Shown here: positions 1 to 64,000 of the stretch, one piece after another
How positions within the stretch are numbered: position 1 is the first letter of the stretch
How the letters are laid out: every line of letters begins with the position of its first letter
NCBI GenBank assembly: GCA_037043455.1
Contig: JAWPHD010005586.1
Span: 96,382-160,381, forward strand
Reading direction: 5' to 3'
Source of the DNA: Cyrtodaria siliqua
Taxonomy: Eukaryota > Mollusca > Bivalvia > Adapedonta > Hiatellidae
DNA: 64,000 nt
The notes under the pieces: generated by a model
The model's input: the letters and a program-made list of their open reading frames with translations, nothing else
The model's database searches: none
What the model was told of the DNA's origin: nothing
Made by a program: the position numbers and the translations under genes

Positions 1-485
1 ACAAGGGGCCATAACTCTTTCAAATATCGTTCAACCAGAACATGGTGATAATATACGTAACTAGGCTTGGTACTGATTGTCCCTGACAAGTTTCGTTTAA
101 ATCCAGCCAGAAGTTCAGGAGAACTAGTCTGTACAAAGTTAGTGTATTAAAACTTTTAAGGGGTCATAACTCTGCCAAAATTAATTCAACCAGAACACGG
201 CAACGATAGGTGCAACTAGGCTTGGTACTGAGCATCCCCATCAAGATTCGTTGAAATCCAGCAAGGAGTTCAGAACAGACTAATCTGGACAACGTTTCTC
301 TATTAAAACCTTTAAAGGGCCATAACTCTAACAAAAATCATTTAACCCGAATATGGCGATAATATATGCACAACTAGGCTTGATACTGATCATCCTTGTC
401 AAGTTTCGTTAAAATCCAGCCAGGGCTTCAGGAGAACTAGCCAGGAAAATGTTTGTGTATCAAAAACCTTTAAAGGGCCATAACT
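1..485 (+). repeat. Tandem ~156-bp interspersed-repeat units (about 3 copies, left end outside window)
   Basis: The phrase 'aaggg(g/c)cataactct' recurs near positions 3, 158, 314 and 472. Each is followed by a similar 'caaccagaacatggcgataat...aactaggcttggtactg' text. The units are diverged. This is non-coding and typical in style of the dispersed bivalve repeats that occur throughout the window. The array begins before base 1. Confidence 0.8.
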
Positions 486-490
486 CCACC

Positions 491-1661
491 AACAAGAGGG
501 CCAAGATGGCCCTAAATCGATCACCTGAGTACTGGCACATTAGCAAACTTCTTTGAAATCTTATGGTCATATACAATCTGTGCAAGTTTGGTTAAGATTG
601 TTCAAGAAATGTGGGCTCTGTTGTGTATAACAACATTGATATAAAGACATTGACAAAGTTTGGTAAATATCAAAAACAAAACGAAGGTGCTAGAGTGTAA
701 CACCTTGGGCAGGGCCAAATGTGACCCGAGGGCTACATGTAATATATGAGAGCTTTGTGGTTTCAGAGAAGAAGATTTTTTAAGTTTTTCCCTATACAAG
801 TCTATGTAAAAGGGTCACCATTTGAACAAACTTGGCAAAGGACCATAAGCTTATAGCAAATGCAAAATATTAAACCTCTGGCTCTTGCAGTTCCAGAGAA
901 GATTTTTTAAGTTTTCCCCTATACATGTCTATGTAAAACATGTGACCCTTGGGGCGGGGCCAAATGTGACCCGAGGGTCACCATTTGAACAAACTTGGTA
1001 AAGGACCATAAGCTTATAGTAAATGCAAAATATCAAACCTCTGGCTGTTGTAGTTTCCGAGAAGAAGATTTTTAAAAAACAATCCTATATAAGTCTGTAA
1101 AACTGTGACCACCGGGGCGGGGACAAATTTGACCACAGGGTCACCATTTGAAGAAACTTAGTAGAGGACCATAAGCTGATGCTACATGTAATACATGAGA
1201 GCTGTGTGTCTTGTGGTTTCAGAGAAGCAGATTTTTTAAAGTTTTTTCCTATATGTCTATATGAAAAACATGCGAATATATACAAACTTTGGACCCCCGG
1301 AGCACGGCCATTTTTTACCCCGGGGACTTTATTTGAACAAAATTGATAGTCTAGACGTTGGCAATCATTTTAAAAGAAAAACTTTTGAAATCTGTCTGGC
1401 GGTTCTGGAGAAGAAGATTTTTTAAGGTTTCGACCATATATGGTAATGGCAGCCATCTTGGATGTAGCGCTGACCTAATTTTAACAAATCTAAAAAGCAT
1501 TCATCTAAGGATCATCCACGTGAAGTTTGGTCAAAATTAGCCAAGGGGTTTCTGAGGAGAAATCATTTGAAGAAAAGTTAACGGACGACAGACGGACGAC
1601 GAACGACAGACAACACACCATCCCATAAGCTCTGCTGGCCCTTGGCCAGTAGAGCTAAAAA
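491..1661 (+). mobile_element. Interspersed non-autonomous element, AACAAGAG start and GGCC-hairpin end
   Basis: It starts AACAAGAG followed by a short hairpin (GGGCCA aga TGGCCC). It ends with an imperfect palindrome at 1629-1655 (GCTCTGCTGGCC ... GGCCAGTAGAGC) and a short A-run. In between are diverged ~130-190-bp subrepeats built round 'gaagattttttaagttt...cctatacaagtctatgtaaaa', 'gtcaccatttgaacaaacttggtaaaggaccataagc' and, near 1570-1610, a run of 'gacggacgac'. No protein is encoded. The same termini recur at 7099-7970, 20883, 44167-45066, 50293-51275 and 59363-61640. The class is unknown to me; the terminal hairpins are compatible with a Helitron-like or rolling-circle end, but no CTRR-T junction is demonstrable. 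Confidence 0.6.
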
Positions 1662-1835
1662 CAATGATTACGTTAAGTTCAGGCAATAATTTTAAGTTGT
1701 TAAAACAGGATGAAGACGCAAATTTTCTTCGTTTGGTGTTGAGAGATGGGTATCATTGCATGTGTGAGAATTTGTTAGTATTATGTGCCATCTCTCAAAA
1801 ATATGTGTAATAAAATCCATGAAAGTTCATGTATA

Positions 1836-1931
1836 GGATAGAGGCTATGAAGAGAAATCTTTACCATCAAGAAACCGAAAGGGAGGCAGCAGTTTCTTAA
1901 TGGTGAAGATTTCTCTTCATAGACTCTATCC
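1836..1931. repeat. 96-bp palindromic (foldback) sequence
   Basis: The left arm GGATAGAGGCTATGAAGAGA pairs with the right arm ending TCTCTTCATAGACTCTATCC. Pairing continues inward through AAATCTT..ACCAT and AAGAAAC/GTTTCTT, leaving a loop of about 20 nt. It would form a long hairpin. Confidence 0.8.
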
Positions 1932-1934
1932 AGA

Positions 1935-2585
1935 CTCCATCCCAGCCAGCTTAGTGTTTACGATAGGTTTTATCGATAGTCTCTATATAGTTCACACTCT
2001 AATCCATGAAGAGCGCTGGTAGTGAAATCTTCATGAATAAATGGTGCAAGTATTTGAAATTCTGAGCCAGCTGATTGGTTTAAAAAGTAGAGTAAACACT
2101 AAGTCAGATAAGACTCGAGCCTGTTGATATTGTGCCAGACCAAAAGCTGGTGCCTGGGACTTGAATTACAACATGAATAGCAATTGGACCAAACAATTAG
2201 TGTTTGAGTGTGAAGGCTATCTGAGTTTAGATTAGAAGAAAGGGTTTAATGTTAGAACATAATTATATTTTTTATTGAAATATGATCAGTGGAGCAGACT
2301 TATTTAAACTCTTTAGAAGATACTTCAGTTAAAGTTTCAACAACATCTGTTTAATGACTGAAGTGATGTTATAATCAAAGTACATACAGCTGTAAAAAGC
2401 TTCACATTCATAAAGATCATGGTATTAGTGCAACACAATAATTTCTAAATACAACACAATACAATGCTAAATGGTCTAGTTGTTTACTGCTACTAATTTG
2501 CGCATAAAATAAATTGCATAAAAAGTTTATATGAGATAAGGGAAATGAAAATCCAAAATATAGCCAAACTGCAATATAATAAACT
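1935..2585. other. No recognised feature
   Basis: AT-rich sequence. I see no convincing ORF, RNA gene or repeat family in this stretch. Confidence 0.5.
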
Positions 2586-2590
2586 CGTCA

Positions 2591-2640
2591 GCAAAAATGA
2601 TATAATGCTCGGCAAGACCCTTGCATTATATCATTTTGCC
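2591..2640. repeat. Short hairpin, ~17-bp arms
   Basis: GCAAAAATGATATAATGC at 2591-2608 is mirrored by GCATTATATCATTTTGC at 2623-2639, with a 14-nt loop. Confidence 0.8.
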
Positions 2641-2644
2641 AACT

Positions 2645-3755
2645 CATTTAATAAATTCAATAATGAATGAGAACTCATGTAAGATCCTCTATATATTATT
2701 GGTACAATTAGCTTTTGAACTATTCAGTTTCATACATGTTTGTTTAATCGATACAAAAGACCTTCAGGTCCATGAGTATATAGTACAACAATGCATATAT
2801 CATACCAATAGCAGTTATGTTTTGAAATTAACATTTATGTGCAATAATTCAACATTGTATAATATTACCTTATATTTATGATGATAGCATATTAAACACA
2901 AACACAGAATACAATTACAGTAGTATTAAAGTCCCTGTCTAGCCATCAACAGCCGAATATTACCACATATGCACGGTCGCTAAACCTATACTGACGATGA
3001 GATATGAGGGCCATTCAAATATTATGTGGACATAATTAATAGTTAATATACTTTTATAAATCAAGTAAATTAAATTAATACATGGCAATAACGGTCTTCA
3101 TTTCCACTTTCATATCAGTAATATTACAAAATTATTTTAAACAGATTTCAAGAAATATGAGTTTTAACAACCCCACTGTAGCCGCCACGGAGGACCTCCT
3201 TTGTGTGCTATGCCGAAAACCAACAACACCCTAATGTCATAAATGATGAAACATGTTATAAATAGTAAACTTAATTGTTATTAAATTAGATTATTGTATT
3301 AATCATGGTTTGCATTAAACAAATAGTTTACAGCATTGTTGAATAATCATGTTTTATAAGTATATCATATGAATTCAATCGAGTTTAGCATACATATTCA
3401 AAGTATTTAGGAAACAATTTGGATAGTCATTCCAAAAGACATATTTATTTAATATATTTCGGTATTCTTAATTTATTAACACACACATCTTGAAGAAAAT
3501 ATGTAAGATTTTAAAATTTTACTTTTTTTTATTAAAAGTTAATATTATTTAATATTTATTTAACATTTTAGTGTTCCGTGTTTTCTGGCGGCGTCAGTTT
3601 CAACGTAAAAGCATGGAAGAGTGCGTCTAGCTTCTACTTATTTAAATTTATATTTATCATACTTCACCCTGTTCAATATTTATAAAATTTCTTAATTGTG
3701 ATTTTGGAATACCAGTGACAATGCTACTTTAGTTTCCTGTATTTTTGCGGACGAA
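2645..3755. other. No recognised feature
   Basis: AT-rich, low-complexity stretches. No ORF with recognisable similarity was seen. Confidence 0.5.
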
Positions 3756-3760
3756 TTACC

Positions 3761-3840
3761 TTTCATTTAGCCGTTCACGAAATGTAGTTATAAAATAATG
3801 TTTCATTTAGCCGTTCACGAAATGTAGTTATAAAATAATG
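3761..3840. repeat. Exact 40-bp tandem duplication
   Basis: Positions 3761-3800 and 3801-3840 are identical (unit begins TTTCATTTAGCCGTTCACGA). Perfect identity implies a recent duplication or an assembly or slippage event. A second, looser duplication ('tcctattagtttaaacaNatt') follows at 3876-3926. Confidence 0.95.
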
Positions 3841-3984
3841 ACATCTCATTTTGGACTGCTCCGTAGATTGGATTCTTGTCCTATTAGTTTAAACAGATTG
3901 GGTTTTGTCCTATTAGTTTAAACATATTTATTTTACATCGATTGCAAAACAAGTTCTTGCAACTAAGATTATAAGAATCCACCA

Positions 3985-4053
3985 TGAGTATCCATGTGAG
4001 ATAGGGAAATCTCACCCAAGGGTCAGAATTGTAAACAGGAACGAGGCTCTGCC
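3985..4053. repeat. Half-copy of a palindromic repeat family
   Basis: The text 'gtgagatagggaaatctcac...gtcagaa.tgtaa.caggaac.aggctctgcc' matches the left arm of the full palindrome at 33919-34026. Only one arm is present here. Confidence 0.6.
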
Positions 4054-4237
4054 AAGTTATGCGCTTAGTACAGGCATACTTCAAATGGCTGCATTTGATT
4101 TTACCCTAAAATAAGGCGACGTCACCAACGTGACATCATGACATTTCATGTAAGAGTCACATGTCATGAAAGATACACTTATCTCACATGAGGAAAACAT
4201 CTATCTCACATGACTAGAAATGGGAGAATAATCACTC

Positions 4238-4376
4238 TCGATGGCTTCCTGGGTAGAACCAGTACCAAGCAATGTGGATTAATTATCTTGCTCAAGGATA
4301 AATAATGTGGACGCAGCGGGGATTGAACCCACGACCTCTCGATGTGGAGTGCGGCGCTCTACCACTGGACCATGCA
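4238..4376 (-). mobile_element. tRNA-derived SINE, family D
   Basis: On the minus strand this opens with a tRNA-like head: an A-box-like TGGTCCAGTGGTAGAGC and a B box GGTTCAATCC. It is followed by a body ending in TACTGGTTCTACCCAGGAAG. A diverged copy lies at 62258-62400 (also minus), and fragments of the shared core 'gggtagaaccagtact' lie at 6518-6540 and 30450-30475. It is not a functional tRNA: the cloverleaf is imperfect and the body is attached. Confidence 0.7.
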
Positions 4377-4399
4377 CTAGATTTCTTTTCAGCTGGATT

Positions 4400-4830
4400 A
4401 CAAAGTATAAGAATCTTAAAGGTTTACATCAAAAAATAAGTGCGATATCGAAAAAGTCCACATATTATTTGAACAGCCCTCGGATATTATATAACTTGCA
4501 TATTCTGAGAATCAAAACTCTATAGACACAATATAAACAGCTTTAAACGGCCAGGCCAAACTCTAAAACTGGAGCGTCAAATTCATTCATTTTACGCATA
4601 TTCAATCAATTTTAAGAATCCGTGAATAAACCTTAACTTTTAATTGGCACATATACATTATTTTGGCATGAACACCTGGATAGAGTTGAAACGGTTTTGT
4701 AGAGTAACTGTTCCCGACGATTCGTCGGACTAGCACGCGGTGCCATGGCTAGCAACTCCCCAACCACTACAGTTTACTAATATACATCATTCAATAAACT
4801 TAGTCAACGTCATTATTCTTGTCCTGTTTC
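4400..4830. other. No recognised feature
   Basis: AT-rich. Nothing supported. Confidence 0.5.
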
Positions 4831-4835
4831 CTGTT

Positions 4836-4891
4836 CACCCCGAGTAATACACCCCGAGTAATACACCCCACCCCGAGTAATACACCCCGAG
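4836..4891 (+). repeat. Short 15-bp tandem repeat
   Basis: About 3.5 copies of CACCCCGAGTAATAC, one interrupted by an extra CACC. Confidence 0.9.
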
Positions 4892-4894
4892 AAT

Positions 4895-6500
4895 CTCAAG
4901 GGAGATGTAACCACTCCCGCCGTGGGTCTCCCATTGACCGCACACGCATTCAGCAAATTCGGTAAAAATAGGAAGCATGTAAACTTATAACGCTTAAGAT
5001 ATAAATGATAGTGAAGAGTTAAACTTGCAAACTTGTGGAGATATTACTCACATTGTTCACACTGTTTCCTGTACAAATCAGTCACTGCATCCATCACTCG
5101 GGCAACAAGTTAACTCAGAAGTAGAAAACGATAAGTGGGAGACTATCTCATGTTTATAGAATTATTAAGCGTTTCCTTTAAAAGTGCACATAGCACACTC
5201 ACTGCCCACATTATTCATTGCTCACAGTCACAAGGTCATGATCATGGAAAAACTTTCTGAGCTATAATCTAGTACCTTTCAACCTAAGGTCATTTACCTT
5301 CATACTGTCAATGGGACAAGAATGATTTTTTGAGTTCATTAGTCATCAGCAGGATGGTGCTTCTTGTCGTTTGAAAACAACCCTTTTGAGACATTAATTA
5401 TGGTTTAATATTTGAGAACTTTCAACCACACAAAAAGAAGGAATTATAACGTGCATTCTGAAACCAACAAAGACAATATTTGAAAAATTGGAGACCAATT
5501 TCATTATTAAATTGTTATTTTGGGTATTGTTTAATCACCCCTAAGAATATGTTTAGGCTGTAATAAACAGGACTTGTAGCCTTAGATCCAAAACTCCAAA
5601 GATGTTAGGTAGATGCATATAAGGAACATTCTGGCGGAGTTTGGTGAAAATCCTGCGAGAAAGAAGCATGATAGGCATGTTGTAGCAGAGACTAGATGTG
5701 ACCTATATTTCATTCAAAATATCTTCAATACATGATGCTGGTAGGATCCATATAATGAACATTCTGGTGGAGTTTGGTGACAATCCTGTAAGTAACGAAG
5801 AAGATTTTAAGAAGTTGAAATCGGACACATGGACTAATGAACAGAATAACAAAATGACACACTGATCGTATCGTATTTGTCTTGTTTGTCTATGTTCCGA
5901 GTCTTGTATATTAAGTATTCGTTTTGTGTTGTTTTAGGTTTATGTCGTATATTGTCGAATCTACCCTTAATAAACCCACGATCCCCGGCAGAAAGCGTTG
6001 TCGTATTTATAACCCCGACGTCCACAAGCTCACAATGATATGAGACACTCGGACGAAATTGTGATCGCTAAGTCAAGATCTGTTAACGGGCTGGACTAAA
6101 ACAACAACAAATCAAAAATATCCACCTGAGACTTGAGCTAATTAAACTTACAATAAATATTTGCACCTGTACCACAAGCATGTGTTGTCCCACAAACTCT
6201 AAAATACAATAGAGCACATGGCCAATGTTTGTGGGAACTTGATCTAGGAACAATGGAGGGCAGAGCTAGGAATGGAATGCCGAAATTTATTGCTCTATTC
6301 CAAAAGCATTCTTCGTGTGTTTTAATACACAAGTGAAGAGGTGCTAGGATGGCATACTGGGGTGATAAAACAAAAATAATTCTGGGAAAGGTTTAAAATG
6401 AAATAAGGAGACAAAGACCAAGTCATTTTTTGACTGGATTTTGAAATAGAATTATGTAGGAAATTGTAATGAAAATGGGCATGGCTGCAAATGGATAATA
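4895..6500. other. Mostly featureless; diverged interspersed repeat at 5580-5830
   Basis: Between about 5580 and 5830 a sentence-like unit ('aacattctgg.ggagtttggtga.aatcctg') occurs twice, in the style of the dispersed bivalve repeats. The rest shows no supported gene. Confidence 0.45.
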
Positions 6501-6726
6501 GGCAGACCACCCACTTTTCCTGGGTAGAACCAGTACTGTACACCTCCCGCCATCCTTAAGAATTAATTTAGTTAGTAAATAAGTCAGTCATATTAACTGT
6601 AAGTCTGACTTCCATTGTAAATTTGCAAGAGGGAGTTTTATTGAAACCTGTAAACAGTTAACAAATTTCAAAGCTGTGGACTTTAATACAACGGCACAAT
6701 TTACAGACTTAAATACCAGATGATTA

Positions 6727-6981
6727 ATTGATTGAATTGGATTTTATACTCGCACCAACAGCTAAGGTCATATGGCGACTTTCCAGCTTCCAGTGGTGGA
6801 GGAAGATCCCAGGTGTCCCTCTGGACGGGCGGGCACCTGGGTAGAACCACTGACGTTCCACAAGCCAGCTGGATAGCTTCCTCACATAAAGGTTCCAAGC
6901 CCCCTGAGGGATCGAACCTACAGCGGTGAGGGGAAAGTGTCTTCAAGTCAAAGACTAACCACTCGGCCATGGACGCACCCT
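6727..6981 (-). mobile_element. tRNA-derived SINE, family A (near full length)
   Basis: Read on the minus strand it begins with a tRNA-like head (GGTGCGTCCATGGCCGAGTG, A box) and a B box GGTTCGATCCC. A body containing GGTGGTTCTACCCAGGTGCC follows, then a tail ...GTTGGTGCGAGTATAAAATC and CCAATTCAATC. Internal pol III boxes plus a (TTCAA)-type 3' end define a SINE. Other copies lie at about 7590-7812 (+) and 48108-48288 (+, 5'-truncated). Confidence 0.8.
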
Positions 6982-7098
6982 TTTACCAGATGAAGACAAT
7001 GACATTTGTGATGGACAAAACAATGCTGTAATAGGTTTCGATGTTGATATGATGACAATCAGTGGAAATGATAAAGACGAGCACTTTACCTTATTCCT

Positions 7099-7970
7099 AA
7101 CAAGAGGTCAATGACCTTGAAGCTCTACTGATAGATTTTGATAGCCAGATCAGCCATCGGAACCTGTGAAGTTTTATGGAAATAAGACCAACACTTTCAG
7201 AAAAGTAGTCAACATTTTTTCCTGTATCACTATAAAAAGATGGTCACTGGTGGCCATGTCTGACATAGAATCAAAATGATTTTTGTTTAGGACCAGCAAC
7301 ATATCATGCCAGTCATTTTAGTAAAGGTTCCAAATCAATACCACTTATGGTTTTTGAGAAGTAGTTGGCACAAACTTGTATTTAAGCTGTGGCAGCCATC
7401 TTGAATTTCCAGGCAAGAAATATAAAAAGATCGGACAGGGAAAGTAACAGTCAATTAGGACAGTCAACCACAGAACACAGAAACAAACACGCAAACAGAC
7501 AAAAACAAACACGCAAACCTGAAACAAACACGCAAACCTGAATAAGGAAGCACTCACACTAAACATTACTTTTTTCTGTGTAACTTTCGGGATGCATCCG
7601 CTGTGGGTTCGATTCCCCATGGGGCCAGGACTGTTTAGTATGTGAGTATCAAGCTATCCAGCTTACTTGCGGAATGTCGGTGGTTCTACTCAGGTGCGCG
7701 TCCGTGTACGAAAAAATGCCCGGGTTTGCACCTGGGGTCTTCCTCCACCATTAAAAAGCTGGAATGTCGCCAAATGACCTTAGCTGTTGGTGCAACTATA
7801 AAATCCAGTTTAATGAATTCATATAAGATTTGGTTGAATTCCGACAAGTGGTTTCTGAGAAAAAGTCAGCAGAAGCAAAAGATAACGACGACGAAGGACG
7901 ACGGACGAAGAGTGACTCCAAAACATCACATTGAGCCCATTGAGCCTTCGGCTCAAGTGATCAAAAACAT
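7099..7970 (+). mobile_element. AACAAGAG-family element interrupted by a SINE
   Basis: It begins AACAAGAGGTCAATGACC and ends near 7941-7966 with a terminal hairpin GAGCCTTCGGCTC followed by AAGTGATC. The right part has the recurring 'gtggtttctgagaaaaagt' and 'acgacgaaggacgacggacgaagagtgactccaaaacatcac' text. A family A SINE is nested at about 7590-7812. A short ACACGCAAAC tandem repeat is at 7480-7540. Non-coding. Confidence 0.55.
7590..7812 (+). mobile_element. tRNA-derived SINE, family A (nested copy)
   Basis: A B box GGGTTCGATTCCC lies at about 7605. It is followed by the family body (GGTGGTTCTACTCAGGTGC, TGGGGTCTTCCTCCACCA) and the 3' end GTTGGTGCAACTATAAAATC. The A box side is poorly preserved. 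It sits inside the older 7099-7970 element. Confidence 0.7.
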
Positions 7971-8346
7971 TGACAGATGACAACGATTTTTGAATTTTGA
8001 AGTCCCGATGAGTTTCTTGCACTTGAGATTTACTAAAACATGGCAGAGAAGTAACTGATAATAGAGTATATTGTGCAAAAAATACAAAAACTATTAATTG
8101 CTTTTAAAAAAATCCATCTATACATAGTTGTATTAACATATATACAAGTGCACATAAAATGCAAAACGATTATAATTTTTACTACATTATTATACACACT
8201 TTATGGGATGGGCCTCATCCTTTGACAGAAAACTAATAATCTCAATTTCCTTGTGCAAATGTATTTCTAACAGCGATTTACAGTTACCTATAGAAATTCT
8301 CTCCCCCTCAAATACAATAGGCTCGAAATGTGTCTTTAAATAGAGC

Positions 8347-8671
8347 CAGGGCCCTCCCTTCACTTTGGGGGAATGGGGCCAGGGCCCTCAGGAAGAGCAA
8401 TTTTGCATTGTTTTCTTATCAAACGGGAATTTCTAAGAAACACAAATTAGTGTTGTTGTTTTTTATTATTTAAGTGGTACCAAGATTTTACCATTCCAAA
8501 TTGCAAATTGTATGCTGTGTTCCTGTTCTGGAGTTAAAAAAATTCTAATAATTATTAATTTTTTTTTTTAAAGAGGGCATTTTTCACAGGAAAAGGGGGG
8601 AAAATATATACATTTAGGGGAGTGGAATGGGGCCAAATTTTGGCCCTAAAAATGGTCAAACGACGGCCCTG
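8347..8671. mobile_element. Small TIR-like element with CAGGGCC ... GGCCCTG ends
   Basis: CAGGGCCCTCCC at 8347 opposes GACGGCCCTG ending at 8671, and further 'ggggccaaattttggccct' symmetry lies inside. Such CAGGG termini are common in hAT-type elements, but the flanking 8-mers do not match, so there is no target duplication to confirm it. A related fragment is visible at about 48045-48125. Confidence 0.35.
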
Positions 8672-8742
8672 AGAGCTATAGTAGCTTTAATAGCAATATT
8701 ACAATACACTAGTAAGGGAAAATGGAAGTTACCCCACACCAC

Positions 8743-8764
8743 CCCTCCCCCCCCCCCCCCCCCC
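8743..8764 (+). repeat. Poly-C tract
   Basis: A run of C broken only by early Ts, directly upstream of the transposase relic. It inflates the apparent reading frame with prolines; the family-like sequence begins only at the ATG at 8824. Confidence 0.95.
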
Positions 8765-8823
8765 ACACGAATGCTTACATAATGTGCAAACCTTATGCAT
8801 TGCATCCACTCTTAACGTTTGTC

Positions 8824-10916
8824 ATGGAAGAAGTAGCCAGCCAAGAAAGTGTTCACGGCAATTATAGGAGTAGAAAAGTTGACAATGTCCAAGATATTGA
8901 GTTTGTAGATTGGGATAATCTGTGGAATTTTCCCCATCTTTTTATGCAAAAGGATACTGATGTACGTCAATGGTGTGTAGTCCATGGCCTTTTGTCGGAA
9001 AGTATGACGTGTTTTAAAGAACTGAAAGAAAATGTGAACGGTAACAAACTTACATCTGTGTGTATGGGCACACTGGCATGGAAACAACGCAAGAGATGCA
9101 TTGATAGTGTTTCGCTTAGGTGCAGTAAAGTGAACCCACATGAAGCCAGTCTTCGACGGAATTCTTTCTTCGAAAGGTCTAAGCTGACCATACAAGATAT
9201 TATGCTGTTTGTGAAGTGCTACATGCATAAGAACTCTCTATACCAAAGTAGCAAGTTTTCCGGTGTGGCATAAAAGAGTACTGCAGTGGACTGGGCTTCG
9301 TTTGTACGCAAGGTATCCAAGGAACACTTCCACAGGAAAGAACAGGTAAGAACGTGTTATTTTACGGCTCCCACTGATTTCTATAATTTTGTCTGCAATA
9401 AAATCAGCAATCCGCAGTATTCAAACAGCGAAATAACCATAAATAAATTTCTCTGTTTTGCAACTACGTCTTGCTGTAGCGATTACCTCCCATTAACCAT
9501 ATATAGTTACGTCATATTCATGCTCATAGTTTGATGATTGGTGTGCTAAGTGTTTCGTTTTTATAAAAAAAAAGTTTTGATAATGTTCTACTAACATTAA
9601 ACAAATTCCTTAATACTATTGTTATAATTGAAGGGGCAATGAACATAACTTGTGCTCATTATCTGCCTACTTATGGACAGTGTGCCTTTAATATGTATGA
9701 CTTAAAACTTGCAGCATATTCAGAAGAAGTAGCGGGAGGCCGTGATTTTTCTACTAAATGAAGATTGCCGTGTGTCCCTTTAACACTTCACGCGAACCAG
9801 TATACAAGGGCGAACATAAAGATTTCCATAACATTGTTACGCTTCATTTTGTCGATTTCTAAAAGATGATAAAATTACGCAATGAATGACAATTTAATAT
9901 GAAAGGGACACATGGCAATGTTTGATTTTTTTATTCAGCCATTACAATTATTCCATTATTTACAGATCCCCAAACAGACCATGATAACGGGTGATGATAA
10001 CGGGTGAACTAGAGATCGACGAGTCTCTATTTGGGAGAGGCATGAAGTACCACCGAGGAAACACGCACAAGGGGTTGAAAGTATGGGTTTTTGGCATAGT
10101 GGAACGCTTGACAAATACCCTCATCATGTATCCTGTCAACGACCGCAGCGAGAAAACGTTAATTCCGCTGATTCTTCGTCACGTTCAGCCAGGATCGACC
10201 ATCTACAGTGACGGTTGGAGTTCATATTGTGGCCTCAATGAACATTTCACTGTAATACACAAATACGCTTACAAGAAGCTCTATCGCAACCTGGACACAG
10301 ACGAAATAGTTACCGTGCACACAAACCGCATTGAGGGTGCCTGGAAGCATGCAAAGGACCATTTCAAACGCATAGTGGGCATCAAACTTCCCCAATTTGA
10401 GGGTCACTTGGAGGTAATGTGGAGGAGTGAGACCATAGGCGGTAACCTGTACGACAGATTTTTTTCATCTGGTGAAAAGCGTATACCCATTGAACACGCC
10501 TCCAGTCTACACTTAACCCCACACCACTGTTCAACTCTTGGACCAGCTCCATGATATCCGGTGACGCCACCATCGATCCAGTTGTCACTGATATCGAATC
10601 TACAGCATCGGAGACGGAGTCCGACACAGATCAAAGTAGCAGAAGTACTACAGCTGAAAAACAAGATGTAGTCGAACAACCGCTGATTATAAGCTCCAAA
10701 GACAGCCAGGAAGACCCATCAAGTAGACCAATGCCACCAGCACGTATTTCTAAACACACTGCTGGGTTAATTTCAGAGCTGTTTTCATCAAGTGACGAGG
10801 AGGGGAACAAAACGCTAGTCGGTACCACTTCTACACCCACTCCCGGTCCAGCAAAACCACCTCGAAAAAAAGACAGAGTGTGCTGTCCAAAGGGCTTCAC
10901 AGTGGTGAAAAAATAA
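8824..10916 (+). pseudogene. ISXO2-like (Merlin/IS1595-type) DDE transposase relic, two exons, three lesions
   Basis: Exon 1 (8824-9345) encodes the family's N-terminal part (VDWDNLWNFPHLF..., CVVHGLLSESMTC..., the ASLRRNSFFERSKLTIQDI segment, then VDWASFVRKVSKEHF). It ends at a good donor, CAG|GTAAGA. The intron is 9346-9965 and ends TTTACAG. Exon 2 encodes the catalytic core: EIDESLFGR (first D), IYSDGW (second D) and HTNRIEGAWKHAK (final acidic residue in the IExxW context). A Ser/Glu-rich C-terminal tail lies at 10494-10916.
Lesions: (1) an in-frame TAA at 9271-9273 in exon 1, with family sequence continuing after it in the same frame; (2) a 13-bp tandem duplication at about 9981-10006 (ATGATAACGGGTG twice) that shifts frame at the start of exon 2; (3) a frame change between about 10465 and 10510, where the tail (TPLFNSW...) moves to another frame. 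The canonical zinc-ribbon cysteine pairs are not obvious. Known family role: DDE transposase or ISXO2 domain. As it stands it cannot make a full-length protein. Confidence 0.85.
9755..9920. repeat. MITE-end fragments inside the transposase intron
   Basis: AGATTGCCGTGTGTCCCTTT at about 9763-9782 and GAAAGGGACACATGGCAATG at about 9901-9920 match the right and left ends of the AGGGACAC MITE family seen at 19997-20262. They face away from each other, so these are fragments or neighbouring insertions rather than one intact element. Confidence 0.55.
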
Positions 10917-10987
10917 GGAACCAGAACAATGACAACGAAACGCAAAATCTCCACTGCAGTAAATCCGTATTCAAAAGAGACAAGTTA

Positions 10988-11430
10988 CTCCGAGTTTCGT
11001 ATCTATCGGTGAAGAAGCATGCAGGCAACTGCCATAACTCTTATATTGGATTTGAATATAATGTTTTTTTTATACTAGAAATTTTAAGGTAACTTATATC
11101 GCAGAAACTTCTATTTTTTTTTGTATATTTTCTACAGAGACAAATATCCTGGTTTAGAAGAGCAAAGGCTGTAAAACAACGGACATAGGGAAAACAAGAA
11201 CAAACAGCAACGGTAACCTATAATTTTGCTGATACTAAAATCAGCCTATCTTTGTAAGAGTATGCACTGACCGTCACCTAAAGAAATGTAATCAAAGTGA
11301 TTGTTTAATTTATATATTTTTGTATTTCCTATAGACAACCTGGTTCTGATGAGCAAAGGCTGTAAAACAGCGGGTAGAGGGAAAAAAGAAAGAGGTCATC
11401 AGGCGAGAGAAGGGCCATTTGGCACTCTGT
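10988..11430 (+). repeat. Direct duplication, copy 1 (443 bp)
   Basis: It starts CTCCGAGTTTCGT and runs to GGCACTCTG. Each copy itself contains two related exon-like pieces, a TTTCTACAG followed by AGACAAATATC... and a TTTCCTATAG followed by ACAACCTGGTTC..., both continuing to GCAAAGGCTGTAAAACA. They may be decayed 3' exons belonging with the upstream transposase, but no protein match supports that. Confidence 0.8.
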
Positions 11431-11435
11431 CATTA

Positions 11436-11525
11436 CCTCAAAGGTCAAGGTCACACTTGAAGGTCAAAGGTCAAATGAATTTCGGGGGCATTCGTCACTT
11501 GACATTTCTCGTTTTCTCTTGAAAA
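11436..11525 (+). repeat. AGGTCA-rich interspersed-repeat end
   Basis: Holds AGGTCAAGGTCACACTTGA, then AAGGTCAAAGGTCA, then a 'gggggcattcgtcac..gacatttctcgtt' end. This is the same text as the end of the element at 47580-47646, and it lies between the two duplication copies. Confidence 0.7.
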
Positions 11526-11809
11526 AGTGTTTAATGAGAGGTACAAGCATTTTCTAACAAGTAAATAAAACATTTACATTTCAGATAGACATAGTGACTG
11601 CCCGTAACAGGAAATAAGGCAAAAGGTATGTTTTCAAATCTGACCAAAACATCTGAACAAAATAATATTCCTAACACAAATGATTTACAGATCCAATATA
11701 CATACCACAAATGTTGCAGAGATTACACTGAACAATCTTTCATTTGAATACATATGTACTCAGAGAATGGGTTGCTAAACTTTGTGCATTAAGTATTTGT
11801 ATTGAAATT

Positions 11810-12572
11810 CTCCGAGTTCGTGTCTATCGGTGAAGAAGCAAGTAGGCAACTGCCATAACTCTTGTATTGGATTTGAATATAATGTGTTTTTTACTAGAAA
11901 TTTTATTAAATGTTGTTTAACGGCTCATCAATACAGTATAGGTTATTTAGAGCCGCCCCATAGAGAGGGGAAGGATACATAGGAATCCGGGAACTGTGTC
12001 CTACTCTTATTATCGAATAGATTCCTATGGTTCTTTAACATGCTCAGACCGATACACGGGACCGCCCGGTTTACATCCCAATCCGACGGATGAGGCTAAG
12101 GGAAAGTGTCTTGCCCAAGAACACACCGACGAAACTCAGTGGCACCACGGAGGATTGAACCCAGGGCCTCCGGTTACAAATCCGCCGCGCTACCAACTGC
12201 GCCACGCCAGCACTCACTAGAAATTTTAAGGTAAGATATCTTAGAAACTTCTATTTTTTTGTATATTTTCTACAGAGACAAATATCATGGTTCAGAAGAG
12301 AAAGACTGTAAAACGACGGACATAGGGAAAAAAAAGAACAAATATAGCAACGGTAACCTATAATTTGGCTGATACTAAAACCAGCCGATGTTTGTATGAG
12401 TATGCATTGACCGTCACCTAAAGAAATGTAATCAAAGTGATTGTTTAACTTATATTTGTTTGTATTTCCTATAGACATCCTGGTTCTGATGAGCAAAGGC
12501 TGTAAAACAACGGGTAGGGGGGAAAAAAGAAAGAGGTCATCAGGCGAGTGAAGGACCATTTTTGGCACTCTG
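11810..12572 (+). repeat. Direct duplication, copy 2, interrupted by a SINE
   Basis: Matches 10988-11430 over about 439 bp once the 11893-12215 insertion is removed. The SINE target duplication is made of sequence present once in copy 1, so the duplication came first. Confidence 0.8.
11906..12215 (-). mobile_element. tRNA-derived SINE, family B, with perfect 13-bp target duplication
   Basis: Flanked by ACTAGAAATTTTA at 11893-11905 and 12216-12228. On the minus strand it begins with a tRNA-like head: A box TGGCGCAGTTGGTAGCGC, a Thr-like anticodon-loop region TTTGTAA, and B box GGTTCAATCC. The body (GGCAAGACACTTTCCCTTAG, TTAAAGAACCATAGGAATC) follows, and the 3' end is GATGAGCCGTTAAACAACAT. This is the clearest full-length SINE in the window. 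Relatives lie at 15486-15762 and 45433-45705. Confidence 0.92.
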
Positions 12573-12980
12573 GTTTACATGGCATATTGTGTATTTTAAA
12601 GTAACATTTTTTTGTATATTTCCAAATAGAAATGGTTTGCAGTAGTAGCCAGAGTGAAAGAAAACTTTGCAGAAAATAATGTCTCCCCTGGGGTTTAACC
12701 CCCTTGCGCTCTTTTTGCACGACCCTCAATTGTTATAAATCCAATATATTCATGAAGAGGACATGTGCACCTTTGTTTTGACACTGTTCATGTAGGGGTC
12801 CGGACCAATGGTTTTCAAAGTATTTTTTAGTTTTAGAGTTCATCTTTTAGTGTTTTTAGTAGACAAAAATCGGGGGAATGTCAAAACATGCGACCTACCT
12901 AACATTAGGGTAGGTTATTGTTTCAGTAGCATGCATATGTACAAACAATAACAATTCACCCTTCATTAAGCTGCTACTCG

Positions 12981-13113
12981 CCTTATTCTGGGACCATTTA
13001 CCCAATGGGAAGAGGTTAGGATCCCCTCTCCCATACATTGTCAACTAGACCTTATTCTGGGACCATTTACCCAATGGGAAGAGGTTAGGATCCCCTCTCC
13101 CATACATTGTCAA
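12981..13113. repeat. Near-exact 69-bp tandem duplication
   Basis: The unit starts CCTTATTCTGGGACCATTTA at 12981 and again at 13050. The copies look identical over their shared length, suggesting a recent duplication. Confidence 0.93.
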
Positions 13114-13114
13114 A

Positions 13115-14960
13115 AGAAATGCAAAGAAATGGCAAAAAGGTAAACTTGCCTCAAAAACTGGCAGAATACAGATTCTGTTAAATAATGTACTACAATGTTG
13201 GCTTCATGGAATTTAAAGAGTAAACCACTCTTAAATTTTATTATTTTCAAAATATATAAAATATTGGAAAATATTCAAACAATCTTCACACACAGTTCTA
13301 AAACCTTGGTAATGGTTGGAAGAATTTTCCAAATTGAACCATTTAAAGGTGTTTGCTGGATTTTGAAAACCAGAAGTCATCATAGTTCTGACATTTTTAG
13401 AGCCATTCAGATGAAATCAGGCAAACAAACTCAAATAAATGGAATAAGCTGGGTTTGATTAGAGCTATGTCGCTACACGTTTGAATAACATTAAAGGAAA
13501 TTCTGAAAAAAATACCTAGCTTCAGATTATGCCGTACTACTGGGGAAGCATGGAGATGACACACCACTTAGTTGTCATGAGCAGGTGGCCAAAGTTAAAA
13601 GTGGTAAGGCCATCTAGTTTTTTTCAGCAGAGCTAATGTGCAAGCAAGGAAGCAGTCTCTATTTCAATGAGCTAGAGCGAATAATGACCAAGTATGACTT
13701 GAAAGACAAGCCTCAAACAGTTACAACATAGATGAATAATTAAAGGAATAAACACAAGCGTTTAAAAGACAAAAACTGTTATTGGTACTGGAAATGCTTC
13801 AGATCACCTGATTCCACTATTCGTTGTGTTTCCTGGGGTTATGAATGCTAGATGGATGGATAGATGACAAATCACCAGGGGCTGATGCTGTCATGAGTAG
13901 TGACAAGATATGATGTGCTATGGCATGCTAGGCATATGTAGCTGCAGCATCAATCATGGAACAATGGTGCAAACCCTTCAGATAAATGAAGGCAAAACCG
14001 TTAACAATGTACAGTTCCAGCAGATGGCAGATGACCGAAAAGGGAATGTCTCCTGCCCATATTTTGTAAACATTTTATTGATTTTATTTTATTTTATGAA
14101 GTTATCTAGGTCATAGAACAAAGCATGGACTTCTTTGTTACTTCTTGGACAAGCTGTGACAATTACACATACACGTTTATATTATCATCAACATTCCTTC
14201 TTTTATTTTAGCTGTGATACTACATCACACGCGGTGTAGTTCCTGTAACTGTGACCAAAACAGACATCCCCAACCTAACGACCAGAATCTACAACCCCAG
14301 ATTCAAAACCAAAGCATGCTTGCTCAAACGTCTGCATAATGGCTATTAAAACAAGGACACATAAATATTAAGACTTGGGTAAATGGATAATCTTTTTGTA
14401 AAATGTTTGCTAAATGAAACTAATTAATTGGTATTCATTTTGGCTTTAATTTAACAGATATTAAACTTGATATTTTTTCAACAGACCTACTATTTTCATG
14501 TCGCGAATGGCAGGAACCTATTAGGTGAGTGTGTTTTGTGGCGAACAGGAGATCGAAATGGACACCACCAATCTAACACTGCATAATGGACATCTAAAAA
14601 TAATTTCAGTCAACAAAGGGCAGCAACCCCATCAAAAGTCATAACTTCCTGACAATACGCACATTACAATAATACTCCTCAAGAAGTTTCTTTTTGAGCG
14701 GATGAAAGACAGGAATAGAAAGACTGGGCTTGGCTAATGAGAAACAATGTGACTTTAAAAAGCGGCCAAAGCCGGCCCAAGGAAAGATATGATACTAATG
14801 TTCATTTTTCTCACAAGACAACAGTATATGTACTAAAGCATGTCTGTCAAATGTTCATAAATTGTGCACTTGTGTAGTACTTAATGCCTAAGTTACATTT
14901 CACTACCAAATGAGTTTGAGAAAAGTCCAATACCATATAGTCTAGATATTGCATAAACTG
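13115..14960. other. No recognised feature
   Basis: Several short open frames occur (for example near 13195 and 13910) but none resembles a known protein and codon use is AT-driven. No strong repeat is visible. Confidence 0.5.
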
Positions 14961-14966
14961 TGCCAT

Positions 14967-15054
14967 ACTGGTATGCAAGTAGTAGCCGAACAGAAAATAG
15001 TGTTTATTGTACCTTCGGATACTACTGCGGTTCGGATACTACTTGCATACCAGT
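14967..15054. repeat. 88-bp palindromic sequence
   Basis: ACTGGTATGCAAGTAGTA at 14967-14984 pairs with a right arm TACTACTTGCATACCAGT ending at 15054. Inner CCGAA/TTCGG also pairs. Confidence 0.8.
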
Positions 15055-15485
15055 AGCAGTCTTGTTGTTTTGACTGTTTTTATAGCCATTAGTCGGTCAT
15101 ATTCCCAATGCCAAAAAACAACAATTGAAAGATAACAAAATAAAGAGAAAAAAAGGTAGTGAAAATGTGTACAAAACACTTTTAAATGCCTCTGCTGACC
15201 TTGGTGTACTGTAACCATTATTTTAAATGAATGTTTTAATCTATTTTTTCCCAATTTGAAGAAAAACCGCTTTGAAATTCCCAATTGTGATGGTATGGAT
15301 ATATTTCCCAAAATATAGGGAAACTAAACTATCACCAATGGTGATGAATAACCCCGCTTAAATTCTAAGTAAAAAAAAGGGTCATAATTGTGTAATAAAT
15401 TAGGCAATCAACAATGGGTGATGTAGAGGTCATCAGTTGTTATGTGAATATGAAGTCGGGGAATAACCCATTCAAAAATATTTGA

Positions 15486-15762
15486 CGGAGGCCCCGGGTT
15501 CAATCCTCTGTGGTGCCACTGAGTTCCGTCGGTGTATTCTTGGGCAAGACACTTTCCCTTAGCCTCGTCCGTCGGATGGGGACGTAAATCGGGCGGTCCC
15601 GTGTATCGGTCTATCCTCCGAGCATGTTAAAGAACCATAGGAATCTATGCGATATTTAGAGTAGGGCAGGTTCCCAGATACCTATGTATCCTTCCCCTCT
15701 CTCTGGGGCGGCTCTAAATAACCTATACTGTGTTGATGAGCCATTAAACATTCAATTCAATT
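15486..15762 (+). mobile_element. tRNA-derived SINE, family B (5'-truncated)
   Basis: Starts within the head at CGGAGGCCCCGGGTTCAATC (B box retained, A box missing) and follows the family body. It ends at GATGAGCCATTAAACATTCA with a CAATTCAATTG tail. Confidence 0.85.
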
Positions 15763-15769
15763 GAAAATT

Positions 15770-16400
15770 GTTTGAGGAATGCAAGTACTAAAAATGTGTT
15801 ACACGATGGAACATTATGGACAACGGCATTCCTATATAGTCCCCACTTCACTTTGTGAAAGCGGCGGTATAAAAACACTGCATCACTTTGTGACAAATGG
15901 GTCATCTTTGTCAAGATCTGTACTAAACTCCGAAACTCACCCCTACCATCCAGTTAACCAAACATATATGCCTTACTCTATTACATCTCATTCCAAAATT
16001 ATCACAAGAGTTGATTGTGGTACTTCTGACACAGTTTGATCCGCATCTTAGTGACCTCACTCTTTATGCTTTTATAGGAATCCATCTATAGAAGTGTAAC
16101 CGGTTATTTTTTGTAAAAAATGCTTTTAATATTGTTTCAATCATTTCATTACAATTATTGTTTTTCATAGGTTTCAAAGGGAGAGTAATTTGTCAGTCTT
16201 GGGTTTAATTTTCTTGATGTTGTTGTCTCCCCTGATCTGAGAGTTGTTTTTATTAGGGAAATTACTGTGTTCTCATTGGTTGGTTGCGTTCATCTTGGCA
16301 GTCAATTTTATTCTTTCACAGAGAGAGGATGGTTTTCTCTTCTGTTTCAAAAATGTACAATTTTTGAGTAGTCAAATGGTTAGTTTGGACTGAAATGGAA
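15770..16400. other. No recognised feature
   Basis: A short open frame (15779-16039) has no recognisable similarity. Nothing else is supported. Confidence 0.45.
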
Positions 16401-16404
16401 TCAT

Positions 16405-18141
16405 CATTAGGTGAGTATGCTGTACTGTGTTTCGACTGGTTCAATAGGTGAGTATGCTGTACTGTGTTTCGACTGGTTCATTAGGTGAGTATGCTGTACT
16501 GTGTTTCTACTGGTTCATTAGGTGAGTATGCTGTACTGTGTTTCTACTGGTTCATTAGGTGAGTATGCAGTACTGTGTTTCTACTGGTTCATTAGGTGAG
16601 TATGCTGTACTGTGTTTCTACTGGTTCATTAGGTGAGTATGCTGTACTGTGTTTCTACTGGTTCATTAGGTGAGTATGCAGTACTGTGTTTCTACTGGTT
16701 CATTAGGTGAGTATGCTGTACTGTGTTTCTACTGGTTCATTAGGTGAGTATGCTGTGCTGTGTTTCTACTGGTTCATTAGGTGAGTATGCTGTACTGTGT
16801 TTCTACTGGTTCATTAGGTGAGTATGCTGTACTGTGTTTCGATTGGTTCATTAGGTGAGTATGTTGTACTGTGTTTCGATTGGTTCATTAGGTGAGTATG
16901 CTGTACTGTGTTTTGATTGGTTCATTAGGTGAGTATGCTGTACTGTGTTTCGATTGGTTCATTAGGTGAGTATGCTGTACTGTGTTTCTACTGGTTCATT
17001 AGGTGAGTATGCTGTACTGTGTTTCTACTGGTTCATTAGGTGAGTATGCTGTACTGTGTTTCTACTGGTTCATTAGGTGAGTATGCTGTGCTGTGTTTCT
17101 ACTGGTTCATTAGGTGAGTATGCTGTACTGTGTTTCCACTGGTTCATTAGGTGAGTATGCTGTACTGTGTTTCTACTGGTTCATTAGGTGAGTATGCTGT
17201 ACTGTGTTTCTACTGGTTCATTAGGTGAGTATGCTGTACTGTGTTTCTACTGGTTCATTAGGTGAGTATGCTGTACTGTGTTTCCACTGGTTCATTAGGT
17301 GAGTATGCTGTACTGTGTTTCTACTGGTTCATTAGGTGAGTATGCTGTACTGTGTTTCTACTGGTTCATTAGGTGAGTATGCTGTACTGTGTTTCTACTG
17401 GTTCATTAGGTGAGTATGCTGTACTGTGTTTCTACTGGTTCATTAGGTGAGTATGCTGTACTGTGTTTCCACTGGTTCATTAGGTGAGTATGCTGTGCTG
17501 TGTTTCTACTGGTTCATTAGGTGAGTATGCTGTGCTGTGTTTCTACTGGTTCATTAGGTGAGTATGCTGTACTGTGTTTCTACTGGTTCATTAGGTGAGT
17601 ATGCTGTGCTGTGTTTCTACTGGTTCATTAGGTGAGTATGCTGTACTGTGTTTCTACTGGTTCATTAGGTGAGTATGCTGTACTGTGTTTCGACTGGTTC
17701 ATTAGGTGAGTATGCTGTGCTGTGTTTCTACTGGTTCATTAGGTGAGTATGCTGTACTGTGTTTCGACTGGTTCAATAGGTGAGTATGCTGTACTGTGTT
17801 TCTACTGGTTCATTAGGTGAGTATGCAGTACTGTGTTTCTACTGGTTCATTAGGTGAGTATGCTGTACTGTGTTTCTACTGGTTCATTAGGTGAGTATGC
17901 TGTACTGTGTTTCGACTGGTTCATTAGGTGAGTATGCTGTACTGTGTTTCGACTGGTTCATTAGGTGAGTATGCTGTACTGTGTTTCTACTGGTTCATTA
18001 GGTGAGTATGCTGTACTGTGTTTCGACTGGTTCATTAGGTGAGTATGCTGTACTGTGTTTCTACTGGTTCATTAGGTGAGTATGCTGTACTGTGTTTCTA
18101 CTGGTTCATTAGGTGAGTATGCTGTGCTGTGTTTCGACTGG
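16405..18141 (+). repeat. 37-bp minisatellite, about 47 copies
   Basis: Highly homogeneous array of a 37-bp unit (GGTGAGTATGCTGTACTGTG followed by TTTCTACTGGTTCATTA). Variants differ mainly at two or three sites (TTTCTAC/TTTCGAC/TTTCCAC/TTTCGAT; CTGTA/CTGTG/CAGTA). Every unit contains TTAG|GTGAGTATG, a strong match to the animal 5' splice-site consensus. The length is not a multiple of three, and no coding frame runs through the array. Confidence 0.97.
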
Positions 18142-18144
18142 TAT

Positions 18145-19990
18145 TTCGCGTGGTTTGAAATGCTTTTAAAATGTTGCATTTCTGGAATTTGTTTTCGGTC
18201 GTGTTTTCAAATATGGCAGTTGTTTTCGGGTTTGAATGTTCCACAGATCTGTCATACTTTTCTGTTTAACAAATGCATGAATATCAGGTGGTTTGGATTT
18301 CAGCACGTTTCTAACATCACCAGATGAGTGTGAGAGAGCAGCCAGAGAATCAGGAGAGAGGAATATTATTCCACAAATCCACAAATATTGTAAATTGTTA
18401 TTTTTATAAACAATTGAATATTGTCATATAAATCTATGTATTTATTAGTAAGATATTAAGCCTTATGTTATATGTTATAAAATCCACCACGCACAGAGAG
18501 AAATCTTATTATTCTAAGAATATGTAAAGCTGTGATTACTTACTTTTTATTATTATATGTGTATTTATTTATAGGTTCATGATAATATATATATGTGTAT
18601 AGTCTAAATATTATTATAAAGTGATTTATAATAGTTGTAACAGAGTATTTAGAATACTTTATTTGTTAATTTCAGATTCATTCGTTTCTTTTGGGTTCTC
18701 CAGACAGTACAATATACATATATCCATTGTTATTGAACCTACACCTTCATATGAATAAAAGTCATGAACAGTGCTCTCGTGTTTGACTCTTGACTGAGTT
18801 AGTTATGGGATCTGCATGGTACATGTAAAATACCGCCAGATTACAGTATAAAGTATGAGATCACTATAAAGCAAGTCAAACTGATTATCAACAGTACCAT
18901 ACTCAATGGTTCTGCCAAATTTGGAGAGGTGCTGGAATAAATGCCTGCATTTCCACAATAGCAAACTATGATATTAAACCACCTATAATCTGATCACAAT
19001 GACTTCCAGAAACACAGCTGATGAAATGAAATTGTCAAGCTTTCATCAACATATACTGACTGTCAATGAAGACCCTCCATTAACTCCATGTTTATGCTGT
19101 TCCACTAAATTTCAAGCTGCATTAGTCTGTCTCTGAATAAAGTCCAATTGGTCTACTGGCCTTTTTATCGTTCGACTTTAGACAGTATTATGCAATGACT
19201 TGTTTGTGCGATGCAACTGAAGAAACACGGAAGTGCATGTGCATTTCAAAACCAATGTGGAAGCTCTAAATCCAGATATGAACATACAAAAATGTTAAAT
19301 GTCTACTCGTTATATCATATTTTGTCCAAAATGCCTCAAATTCTAACTGTTAAAAGGATTTGTTTCGTGGTGTGTTTTCACTGACCGTGAGTATATTAAG
19401 GGCCAGATAATAGAGAATGGAGAGATACATCAGAATCCAGGAAAAGAAGTCATAAAATAAGGTCCTGGCACCAATCCTCCTGGCACCAATCCTATACAGC
19501 AATAAAAACAACTGAAAAAAATGAAAAGGAAATAATTGTTCCAGCTTTCTGTGTTGTGGAAGAATGTACAAATCAAGTTTTAAAAATGATGAAAAGGTTA
19601 AACCACCCTCTTTAGCTTGTGGCATACCTTGTACCAACACCCTCTACCACATGCTTTTACACCATGAATAACGCCATCTACTACAGCCCTCTACAGTCCT
19701 CTACATCACTAACACCTTCTACCAGGCTTCTGAATAAATCCTTCATAACAAATTTGATAAACATCCATCTACTGAAGTTATCACGATTTCAACTAAAATA
19801 TGTTTATTTCAACATGAGCAAAACCTACCAAATGCTTACATTTTTGTCTCATGTCAAACTCATCCAAGTTTGTACTGAATCAAATCTTTAAATCTATTTT
19901 TCTGAAAATAAGTAGTTTACTAATCAAATTCATGCAAACAAATTGAACTTTGTTTATTGATAACTCTGTAATGCATGTGTCAGTTTTCTC
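18145..19990. other. No recognised feature
   Basis: AT-rich. Short open frames without recognisable similarity. Nothing supported. Confidence 0.45.
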
Positions 19991-19996
19991 ATTTAA

Positions 19997-20262
19997 AGGG
20001 ACACACGACAATCTTGGTTTTAAACTCATGGCGCCCCGTTAGTCTTTTTACATTAATTGCCTTTGTTCAATCATTAATAAAATTGTATAAAGCAAATTGT
20101 CTTTGCATATTACTAACTGTTGATTTAAATTTCACCAATAATGTATTCAAACCTTTATTTAAATATATGCAAGCAGATTTAAAGTCAAAATGATACTGGA
20201 TTAATAAATGGAGAGGCTAATTTTGATGCTTGATACAAACTTCAAGATTGTCACGTGTCCCT
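19997..20262. mobile_element. 266-bp MITE with AGGGACAC TIRs and TTAA flanks
   Basis: TTAA (19993-19996) is followed by AGGGACACACGACAATCTTG. The right end is CAAGATTGTCACGTGTCCCT, followed by TTAA (20263-20266). TIRs are about 20 bp with one or two mismatches. The interior is AT-rich with no ORF. TTAA target duplications are characteristic of piggyBac and Kolobok superfamilies. Related copies or fragments occur near 9755-9920, 38240-38433, 46251-46530, 56645-56930 and 58273-58565. Confidence 0.85.
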
Positions 20263-20882
20263 TTAAGATCTCATTAAAGCAAACTTTCATTTAACATTTT
20301 GTCAAACTCAGAAGCCAATTCTTTGTTATTTCTTTTTTGTAAGTAAACAAGCTGAAACTCTAAGGACGAGTCAATAACTCTGACATGCATGCATCAATTT
20401 TGCATGTTGTTAACTCAGTCTGTATATAAATCAGTAAATGTTTACAAAAGTTATTTTGTGAACCATATTTTGAAATAGTAAAGGGCAATAAATCCGTCAT
20501 GCTTACATCAATTTTGCTCAATGTCAAACTCATTCGAGATATTGAGACTAACTTTAAACCTTCAAATAAAATGTGGTAAAAAATACTTTAGTCGAGGCCT
20601 GTGCTGTGGCGGTGAAGGTGAAGGTTGTCTCAAACCTAAAATAAAGAGTGTAGAAAGAGAGATTTATTTTTGAAGCAGTGTTTTACCATAAATACTACTA
20701 TGTTAGAAAACGTTTCTAAATATTTGTTACCCAGGGCAACCAAATTTTTAAACAGATTATTTACCACATGATTAACTAAATATCAAAATGATTATCAGTT
20801 GAAAGGCAGACAATGTACATGTATATCAAAAACTGTACAGAAGGACAGTCAAGTGTTTTTTCATACCGGGTATATGAAGTGT

Positions 20883-21345
20883 AACAAGAGTGCCACCTAA
20901 TGGGCATTATACACCTGTTTGCTCAAGTTTTCATGTTAAAAACGTTTCCTCCGTGTCGGGCCAAAATGACATTGACCTCTGACCTTCTAACAAACGACTT
21001 TTCGAGGTCTTTTCTACTTATTGGACAACTATGTTGAAAAAGGGCATAATTCTGTAAAATTCATAACAGAGTTCGTGCAAGTTTCTCTTATGATGGGGAA
21101 TACATAAGTAAAGTTTCTGTCAAGCAGTTTCTGAGATATGAGCTCCTCGAAACGGTTAACTAAAAAATTGACTAAGAACAAAAAGGGGCATAACCCTGTC
21201 AAAATACGATGCAGATTAATGTGACTTGCATGTAGCATGTTATCTATTTATGTAGTTGTATTCAATTCTGCCAGGCGGTTTCTGAGAAATGAACTAACCG
21301 AAATAGGTTAACCAAGAAACTAAGTACAAAAAGGTTGTATTGGCT
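20883..21345 (+). mobile_element. AACAAGAG-family element (fragment)
   Basis: Begins AACAAGAGTGCCACCTAATG and contains two diverged units round 'aaaaaggggcataa.tctgt.aaaat' and 'gtttctgagatatgagct'. The right terminus is not recognisable. Confidence 0.55.
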
Positions 21346-21940
21346 ATAGTAATCAGACTTAAAAGCAGTAGTATACGTTCAAACTTCATTTACCAGTTAC
21401 TGTTGAAGGCGCCGTATTTTGATAGGGTTCCTTCTACGTTCGCCAGCACTGTTGGTCTTTGCGAGTGGGACAATTCACAAGAACCTATATCTCCATAGAT
21501 GCTGGTATTCTGTTTAGATATGAAAGGGAAATACAAGTTTATATCAAGAAAATGGGTCAAACAAACACAACTGTTTCAATTTTAGGTTACTGCATTTGAA
21601 ATATTAGCGGTAAGATGTCACTAGTTAGATTATAGATAAAATGTATTACCGATTAAATAAATCTTGATATGCTCACCTATAAAGCATCCATATTTTTAAT
21701 ACTATGGCAGCCTTGGCTCTACAATTTTATATTATACAGCATCAAAACAAAAGTTGAATCAATCTTAATTTATCATAAATACTACCATTTTAAAAGAAAT
21801 CATGAAGTTTCTATATTTGATTCATTGTGTACCATAGTTTTAATCATTTTTTTACATACTGTAAATGTATTTTATTTTGTTTGAGAACCCGATGTTAGGC
21901 TTGTAGCAAAATATGTACCGGTAATCCTCATATAATTAAT

Positions 21941-21984
21941 GTTATTATTATTATTATATCATCATCATCATCATTATCATCATG

Positions 21985-22018
<34 letters not shown>
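21941..22018. repeat. ATT/ATC trinucleotide microsatellite
   Basis: Alternating ATT and ATC triplets, then a pure ATT run. Confidence 0.95.
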
Positions 22019-22245
22019 TGAGCCGATAGTTTAGAATGAAATCTCAGAGTAATATATATGATCATTACTTACTAAGCAAATGTCAAAACACATGGCTGCC
22101 CTTTTTTCCAATGATGTAAATTATTACACAAGTTTAAATGATGGCGTTTATCATAGTTTGATACCATGGGGATTGCAGTCTGTTCAATCATGGGTTCAGA
22201 CGATGTGTGTTTATTTAATCTATATCCCACCATTACATCGCTTAA

Positions 22246-22819
22246 GGTAGCTGGCGGGGTTACTCGGGAATAATCAAAATCGCGTGTATTGTGACAATGT
22301 TTTACCTGTATGTATGTTATTGTTTCTGCTTTCCATCAGTACTAATTTTAAATTGTTTAAAATAAACACCGGACTCGCAAATAGCGCCCTCTGGTGGTGC
22401 CTATTTTTACGACGAATTTTACTGTTTTCTTACGGGAAATGTACTAGAATTTAGTCAAAAGTTTAAAAAATCACATCATTTGGAATCACAATGATTTATA
22501 AACGTAATGCACGTAATATATTTAAAAAACAGCTATATCTCTTTATCGTGAGTGCATTTCTTTACGTAAGGGGTACCACGCGGTGACTACAAAATCGAGA
22601 GGATTTTTACATGTTATCGCTTTTTTACTTAAAAGTAAGCGTGATGACATATATATTTTTCTATGCCATCACATTTGTTGAAATTCCCTGCTTTGATAAA
22701 TGTAAAAATAAAGAGGGGTCGTCGAGTCAGATTTTTATCAAACAAACTTTTAAAGTTTATAGAAAGTATTAAAATTAAGGCGTCGTTTTATAGTTTTCTT
22801 TAAAATGATGTTGACGTCA
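22246..22819 (+). repeat. Left terminal inverted repeat (574 bp)
   Basis: The reverse complement of this stretch matches 25728-26296. The inner limit is judged from the shared TTGACGTCA. It ends 21 bp before the exonuclease ATG, so it probably supplies the promoter (inference). Confidence 0.9.
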
Positions 22820-22840
22820 GTCACTTGCAAATTGAGATAC

Positions 22841-24391
22841 ATGTACTTTCCTATTGACATTGAGACCCCTGGCTTGGGTAAGCTAATCCTTTATGTTTGA
22901 TCATTTCATAGAACGTAACTTGCAAAAAATTAATGGCGATTATAATAAAATAATATGCAAGAAGTATACTAAGCAGGGCATTATTGAGTATACCCATAGT
23001 GCTAGAGATGCATAGTATTGTTTTATTATGCGGATGATAATATTTACACGGGTGATAAAATCAACTGCATTTGATCTATTTAGTTGTTTGTGGTTTTTTT
23101 GTTGTTTTTTTACAAAATTCTATCAAATATTGTGAGCGTAATTATGTAGATATCGAGTAGAGCTCATGCAAATACATGATTCTAACCACCGAGCGGCCAG
23201 CGTTGACACAAACAATCATAAACTTGAGTTCCCGACAGCACTGCTGAGATTTGAATAAAATTGAATTTAATTGATTTTTAAAACTTCCCACACGCCGTTC
23301 GTTCAATGTAAATTGTATTAAAGGGTCATATAACACTACTGATTTATCAGTCTTGTTACCATATATGTTTTAATCGATAATTAAAAAACAATATTCACCA
23401 ATATAATAGTGTCGTTGTTTTTTGTTTCGCCTAAAATTCCTAAAACAATCTTACGCATTTAATATAATCTGAGAATCTATATAATATTTAAAGAGAAAAC
23501 GCCGATATTGTCATATGCCCATTTAATGTGTTACACACATACATGTATACAATGTGTCTATAGTTATGTGTGTATGCTACATAAACTGTGATACAATAAG
23601 AATCTCTTTCTTGCAGGAATTGACTGTAGTATTATTCAACTTGCAGCAAAGCATTTGACAACAGGAGAGACTTTCAACAAATATGTTCAGCCGGCTAGCG
23701 GTTTTATTCCGAAAAACATTAAAAAATAACGGAAATTGAAATTCATGGCGGAACTATGTTCCATCAAATGTCTCCAGTTCCTTCGGTTCCACTTAAAAGA
23801 GCATTAGACGAATTTAAAACATGGCTCTTAAAATTTAGTACACCTGTATTGGTTGCCCATAATGCTCAATTTGACGCTAAAATTTTAATTAACAGTTGCA
23901 CGGAAAAAGCCATCACTTTGACAAACATTGTTGGTTTTTCCGATAGCCTCAAACTATTCAAGCTTGTGTTTCCAGGCATGCCAAATTATCGACAGTCAAA
24001 ACTTGTTAAGGAAAAACTCAACACAGGCTATAACGAACATAATGCCATTGCAGATGTAACTGCTCTTGTGGACTTGCTGGACATCGCTGACAACTTTGAA
24101 AGTTTGCTAACTATCTTTTCAGTCAATGATGTTACATACAAAAACAACCAAATTAAAAAACAAAAACGATATTTATCATCGTATTCAGACTTGATTGAAA
24201 GAAAAGTTATTTCCAAAACTCACTCAAAACAACTAGCTTCAAGTGGTTTAGGTTTGAGCCATATAAATACTGTGTGCAAAAGATCTGGTATAGATGGTCT
24301 GACAACGCTGCTGAAGGACAGGTTACAGAAACCTTCAAAACTTGTTTATTCACTTTTTTCGGAACTAGGTGCAGACGAAAAGGTGCTGTAA
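22841..24391 (+). CDS. DEDDh-family exonuclease, two exons, one 1-nt frame break
   Basis: Role: the DEDDh (EXOIII / PolC-epsilon-like) fold removes nucleotides 3'-5' from DNA or RNA using two metal ions.
Exon 1 (22841-22877) starts MYFPIDIETPGLG and carries Exo I (D-I-E-T). Its donor is G|GTAAGC. The intron is 22878-23616, ending TTTCTTGCAG. Exon 2 (23617-24391) continues in phase (GIDCSIIQLAAKHL). It has Exo II (VAHNAQFDAKIL) and Exo III with the catalytic His (NEHNAIADVTAL). A C-terminal extension of about 100 residues (...KQLASSGLGLSHINTVCKRS...) follows, which I cannot assign to a domain.
The frame breaks at the A6 run 23721-23726, where a TAA follows directly. Losing one A explains it, since ITEIEIHGG is read in the next frame, which then stays open to 24391. 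Intact length would be about 270 residues. It may be a freshly broken gene, an A-run sequencing error, or (less likely) a site of frameshifting. The start was chosen because this ATG is directly upstream of Exo I and just inside the TIR. Apart from the single indel the frame is clean, so decay is slight. Confidence 0.8.
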
Positions 24392-25110
24392 ATATGAAAA
24401 TATGAAAATAATCATTCAAGTTTACGGAAAGACCAGCCCGTTGTATGAATATAGAAGTGTAAAGGTTAAGTTATCTTTGCAAAGAGAAATACATACATAA
24501 ACACATACACTGAAAACCGAATCAGCACTTATTATATTATATACTGAAAGGAAAAAGAAACGCATAATGGGTATTTCCGCTATATATTGTATGTTTATTA
24601 TGCTGCTGCTAATCGAATGGTACATGGCGACATTAGGCCTGTCCTTTCGGAAAGAAAGTTTAAACAGCACCAAACACAACAATGGTTACCCCTTTAAAGT
24701 TTCATTATCGACAGAATGCGCATTTGGCTCAAGCAAGTAAGCAAACTTAGGCTTTAAATGTTGCAATCTATTAACATTAAACATAATACTGAAATGGCTT
24801 CACTTTTTCAAGCGAAACTTCAACATGAATGCATTTCTTGTAACAAAGTATACGTTGATTAAAAGGTCTACTACATGGCAGAGTTGTTCTTTCTGTAATT
24901 AGCTGTAGCCCCTTTTTGTACAAAACACGTTGAGATATATCTGGGATATTACGCGAAATTAGGTGTGTATAATAGTGTAGTATAGGCAATTGTGTGAGTA
25001 TGCGTTTCTTTTTTCCTTTCAGTATATGAACGAGAACAACTATTTAATGAATCGGACGCTTCCTATTTTACGGATTACTTCCGAGAGACATCGATTGTTT
25101 ATTCCAAGTC
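24392..25110. other. Element interior, no recognised gene
   Basis: AT-rich. Minus-strand open frames (24422-24682, 24777-24989) show no recognisable domain. No polyadenylation AATAAA was noticed directly after the exonuclease stop. Confidence 0.4.
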
Positions 25111-25112
25111 TA

Positions 25113-25257
25113 TAATTGAATTGAATTGGGTTTTAAGGCGCACCAACACATGAAAGGTTAATGGCGCCTAACAGGCATGAACATGCCAGGCTCATCCTCC
25201 ATGTACATTGAGATAAAATATGGAAAATGGGCCTAGAACCTTCTCACCCTGAAATTA
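25113..25257 (-). mobile_element. SINE-like element, family C (5'-truncated), inside the exonuclease element
   Basis: On the minus strand it reads 'agaaggttctaggcccattttcc...gagcctggcatgttcatgcctgttaggcgccat', then GTGTTGGTGCGCCTTAAAAC and CCAATTCAATTCAAT. The same block occurs at 31841-32060, 57355-57590 and 57776-58020. Confidence 0.75.
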
Positions 25258-25727
25258 TATATCTAGACATAATACCATTAGTTATGAAAATGATGTGTTT
25301 GGGTGTTAATAGTCATGTGTTGCATATCCCGTCTATTTCTGAATTTAATACATGTATATTCATAACCATTTTCCAATCATTATTTTGTGTTTTGCTATGC
25401 GGTGCCTATTAACATATATGTTTGTATGTATTATTTCCTCATGATGGCATGTGTACGAATTGAGCAAATAAAAAGAATAGTTGATTTGATATTTGAATCG
25501 ATTTGAATGATCATTCTTACCCAAACAGCAACTTTGACAACACATGCTGTTTAAGACGGGTCGCAAACAGATAATAAACAGGTAAAATAACACCAGTAAA
25601 ATTTGCAACTAAACGACTTTACTTCTTACAACATATTTAATGAATTAAACAGTTCAATAACATGAACACACGATCTTGAATTAGTTAACAATAGTAATAC
25701 AAAGTAAACATCGCGCGTCAAAACTCG

Positions 25728-26296
25728 TGACGTCAACGTCATTTTAAACAAACCTATAAAACGACGCCGTAATTTTAATACTTTCTATAAACTTTAAAAG
25801 TTTGATCAAAATCTGACTCGATGACCCCTCTTTATTTTTACATTTATCAAAGCAGGGAATTTCAACGAATGTGATGGCATAGAAAAATATATATGTCATC
25901 ACGCTTACTTTTAAGTAAAAAAGCGATAACATGTAAAAATCCTCTCGATTTTGTAGTCACCGCGTGGTACCCCTTACGTAAAGAAATGCACTCACGATAA
26001 AGAGATATAGCTGTTTTTTAAATATATTACGTGCATTACGTTTATAAATCATTGTGATTCCAAATGATGTGATTTTTTTAACTTTTGACTAAATTCTAGT
26101 ACATTTCCCTAAGAAAACGGTAAAATTCGTCGTAAAAATAGGCACCGCCAGAGGGTGCTATTTAGGAATCCGATGTTTATTTTAAACAATTTAAAATTAG
26201 TACTGATGGAAAGCAGAAACAATAACATACATACAGGTAAAACATTTTCTCAATACACACGATTTTGATTATTCCCAAGTAACCCCGCCAGCTACC
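25728..26296 (-). repeat. Right terminal inverted repeat (569 bp)
   Basis: Inverted copy of 22246-22819, ending GTAACCCCGCCAGCTACC before TTAA. Confidence 0.9.
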
Positions 26297-26300
26297 TTAA

Positions 26301-27190
26301 ACTGACCTGTTCTTACTGTTTCCTTAGAGTTCGAGGGTAACATCACAAGTGTTGTGCTTGTCTTATTGATGTTATACGCCATTTGCGAAGAACCAACCAA
26401 TTACGAATTCCGAAACGGAGGGGCCATTTACGAATATTCTTATTTATTGTATTTTACCAAATAAAAACACATACAAATGCTTGTTTTCGTAATTTTAGTA
26501 CAAACATGTTTGGTTTTATAAATAAAAAGCTTCTGGAATAAACAGAGTATGTTAAAAATCACAAATCGTGATGTTCGGATTTCAGAATACTGTAGGATCT
26601 GAAAAGTCCATGTAGAACGATCTTTTTAACCCTGTTTAATAGTAATGAGGCCGTTGCAATCTTTCCTTTATTATTAATTCAATAATAAGATTTATAGAAT
26701 GGTATTACCAGAAACTGTAAATAGCCTTAGGTTAGGGTACTTGGAGAAAAGAATCGTCAACGCTACAAAGAGAAGGGACATGCGCAGTGAAGCAGCCTTC
26801 ACAAAATGGCGTTTTGAGTAGCAGACTCAGATGGGTGTAGCAAATCATCATAAGACGACCAATGGTAGGAAGATGGTAACTGTCCATTGAATGTGTGTGG
26901 TACAACGACTTGTTTTATGTTGATTTATATGTTTAGAATACTTCCAGGTTATGAAGGTGTGATGAAATTAAATGCGAGGCAGTTGGCTTTGCCGAGTTGG
27001 TGGGTGGGGCACCTGTAGTAAATATCTTATAAATTTGCTTTTTTATTATCTGATGTTCAATATTGCTGCATATGATGCTCGCCAAAAAGGAAAAATAACA
27101 TAATATTGTCGTTTATCACACTGTCACTATATTTGTATCATGCTATCGTTCGGAATGTTTGGTAAAGGATTTGTTATTCATCCTTGCCAT
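26301..27190. other. No recognised feature
   Basis: AT-rich. Nothing supported. Confidence 0.5.
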
Positions 27191-27205
27191 TTACCATACC
27201 AGTAC

Positions 27206-27729
27206 CATAGGGGTCCGGCTCATGTGCTTTGTCGGTAAATACCAGTTGAAATCGAACAAAAGTGTCCTAAATGATTTGGGAAGACATCCGAGTCCAGCAC
27301 CCATATCAGCCAGGGGCGTAGCTTGGCCTTTTTGACGGCATAGGCCAGCAGTTAAAGTTATTATGCTAGTGGGGTCCGGGGACATGCACCTTATATTTTA
27401 GACTTTAAGAAGGGCAAAGATAACTAAACAAATATATATGAAAATGATATTTTCTTGTTACTACGCCTCCTGTACAGCCCCGCCATCCCCCTCCCCCACC
27501 CACCCCGATTTTTATTGCATTTTTTAGAATTTTTAATTTTTCTATTTCTGAAAATTAGGCAATGTCAGCACCCATATCATAGACTCGGATGTCTTCCCAA
27601 CTCATGTAGGGCACTTTTGTATTCTATGATATGGGTGCTGGACTCGGATGTCTTCCCAACTCATGTAGGACACTTTTGTTCGATTTCAACTGGTATTTAC
27701 CGACAAAGCACATGAGCCGGACCCCTATG
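27206..27729. mobile_element. 524-bp hAT-like MITE with 103-bp TIRs and 8-bp target duplication
   Basis: ACCAGTAC at 27198-27205 is repeated at 27730-27737. TIRs 27206-27308 and 27627-27729 begin CATAGGGGTCCGGCTCATGT and are nearly identical, each 103 bp. A partial extra copy of the inner TIR sequence lies at about 27573-27626, in the same direction as the right TIR. There is no ORF. An 8-bp duplication with CA.. termini fits the hAT superfamily. Confidence 0.88.
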
Positions 27730-27739
27730 ACCAGTACAT

Positions 27740-28180
27740 GTACTGTACTGAAGTCTGTTCTGACATAAAACCCTGATCATGGCATATCCGATTGAAATTT
27801 GTCTCTGAATTTTTATTTATTCATTGGAATCACTGCCAGTGTGTGAAACTTTCTAAAAGATATCCCGTATAATCCCCCAAATATAACTTGTGGTGAACAA
27901 ATCTGTCTCATTCATTATTTTTCGTGCAACAGACATCAAGTTTCACAAAGAAAATATTTTTAACATGTTTAAGAAAATTCATCAAGTTCTACAGTCAGGT
28001 CCAGAGGGGTCCTGCTACACATGCAGAGCTATGTAAAATTAACTGTGTTGTGAAAAGGTTGACGTCTTTGTGTGCTTTTTTTACATACAGACTTTTATAG
28101 ATGGAACCTAGACCGCGTATATAAAAAAGTGTCTAGACGTTCTTCCCCGCGAATAAGCATGAGGTCTCATGCAATCTCAG
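27740..28180. other. No recognised feature
   Basis: Nothing supported. Confidence 0.45.
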
Positions 28181-28184
28181 GTCC

Positions 28185-28292
28185 CGGGTCGTTTCGCACA
28201 CTTTCCCATTCGCGCATCGGTCGTTTCGCACATCGGTCGTTTCGCACATCATTTTGATAGTCGTTTCGCCCACTAAGTCGTTTCGCCCATCA
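28185..28292 (+). repeat. GTCGTTTCGC-motif block, left partner of an inverted pair
   Basis: Five copies of (G)GTCGTTTCGCAC or GTCGTTTCGCCCA with short spacers (ATCG, ATCATTTTGATA, CTAA). The reverse complement of 38908-38979 shows the same order: ..CGGGTCGTTTCGCACATCGG.., GATAGTCGTTTCGCCCATCA, GTAGTCGTTTCGCCCACC. Confidence 0.75.
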
Positions 28293-28299
28293 TCTATCA

Positions 28300-29825
28300 G
28301 GTATTGTATTTGATTGTGAATTGTGAATGAGTTTTATTAAACTGTGAATAATAAATTAAGGGAGAATCATAATGATATTTTTGTTGTTGTTATTGAATGT
28401 TTGTTTATACTGTTATATTATTTACACTAATTATATATTATCTGTCAAAAAAAAGTTAAAATTACTCATAACTGTTATCATACCAAGGAATTTTGAGAAA
28501 AAACAATGTTAATGCCATTTATCTTTTATATGGCTCGATAAAAAACTGCACCATTTTAGTATATTTTAGAGAATTTAATTTCCTATCGGAATTTAAAATA
28601 AAATTTGCTGGTCATCGGAATATTTGTTTCAGTATACTTCCTTTATTGGCCTCAAACCCCTTTGGAAAATAAAAACATTAACATAACGACGTCGACGTTA
28701 TTTATATTAAAATAATGTATATTGTACATGTCGGTGATATATCAATAAATATTTTTAAATAATCGACTTTCCATAGTATAATAGTGATAGTAACCTGCTA
28801 GGCGGAATGTACATGCTATTCAACATAAATTGTTGGTGGGTTGGTAGGGGTTTCCTACATTTAGCTTCGCATGAAGTGAAGCCCAGCACATTATAGTACA
28901 CATATCGTAATAAGCTTCTCGGAACGAAGCCCCACGTATCTTCAAACAACTTCAAGTTTTACAACATTATGATAAATAGTTTGGTAACATAGCGAACTGG
29001 TGTTGCAAATCCCAAAATAATGTCGAGATCAGCGAGGTACAAAGTGTCCCTCGTGAAGACATATTTTCGCATATTTATATGTTTAAGAAACTAACCGCCA
29101 AATAATGGCAAAATTACACTACACAACCGTTTATCAAAACTCTATCCAGGTATTCAGGTCATATAATAATGTATATGTACCAATTAAAGGTATAGGTTTA
29201 TTCACGGGTTCTTACAATAATTGTGTTATTGAATATGCGTAAATGAAGTATGACTTGGTAACTATTAATTCGGCGGTCCAATTTCGTTGTTTGGTATGGC
29301 TGGTTAAAACCATTTATAGTGTGTCTATAGAGTTGGGATTCAAAAATATGTAAGTTGTATATATATATGTCGGTGAAGTACATGAAGAATGTCCGCAAAT
29401 GAGATTGGGTTTTATTGCTTAAAACATGTTACCAATGTATACATTATTAAACAACGAATAAGCAGCTGAACATTTACAAAAAACTGATATTAATATGCAT
29501 GATAAAAACAATTTAAGAATTAAATACGTTTGATGCTTTATCCATTAACTTTCAGATATCATCTTGACGTAAGTTGTGGTGTTTTGTTTCAGTAATACAG
29601 ACATTATCGGAACAAAAATGTGTGCTCGTAAGATAGAATGATGACTGCAATAACCTTAAACATTTAGAACATATTTGGGGATAATAACTGCAAACATCGG
29701 ATTGCAAGTATGATGTAATTAAATCTTAACTTAATAATATAGAGTTGCGTGACAGATATCATCTGACACAATGATAGGACGCCTTATGAAATACTAAACC
29801 ATCTGAAATATTTGGGAAATTCCCC
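28300..29825. other. No recognised feature
   Basis: Strongly AT-rich with scattered short open frames. No gene supported. Confidence 0.45.
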
Positions 29826-29830
29826 TACAT

Positions 29831-29866
29831 CAGTGAAGTAATAAGACTTCACTTATTACTTCACTG
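29831..29866. repeat. Perfect 15-bp hairpin
   Basis: CAGTGAAGTAATAAG, 6-nt loop ACTTCA, then CTTATTACTTCACTG. Confidence 0.9.
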
Positions 29867-29869
29867 CCT

Positions 29870-31255
29870 ACATCTATCTTCCCACCTGCATGTTACTGTA
29901 TTACGCTACATGTTCAACAATAAACACGCAACTAAGATATATATTCCCTTCAATATAGCAATGAGACAGAAGAACACAGTACAATAGCAAATAATTTGAG
30001 GATTTGTGAAAAGTGTGTGTGTTAGTAAATGAGCCGACAGATGATTCTTGACCGAGGTATTTTGCATATGCCAGTTTGGTATTTAAATATTTGCATGTAC
30101 TTACATAAACATATTGTTTAAAAACATTTTCAAATATAAGAAAGTATGGAAAGCCGTTTGGTTTTTAGCGGGGGTCCCAAACGGTTTTCCATAAAGAAAG
30201 ACAATTTAACAACACGGCTTAAAATCAAAATAATCATCTTTGACAAAACATGTGTATTACACTTTACCATGGATTATTACCGAAATCACTTTTGAGATTG
30301 CCAAACGTGTACGTTTGGAACAAGTTTTGTTCCCCTGCGAGCATACTGGTAATTGTTTAGCCAATGACAGATAGACTCGATACGAAAACCATGCTGTATT
30401 ACTGCGATACAACAACTTTTGGATTTTTTCTTCAGATGGCGGGAGGTATACAGTACTGGTTCTACCTAGTAAACAATACGGTGATATGCCTCTACCACAA
30501 ACACATCGACCGTCATATATGGCCTAACATGTGGCAGTGCTAAGATTTACATAAAACACCTTTCAACCAAAACAAAACCAATTAAAAACAAGATATCCGG
30601 ATAGACGGACGGACGGACAGACAGAGACAGTCAAGTGAATAATTTTTTTGAAACTCAGTCTCCAATGGCCTGAAATATACACAAGATAGCATGATTTGGG
30701 ATGTTGCAAAAAAATAGCCACTCCTGGCTTACGCCGTTCATCATATATTTGGCCGTACCAATAAAAAATCCATGGGTACGCCCCTGAATATATATATATT
30801 CAGGCTTAAAATATATATATATATTTTAGCCTGAATAAAACTGATTATCATTGATAACATTGTAGGATTGTATAATATATTGTAGTGTTGTCTTTTTTTG
30901 CGTGTGTTTTTATTAGAGCATATTATATATGTTTTTATTGTTACGTAGGCCAACATATTTTATTCATAATTGAATGAATAAAAATAGGTTGTTTCCGGTT
31001 AGTTCCAACGAGGAGGTGTAACTAGGATTTCATTGCTGACGTTTTAAAATTCTTGCGTAATGTTTACAGTACATTTCAACATTTCAAAATATACATTTTT
31101 TTTCTCATTTTTTTTTTGTGCGTGTCTCTTTCTTTTCATTTTTTTTTTGGTGCAATTGTGCACATCTTTTCACACATCTTTTTTTATATATATATTTTGT
31201 TGTGTGTTTTCGTGGTGCGTTTGTGCACATCTTTGGACACTTTTTTGTATATATA
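29870..31255. other. AT-rich, with small hairpins and an AT microsatellite
   Basis: Contains a fragment of SINE core (tactggttctacctag, about 30455), an AT-repeat hairpin at 30783-30836 (CCTGAATATATATATATTCAGG and related), and T-rich tracts at 31095-31250. No gene is seen. Confidence 0.55.
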
Positions 31256-31261
31256 TGTTAT

Positions 31262-31327
31262 GCGCAAAATAAGAATATGGACAATTCCGGAATTGCTCTG
31301 CGCAAAGTAAGAATTCTTAAAATGCGC
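31262..31327 (+). repeat. Inverted repeat, left arm (66 bp) of an inner pair
   Basis: GCGCAAAATAAGAATATGG.. to ..TTCTTAAAATGCGC matches the reverse complement of 36117-36182 with about four mismatches. Both sides continue inward with further 'attccggaatagtcc' and 'gcgcaaagtaggaat' units (to about 31465 and from about 36005), so the similarity extends less regularly beyond 66 bp. Confidence 0.8.
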
Positions 31328-31840
31328 GGCATTATCGGAATTCTCAAAATGCCCGGTTCAATTCCGGAATAGTCCGTGCGCAAAGTAGGAATTGGGACAA
31401 AGTAAGAATATGTTCGTTATCGTCAGTGCGCAAGGTAGGAAATGGAACAAAGTAGGAATATTTTCGTTAATCATATTTGCGAGTATACACTTTGATTTTT
31501 GTTTGCTTCGTTCAAATAGTCAACATATCAGCAATATATTATTATAAGAAATTCTAAAGTAAAATAGCTATTTAATCCAGAAAATATGATGCATACGTCA
31601 GTAGGTAAAGCTAAAACAATTTTATTTTGAAATATACGTACGTATAGTTAAAATCGCTAACCTACTGTGATTTAGTTTGCTAAATGCGTTTGACAAAAGA
31701 GCATACAAATACTTAAATGTGTGTGTTCATTTTAAGCCGACAACCGTGGGTGTTTTTACATACCGATTAGGATATCCGCGTTTTACATTCCGGATAGAAA
31801 GTATTTTTCTTGCATTCGGGATAAGGCTTTCAACGTTTTA

Positions 31841-32060
31841 CTTTGAATTGAATTGGATTTTAAGGCGCACCAACACATGAAAGGTTATATGACGCCTAAG
31901 ATGAATGAAAATGCCAGGCTCATCCTCCACTTACATCAAGATAAAATATGTAGAATGGGCCTAGAACTTTCTTACCTGCAGAGTTGCTGCCATTTATGAT
32001 GGAGCCACGTTTCCACGTTTGACGCGGTGTCATGACCTTGAATGAGCATGGTAAAAAATG
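31841..32060 (-). mobile_element. SINE-like element, family C (longer copy)
   Basis: The minus strand includes the upstream block (AACGTGGCTCCATCATAAAT, GGCAGCAACTCTGCAGGTAA) and the body, then GTTGGTGCGCCTTAAAATCC and AATTCAATTCAA. The 5' limit is uncertain. Confidence 0.7.
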
Positions 32061-32240
32061 AAAAAATAATATGAATGTGTGGCGGGGGTGGTCCTACCTC
32101 TGCATGTGATGGTGTGTTTGCAGTGGTTGTATTCTTAGACCCCGGCAACCTCACGGGGATCCGCGTATTACACGGTGGATGGATGCAAGAATATTCATAA
32201 TCGCTAAATATTAAATTAATAACTAACTCAGAACACAATA

Positions 32241-32281
32241 ATAACTAACGTTGCGACGTAATAACTAACGTTGCGACGTTG
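32241..32281. repeat. 20-bp direct duplication
   Basis: TAATAACTAACGTTGCGACG occurs twice in tandem. Confidence 0.9.
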
Positions 32282-32469
32282 AGTGATGGCGTCAGTAAAC
32301 TGACTTAAAATGTATTCTAATACACCCGCACTATACAGCCTAGTTTAGAATATCTCGTTATATTGAACGATATATCACTGTAATTTTTGCAACGTTAGGA
32401 GAATAAGCAAGGCAATGCGAAAGATTTCAGATGTGTGCGTTATTTTCACATTTTAGGGGTATTAGAATA

Positions 32470-32604
32470 GAAATAGAACATCGTTTACGGTGAATTATCT
32501 ATAATATATCACGGTTTGTCGGTCAATTGTAAACAATAATTTACAATTAAACTCCAAACCGTGATATATTAAACGATAATTCACAGTAAACGATGTTCTA
32601 TTTC
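32470..32604. repeat. 135-bp palindrome
   Basis: Left AAATAGAACATCGTTTAC.. pairs with right ..GTAAACGATGTTCTATTT. Inner ATATATCACGGTTT/AAACCGTGATATAT also pairs, as does TTGTAAA..TTTACAA round the loop. Confidence 0.9.
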
Positions 32605-32636
32605 TTAAATAAATAGATTAGTTAACTGCCCGAATC

Positions 32637-32756
32637 GATTATTGGGTAATCCTTCACTCGATGGTAGACGTGTTTTGTTTTTTCACTCACTCTCATACGC
32701 TCGTTCGTGAAAAGAACTACACGTCTATACCGCTCTTGAAGGATTTCCCTATAATC
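32637..32756. repeat. 120-bp imperfect palindrome
   Basis: GATTATTGGGTAATCCTTCA pairs with TGAAGGATTTCCCTATAATC. Inner GGTAGACGTGT/ACACGTCTATACC and TTTTTTCACTCA../..TTCGTGAAAAGAA also pair. It lies 33 bp from the previous palindrome. Confidence 0.85.
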
Positions 32757-32759
32757 CAT

Positions 32760-33910
32760 CCCAGCATTTAAATAATCTCTATATTGATGGTCTAGAATTA
32801 TAACGTCGTAAGTGAAAAATCATAGTTTTCGGGAAAGTGAAAAAAACGAACTGACAGTAACAACTGTGTGAATTCTCTGAAAAATCTCATATGACATAAG
32901 CTGTAGTTTGCTTTCTCATAAAACAAAATATTTGTTATTTCAAAAAAAAAATTGACTTTGTTATCTGAGCAATTGCACTTACGACCTTATGTTATTAAAT
33001 ATTCGGAAAGGAAGATGTTCATAAATTTTTTGTATCTGGCAGTTAGACTTTTTAAAATATGGTCAAAGCGATTACTAAACCACTGTAAGTGCCTTATAAA
33101 AGTTTATTAGTTCATGCTACACTGTTGGTCGAAATGTAGAATGCAAATGGGAACATGCGTGTGATGACAACATTGCAATATTATATATTAGAAATTGTTC
33201 TATTTTTTAAAGTTAAATCAAACGGATATAAAAAAAAAAATGCTCTTATTATTATAAATTTAATTAAATAATAATGGTCTCTTAACATACAAATAGGATT
33301 AATTTAATTAAATAGTAATGGTTACGTAACACACAAATAGAGACACGAATTATGTTTCAAATTAATTGTTGTAACAATTATAACATTTAATAACAGAGAA
33401 CTGGGAGTTGTATTCACTAATGAAAAGAAAACTAATCAATCACGAACAAACACTAACACATGGTCCTATACCCTCTGTAGTCTATAACGTTACATTGTAT
33501 TTACCGACTATCTTTTAAAAATGTAAAACTATTCAATTCATAACCAGACATTTAATTTGATATGTCTGGCTTTAAATTAGAAGAGCGACGTTAATAATGC
33601 ATATCTTTTAGTGCATTTTGAAAGCCCGATTGTGAAAAGATCTGGGTGCAAGAGATTGTATTACCATCAAAATAATGACACAGGTTAAATATCCACAAAC
33701 AACGAGATTATATCATCGTAGCAGTTGTACATTTACATGCACGCTTAACCATAATAAGGTCGTATGTACCAGTTAAGACCCAAATGTTTATAAATATTAA
33801 GGTCGTATCTACCACTTACAACCTTGTATGATTATAGCCTTGTAGTTACGACCTTTTTGCGAAATATAGCACATCTGCTACACTGGGAGAAAAATAATCC
33901 ATCACGAGTT
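32760..33910. other. No recognised feature
   Basis: AT-rich. A partial direct repeat 'aattaaataNtaatggt' is seen at 33262-33320. No gene is supported. Confidence 0.5.
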
Positions 33911-33918
33911 ATCCACGT

Positions 33919-34026
33919 GAGATAGGGAAATCTCACCTCACCCTCGAGATCAGAACTGTAACCAGGAACTCGGCAGAGCCTCGTCCCTGGTTGCCATTCT
34001 GACCCCTCGGGTGAGCTTTCCCTATG
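33919..34026. repeat. Palindrome, full copy of the 3985-4053 family
   Basis: GAGATAGGGAAATCTCAC, CAGAACTGTAACCAGG and GGCAGAGCC on the left are mirrored by CCTGGTTGCCATTCTG, CTCGGGTGAG and TTTCCCTAT on the right. Confidence 0.8.
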
Positions 34027-34029
34027 TTA

Positions 34030-36000
34030 CATATTTGTCTGTGATTTGTATAGGAAGTACTGGAAATAGAAAAGCTATAACCAGTGTTTTTGAGATACGG
34101 GAAATATCTCCCTCGGGAAGGAAATGTGTTAAATATGTTTAAATATATTTCGAAATATTGCAATATCGTATAACATAACATAATTATATTCAACATTAAT
34201 ATCATTACATGGCAGGAAATTAACTGTCATAACCTGTCTAACACAGGGTATGAAATAAATCTTAATTTCGGTTTAAAAACCTGCATATTGTAAAATTAAA
34301 ACATTTAACTTATAATTGTAAACAGGTTATCGATTTTTGTTTCAGTGAAAGATGTTTTATGTATGTTTATATTGTCGAAAATATACATTGTAAAACTGAC
34401 TAATATAAGCTTCCCCATCGCTTAAAGGAATTAATCCATGACCATGTAATATAATAATAGTTATATTAAACAGTCCTTTTGTCAATTTATATATGATTGG
34501 TATATAATGGACCAAATTAAACAAACTTCACACTGTTAAGAAAGTGTGTGTGTAATGTTGTTCAAAGGTGTGAAGGAGTCCACGCGCTGCTCCGGCACGC
34601 TTCCTATTACTTGTGGCCCTGAGACATGTTGGTCAATCATATTGTTTAAATGCAGTGAGATACGCCCTTTTATTTAATTAGCCAATCACAATAAAGGAAA
34701 TAAAAAATGAAATGAAATATATTTGAATCAAATATAATTATTTCGCCATAATTTATCGACTTATACTAACATACTCAGGAATCGGTGGAAGTTAAATAAT
34801 TTAATTAGATAGAAGAAATGTTAAATACATTTTATCCTATTAGAAGTTGTGTGCTTTTTTCATACTTAATGACGACAATACATGCGTATTTTGAAATATG
34901 AAAATTTATAGTTCGAAATGCTAATTTTTGTTAGTTCGCGGTGTATTCGGTTTTGTTTTTGCTGTGTTTTTTTTTTTTTTACATATTTGCAAATTATTAT
35001 TATTAATTATTATAATGTTAACCAATAACAACGCTAAAGATTAAAACACAACTATAATAAAGCGAAAAGAAGTTCAATTAATTGTTCAATATACAGGCCT
35101 TTTAAACCGAAATTACGGTTTATTTCATACCCCAGCCAACCCCGTTTTCGCTTCTTGGAGAACATTTGGGAAACGAAGGTCTGGCCTAAATTATAACAGA
35201 TATTTCCACAATAAAAACATATTTCAAAACATGTTTTACTGAAGAAAAAAAAAGGATTACATGTTTAAAACTATCACTTAAATCTAATTTTTTTTATATC
35301 AGATTAACACATGAAAAGGTCACACACGCAATAAGTGGTTTATAAAAAGGACGAACGAGCGTTTTCAATAAAATTCATATTTTTAAAGTTTGCATTATTC
35401 TTTCCTTTCTATGATTTTCTTGGTTTCCTCTTTCTAGGTTGTGTGAAGACAATCTAAATATGCCGAGAATTATTTTCATTGTTTTCTCTTCATCGATATC
35501 TAAATAATGTTGCAAGTCAAAGTCGCGTTTTAAAACGACAGCAACACGTTGATTATATCTATACCAACTTGTTTTTTTCATAAAAAGCCAATGAAAGAGT
35601 GATGATAGAACCGTCTTTCTTAATTATTCCGACATATTAGGTAGTATTACATAGTTTTCTTTGATAAGCAGAAACTTTAACCATACTCACAGCCTGTGTA
35701 GGTGAAACGTCATTAAATGGGCAAATAATGTGCTTTTAATAATGTGCATTGTCATGCAACCTCGTTTGAAATAATTAAAAATAGTTCAATTGAATTTTCT
35801 TACCACATATTAGGAACCTGGAAAGTATTGTTGAAGTTAGGGACTTCAAATTGTTTTGTAAATAATTAAGTTTATGTTAATCATACGCGATACTTAACTG
35901 TAAATTATCTGTTCGTCGCAGATGGGTGAAGCAAAATAAGCATATTAAAATGAAATATAAATAGGTTTAAAATTAGCATCTTCCTATACACATCATAACA
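34030..36000. other. No recognised feature
   Basis: AT-rich. A minus-strand open frame at 35375-35581 has no recognisable domain. A T-run is at 34965-34980. Confidence 0.45.
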
Positions 36001-36116
36001 CAAATTCTTACTTTGCGCAAGATATTCTCAAATTGTGCAGAGACACTTAATGCGTGGTTTATATATTTAACCCCTTGCGCAATTCCGGAATAGTCCTGCG
36101 CAATTCCGGAATCGTT

Positions 36117-36182
36117 GCGCATTTTAAGAATTCTTACTTTGCGCAGAGCAATTCAGGAATCGTCCATATTCTTACTTTGCGT
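36117..36182 (-). repeat. Inverted repeat, right arm (66 bp) of the inner pair
   Basis: Reverse complement of 31262-31327. Additional CAATTCCGGAATAGTCC and CAATTCCGGAATCG units precede it at 36080-36112. It is followed by a T-run and directly by the 25-bp minisatellite. Confidence 0.8.
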
Positions 36183-36221
36183 AGAACTTTTTTTTTTTTT
36201 TTTCATTCAATATACAGGATA

Positions 36222-38135
36222 GATGAGAGATATTACATACAGGACAGGTAAGAGATATTACATACGGGACAGATGAGAGATATTACATACAGGACAGATG
36301 AGAGATATTACATACGGGACAGATGAGAGATATTACATACGGGATAGATGAGAGATATTACATACGGGACAGGTGAGAGATATTACATACGGGATAGATG
36401 AGAGATATTACATACAGGACAGATGGGAGATATTACATACGGGACAGATGAGAGATATTACATACGGGACAGATGAGAGATATTACATACAGGACAGATG
36501 AGAGATATTACATACGGGACAGATGAGAGATATTACATACGGGACAGATGAGAGCTATTACATACAGGACAGATGAGAGATATTACATACGGGACAGATG
36601 AGAGATATTACATACGGGATAGATGAGAGATATTACATACAGGACAGATGAGAGATATTACATATGGGACAGATGAGAGATATTACATACAGGACAGATG
36701 AGAGATATTACAAACAGGACAGATGAGAGATATTACATACAGGATATTACATACGGGACAGATGAGAGATATTATATACAGGACAGATGAGAGATATTAC
36801 ATACAGGATAGATGAGAGATATTACATACAGGATAGATGAGAGATATTACATACAGGACAGATGAGAGATATTACATACAGGACAAATTAGAGATATTAC
36901 ATACAGGTCAGATGAGAGATACTACATACAGGACAAATTAGAGATATTACTTACGGGACAGATGAGAGATATTACATACAGGACAGATGAGAGATATTGC
37001 ATACGGGACAGATGAGAGATATTACATACAGGACAGATGAGAGATATTACATACGGGACAGATGAAAGATATTACATACAGGATAGATGAGAGATATTAC
37101 ATACAGGACAGATGAGAGATATTACATACGGGATAGATGAGAGATATTACATACAGGACAGATGAGAGATATTACATACAGGACAGATGAGAGATATTAC
37201 ATACGGGACAGATGAGAGATATTACATACAGGATATTACATACGGGACAGATGAGAGATATTACATACAGGATATTACATACGGGACAGATGAGAGATAT
37301 TACATACAGGATATTACATACGGGACAGATGAGAGATATTACATACAGGACAGATGAGAGATATTACATACAGGATATTACATACGGGACAGATGAGAGA
37401 TATTACATACAGGATATTACATACGGGACAGATGAGAGATATTACATACAGGACAGATGAGAGATATTACATACAGGATATTACATACGGGACAGATGAG
37501 AGATATTTCATACAGGATATTACATACGGGACAGATGAGAGATATTACATACAGGATATTACATACGGGACAGATGAGAGATATTACATACAGGATATTA
37601 CATACGGGACAGATGAGAGATATTACATACGGGACAGATGAGAGATATTACATACAGGATATTACATACGGGACAGATGAGAGATATTACAAACAGGACA
37701 GATGAGAGATATTACATACAGGATATTACATACGGGACAGATGAGAGATATTACATACAGGACAGATGAGAGATATTACATACAGGACAAATGAGAGATA
37801 TTACATACGGGGGATAGATGAGAGATATTACATACAGGATATTACATACAGGACAGATGAGAGATATTACATACAGGACAGATGAGAGATATTACATACG
37901 GGACAAATGAGAGATATTACATACAGGACAGATGAGAGATATTACATACGGGACAAATGAGAGATATTACATACGGGGGATAGATGAGAGATATTACATA
38001 CAGGATAGATGAGAGATATTACATACAGGACAGATGAGATATATTACATACAGGACAAATTAGAGATATTACATACAGGACAGATGAGAGATATTACATA
38101 CAGGACAGATGAGAGATATTACATACAGGACAATT
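36222..38135 (+). repeat. 25-bp minisatellite with a 39-bp higher-order form
   Basis: About 70 units of GGACAGATGAGAGATATTAC + ATACA/ATACG. Between about 36740 and 37850 many units gain a 14-bp partial copy (GGATATTACATACG), giving a 39-bp unit that is a multiple of three. The short open frames that result are a by-product of this and not genes. Confidence 0.97.
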
Positions 38136-38239
38136 GAGAGAAATGAACGACAAACAGTATTTATCAGAAAATATATGTGCAAAATATTTAGAAAATAAAT
38201 GAGTAAACATTTTTCAAAGAAACACGCAGCAAAATCGTT

Positions 38240-38433
38240 TTATTAAAAATTCGCGCGTCCCATTAGTTGTTCTATACAACTTGCATTTGTTCAATCTGAA
38301 ATATTAAAAGTAAAAACAATACATTGTTATTTAATTATTTGCAAGCATATTTAAAGTAAAAATGATCCTAGATTAATAAGTTGACATGCTAAGTTGAATG
38401 CTTGATAAAATCTTCAAGATGTGTCCCTTTAAC
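38240..38433. mobile_element. Right part of an AGGGACAC-family MITE
   Basis: Interior 'atttgcaagcatatttaaagtaaaaatgatcctagattaataag' and the end TTCAAGATGTGTCCCTTTAA match the 19997-20262 element. The left end is degraded (GCGCGTCCCATTAG at 38252). Confidence 0.6.
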
Positions 38434-38439
38434 ATGTAA

Positions 38440-38880
38440 TACATCTATATTTTCTCTAGACTTGTATGCTGTTTGATACTGTAGATATATTTGAAATACG
38501 GGTAAAGGTAATAGGGAATATAAACAATAAACACAACTGTATTCTAATTATTTGTAATTATTTTTTTACTCAAAGTGAATGACAAACAGTAATTATTAAT
38601 TTTAAAGTTTATGCTTTTTCCTTCGAGAGGCTTGCATGTAGTCATCATAAATAGAAATGATTGATTTTATAACAAATAAAGATTTAATACTGCAAAAATA
38701 ATTATTTGATTCATTCAAAGTGTTTTAATGTTTTTTTACATAGAAAACGCAAGTTCATATATTCTTCTAAACACGAAATTCAATAGATCTACTTGATTCA
38801 TTAAAAATGATTTCTAATCCTAAAATACAATAGTAGAAGTCACTGTTCTAACTCCAATTAAGTATTTGCATCAGTAATTA
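38440..38880. other. No recognised feature
   Basis: AT-rich. Ends in a TA microsatellite (38888-38906). Confidence 0.5.
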
Positions 38881-38907
38881 TTCATCACTATATATATATA
38901 TATATAA

Positions 38908-38979
38908 GGTGGGCGAAACGACTACCTATATGATGGGCGAAACGACTATCCGCGAAACAACCGATGTGCGAAACGACCC
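38908..38979 (-). repeat. GTCGTTTCGC-motif block, right partner of the inverted pair
   Basis: GGTGGGCGAAACGACTACC, GATGGGCGAAACGACTATC, GTGCGAAACGACCC: the reverse complement of the 28185-28292 block with the same motif order, about 10.6 kb away. Confidence 0.75.
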
Positions 38980-39224
38980 GTCACCCAATCTCATGTTTTT
39001 GGTGCTAATTAAGGTCAGGATTTTTAGTTATTTCATGATTCTTTCAGATGATGAAATAATTTCAAAATATTTTCTACTGATTAAAAAAAATATAAATAAA
39101 AATTGTTTACCGCCAGCTCCACATTCAAAACAGACGGCGAATATAGCCGGTTACGGGCTATTAGAGACAACCCTGCTAGTAGTGCTTTATTATAAGAATC
39201 TTTCATGGATATCCGATGAAGATA

Positions 39225-39301
39225 GGGAATTCCAACCCTCGGTATACGTGTTTTTATCGGAACCGAGGCTTAAAACACTTATACCGAGGGTTGGAATTCC
39301 C
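39225..39301. repeat. 77-bp hairpin with perfect 22-bp arms
   Basis: Arms 39225-39246 (GGGAATTCCAACCCTCGG..) and 39280-39301 are exact reverse complements. Inner GTGTTTT/AAAACAC extends the stem. Confidence 0.95.
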
Positions 39302-39319
39302 AATTTGAACTGAATACAC

Positions 39320-39517
39320 ATGATAGATCCTTTTTCTTGCAAATCAGAGCCTTTTTGTACATTGACGCCGCCAGCTACTATCGTTTTGCATGTTTTTCGG
39401 TATACCAGATGTTGGCGCGCATGAATTTTATCTCGACCCTAGGGTGAGATGGAAATATCTAGCCCCTGTAAAATGACGGATATCCTTGTCCGGTATGCAA
39501 GAAAATCTGATCTATCG
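39320..39517. repeat. ~200-bp element with inverted ends
   Basis: TGATAGATCCTTTTTCTTGC at 39320 is mirrored by GCAAGAAAATCTGATCTATC at 39497-39516. Confidence 0.65.
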
Positions 39518-39519
39518 AG

Positions 39520-40840
39520 GACACAAAAATTAGTTGGCAAGCACACTGGCTCCGTGATTTTTTAAACCCTTTTCTAAGAACTGGAACGGGTATAAAATGT
39601 GTGCCTGTAGTAATATAACCCTAAACTCAATTACTGCTGTACATACACCTATGCACAAAATTGATTTAATTTGAAATGTCCAACCTTTTAATGTCCCGCA
39701 ACAAAGTGAAGTGGGCATTTCAAAATCAAATGTTGTGATGCTTGGATTTCCACTTACAAGTCAAAATTTTAAACATGTTTTATAGTAGTATTCTCGATAA
39801 TGTGCACAATCTTTACTTTTATTCAGGACTTTATTACAGTCCAAGTTCATTGTTAATTCGTTGAAAAGGACGTAAAACACCATACAAAGAAAAAACATTG
39901 TTAATTCAATGACTAGAAACATGATAAATTAAATTCTCAGAAATGATAAAACACATATCAGTGATCAAATTTAAAGGCAGAATTTGCTCATTAACACATA
40001 AACTGATACAGTTGACGAAGCACTAGGAAGCGTTTCAACTTAGAGAATTACTCTAACAAAATAACTGAATAAAATTAAACTGCACACACTATGTCAAATA
40101 AATATTTGTGTACTCATTAAGCTGTACATGACTTCTGGTGCATTTTAGGCTCATCTTTTTATTGTGTATTTCGATTTTTTCGATTTTTTATTTTTTGAGC
40201 CTTCGTTTGAAAAGTTTACTCATGTGAGTAAATGAGTATTGCACGCTGCGCGCCTGGCATATTCTGACTTACATTTTTAGCCACTTGCTATAAAAAAGCA
40301 GGTGCAAAGGTTTTCTACTTGCTGTTTTAATTAAGGTACTTGCATTAATATAATTTGAAACCTTGTTTCATTTTAGAAGGATTGCTATACCTGTAAATAA
40401 TGACAATTTCACATTCAGCTAGATGCAGGAATGTAATAATGTATAATTATACTTACTTATATCCACCTATTTAACCAAGTTAGATAAATATGTTCAGTGA
40501 ATACATGTAGACTGAGACCTAGTAAGGTAGTTTTCTTTTATTACTTGAACAATTTATCAAGTACTAATGTTTCCTACTTGTAATCTGCAAATTTAGCAAG
40601 TAAATAAGTTTTAAATTTGAACCCTGCATATTCTAGTAGGTAAAGGTATACAAATGAGGCTACATTACACAAATGTGGCGTCAACACAAAATATGTGCAG
40701 TTAAGCAGTCTATGCAACAACAAAACATGGCGATATTAGTCTGATATTGCACAGACCTAATAACAAATTTATTAATATGTCTGTGGATATCGGTGCAGAA
40801 ATAATAGTAAGTTACAAGAAATAGCACTGTTAGTGAGAAA
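39520..40840. other. No recognised feature
   Basis: AT-rich. Nothing supported beyond short fragments of interspersed-repeat text. Confidence 0.45.
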
Positions 40841-40854
40841 TACCCCCAAAGTCA

Positions 40855-41540
40855 CATTTGACCTCTAAGTATGACCTTGACCTTGGAGCCACGTACCTAG
40901 ATTTTGTGTGCGACACATTGTTTGGTTGTGGTGAGCATTTGTGCCAAGTTATTTGAAAATCCGTCCATGAATGACCGGACACAATTTGACTTTTGACCTC
41001 CAAGTGATCACTTGTGCCAAGTTATTTAAAAATCCCTGCAGGGGTTGTGACATTACAGTCCGGATACGAAATTGCGTACCTGTTTTTGACCTAATAACTT
41101 CAAGTGTGACCTTGACCTTTGAGGTACCAACCTGGGTTTTGCGCGCGACACATTGTCTTGTTATAATGGTGATCACTTGTACCAAGTTATTTAAAAATCC
41201 CTGCAGGGGTTGTGACGTTACGGTCCGGACACAAATTTGCCTACCTGTTTTTGACCTATGAACTTCAAGTGTGACCTTGACCTTAAGGTACGGACCTGGG
41301 TTTTGCGCACGACAGATCGTCTTGTTATGGTGATCACTTGTGCCAAGTTAATTAAAAATTCCTGCAGGGGTTGTGACGTTACGGTCCGGACACGAAATTG
41401 CGTACCTGTTTTTGACCTATGAACTTAAAGTGTGACCTTGACCTTTGATGTACGGATCTGGGTTTTGCGCGCGACACATCGTCTTGTTATGGTGATCACT
41501 TAATTAAAAATCCATGCAGGGGGTTTTGAAGGTACAGTCC
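40855..41540 (-). repeat. ~161-bp tandem repeat rich in AGGTCA half-sites (about 4 units)
   Basis: GATCACTTGTGCCAAGTTAT recurs at about 41008, 41171 and 41332, with a shortened copy at 41493. Each unit carries TGACCTTGACCTT (reverse complement of AAGGTCAAGGTCA). It is the opposite-strand relative of the 46675-47415 array. Confidence 0.88.
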
Positions 41541-41584
41541 GGACACGAACTGAGGAATGACGGATGGACGGTACGATTACTATA

Positions 41585-42350
41585 TGCCCCCGAAACCTTT
41601 AATGCTTTCCTTCCAGATAAGCAATCTCTAACAGGGTCTTTGTATCATGTCAGTGTGTGTGGTAGTATCTTACTTGAGCAAGGTACTCTGAAAGTGTGCC
41701 AGCCTTCGGTGTGAAAGTATGCCAGCCTTCGGAGGGGATGTGTCGGTCCTGTGTGCAAGCAGAACAATGTGCAGCCAATACTCGTTGCTTCTGTGTCAGC
41801 TTGATTCACGTCCGTAAACATTCCCCGGAAGAGTGGTTGCTCATACAGTGCTCCAGATAAGATGCATATATATATTTATTGTATACTTAGTTTCATATTG
41901 TCCCGTTTAGTTTGCATTGAGCTAAGTGTGCAATATTCTACGATATTGCACACATTGATATTGCACCGGAACTTTTGCTCGTGCTTGCTAAGAGCCGCGA
42001 AATAGAAATAAGGAACTACTTTCAAATAAAAATAACGGAATCCTTGGTATAGTGTCAACAAAAATATACGTGTTTTTTTTCCAACCTTTTATGGCAGAAA
42101 TTGATAAAATAATTGAAATGGTCACTCACCCACTGTTTTTAACGTTATCGAATGGTAAACAAACTTTAGAAAATCGCTTGATGTTTTTAATGACGTCATC
42201 CGACGTCGTTTTCGCGCAAAATAATCATCCACACAAAATGAAACTGAATGACAAGATGGGAATTCCATCAAAAGCTATATAAATAACACAAATACAACGA
42301 AAAGTAATAGTCATACAATTAACATTGATCGAAAACAATATGAAAGTATG
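41585..42350. other. No recognised feature
   Basis: Contains the phrase CAGTGCTCCAGATAAGATGC at 41847, shared with the foldback element at 42815-43215. Confidence 0.45.
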
Positions 42351-42359
42351 CAATAAAAA

Positions 42360-42479
42360 GGTTATTGAATTTGTATGGCTAAATATTACTTGGAACTCGT
42401 TGTTTTGGCGCAGGACTCGTCGTCCTTTGCCAAAACAACTCGTTCCAAGTAATATTTAGCCATATAAATCTAATAACCT
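42360..42479. repeat. 120-bp palindrome
   Basis: GGTTATT..TATGGCTAAATATTACTTGGAA pairs with ..TTCCAAGTAATATTTAGCCATA..AATAACC. The inner AACTCGTTGTTTTGGC/GCCAAAACAACTCGTT also pairs, so nearly the whole stretch folds. Confidence 0.92.
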
Positions 42480-42814
42480 ATGATATAATCGCCGATAAAT
42501 ATGGAGAACCGAATACCCACGTACACACAACTTAATAGCTTAGAAAAGTAGAGTGCGCCCGGCCATTCTCAGTGGATGCTTATTGAAGTTTGAGGTACTG
42601 AATGACAGTCAAGTGCAGAATTTTACTTACGTTTCGTTCGAATGTCAAGGTTCAGAGATCATTGTAAGGGTTCGAACACTGCCATGGTCGAAAACTTTTT
42701 TTACAGAGTATACCTTTTACAAAACTTGTTTATAAAACTTGTTTACAAAAATACGCATAAGTTTGTAATTTGTAAATGTAAATACGTAAAAAAAACAACA
42801 GCATGCATACATTG

Positions 42815-43215
42815 TGCTGAAAGCTTATCTGGAGCACTGCATATAAACTCTGAAGACATCACCAAATATCTGCTTAAATAACAATAACTGGATTTTAATT
42901 GACTGAACCCTGAATTATACCACACCATAAACTCACCAAAGAAAATTGATAAACTTGGAAATATGGAACCAGATTACAGATGACAGCAAGCTATTTCGAG
43001 AGAAAAACATTAAACATGTCAGAGGGAACATGACTAGATCGGCATGATATTCTTTTCTTTGGTGAGTTTTATGTATGCATGTGTGGTATATAAGGCTTAA
43101 ATTAGTTGTTTATTCAGGCATTGCGTGATGTCTTCAGAAACCTGCATATGGAGTTGTGCCACATACTCTACCTACTTTATAAAGGGGATTCTAGCTCTGC
43201 AGTGCTCCAGATAGA
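42815..43215. repeat. ~400-bp foldback element with GTGCTCCAGATA ends
   Basis: GCTTATCTGGAGCACTGCA (about 42822) faces TGCAGTGCTCCAGATA (about 43198). Inner GAAGACATCA/TGATGTCTTC and AAACTCACCAAAGAAAA/TTTTCTTTGGTGAGTTT are also inverted. Confidence 0.75.
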
Positions 43216-43384
43216 CTGCGCATCCATGTAAATTATGTGATATTTCAGAGTCTTCATTTTATTTTAATTCACTCCATACCATATACGGACGTAATTTTCC
43301 AGGTACGCTATTTCTTTTGAAACGATGCGTATCTTGGTAGCTTATTTTTGCCAATCAGAGTTTTTGTGGTGCACAGCATACTTT

Positions 43385-43530
43385 TCAGGAGACAGCTTTA
43401 CTGATTGCATGAAACCGCGTCACCAATTATTTACAGTTTTCTCTCTTTGGTTCTGTTTTCACGAGACCGCTTTATTGATTGTATGAAACCGCATCACCAG
43501 TTATTTACAGTTTCTATCTTTGGTTCTGTT
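43385..43530. repeat. ~73-bp imperfect tandem duplication
   Basis: 'GA(G/C)AC.GCTTTA.TGATTG.ATGAAACCGC.TCACCA.TTATTTACAGTTT' occurs twice, at about 43390 and 43463. Confidence 0.85.
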
Positions 43531-43534
43531 TCTC

Positions 43535-44160
43535 ATTTTTTCCCTGTAATATTGGTACGGGTTCACTGAGCATTTACCGCCAATTTATTATGCAAAACAA
43601 TAGTAAATTTGCCGATGTTTTTTGGCGTGGACTGCAAGCGATGAGAACAATTAAAAAAAGAGAGACCAGCTAATTGTTCGTACCATTTTAATGGACATTA
43701 TTTCCAATCGCGGGAAGTGTCTGAAAACCAAAAATTACACCCAGGTATAGGTTGGCTAGTAGTAGCTGACCCCTAAAATCACACATACATGTGCAGTCAA
43801 TGTTTATGAGCGTTAGGGATCTATATTTACATTATTGATAGCACATTTTTCCGACAGTCACTTGCACTTTTAGTCATATTAAACTATAGCAGCAAGGACA
43901 AGATTTAAAGCTATGCTTAAGGGTTCAAATAAGAATGCAAAACCGTAAAACACTTTGCAAGAAAGTAATTTGGTTGCAGGCTGACGGGCATTCAAAGAAT
44001 AACACTTTTCATTGCTGTATGTATCGTGTGACATGGTCCATTGTGAGAGGTAATTTTCAGTACAAAACAGACTAAAAACTAAGCAGAACCAGTAATTTTT
44101 AACTGATCTACAAATAGACAGACTTTAATAAATATATTGAATAAAACTGCATCTTTATAT
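43535..44160. other. No recognised feature
   Basis: Nothing supported. Confidence 0.45.
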
Positions 44161-44166
44161 GTTAAT

Positions 44167-45066
44167 AGCTGTACTGATAAAAGATCAGCAGAGCTTATGC
44201 CATGGTGCGGCGTCCGAGTCATTCGTCTGTCAAATTTTTTTGTAGCGTCTTTTTCTTAAAAACTATAAAAAATATTGATATGGAACTGTTTTTAAAACGA
44301 GTCGAAAATTATTTTGATTCGACATTAAACATGTCTGCATAGAGTTTATATATCAAATATTTGTAGCGAATACTCCTCTGAAAATTCACAGGAATGTTGC
44401 TCTTGATGTCTAGTTGATCTTACCAAAATTTCAGGTCGGCCGGAAATTCAAGAGGGCCGCCACGTCTAAAAATAGATTTTTAAAAACAAGTTTATAGAGA
44501 CTACTTCTTGAAAACTGTAAATAATATTGATATGGGACTTTTTCTAAAATGATCAGCATGACATGATGTTGATCCTTGTCAAAATTTATTTGGATTTGAC
44601 ATTAAACATGGCCACCAGTGGCCATCTTTGTTTGTTTACATAAGAGTTATATAGTAGAAACGTGTAGCGACTACTCCTCTGAAACTACTTGACGGATTTT
44701 CATGAAACTTCACAGGAATGTTGCTCTTGATGTCTAATTGATCCCAGCAAAATTTAGGTCGGCCGGAAATTCAACACGGCCCCTTCGCTAAAAATTTTTT
44801 TTTTTAAAAACAAGGTTTTAGCGACTACTTCTTGAAAACTATAAGTGATATTGATATGGGACTTTTTCTAAACTGATCAGCTTGGCATGATGTTGGTCCT
44901 TGTCGAAGATTATTTTGATTTGACCGACATTAAACATGGCCGCTAGTGGCCATCTTTGTTACTACTCTGAAGCTACTTGACAGATTTTTATAAAACTTCA
45001 CAGAAATGCTGATATAGCTATCAAAACCTATCAGTATAGCTTGAAAATCATTGACCTCTTGTTTAA
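44167..45066 (-). mobile_element. AACAAGAG-family element with ~300-bp internal tandem units
   Basis: Ends in GACCTCTTGTTTA (inverse of the AACAAGAG terminus) and begins near GATCAGCAGAGCTTATGCC. Three diverged units share 'cttgaaaactata..aatattgatatggga.tttttctaaaa', 'gacattaaacatggcc' and 'cttcacaggaatgttgctcttgatgtcta'. Non-coding. Confidence 0.65.
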
Positions 45067-45214
45067 TAATAACAATTTAATAATTGAATTTTAACCCACA
45101 ATGGCTTGCATCCAGAAATAACATAAAGTATATTTGTGTTTTACAACAATACTGTTAACGACTATGACAAATTAGTTTGGCTTTAAATTGCATTTTTTTT
45201 AATGCTATTTTCAG

Positions 45215-45344
45215 TATATCCATGCGCAGTTTGCTAATACAAATTGTCACAGTGTCGGTGCCCAGACTCGAGCATTAACATCTTTTCCAGGCTGTGATGA
45301 ATGGCCATGATATACATATGGATTTTTGAAGATGACATGTACTG
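45215..45344 (+). other. Exon-like block, copy 1 (splice-site bounded, duplicated at 51577)
   Basis: Preceded by TGCTATTTTCAG and followed by ACTG|GTAAGT. Shares with 51577-51702 a conserved core GTGTCGGTGCCCAGACTCG and CATCTTTTCCAG. Flanking sequence is also similar ('aacccacaatggcttgcatccagaaataacat' upstream). No frame is open across it in both copies, so if transcribed it is probably untranslated. Confidence 0.45.
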
Positions 45345-45432
45345 GTAAGTAGATGCTCACAAATAACTAGCACTCCTTTCTATTTGGTTTCAGAACTAGA
45401 ACATTTTGACCTCAAATTCAACTTGTTTTACT

Positions 45433-45705
45433 TACGGTGTGGTAACCGGAGGCCCTGGGTTCACCATACTCCATGGTGCCACTGAGTTCCGTCGGTGTGT
45501 TCTTGGGCAAGACACTTTCCCTTAGCCTCGTCCGTCGGATGGGGACGTAAACCGATCTATCCTTCGAGCATGTTAAAGAACCATAGGAATCTATTCGATA
45601 ATAAGAGTAGGGCAGGTTCCCGGATTCCTATGTATCCTTCCCCTCTCTCTGGGGCGGCTCTAAATAACTATTCTGTGTTGATGAGCCGTTAAACAACATT
45701 CAATT
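45433..45705 (+). mobile_element. tRNA-derived SINE, family B (5'-truncated)
   Basis: GGTAACCGGAGGCCCTGGGT then the family body. The 3' end is GATGAGCCGTTAAACAACAT followed by TCAATTA. Confidence 0.85.
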
Positions 45706-45899
45706 ACGGTGTGGTTCAGATTATGGACTAATGAGCAAGTATATAATGCAATAGCTGGTTCTTATGCATTGCATGATGTCTCATTATGTCCGTCCAGCAA
45801 TCTTGTCTTTACTGATATTTTACTAACAGAGTCTTGTAAAAATAATGGGGTTTAGGTCCAACCTTTGTCTTACTAAAACATAAAATATTACTGATTTGA

Positions 45900-46218
45900 T
45901 TATTGTCTACTTTTTATATGTCTGCCTGTCTGTAAACAATTGCTCATTCCGGACAGTAACTCTGAAACTATAACATCCACAATCATGAACTGTACATTGC
46001 CCTTAGTAAGAGGAGGAACCCTAATTTTTTGGGGAGTCAAAGGTCCAGGTCGCCATGACCTTATATGGAAATATGCATTCTTGACGATAACTCCGAAACA
46101 ATAACACCCACTCTCATGAAACTTAATAGGCAAATTTCGTCTAGCGGCTTGGGCATTGGTGTCCCTAAGCAGCTCTTTCTCAGAAACCACTTGGCCAATT
46201 TTACTCAAATTTCCCATG
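45900..46218 (-). repeat. Diverged interspersed-repeat fragment
   Basis: Sentence-like units ('gacagtaactctgaaactataacatccac.atcatgaac', 'ctcagaaaccacttggccaattttactcaaatttccc') match the style of the AACAAGAG-class elements. Termini are not seen. Confidence 0.5.
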
Positions 46219-46250
46219 GATACTCCTGAGTTTTTTTATCTGATATTTAA

Positions 46251-46530
46251 AGGGACACATGGCAATCTTGAGTTTTATTCAAATATTAAAATGTGCTCCT
46301 CGATTTAGTTATCCTGCGTCATTTTGACTTTAAAACTGCTTGCATATGATTAAAAAAACAACTGTGATTTCAATTTTCTTCACTATTTTACTGAATTTTC
46401 AAATGTATTATTGGTGCAATATTGTAAAGAGTTAGTAAAATGTAAAAACAATTTGCTTTGAACTTTATAATTCTAACAATTAATATTAATGACTGAACAA
46501 ATACAAGTTAAGAGAAAAACTAAAGGGACA
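46251..46530. mobile_element. AGGGACAC-family MITE (partial, reversed interior)
   Basis: TTAA at 46247-46250, then AGGGACACATGGCAATCTTG. The interior 'cattttgactttaaaactgcttgcatatgattaaa' is the reverse complement of the 19997-20262 interior. The far end is not clean (ACTAAAGGGACACCGTGAG at about 46523 points the same way as the left end). Confidence 0.6.
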
Positions 46531-46619
46531 CCGTGAGTTTTTAAAAAAATCAAGATTTTTAAACAATTTTATGCACTTGTCATCTCAGCAAACAGCAAAC
46601 TCGATTGTTTTTATGTTTT

Positions 46620-47646
46620 TAAGGGTGGCATATAGTAATCGCACTGTCTGTCCGTTTGTCTGTACACTCGTGTCCGCTTCATAACTCTGACAATAATGGA
46701 TGGATTTTCAAATAACTTCGCACAATTGCTCACCACAACAAGACGATGTGTCGCGAACAAAATCCAGGTCCGTGGCTCAAAGGTCAAGGTCACACTTAGA
46801 GATCAAAGGTCAAAATCCGTTTGTCTCTACACTCGTGTCCGCTTCATAACTCTAACAATAATGGATGGATTTTCAAATAACTTCGCACAATTGCTCACCA
46901 CAACAAGACGACGTGTCGCGCACAAAATCCAGGTTCGTGGCTCCAATGTCAAGGTCACACTTAGAGATCAAAGGTCAAAATCCGTTAGTCTGTACTCGTG
47001 TCCGCTTCATAACTCTGACAATAATGGATGGATTTTCAAATAACTTCGCACAATTGCTCACCACAACAAGACGACGTGTCGCGCACAAAATCCAGGTCCG
47101 TGGCTCCAAGGTCAAGGTCACACTTAGAGATCAAAGGTCAAAATCCGTTCGTCTGTACACTCGTGTCCGCTTCATAACTCTGACAATAATGGATGGATTT
47201 TCAAATAACTTCGCACAATTGCTCACCACAACAAGACGACGTGTCACGCACAAAATCCAGGTCCTTGGCTCCAAGGTCAAGGTCACACTTAGAGATCAAA
47301 GTTCAAAATCTGTTCGTCTATACAATCGTCTCCGCTTCATAACTCGGACAATAATCAACGGATTTTCAAGTAACTTCGCACAATTGCTCACTACAAGACG
47401 TCGTGTCGCGACAAATATATATATATATATATTTTTTTTTATTTATTTTTTTTTCTATTTATTTTTTATTTTATTTTTTTTTTAAATTTTTTTAAATTTT
47501 ATTTTATTTGATTTTTATTGTTTGTTTGATTTTTTTTTTTAAATATTTTTAAATATATCTGTTGGTTTCATATTGCTCCAAGGTCAAGGTCACACTTACA
47601 GGTCACTTCGGGGGCATTTGTCACTTACTGTGACATTTCTTGTTAG
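46620..47646 (-). mobile_element. Interspersed element containing a 165-bp tandem array
   Basis: Array 46675-47415: AATGGATGGATTTTCAAATA recurs at about 46695, 46860, 47025 and 47190, with a diverged copy (ATCAACGGATTTTCAAGTAA) at 47355, so about five 165-bp units. Each unit has AAGGTCAAGGTCACACTTAG plus TCAAAGGTCA. The 165-bp unit is a multiple of three and gives a spurious open frame. It ends near GTCACTTACTGTGACATTTC + TTGTTA. Confidence 0.8.
47425..47560. repeat. AT dinucleotide and T-rich tract
   Basis: (AT)n followed by more than 100 bp of T-rich low-complexity sequence inside the element above. Confidence 0.95.
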
Positions 47647-47696
47647 TTACTAAAATGTTTACAAACTTTCATTTAAGCATCATTGACCTTTTTATT

Positions 47697-47810
47697 AGAT
47701 CACCTGAGCCGAAGGCTATATTGGGATCACTCTTCGTCCGTCGTTGTTAACTTTTCTTCAAACAACTTCTCCTCAGAAACCGCTTGGCTAATTTTGACCA
47801 AACTTCCCAC
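47697..47810 (-). mobile_element. Terminal fragment of AACAAGAG-class element
   Basis: TTAGATCACCTGAGCCGAAG, then CACTCTTCGTCCGTCGTTG and 'ctcctcagaaaccgcttggctaattttgaccaaacttccc': the inverse of the right end at 7850-7970. Confidence 0.6.
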
Positions 47811-48107
47811 TCGAAAAAAAAATCAAAAACAAAACTTCTGGTACGTAAAATATTGAGTATGAAATTTGTAGGCTGTGTCCCGTTTCTTCCATGTACGGCG
47901 AATTTATTGTCGTACCTTATTTTTTTCCAAATCTAACAGCAGTGTTAAACCTATTGATGAAGTTGTTTTTTTGTATTTAATATAAATAAAAGATGTAGGC
48001 TATTTAAAACATAGATTATAATCAAAATTATGGCCTCAAAATAATTCCCCCTTTCCTGTAAAATCGCGCTAAAATTCCCCCACCCAAGGGTGTGTGTCGC
48101 AGTCCCC

Positions 48108-48288
48108 CAAAACAGAGTGACGGCCCTGCCAGCTCTCATGGCTTGCGGAACGTCGGTGGTTCTACCCAGGTAACCAACCGCCTGGTTGGAGGGGCATCTG
48201 GGGTCTTCCTCCACCAATGGAAGCTGGAAAGTCGACATATGACCTTAGCTGTTGGTGCGACTATAAAATTCCAATTCAGTTCAATTCA
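48108..48288 (+). mobile_element. tRNA-derived SINE, family A (5'-truncated)
   Basis: GCGGAACGTCGGTGGTTCTA, TCTTCCTCCACCAATGGAAG, then GTTGGTGCGACTATAAAATT and CCAATTCAGTTCAATTCAAT. Confidence 0.85.
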
Positions 48289-48294
48289 ATTTTT

Positions 48295-49400
48295 CTACAT
48301 CCATATTTCAAATAATTATTTGAACAATTGAAAACAAATTCTGTTTGCAAATTTATAAAAATTACTAAATGTTGATTATGTTAAAACCTGTGAGATTTTC
48401 AAACTCCAATTTTTTTATATTTTTATTTAATTTATATATGAAGCATGTTTAAAGTTAAAAACGATACTTGATTAATAAATTGAGATGCTAATTATAATTG
48501 ATAAATACTTCAAGATTTCCATGTCACTTTTACATACTTTGACGGGAAATATAAATTCACAGAATTGTTGATTATATTAAACACATGCAATAGTAAAATT
48601 ATAACTAAAAAATTTTTGAAGACACTATATTTTATTACATTTTATTTAATTACAAGATGATTTTAACTTCAGAACAATACTGGAATAATAAAATGAATGG
48701 ATGTGCTAATTGTAATGCTTGATTAAGTTTAATATAAGTATGAGGAAAGTACCGGTATTAAAGATTACATAATTTTGATATGTTCAAAAAACAGTATATT
48801 TCTGAATTTAAATAATGATTATAAATACTATCTTGAAATTTTCAAATGCAAATCAGTTATTTTATTCACTCAGTTCATACATATACCTGAAAATATTGAA
48901 AAATGGGATTAGAGACATAACGTTAATAATTATGCATTTTACTTGTTTTAGTGTAATTAATAGACCTATAAGAAATACTCTCTGTTTGTTTGTTTGTTAC
49001 ACAGTTTGATCAGACAGGATCCTATACTGTGATACATCCTGTTTGATATATGTAAGGTGTCAATTATGTGATTGCTGGGGTGTTAATTATTTAATGACCC
49101 CCAATAAACAGCCATATAGTGTCCCACTTCCTTTGTGGATATATTGGATTAAAGGTTTTATGGTTCTCTAAAAAAGTGGGTCATGTAATACTTAGTTAAT
49201 GACTTCTCCTACACTGTTTTGACTGCCAGCAATTTATAAATTGATTAAATCTGGTTAGACTTAAATTTGGGCATGATAAAAGCCAGTCAAGTATCATTTA
49301 AACCACATTCAAACGTTTATTAGTTTTGGTGAATTTTAATTTAATTTTCATAGTATTGATTTTAGGCTCCAGTAATATATTTTATTTAAGTGTTCATATG
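48295..49400. other. AT-rich, with decayed MITE pieces
   Basis: 'aagcatgtttaaagttaaaaacgatacttgattaataaa' (about 48441) and a similar piece near 48655-48730 are decayed interiors of the AGGGACAC MITE family. No gene. Confidence 0.5.
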
Positions 49401-49404
49401 CTAA

Positions 49405-50290
49405 AGAGGCACAAGGTAATCTTGATTTTTTAAAGACTAAAAGCATCCCAATAGTTCTTCTACATTACTTTCATTTTTGCAAATTATGTTAATTAATATT
49501 TGAATTGTTTAAATCAAATTGTATTTGCCTTCTAATTGTTGATTATATTACAACAATACTATATTTAAAGCTAACAGAGGTGTCCGCAACATGCCAGTTT
49601 GTCCGCGGACGTATTTGACCACACGTAAGTGTCGAATATGCCCGCAACAAGCGAATATCTTCGCGGTAAATTTATGGGGAGTCACAAACAATTTTTTTAT
49701 ATTGATCTGTAAATGTCGAAAGGTAGATTAGAGAGGAGATTTTGCTTACTAGTTTGTTAATTAACAAAATAAAATAGACTTGTAGCAGAGTCGCTGACAT
49801 TTCCTTTGTATGTGCACAGTTGTAAATCATTTAATTGAAAATAAAACTCGTCAGAATGACTTGTGTACTCTAACTACCAGTTATCAGAAGTTAGAGTATG
49901 GCAGACTGGTGAAATGAACATGCTACAAAACAAATAGAGTATGGTCTCATCTCATTGGTTGATTTAAACACATTGATGGGCTGCGGCCATCTCGATGATT
50001 AAATCAGCCAAATCGATACACATAGAAGCAATTGATATATCATAAATAATGATTTAATTAATTGACATAAACCATTGTTAACAGTAATTTATGTTGATAT
50101 AAAGAAAACAGATCTGAATAAAGATGAAGAATGAAAAACTGATAAATAAAGAAAAGAATAAAATGAATGAAAAAAAAATAATGTGGAATTCTATAAAATA
50201 AAAAAAAGCAGCGCACAACATAATTCAGTGGTACCGTATATATAGGCGTTGAGTGATTTAACATGAGAGAACTGGTGAAATAGCTGAGTG
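49405..50290. other. Decayed MITE end, otherwise featureless
   Basis: AAAGAGGCACAAGGTAATCT at about 49403 resembles the AGGGACAC MITE left end. The remainder is AT-rich without a supported gene. Confidence 0.4.
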
Positions 50291-50292
50291 GT

Positions 50293-51275
50293 AGATTTTT
50301 AGATCACCTGAGGTGAGGTCACATGGATGAATGCTTATTAGATTTGTTAAAATTAGGTCATCGCAACATCCTTAAAAAGTCTTCTTCTCTAAAACCACAA
50401 GGCACAGAGCTCTCATGTATTACATGTAGCATCAGCTTATGGTCCTCTACTAAGTTTGTTCAAATGGTGACCCTGGGGTCAAATTTGGCCCCACTCTGGG
50501 GCCACAGGTTTACATAAACTTATATAAGAAAAAAGTAAATCTTCTTCTCTGAAACTGAATGAGCCAGAGGTTTAATATTTTGCATTACTATAAGATTATG
50601 GTCCTTTACCAAGTTTGTTCAAATGGTGACCCTGGGGTCACATTTGGCCCAGCTCCGGGATCACAGTTTTACATAGACTTATATAGGAAAAAAATCAAAA
50701 ATCTTCTTCTCTAAAACTACAAGAGCCAGAGTTTAATATTTTGCATTTACTATAAGATTATGGCCCTTTACCAAGTGTGTTTAAATGGTGACCCTGGGTC
50801 ACATTTGGCCTGCCCTGGGGGTCACAGTTTTACAGAGACTTGTATAGGGAAAAACTTAAAAAAATCTCTTAAACTGCAAGAGCCAGAGGTTTAATATTTT
50901 GCATTTGCTCTAAGCTTATGGTCCTCCACCAAGTTTGTTCAAATGGTGACCCTAGGGGCACATATTTTACATAGACTGGTATAGGAAAAAACTTAAAAAA
51001 TCTCCTTCTCTGAAACCACAAGGCACACAGCTCTCATATATTACACATAGCCCTGGGGTCACATTTGGCCATGTTCCAGGGGTTACACTCTACCACCTTC
51101 ATTTTGCATTTGATCTTTACCAAATTGTGTCGGTGTCTTTATATCAATGTTTTTAACACAACAGAGGCCACATTTCTTGAACGATCTTAACCAAACTTGC
51201 ACAGATTGTATATGACCATGAGATTTGGAAGAAGTTTGATAATGGGCGAGTACTCAGGATCCTCTTGTTTGAATT
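50293..51275 (-). mobile_element. AACAAGAG-family element, reverse copy related to 491-1661
   Basis: Begins TTTTTAGATCACCTGAGG and ends GATCCTCTTGTTT. Internal units 'ttatggtcct.taccaagtttgttcaaatggtgaccctggggtcacatttggcc' are the reverse complement of those at 640-1290. Five or so diverged units. Non-coding. A second terminus (GCGGTGCTCTTGTTTA) is at about 51377-51392. Confidence 0.7.
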
Positions 51276-51576
51276 ATTCCCCTTTGGAAAAAAGTTTAAC
51301 CCGAAACTTAACCTTGCCTTTTACAACTGATTGTGGCTAATAATTATCAAAGTTCTAGGTTTACAACAACGAAAGCGGTGCTCTTGTTTATGATAGAGTT
51401 TTAACAAATGATATAAAATTAACCCATGAAGGTTTGCATTCAGAAATAACATGCTGTTGAGTTTTAATCTCAAACCAAATGCATGAAATGTATACGTGTG
51501 TTTTTACAAAAATACTATAAACAACTATTACAAATCAGTTTGCTGGAAGTTATTGCTTTTTAACTGATATTTTCAG

Positions 51577-51702
51577 TATACCACTGCGGACAGTTTGTTT
51601 ATACGGTGTGTTGCAGTGTCGGTGCCCAGACTCGGGCATCAGCATCTTTTCCAGCCTTCAATGAAATGGCAGTGGTATACATATGGATTTTTGAGATGAC
51701 AT
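51577..51702 (+). other. Exon-like block, copy 2
   Basis: ATATTTTCAG precedes and GACAT|GTAAGT follows. Inverted arms GTATACCACTGC (51576-51587) and GCAGTGGTATAC (51669-51680) bracket the core shared with 45215-45344. Further exon-like pieces downstream on the same strand are 53191-53274 and 55166 onward. Confidence 0.45.
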
Positions 51703-51739
51703 GTAAGTTGATACTCATGTAACTAGAAATTACTCTAAA

Positions 51740-52560
51740 CCAAAACCTATTTTGATTACAGATCACACATACATCATGTTCAAAATCCCTAGAAAATTCG
51801 GTGGATCATATTTTCAACACTTTGTCCGCCAGTCCTTTCACCAGTCCCTCTGTCTATCTTTTATTGCCCATAGCATAATTTGGAAATACTAATGGGACTG
51901 GAATGAAACTTCACGCAATAATAGAGGGCAATGAGTGGGAAGTGTAAGAACCATAACTCTTCATTCAAATTAGAGTTATTGCCCATTAGAATGTTATACT
52001 TATAATTTTTGTCTGGAGCTGTCGACATCTTTGCATATCTGATGACAGTGCGCATTATGAGCATGATGAAGTTTGCAACATCACAAGTAAATGAATTTCA
52101 ATGAATGAAGGCATTGAAACGTTGATATTTAGAAAAGTTCTTAATTGTTTCATTTGGTTAAAAGTTTGCCATGTAACAATTCTGGTCTGCCTGGAGAGAA
52201 AACAAATGTTGCTGTCTAAACATTATTTAATTATTTTTTGAATAGCAAACTGTGTATTAATATTAATTCTAACACTACCTCTGCAGTCTTTCATATACAC
52301 AAAGAAGAGAGACAGCTGCATATTATTCTATGATAAAATACAGCTCTTCCATTAATTCCCTGCGTATATTTCATCCGTTGGAAGCGCCACGTTACATGAC
52401 GCCACTTGGTAAATATATGTCACGAAGACAAACTCAACAGTAATTTTAATGAAATTTTACAAAATACTTGCCATGCTCCCAAACCGTGCACACCCCCGAT
52501 ATAAACCCATCATATGCATCAGTACATATAACATTATTAAGCATCTTGAACAAGCTGAGA
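51740..52560. other. No recognised feature
   Basis: Nothing supported. Confidence 0.4.
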
Positions 52561-52566
52561 ATGTTT

Positions 52567-52596
52567 GACGTCATATAGCGCAAACTATATGACGTA
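52567..52596. repeat. Small hairpin containing a CRE-like TGACGTCA
   Basis: GACGTCATATAG, 6-nt loop, CTATATGACGT. Confidence 0.8.
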
Positions 52597-52755
52597 AGTA
52601 ATGACGTAATTGTTTGTCACTTGACTAATAGTGCATACGGGGGCGCCCAATGAAACAGCCTGTAAACATAGCAGCCTGATTACCTTGACCTCCGAGATAA
52701 TTTATAGTACCCCAATAAAAGTGTAAACAATGGGGTTATTGTTGTGTTAGAATCG

Positions 52756-52924
52756 AAATAATAAATAGGTACCTGTATTTTATCGGTGAATAAAATACAG
52801 TTAGTCGTTCGGATGCGAGTAATTAAATCACTCGTGCTAACGCACTCGTTATTTAATTACTACGCATCCGAACTCTTAACTGTATTTTATTCACTGATAA
52901 AACACAGGTACCTATTTATTATTT
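52756..52924. repeat. 169-bp palindrome
   Basis: AATAATAAATAGGTACCTGT pairs with ACAGGTACCTATTTATTATT. ATTTTATC.GTGAATAAAATACAGTTA also pairs with its mirror, as does GTTCGGATGCG.AGTAATTAAA, down to a short loop near 52838. Confidence 0.95.
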
Positions 52925-53190
52925 CTTAAGTAAACAAAATAAATATATATATTTGGCTGAGAGTTGATGGCATGCTCCTGTAATCCTATCAGAGTGAATA
53001 TGTCGATCGGACATCCGCACTAAGCCCGGCATCAATATGGGCTGCCCGGGGGAGCCCAGGCATGTCCAGTATATAAGGAGGTAAGTATCGGTTTGCGCTC
53101 CTGACTAGGCACCTGATAGTAGCCAGTCCAATAAAACTTTTTTTATATATATAAATATATTTTTTTAATAACCATCTTTTCTATTTTCAG

Positions 53191-53274
53191 ATTCATGTTC
53201 TCAAGGTCTTCGTGGAAAAAAATATTCCAAGCCCGGTAGGACTGTCTTACCAACTTTCAGTGCTGTAACCTGAG
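53191..53274 (+). other. Candidate internal exon
   Basis: CTATTTTCAG precedes and CTGAG|GTTAGT follows. Two frames are open nearly to the end of the block, but no protein similarity is recognised. It could be an exon of a non-coding transcript with 51577-51702 and 55166 onward. Confidence 0.25.
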
Positions 53275-53814
53275 GTTAGTATATGTATAAAATCTCAGCC
53301 TTCTTTTTTTTTTTTTAATTTCACTAAAGGTGATATGATATGGTTGTCATTTTATGACCCAGCCTTATTTATAGGCAAACAATTTGCAAGTTATGAGGTT
53401 GTGTTAAACCAACTATTGTTTTCAAGTAATTGCTTTCTAAGTACTTTTTATGCACCATTTAAACAAGTTAGAGGAGATGACATACATATATAGCATTAGG
53501 CTTGTCCATCCCATCTGTACTTACATATATGTACATACATCCCGGTTTTGTGTCTGAGCCATAGCTCAACCATTGAATGGATAATAAAGATATTGGACAA
53601 AAAAAGGATTAAAAAGCAACATTTTTGTATTAAGTCACTGGTTATTGAGAAATAGGTTGCCAGTGTGGGGATAAAAATGTGTGGTGTAAATGCATTGCTG
53701 CCTGTATTCTATTAGATTAATTTTGGTTTAATCTACCACCATAGATTATGTGTTTTGATCAAGGTCTATTCTAATGAAATGGTGTATTTGGCAATGATAA
53801 ACAACTCTAGTAAA

Positions 53815-55085
53815 ATAGTTTGATGAACCAGTATAATAAAATAGTCACTGACATTTATAAACCAGTCTAGTAGAACAGTCACTGACATGGATGAACCAGT
53901 CCAGTAGAATAAATTAACTGACATGGATGAACCAGCCCAGCAGAATAATTTAACTGACATGGATGAACCAGTCCAGTAGAATAGTCACTGACATGTATAA
54001 ACCAGTCTAGTAGAATAATGTTACTGACATGGATGAACCAGTCCAGTAGAATAATCACTGACATGTATAAACCAGTCTAGTAGAACAGTCACTGACATGG
54101 ATGAACCAGTCCAGTAGAATAAATTAACTGACATGGATGAACCAGCTCAGCAGAATAATTTTACTGACATGGATGAACCAGTCCAGTAGAATAGTCACTG
54201 ACATGTACAAACCAGTCTAGTAGAACAGTCACTGACATGGACGAACCAGTCCAGTAGAATAGTCACTGACATGTATAAACCAGTCTAGTAGAACGGTCAC
54301 TGACATGGATGAACCAGTCTAGTAGAACAGTCACTGACATGTATGAACCAGTCCAGTAGAATAGTCACTGACATGTATAAACCGGTCTAGTAGAATAATG
54401 TTACTGACATGGATGAACCAGTCCAATAGAATAGTAACTGACATGTATAAACCAGTCTAGTAGAACAGTCACTGACATGTATGAACCGGTCCAGTAGAAT
54501 AAGCACTGCCATGTTTAAACCAGTCTAGTAGAACAGTCACTGACATGGATGAACCAGCCCAGCAGAATAATTTAACTGACATGGATGAACCAGTCCAGTA
54601 GAATAATTTAACTGACATGGATGAACCTGTCCAGTAGAACAGTCACTGACATGGATGAACCAGTCCAGTAGAATAATTACTGACATGTATAAACCAGTCC
54701 AGTAGAATAGTCACTGACATGTATAAACCAGTTTAGTAGAACAGTCACTGACATGGATGTACTAGTCCAGTAGAATAGTTACTGACATGTATAAACCGGT
54801 CTAGTAGAATAATGTTACTGACATGGATGAACCAGTCCAATAGAATAGTCACTGACATGTATAAACCAGTCTAGTAGAACAGTCACTGACATGGATGAAC
54901 CAGTCCAGTAGAATAGTCACTGACATGTATAAACCAGTCTAGTAAAATAATGTTAAGAAATGGATGAAACAGTCCAGTAGAATAGTCACTGACATGTTAG
55001 AACCAGTCTTGTTAAATAGTGTAACTGTCGTGGATGAACCAATCTATAATTATAGTGTAAGTGTCATGGATGAACCAATCTAGCA
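53815..55085 (+). repeat. 34-36-bp minisatellite, about 36 copies, partly dimeric
   Basis: Alternating versions CACTGACATGGATGAACCAG + TCCAGTAGAATAGT and CACTGACATGTATAAACCAG + TCTAGTAGAACAGT, with some 36-bp units carrying TTAA (ATTTAACTGACATGG). Units decay toward 55085. Confidence 0.95.
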
Positions 55086-55165
55086 TAATGTAAAAAGGCC
55101 CCTAACCATTTTTTATAGCAATTCTTATAGTAGATGTGATTCTATTTTCTTCTTCTTATTTGCAG

Positions 55166-55252
55166 CTGGCAGTAGAGGTTGCTATGATACAGCAAGGCAT
55201 ATCTCGGGTACAAGCGGCATTCACCATGTGGATGAAACACTAAATCTAAATG
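55166..55252 (+). other. Candidate 3' exon start
   Basis: TTCTTATTTGCAG precedes CTGGCAGTAGAGGTTGC. One frame reads LAVEVAMIQQGISRVQ and on to MWMKH before a stop. No family recognised. Confidence 0.25.
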
Positions 55253-55259
55253 CCAACCG

Positions 55260-56255
55260 GACTTAAAAGTGTAGTGTAGTCATTTTCGGACAGTATCGAA
55301 ATATCACTGCCAGGTAGCACACCTGGAACATCATCATATATATACTATTTAATTGACAATACAAGCACAGGCTTATAGTACAACAAATAGTAATGTTTCT
55401 AGTTTTATATTGTGTATGAACAAAACAAATTGCTGATTTTGGTCATAGTTTAAGTTACTTATTTGTTTAATATGAAGATAATGTTTCTAAATTAATTTGG
55501 GCAGAGGCAGAACAACACAGCTTTTCTTTTCTGCATATGTATAGTATTTGTCTTTCTTTGCAAATTCAAGTTCAAACAAATGACATTTTTGAAGCTATTG
55601 ACTTTATTGTAATTGTATTTGAAGTTGAATTATATTAATTCATACTGTTTCAGGTTATGACTTGATTACTGATGTGCCATCAGTATGTTCCTGGGATGGT
55701 AAATAATTTGAGAACAACAATCTCCACTTTTTTCAATTAATTTACATACAAATATTTTAGCAGAGTAAAAAATATAATTGAATTATTTTTATAAAAACAA
55801 ACATAAAACATTAAAAGGCAATTCTGTGGGCCTTGGTTTATAAAAAATCCTGCTTAAGGAAACGTATTTTTACAAACTCTACAAGCAAATTTTCAATAGT
55901 TATATTGCCGATATTTGAATTGTTTGGGTGTTTGTTAACTATTTATCATGCTTACTATCATGAAAGAAGTATTTGAGTGAGATTTTTGTAACCATTAGTA
56001 ATATTTACGACACATTCAAGTCCTTTTCATTTGCAGTAGCATCAGAATGTTCATATGTGTGGGGTTCAGGGTCAACTGAATATTTTCCATTTTTGATAAA
56101 CTTTTTTCATATAATTTGTTTTATTTTTAAAATCTTGGATTTTTTAAAAACTTATAGTGTCATTATTTTTTCATAACTTCCATAATGGATATCAATGTTA
56201 ATATTTATTTAAAAAGCTCGGAGCAAATCCAGTTCGCATGTAACTAATTGCTATA
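55260..56255. other. No recognised feature
   Basis: AT-rich. Nothing supported. Confidence 0.4.
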
Positions 56256-56259
56256 CTCC

Positions 56260-56530
56260 CGTAGGAACGTATTATGTTGTGACATTTACCGTTTGTCGGT
56301 CTGTTTGTTCGTCTGAATGTCTGTTAATTTTTTGCAAGGTATAAGGTCTACAACAATGAAAAACATCTTCAGCATGATCCAAAAAAAACCACATCTTATA
56401 AAGGACCATAACTCCCTGAATTATACTGTTTGAATTATTTCCCTTTGAAAAAAAGTGTAACCTGGAACTCAACTTATAATTTACCAATGATTGTAATTGT
56501 GGCTAATAACTTTCAAAGCATTAGATCTGC
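56260..56530 (-). repeat. Interspersed-repeat fragment
   Basis: 'tttgaattatttccctttgaaaaaaagtgtaacc.ggaactcaac' parallels 51268-51330, and 'tttaccgtttgtcggtctgtttgttcgtctg' is the usual start text. Non-coding. Confidence 0.5.
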
Positions 56531-56644
56531 TTGTTATTGCACTTATAATTTATTTAATTTTTACATATGATTCCACTGTTTTTAATTTATTTATTACCTC
56601 TTGCAGAAAACAAATATAAAAGAAAAACTCAAAATTGTATTTAA

Positions 56645-56930
56645 AGGGACACCAGGCAATCTTGAATTTTTAAAAACTAGCGGCATTCCAATATTATATT
56701 TAAACCTATAGTAGAATAAGAAGAGAAAGTTGAAAATTTCATTTAATTATATGCAAGCAGGTGTAAAGTTAAAATATTACTGGATTAATAAAGCGAGATG
56801 CAAATTTTAATGCTTGATAAAAATTTCAAAATTGCTGTATGTCTTTTTAATTATATGCAAGCATGTGATACTGCATAAAAAAACAAGGTGCTAATGCTAA
56901 TAAATATTCAAGATTGGCAGTTGTCCCTCT
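56645..56930. mobile_element. AGGGACAC-family MITE with TTAA flanks
   Basis: TTAA (56641-56644) then AGGGACACCAGGCAATCTTG. The right end is CAAGATTGGCAGTTGTCCCT + CT then TTAA (56931-56934). An internal AAAATTGCTGTATGTCTTTT + TAATTATATGCAAGCA suggests a partial internal duplication. Confidence 0.78.
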
Positions 56931-57235
56931 TTAATAAACAATAAAGGCTACTTTTCTATGTCAATTGCTATTTCATGACTATAAAATTTCCGGATGGACA
57001 CTTTGGGAGCCAGAACATACTCTGTCCTCACTCCCCTCTCTATTGCATATAATTTATGAATTACATCATGTACATGTAACATTAATTTTATCTCAGCCAA
57101 CCCCATAAAAAGCAAATACATAAAATTGTTATGAAGTATCTGTTTTATATTTATGTATATTTAATAGATTTTAATTATATGTTCAATAGATGATATCTTG
57201 TTATATATATATATATACAGGTATTTATTTTGACT

Positions 57236-57585
57236 TTGGAGGGGTAGGCAGAGGGGTAGAATCCCCCCAAATTCATGTTCATTTTATCATTTTTTGTTCA
57301 TGTTCATTAAAGGTCTTCATCATGATCCCTGCATTGTTTCAGGTGCTATCTCGCTCACATCAAAAGAGCAGTGGCAGAAAAACAATAACGTGGCTCCAAC
57401 GTAAATGGAGTTTCTACGATAGAATTTGCAGCAACTCTGCAGTTCAGGGTGAGAAGGTTCTAGGCCCATTTTCCATATTTTATCTCAATGTACATGGAAG
57501 ATGAGCCTGGCATGTTCATGCCTTTTAGGCCCCATATAACCTTTTCATGTGTTGGTGCGCCTTAAAACCCCAATTCAATTCAATT
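57236..57585 (+). repeat. Direct duplication copy 1, including a family C SINE
   Basis: TGGAGGGGTAGGCAGAGGGG to ...CCCCAATTCAATTCA. Nearly identical to 57676-58020. The SINE part (from about 57355) has TTCTAGGCCCATTTTCCATA and GTTGGTGCGCCTTAAAACCC. Confidence 0.9.
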
Positions 57586-57675
57586 GACTAGCTCATTTAA
57601 CTTGGGCCCCGTGTGGTTCCCGGGGGCCCCCGTTTGGTCACGGGGCAAAGAAGAGGGCCACTGCAGATCCCTTTG

Positions 57676-58020
57676 GAGGGGTAGGCAGAGGGGTAGAATC
57701 CCCCCAAATTCATGTTCATTTTATCATTTTTTGTTCATGTTCATTAAAGGTCTTCATCATGATCCCTGCATTGTTTCAGGTGCTATCTTACTCGCATCAA
57801 AAGAGCAGTGACAGAAAAACAATAAACATGGCTCCAGCATAAATGGAGTTTCTACGATAGAATTTGTAGCAACTATGCAGTTCAGGGTGAGAAGGTTCTA
57901 GGCCCATTTTCCATATTTTATCTCGATGTACATGGAAGATGAGCCTGGCATGTTCATGCCTGTTAGGCGCCATATAACCTTTTCATGTGTTGGTGTGCCT
58001 TAAAACCCCAATTCAATTCA
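57676..58020 (+). repeat. Direct duplication copy 2
   Basis: Second copy of 57236-57585, differing at scattered positions (for example TCTCGCTCAC versus TCTTACTCGC). The two are separated by about 90 bp containing a G/C-rich GGGCCCCGTGTGGTTCCCGG. Confidence 0.9.
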
Positions 58021-58272
58021 TTTAACTTGTATCTTGCTTCGACTCTGTGCACAGCAGTAGTTATCAAGTTGACATATACATCTGTAATATCATATCCATA
58101 TTGCAATGCAAATTACAATTTTATAGATAAAATAAATAACCCTGTCAATTTATATTATAAATTGTCTTGTTTGTTAATCCCCAGCAGTTAATATCTTGGC
58201 ATGTTCAAAGGCTAGGCACACATGATTGCATTACAGTGTTTGAATGTTAAATAAATCTTTATTTTGTTTAAA

Positions 58273-58565
58273 TTACGGCATCCCTTTAGTTTTTCAACTT
58301 GACTTGCATATTTGCAAATCATTCCAATATTTCAATAGTTCAAAGCAAATTGTTTCGGCATTTTAATAGATGTTGATCATATTGAACCAATAATATATTT
58401 AGACCTATGGTAAAATAACAAAGAAAAAATTTACAAATCCCAAGTGTTTTTACCTAGATTTAGATATATGCAAGCAGGTTTAAACTCAAAATAATACTGG
58501 ATTACTAAACTGAGGTGCATTATTAATACTTAATAAAAACTTCAAAAATTGTCCTCTGTCCCTTT
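58273..58565. mobile_element. Decayed AGGGACAC-family MITE
   Basis: Left CATCCCTTTAG is irregular. The interior 'atatgcaagcaggtttaaactcaaaataatactggattactaaa' and the end AAATTGTCCTCTGTCCCTTT match the family. Confidence 0.5.
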
Positions 58566-58599
58566 TTGAATGTGGTAATTATAGATACAAAAACATCCC

Positions 58600-58865
58600 G
58601 AGCAGTGTTTGTGGTCGTTATTCTGTTTTTGAGCAAAAGTATATGTTAGTTTTGATAAACCCAGTTATCTAAGTTAAATGGTAAAAAAACAGGATAAGCG
58701 ATCAATTTACCTATGTTTATGGCCATTACTATGTTTTCGAGCAAAAATGTAGGTTAGTTTCGATGAACCGAGTGAAAGCATAGGTTAGTTTAGCTAGTTA
58801 TCAAACGTAATGGTGGAAAACTAGGATAATCAATCAATTGACCTATGTTTATGGCCATTACCCGT
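58600..58865. repeat. ~134-bp imperfect tandem duplication
   Basis: ATCAATTNACCTATGTTTAT + GGCCATTAC occurs at about 58699 and 58833. GAGCAAAAGTATATGTTAG / GAGCAAAAATGTAGGTTAG matches upstream. Confidence 0.75.
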
Positions 58866-58869
58866 CTGT

Positions 58870-59355
58870 AGAATTTTCGATGTCAGAATCGGAATTTCGA
58901 AGATATCTGTGGAAATATATCGAAAATCGCATGAAATGTTCGGAAAAAAAGTCAGAATTTGGAAATACACATATTTCTTCGCAATATCTTTAGGACTTCG
59001 CAATATTTTCCGCGGACATTACAATAATTTTCATTCGGAATGTGCTTCAATGTGACATAGTCATTTTATGATTCTGAAAAGAACATGAAGAACTTTTAAT
59101 TTTTTAGCACTGGTAATTTTTTAGCACAATTATTTTTTTTGAATGAAACATTTGCAGTGACATCGATGTATTTCGTAATGCGTATACACCAATATGAATT
59201 TTAACATTTTATTTAATGTGAAATTGACTCTGATTCGTGACAGGTAATTTTAACTTAGAAATTGTTATGCAATGTGTGCTCTACTCTAACAAAATATATT
59301 TTATTTCATCGAGAAGTGAGAAAACTATATATTTTCTCGAATGCGAATCTACAAC
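58870..59355. other. No recognised feature
   Basis: Nothing supported. Confidence 0.4.
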
Positions 59356-59362
59356 TCATTTT

Positions 59363-61640
59363 TTAGCTCTACTGGCCAAGGGCCAGCAGAGCTTATGGGA
59401 TCGTGTGTTGTCCGTCTTCCGTCGTCCGTCGTCCGTCCGTCCGTTAACTTTTGCTTGTGTACACTCTAGAGGCCACATTTCTGATGCAATCATCATGAAA
59501 CTTTGTCAGAATGTTTGTCTCAATGAAATCTCGGTCAAGTTCGAAACTGGGTCATGTGGGGTCAAAAACTAGGTCACTAGGTCAAATATTGGAAAAACCT
59601 TGTGTACACTCTAAAGGCCATATTTTTGACCCGAGCTTGATGCAACTTTGTCAGAATGTTTGTCTTAATTATATCTTGGTCAAGTTTGAAAATGGGTCAC
59701 ATGGGGTTAAAAACTAGGTCACTAGGCCAAATACTTGAAAAACCTTGTGTACACTCTAGAAGCCGTATTTCTGACCCAATCTTGATGAAACTTTGTCAAA
59801 ATGTTTGTCTTAATTATATCTTGGTCAAGTTCAAAAATGGGTCACATGGTTTAAAAACTAGGTCACTAGGTCAAACTTTGGAAAAACCGTGTGTACACTC
59901 TAGAGGCCATATTTTTGACCTGATCTTGATGAAACTTTGTCAGAATGTTTGTCTTAATGAAATCTCGGTCAAGTTCAAAAATGGGTCATGTGGGGTCAAA
60001 AACTAGGTCACTAGGTCAAATACTTGAAAAACTTGTATACACTCTAGAGGTCATATTTGTTTTCCAATCTTGATGAAACTTTGTCAAATTGTTTATCTTA
60101 ATTATATCTTGATCAAGTTCGAAAATGGGTCACATGAAATAAAAAACTAGGTCACTAGGTCAAATATTGCAAAATACTTGTGTACACTCTAGAGGCCATA
60201 TTTTTGACCCGAGCTTGATGCAACTTTGTCAGAATGTTTATCTTTATTGTTTGTCTCAATGAAATCTCGGTCAAGTTCGAAAATGGGTCATGGGGGGTCA
60301 AAAACTAGGTCACTAGGTCAAATATTGGAAAAACCTTGTGTACACTCTAGAGGCCATATTTTTGACCCGAGCTTGATGCAACTTTGTCAGAATGTTTGTC
60401 TTAATTATATCTTGGTCAAGTTTGAAAATGGGTCACATGGGGTTAAAAACTAGGTCACTAGGTCAAATACTTGAAAAACCTTGTGTACACTCTAGAAGCC
60501 GTATTTCTGACCCAATCTTGATGAAACTTTGTCAAAATGTTTGTCTTAATTATATCTTGGTCAAGTTCAAAAATGGGTCACATGGTGTTAAAAACTAGGT
60601 CACTAGGTCAAACTTTGGAAAAACCGTGTGTACACTCTAGAGGCCATATTTTTGACCTGATCTTGATGAAACTTTGTCAGAATGTTTGTCTCAATGAAAT
60701 CTCGGTCATGTTTAAAAATGGGTCATGTGGGGTCAAACACTAGGTCACTAGGTCAAATACTTGAAAAAAACTTGTGTACACTCTAGAGGTCATATTTGTT
60801 GAAATTTTGTCAAATTGTTTATCTTAATTATATCTTGATCAAGTTCGGAAATGGGTCACATGAAGTTAAAAACTAGGTCACTAGGTCAAATATTGGAAAT
60901 ACCTTGTGTACACTCTAGAGGCCATATTTTTGACCCGAGCTTGATGCAACTTTGTCAGAATGTTTGTCTTAATTATATCTTGGTCAAGTTTGAAAATGGG
61001 TAACATGGGGTTAAAAACTAGGTCACTAGGTCAAATATTGGAAAAACCTTGTGTACACTCTAGAAGCCGTATTTCTGACCCAATCTTGATGAAACTTTGT
61101 CAAAATGTTTGTCTTAATTATATCTTGGTCAAGTTAAAAAATGGGTCACATGGTGTTAAAAACTAGGTCACTAGGTCAAACTTTGGAAAAAACGTGTGTA
61201 CACTCTAGAGGCCATATTTTTGACCCGATCTTGATGCAATTTTGTCAGAATATTTGTCTCAATTATAGCTTGCTAAAGTTCGAAAATGGGTCACACAGGG
61301 TCAAAAACTAGGTCACTAGGTCAAATACTTGAAAAACCTTGTGTACACTCTAGACGCCTTATTTTTTTTCATTCGATCTTTACCAAACTACCAGATTGTT
61401 AATGTCAATAACAGCTCAGTAAATTTTTTTTTTTTTTTAAGTTTTTTTTTATTATCTCTACTGGCCAAGTTCGAAAACCAGCCAGATCGGACCAGTAACG
61501 GCGGATTTATGGCTCTTGATTTAGTTAAAAATGCTATATTCTGCCTCTTTAAGACGATAGTCACTCGTTTCATTGATGTTATCAGAGCCATATTAGCCAG
61601 TAGAGCGTCCACAGGCCCTCTTGGGCCTCTTGTTTAGTTG
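59363..61640 (-). mobile_element. Large AACAAGAG-class element with ~145-bp tandem array
   Basis: Begins AGCTCTACTGGCCAAGGGCC + AGCAGAGC, the exact inverse of the hairpin at 1629-1655, and has GTCCGTCGTCCGTCCGTCCG beside it. It ends with AGGCCCTCTTGGGCCTCTTG + TTTAG. Array 59460-61370: about 13 units marked by CTAGGTCACTAGGTCAAA, period about 137-158 bp, with higher-order blocks of about 736 bp (59656 versus 60392) and about 568 bp (60392 versus 60960). Near-in-frame units give many 68-116-residue spurious open frames. Confidence 0.82.
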
Positions 61641-61644
61641 TTGT

Positions 61645-62250
61645 TTCCAGTCCAATGATATAACTTTTATAGCAACTGGTAGTTTTGCAAAAAATGACCA
61701 TCTGACATTTTTCACTAAATGACAACAATTCTGAAATACTTGACCTGAGTTTTAAAATCTATAGCTCATTTTCTTAGTTAGACTAGGTACAGTCAAATGA
61801 TAAATATTAAACTGTTATTTTCTAAACAAATTAAAAAAAATTGTTTTTGACAATGATTGATAAAACCCCCCCACTATTTCAATGTTAAGCATAAAATAAA
61901 TTGTTTTACGTAATTTGTAGCACATTTTAGGCCATATATGACGGTCAATTTTTTTTGTGATAGTTGTATTTTCTTTTTAATACATAGAAATTCTACACTA
62001 TAACGGTTTTTAATACTATAATGTACTATAATATAAAAACCCTGATTATGCTATATGCAAATAAGCACTACAATTGTTTTTAATTAGTTCATGTCCGTCT
62101 AAAAAAATTGAATATATTGTAAGTGCTTATTTGCAGTAAGCATTTAAAAAATCTTACTCCCAGATAGTACTAAATTATATTCATGATTCATTTTTAGTTT
62201 AAACTTATTTATTTTACATGGATTTAACGGAAGCTCTATGAACTTATTTG
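61645..62250. other. No recognised feature
   Basis: AT-rich. Nothing supported. Confidence 0.45.
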
Positions 62251-62257
62251 AATCACT

Positions 62258-62400
62258 GTCTTCCTGGGTAGAACCAGTACTAAGCAAATGCAGTTAAAGT
62301 GTCTTGCTCAGAGAAACAACGCATATGACGCAATGGTGGGGATCGAACCCATGACTTATCGATGATGGGTCCAACTCTATACCACAGTGCTCCACTTTTA
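62258..62400 (-). mobile_element. tRNA-derived SINE, family D
   Basis: On the minus strand: GAGCACTGTGGTATAGAGTT (A-box region), GGGTTCGATCCCC (B box), GCAAGACACTTTAACTGC, then TACTGGTTCTACCCAGGAAG. Confidence 0.75.
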
Positions 62401-62404
62401 CACT

Positions 62405-62810
62405 TTTAACCCATTGATCATGAATACTTGAGATTAGCTAATTAATACAGACATCCAACACTCGTACTAATGAATTTATGATATCCATATGCTAATATCT
62501 TATTCTGAACACATCTGATGATTGTAAATTAAGACTTTATAGGCTGGCTGTGTCACAGTTAGTCATGTGACTTTCATTAGCCAATGAAACTGGTGCTTCT
62601 ATATTCAAACATAAACGCAGTGTGTTTATGCAAAAAGATCTGTCGTATTTATTTGGAACAATAATAAATGATTACGAAATATATTGTTTTATAAGTGACT
62701 TGGGAGTGATACATTAACTTATAAAACAAGGATATACATGACAGTGTACATTATTCATGCAGGATACCATTAAAGTAAGTATTATTATACCACTGCTTCG
62801 TAGAAGTGGG
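62405..62810. other. No recognised feature
   Basis: Nothing supported. Confidence 0.45.
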
Positions 62811-62814
62811 TCGA

Positions 62815-64000
62815 AGCTTTGTCGCGTCTTATTATTTAACAGATAATAGTGAAATGGTTGCATATTTGCTTCTAATTTTTGGTATGATGTGAAAACGGGT
62901 TACATTCCACTAATTATACAGGCTTCATAAGGTTACACTCCACTAATTTTTACACAAGATTTCACAAAGTTTTTAATTATTTGTCCTGTTATTTAACAGA
63001 TAGTGGTTGCATATGTTCTTTTTCATCTTTTATGACGTGAAAATATGTAATAACCTCTGAAGTTATGCACTACTAATTTTAAGACCTCATAAGGTTAAAC
63101 TCCACTATTTTACGTTGTGTCACGTCTCATCCCGTTGCATTATTTAACAAATAGTGGTTGCATGGTTGCATATTTGCTTTTCCTTTTTGCTCTTTTGTGA
63201 AAATACATTATGAGAACCACATAAGGTTACATTCCACTAATTATACAGATTTCATAATGTTACACTCAACTAATTTTTACATATGATTCCACTGTTTAAT
63301 TATTTCTCCTGTTATTTTACAGAATGGTTTCATATTTTCTTTTTCTTTTTTTATGATTTGAAATACATAATAAAATCTTCATAAAGTCACACACTATTAA
63401 TTTTAAGACTTCATAAGGTTACACTCCACTAATTTATGCCGCGTCATGTCACCTTTTATTATTTAACAGATAATAGTTATATGGTTGTTTTCATTTTTGT
63501 TATGATGTGAAAATACATTTTGAAAACCACATGTGACATTCCACTAATTACAAGACTTCATAAGGTTACACTCCACTATTTTTTACATAAGATTCCACTT
63601 AGTTCTTAATTATTTGTCCTGTTATTTAACAGATAATGGCTGCATATGTTCTTTTTCTTTTTTTATGATGTGAAAATACGTAATAATAACCTGATAAAGT
63701 TATACACTACTAATCTTAAGACCTCATAAGGTTACACTCCACGAATTTACGTTGTGTCGCATCATTTCCCGCTGCATTATTTAATAAAATAATGGTTGCA
63801 CGGTTTCATATTTGCTTTTCCTTTTTGGTATTTTGTGAAAATACATTATGAAAGCCACATAAGGTTACATTGCACTAATTATACAGACTTCATACGGTTA
63901 CACTCCACTAATTTTTACACAATTTCACTAAGTTTTTTTAATTATTTGTTCATATTTTTTATGATTTGAACATACATAATGAACACTTCATAAAGTTACA
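62815..64000 (+). repeat. ~310-bp satellite with ~630-bp higher-order alternation, runs off window
   Basis: TTATTTAACAGATAATAG-type anchors recur at about 62830, 63142, 63458 and 63779. Units 1 and 3 resemble each other (TTATTATTTAACAGATAATA), as do units 2 and 4 (TGCATTATTTAA then GGTTGCA and CATATTTGCTTTTCC). Subrepeat CTTCATAAGGTTACACTCCA occurs several times per unit. Confidence 0.9.

Follow-up and report, generated by a model that had tools for sequence, protein, structure and literature searches.

Our analysis of a stretch of 64,000 nucleotides from the bivalve Cyrtodaria siliqua (hereafter the window) centres on a TTAA-flanked 4-kb element with 570-bp inverted ends and a frameshifted exonuclease–PML_C gene, and probably represents a non-autonomous relative of KolobokD transposons from which an internal part has been deleted; its likeness to KolobokD is judged by the published description of that lineage. 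As far as protein sequences tell, an exonuclease joined to PML_C, the make-up of the C-terminus of PML isoform I, is a transposon module, the link to PML running through the Pfam model and through Plex9. The KolobokD kind of element is already known, and it is the PML link that is the new part.

According to Kojima & Bao (2022; PMC9587614), the Kolobok superfamily is characterized by TTAA duplications and 5'-RR...YY-3' ends, and DxxH and E flank a zinc finger in almost all of its members; KolobokD is the Kolobok lineage that encodes a DEDDh exonuclease, comes from molluscs, arthropods and cnidarians, and has a CCHC finger also present in KolobokP, KolobokE and Kolobok5. The same authors liken the KolobokD nuclease to Exuperantia, TREX and ERI1, and propose that it digests DNA intermediates starting at the 3' end. 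An earlier note on this DNA had taken the element to be undescribed and without a named family, a claim that has to be given up since KolobokD was already in print with its DEDDh exonuclease. The window element has in common with KolobokD the DEDDh (DnaQ) exonuclease, the TTAA duplications and RR...YY ends of the superfamily, and occurrence in a mollusc; it differs in that the exonuclease stands alone, without a transposase, in a frame that starts in or beside the 570-bp terminal inverted repeat (TIR).

The exonuclease gene

Between the inverted arms the only recognizable gene is, as the earlier note had it, that of a DEDDh exonuclease. Predicted exon 1 (22841..22877, + strand), which runs from the ATG at 22841 that the note had chosen to a GT donor, codes MYFPIDIETPGLG with exonuclease motif I (D-I-E). 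A predicted GT–AG intron of 739 bp (GTAAGC...TTGCAG; 22878..23616, +) leads to predicted exon 2 (23617..24391, +, with the stop at 24391), in which Pfam places the remaining DEDDh exonuclease (RNase_T) and PML_C. Additional in-frame ATGs at 22805 and 22808 lie inside the left TIR, so that translation may begin within the repeat. A single frame change near 23723–23729, at an A-run in predicted exon 2 (open segment 23723–24391), suggests a dead copy or else an assembly error.

The protein read through this point with X matches RNase_T at 1.1e-11 and PML_C at 1.3e-8, the latter with 35.4 bits against a Pfam cut-off of 27.1. All five DEDDh catalytic residues are present in this frameshifted copy, a nuclease of the type reported for KolobokD. 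Of 60 family rows examined, 53 are without gaps at these sites, and 52 of the 53 likewise have the full set. Relatives of the window protein are distant: a single-sequence protein search returned one match, a Dreissena polymorpha protein 37% identical, and the highest identity to any row was 42% (P0011). The 211-aa ORF had no match among phage records, and a search of Rfam gave none at the gathering score.

Fusion of transposase, exonuclease and PML_C

Profile searches brought the family to 31 matches and then to 67 among the matches listed, the third protein search having scored the 7990 candidates that shared most words; P0008, P0017 and P0020 are absent from its list of 67. A Mutator-like transposase domain (PF20700) is carried by 30 of the 67 matches listed, and in 25 of the 67 it occurs in one protein with PML_C (PF25244); 23 of those 25 also list RNase_T or the Exu-like model. 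In a domain scan of 39 proteins PF20700 was found in 31, PML_C in 34, the Exu-like model in 34 and RNase_T in 32. By coordinates the order in P0032 is transposase (25–231), exonuclease (426–589) and PML_C (628–701), and P0008 and P0016 have the same order. All three parts are present in P0046 from Saccostrea cucullata, which we take to be an oyster, and in P0054 from the sponge Sycon ciliatum, while P0064 from the wasp Prorops nasuta has the transposase and PML_C with no exonuclease model listed, and P0058 from Ruditapes has the transposase and exonuclease without PML_C. Among the 22 rows P0075–P0096, mostly PolC- and DnaQ-type exonucleases, PML_C is listed in none.

Pattern scans of rows P0032–P0065 point in the direction of KolobokD. 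The nine patterns D, CCHC, DD, DxxH, zinc finger, E and exonuclease motifs I–III are all found in order in 8 of these 34 rows, the remainder being truncated or lacking one or more of the nine; a CCHC follows the first D in 23/34 and a zinc finger lies between DxxH and E in 28/34, several of the rows being truncated. By pattern, then, the zinc-finger features of KolobokD (CCHC, and a finger before E) belong to the fusion relatives and not to the window copy.

The earlier note had left the nuclease as either cargo or a functional part. Because transposase and PML_C are joined in so many of the matches listed, nearly all of them with an exonuclease model, the nuclease seems, on sequence evidence, to be a functional component of autonomous relatives more than random cargo. 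The strongest competitor to a KolobokD relative is a resident host exonuclease of Plex9/Exu type, captured as passenger cargo by a TTAA or foldback element of unrelated kind and now lying between its long TIRs. To its credit are the lack of a transposase in the element, the treatment of the family members Plex9 and Exu as host genes, and a bivalve-type exonuclease group in which 12 of 13 rows have no transposase domain listed. We nevertheless regard such a capture as unlikely, given the 23 proteins among the 67 matches listed that unite exonuclease, PML_C and a Kolobok-type transposase, and given that TTAA duplications and RR...YY ends are properties of the very superfamily to which KolobokD belongs (PMC9587614).

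That bivalve-type group, which includes P0011, is itself supported (97/96), and the single row with a transposase domain listed is P0008, implying either that a free-standing nuclease lineage exists or that the rows are fragments. In the first profile search (31 matches), P0023 (331 aa) represents 501 member sequences, the next-largest 55. This exonuclease has a tail that aligns to the PML_C portion of the profile, and no transposase domain is listed for it; it is perhaps another high-copy nuclease-only element.

Viral contigs searched with P0016, P0005, A7 and A8 yielded no relatives; one viral match (L001) to a window segment, over 35 residues otherwise matched only by P0005, was taken as a generic exonuclease. 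Bacterial and archaeal genomes gave none with A7 and, with A8, one match of 29% (L002, in a Thermaceae MAG).

Phylogeny and direction of descent

In the tree, from which P0021 and P0022 were left out (for the p-AU tests also P0029, P0074 and Exu), the exonuclease family stands apart from the PolC/DnaQ-type outgroup rows with support of 96/99; the outgroup rows are labelled bacterial, and one of them (P0074) grouped with animal rows. One analysis kept the 45 rows in which the exonuclease and PML_C columns are both filled. The window exonuclease falls in no supported subclade of the trees, and its union with the bivalve exonuclease-only rows was not rejected (p-AU 0.30); nor was a tree in which all animal rows but Plex9 group together (p-AU 0.346).

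To our knowledge, PML exon 9 and Plex9 are confined to jawed vertebrates and Exu to insects. Because the fusion spans sponge, bivalve and insect, as against such narrowly spread host genes, a direction from transposon to host is favoured, an argument drawn from distribution and not from the tree. The supported bivalve-type group weighs the other way, as nuclease genes that stand alone may form an ancient lineage in their own right.

Ends, arms and target site

The inverted arms (22242–22819 and 25728–26300; 578 and 573 bp with TTAA counted in) are 95.8% identical, and their alignment stops at TTAA on both sides. Minus the TTAA they are the 574/569-bp ends of the earlier note, which was right both on these lengths and on a TTAA at each outermost base. 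The left TIR (22246..22819, +), with terminus 5'-GGTAGCTGGCGGGG, adjoins one putative target-site duplication (TTAA, 22242..22245), and the right TIR (25728..26296, –) adjoins the other (TTAA, 26297..26300), so that both arms start TTAA-GGTAGCTGGCGGGG; the outer flanks read ATCGC-TTAA on the left and, in reverse complement, TCAGT-TTAA on the right. In this one insertion, then, the TTAA expected of a Kolobok target-site duplication lies on both sides, and the element termini, 5'-GG...CC, agree with the Kolobok 5'-RR...YY-3' form. The palindrome TGACGTCA, the CREB-site consensus, lies at the inner edge of both TIRs (22812 and 25728) and occurs four times in the window.

In addition to the two ends of the element, the window holds three further TIR-end matches with 2–3 mismatches, the best at 39366–39379 (–); none of 100 shuffles reached the total of five (mean 0.78). 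The TIR terminus (18 bp including TTAA) had 0 matches in viral contigs.

TTAA starts at 637 of the 64,000 window positions (1.0%) and accounts for 0.11 of TA occurrences, so that a true TA target would acquire the extra T and A by chance about once in nine and a single insertion cannot fully tell a TTAA from a TA target. Since the junctions can also be read T-TA-A, one may think of a long-TIR element with a TA target, Tc1/mariner-like or otherwise, whose TTAA would be a chance extension of TA; we hold it to be quite improbable, the encoded gene being of the KolobokD family, whose superfamily targets TTAA. Slightly less probable again is a non-autonomous piggyBac-type element, which would share the TTAA at both ends; no transposase is present in the element to compare, the 5'-GG...CC ends follow the RR...YY rule of Kolobok, which is set apart from piggyBac by its termini (PMC9587614), and the kinship of the gene favours Kolobok. 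A simple inverted segmental duplication around the exonuclease gene, never mobile, would suit the sighting of one copy only and is the least probable of all, with arms whose alignment stops at TTAA on either side and a gene family that is often transposon-borne among the 67 matches listed.

No transposase detected, and probable later insertions

A likely KolobokD relative thus remains the preferred reading, and it is one without its own transposase: tblastn of 39 fusion relatives at E up to 1 gave 43 matches in the element, 0 of them in the transposase part, and three weak matches elsewhere in the window (E 0.13–0.36). The DDD/E transposase with C/DxxH motif that belongs to Kolobok was not found in the element, in agreement with the earlier note, which had seen no transposase and called for help in trans. 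Since no transposase part was detected, the element could move only if a transposase acts in trans, and it is described here only as a non-autonomous Kolobok relative.

The 3' half of the element contains a probable nested small element of ~0.49 kb (24540..25026, limits approximate) with ~27-bp inverted ends (TATACTGAAAGGAAAAAGAAACGCATA) and a ~140-bp dispersed repeat (25113..25253), of which a blastn search with the element as query found three other copies in the window (31843–31976, 57443–57585 and 57881–58024), 89–96% identical to the one within the element. Both are probable later insertions.

Two further features of the window may be recorded. An ORF at 9988–10554 (+) holds an ISXO2/IS1595-like DDE transposase domain (PF12762, 2.9e-18) and is apparently unrelated to the TTAA element; tandem arrays occupy 16404–18142 (37-bp x 47) and 36212–38141 (25-bp), with strong GC and AT skew in both regions.

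Proposed working and state of this copy

The exonuclease follows immediately on the left TIR, and nothing of a transposase was detected between the two, an arrangement that internal deletion would leave. The element may thus be the product of such a deletion in a transposon encoding a transposase–exonuclease–PML_C fusion, and we infer that the window gene descends from a fusion protein. By analogy with the superfamily, a KolobokD transposase encoded at another place in the genome would recognize and bind the long TIRs, cut at TTAA and reinsert the element at another TTAA. The exonuclease, expressed from the TIR side, might then shorten DNA 3' ends where the element is excised or inserted; fusion proteins would have it delivered there by their own transposase part. 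The window copy is probably inactive, because its gene is frameshifted, its arms differ by ~4% and two elements were probably inserted later; considered by itself, it is a non-autonomous transposon in decay.

The link to PML, Plex9 and Exuperantia

With its RNase_T domain followed by PML_C, the window gene has the make-up of the PML/Plex9 type. Among the chains listed, the closest solved structure is fish Plex9, for example zebrafish Plex9.1 (9MRC/9MRD), of which the solved chains (about 190 residues) comprise the exonuclease domain only; the C-terminal part of the models is barely covered by the chains listed in these structure comparisons. Drosophila Exuperantia (5L80, 5L7Z) is 18–21% identical to the P0005 model, and no entry named PML occurs among the 60 PDB chains listed. 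We know of no fish Plex9 that is transposon-borne.

A 2026 preprint (PMC12934764) describes the C-terminal region of PML isoform I (exon 9; PXL domain) as one in which a helical SAM-like domain comes after an exonuclease-like domain, a pair that among structural relatives of PML-1 is found only in Exuperantia, a pseudo-nuclease host gene; PML-I retains one of the four DEDD residues and showed no nuclease activity. The window protein shares with PML isoform I the exonuclease-like and helical domains by way of its match to Pfam PML_C, the link passing through that model and Plex9, and differs in that the PML-I region belongs to a larger host protein. We infer that PML_C is the SAM-like part of PML isoform I.

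The literature search found no paper that joins Kolobok, exonuclease and PML, and none that joins the PML exon 9 exonuclease with transposon domestication. PMC9587614 was the sole paper it found on KolobokD and the sole one joining exuperantia, transposase and exonuclease, and its text has 0 occurrences each of 'PML' and 'fused'.

Fish Plex9 reportedly restrains retrotransposons, in agreement with what Mathavarajah et al. (2023) state in their title. That paper, cited in PMC12206365 and PMC11602975, may already discuss the origin. We give an even chance to the proposal that PML isoform I exon 9, fish Plex9 and the Exuperantia nuclease are domesticated parts of KolobokD, hosts having repeatedly taken the exonuclease–PML_C end, fish having turned the nuclease on retrotransposons, and transposase-less elements whose gene starts at the TIR having been a step towards the free-standing gene.

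With exonuclease and PML_C present within transposase proteins, those of sponge and oyster included, the idea that PML exon 9 came from a transposon can be tested. If PML_C is the SAM-like part, the fusion transposons would be a concrete and testable origin for the Plex9 nucleases as well as for the domain specific to PML isoform I, and might account for the annotation of such exonuclease genes in several bivalves.
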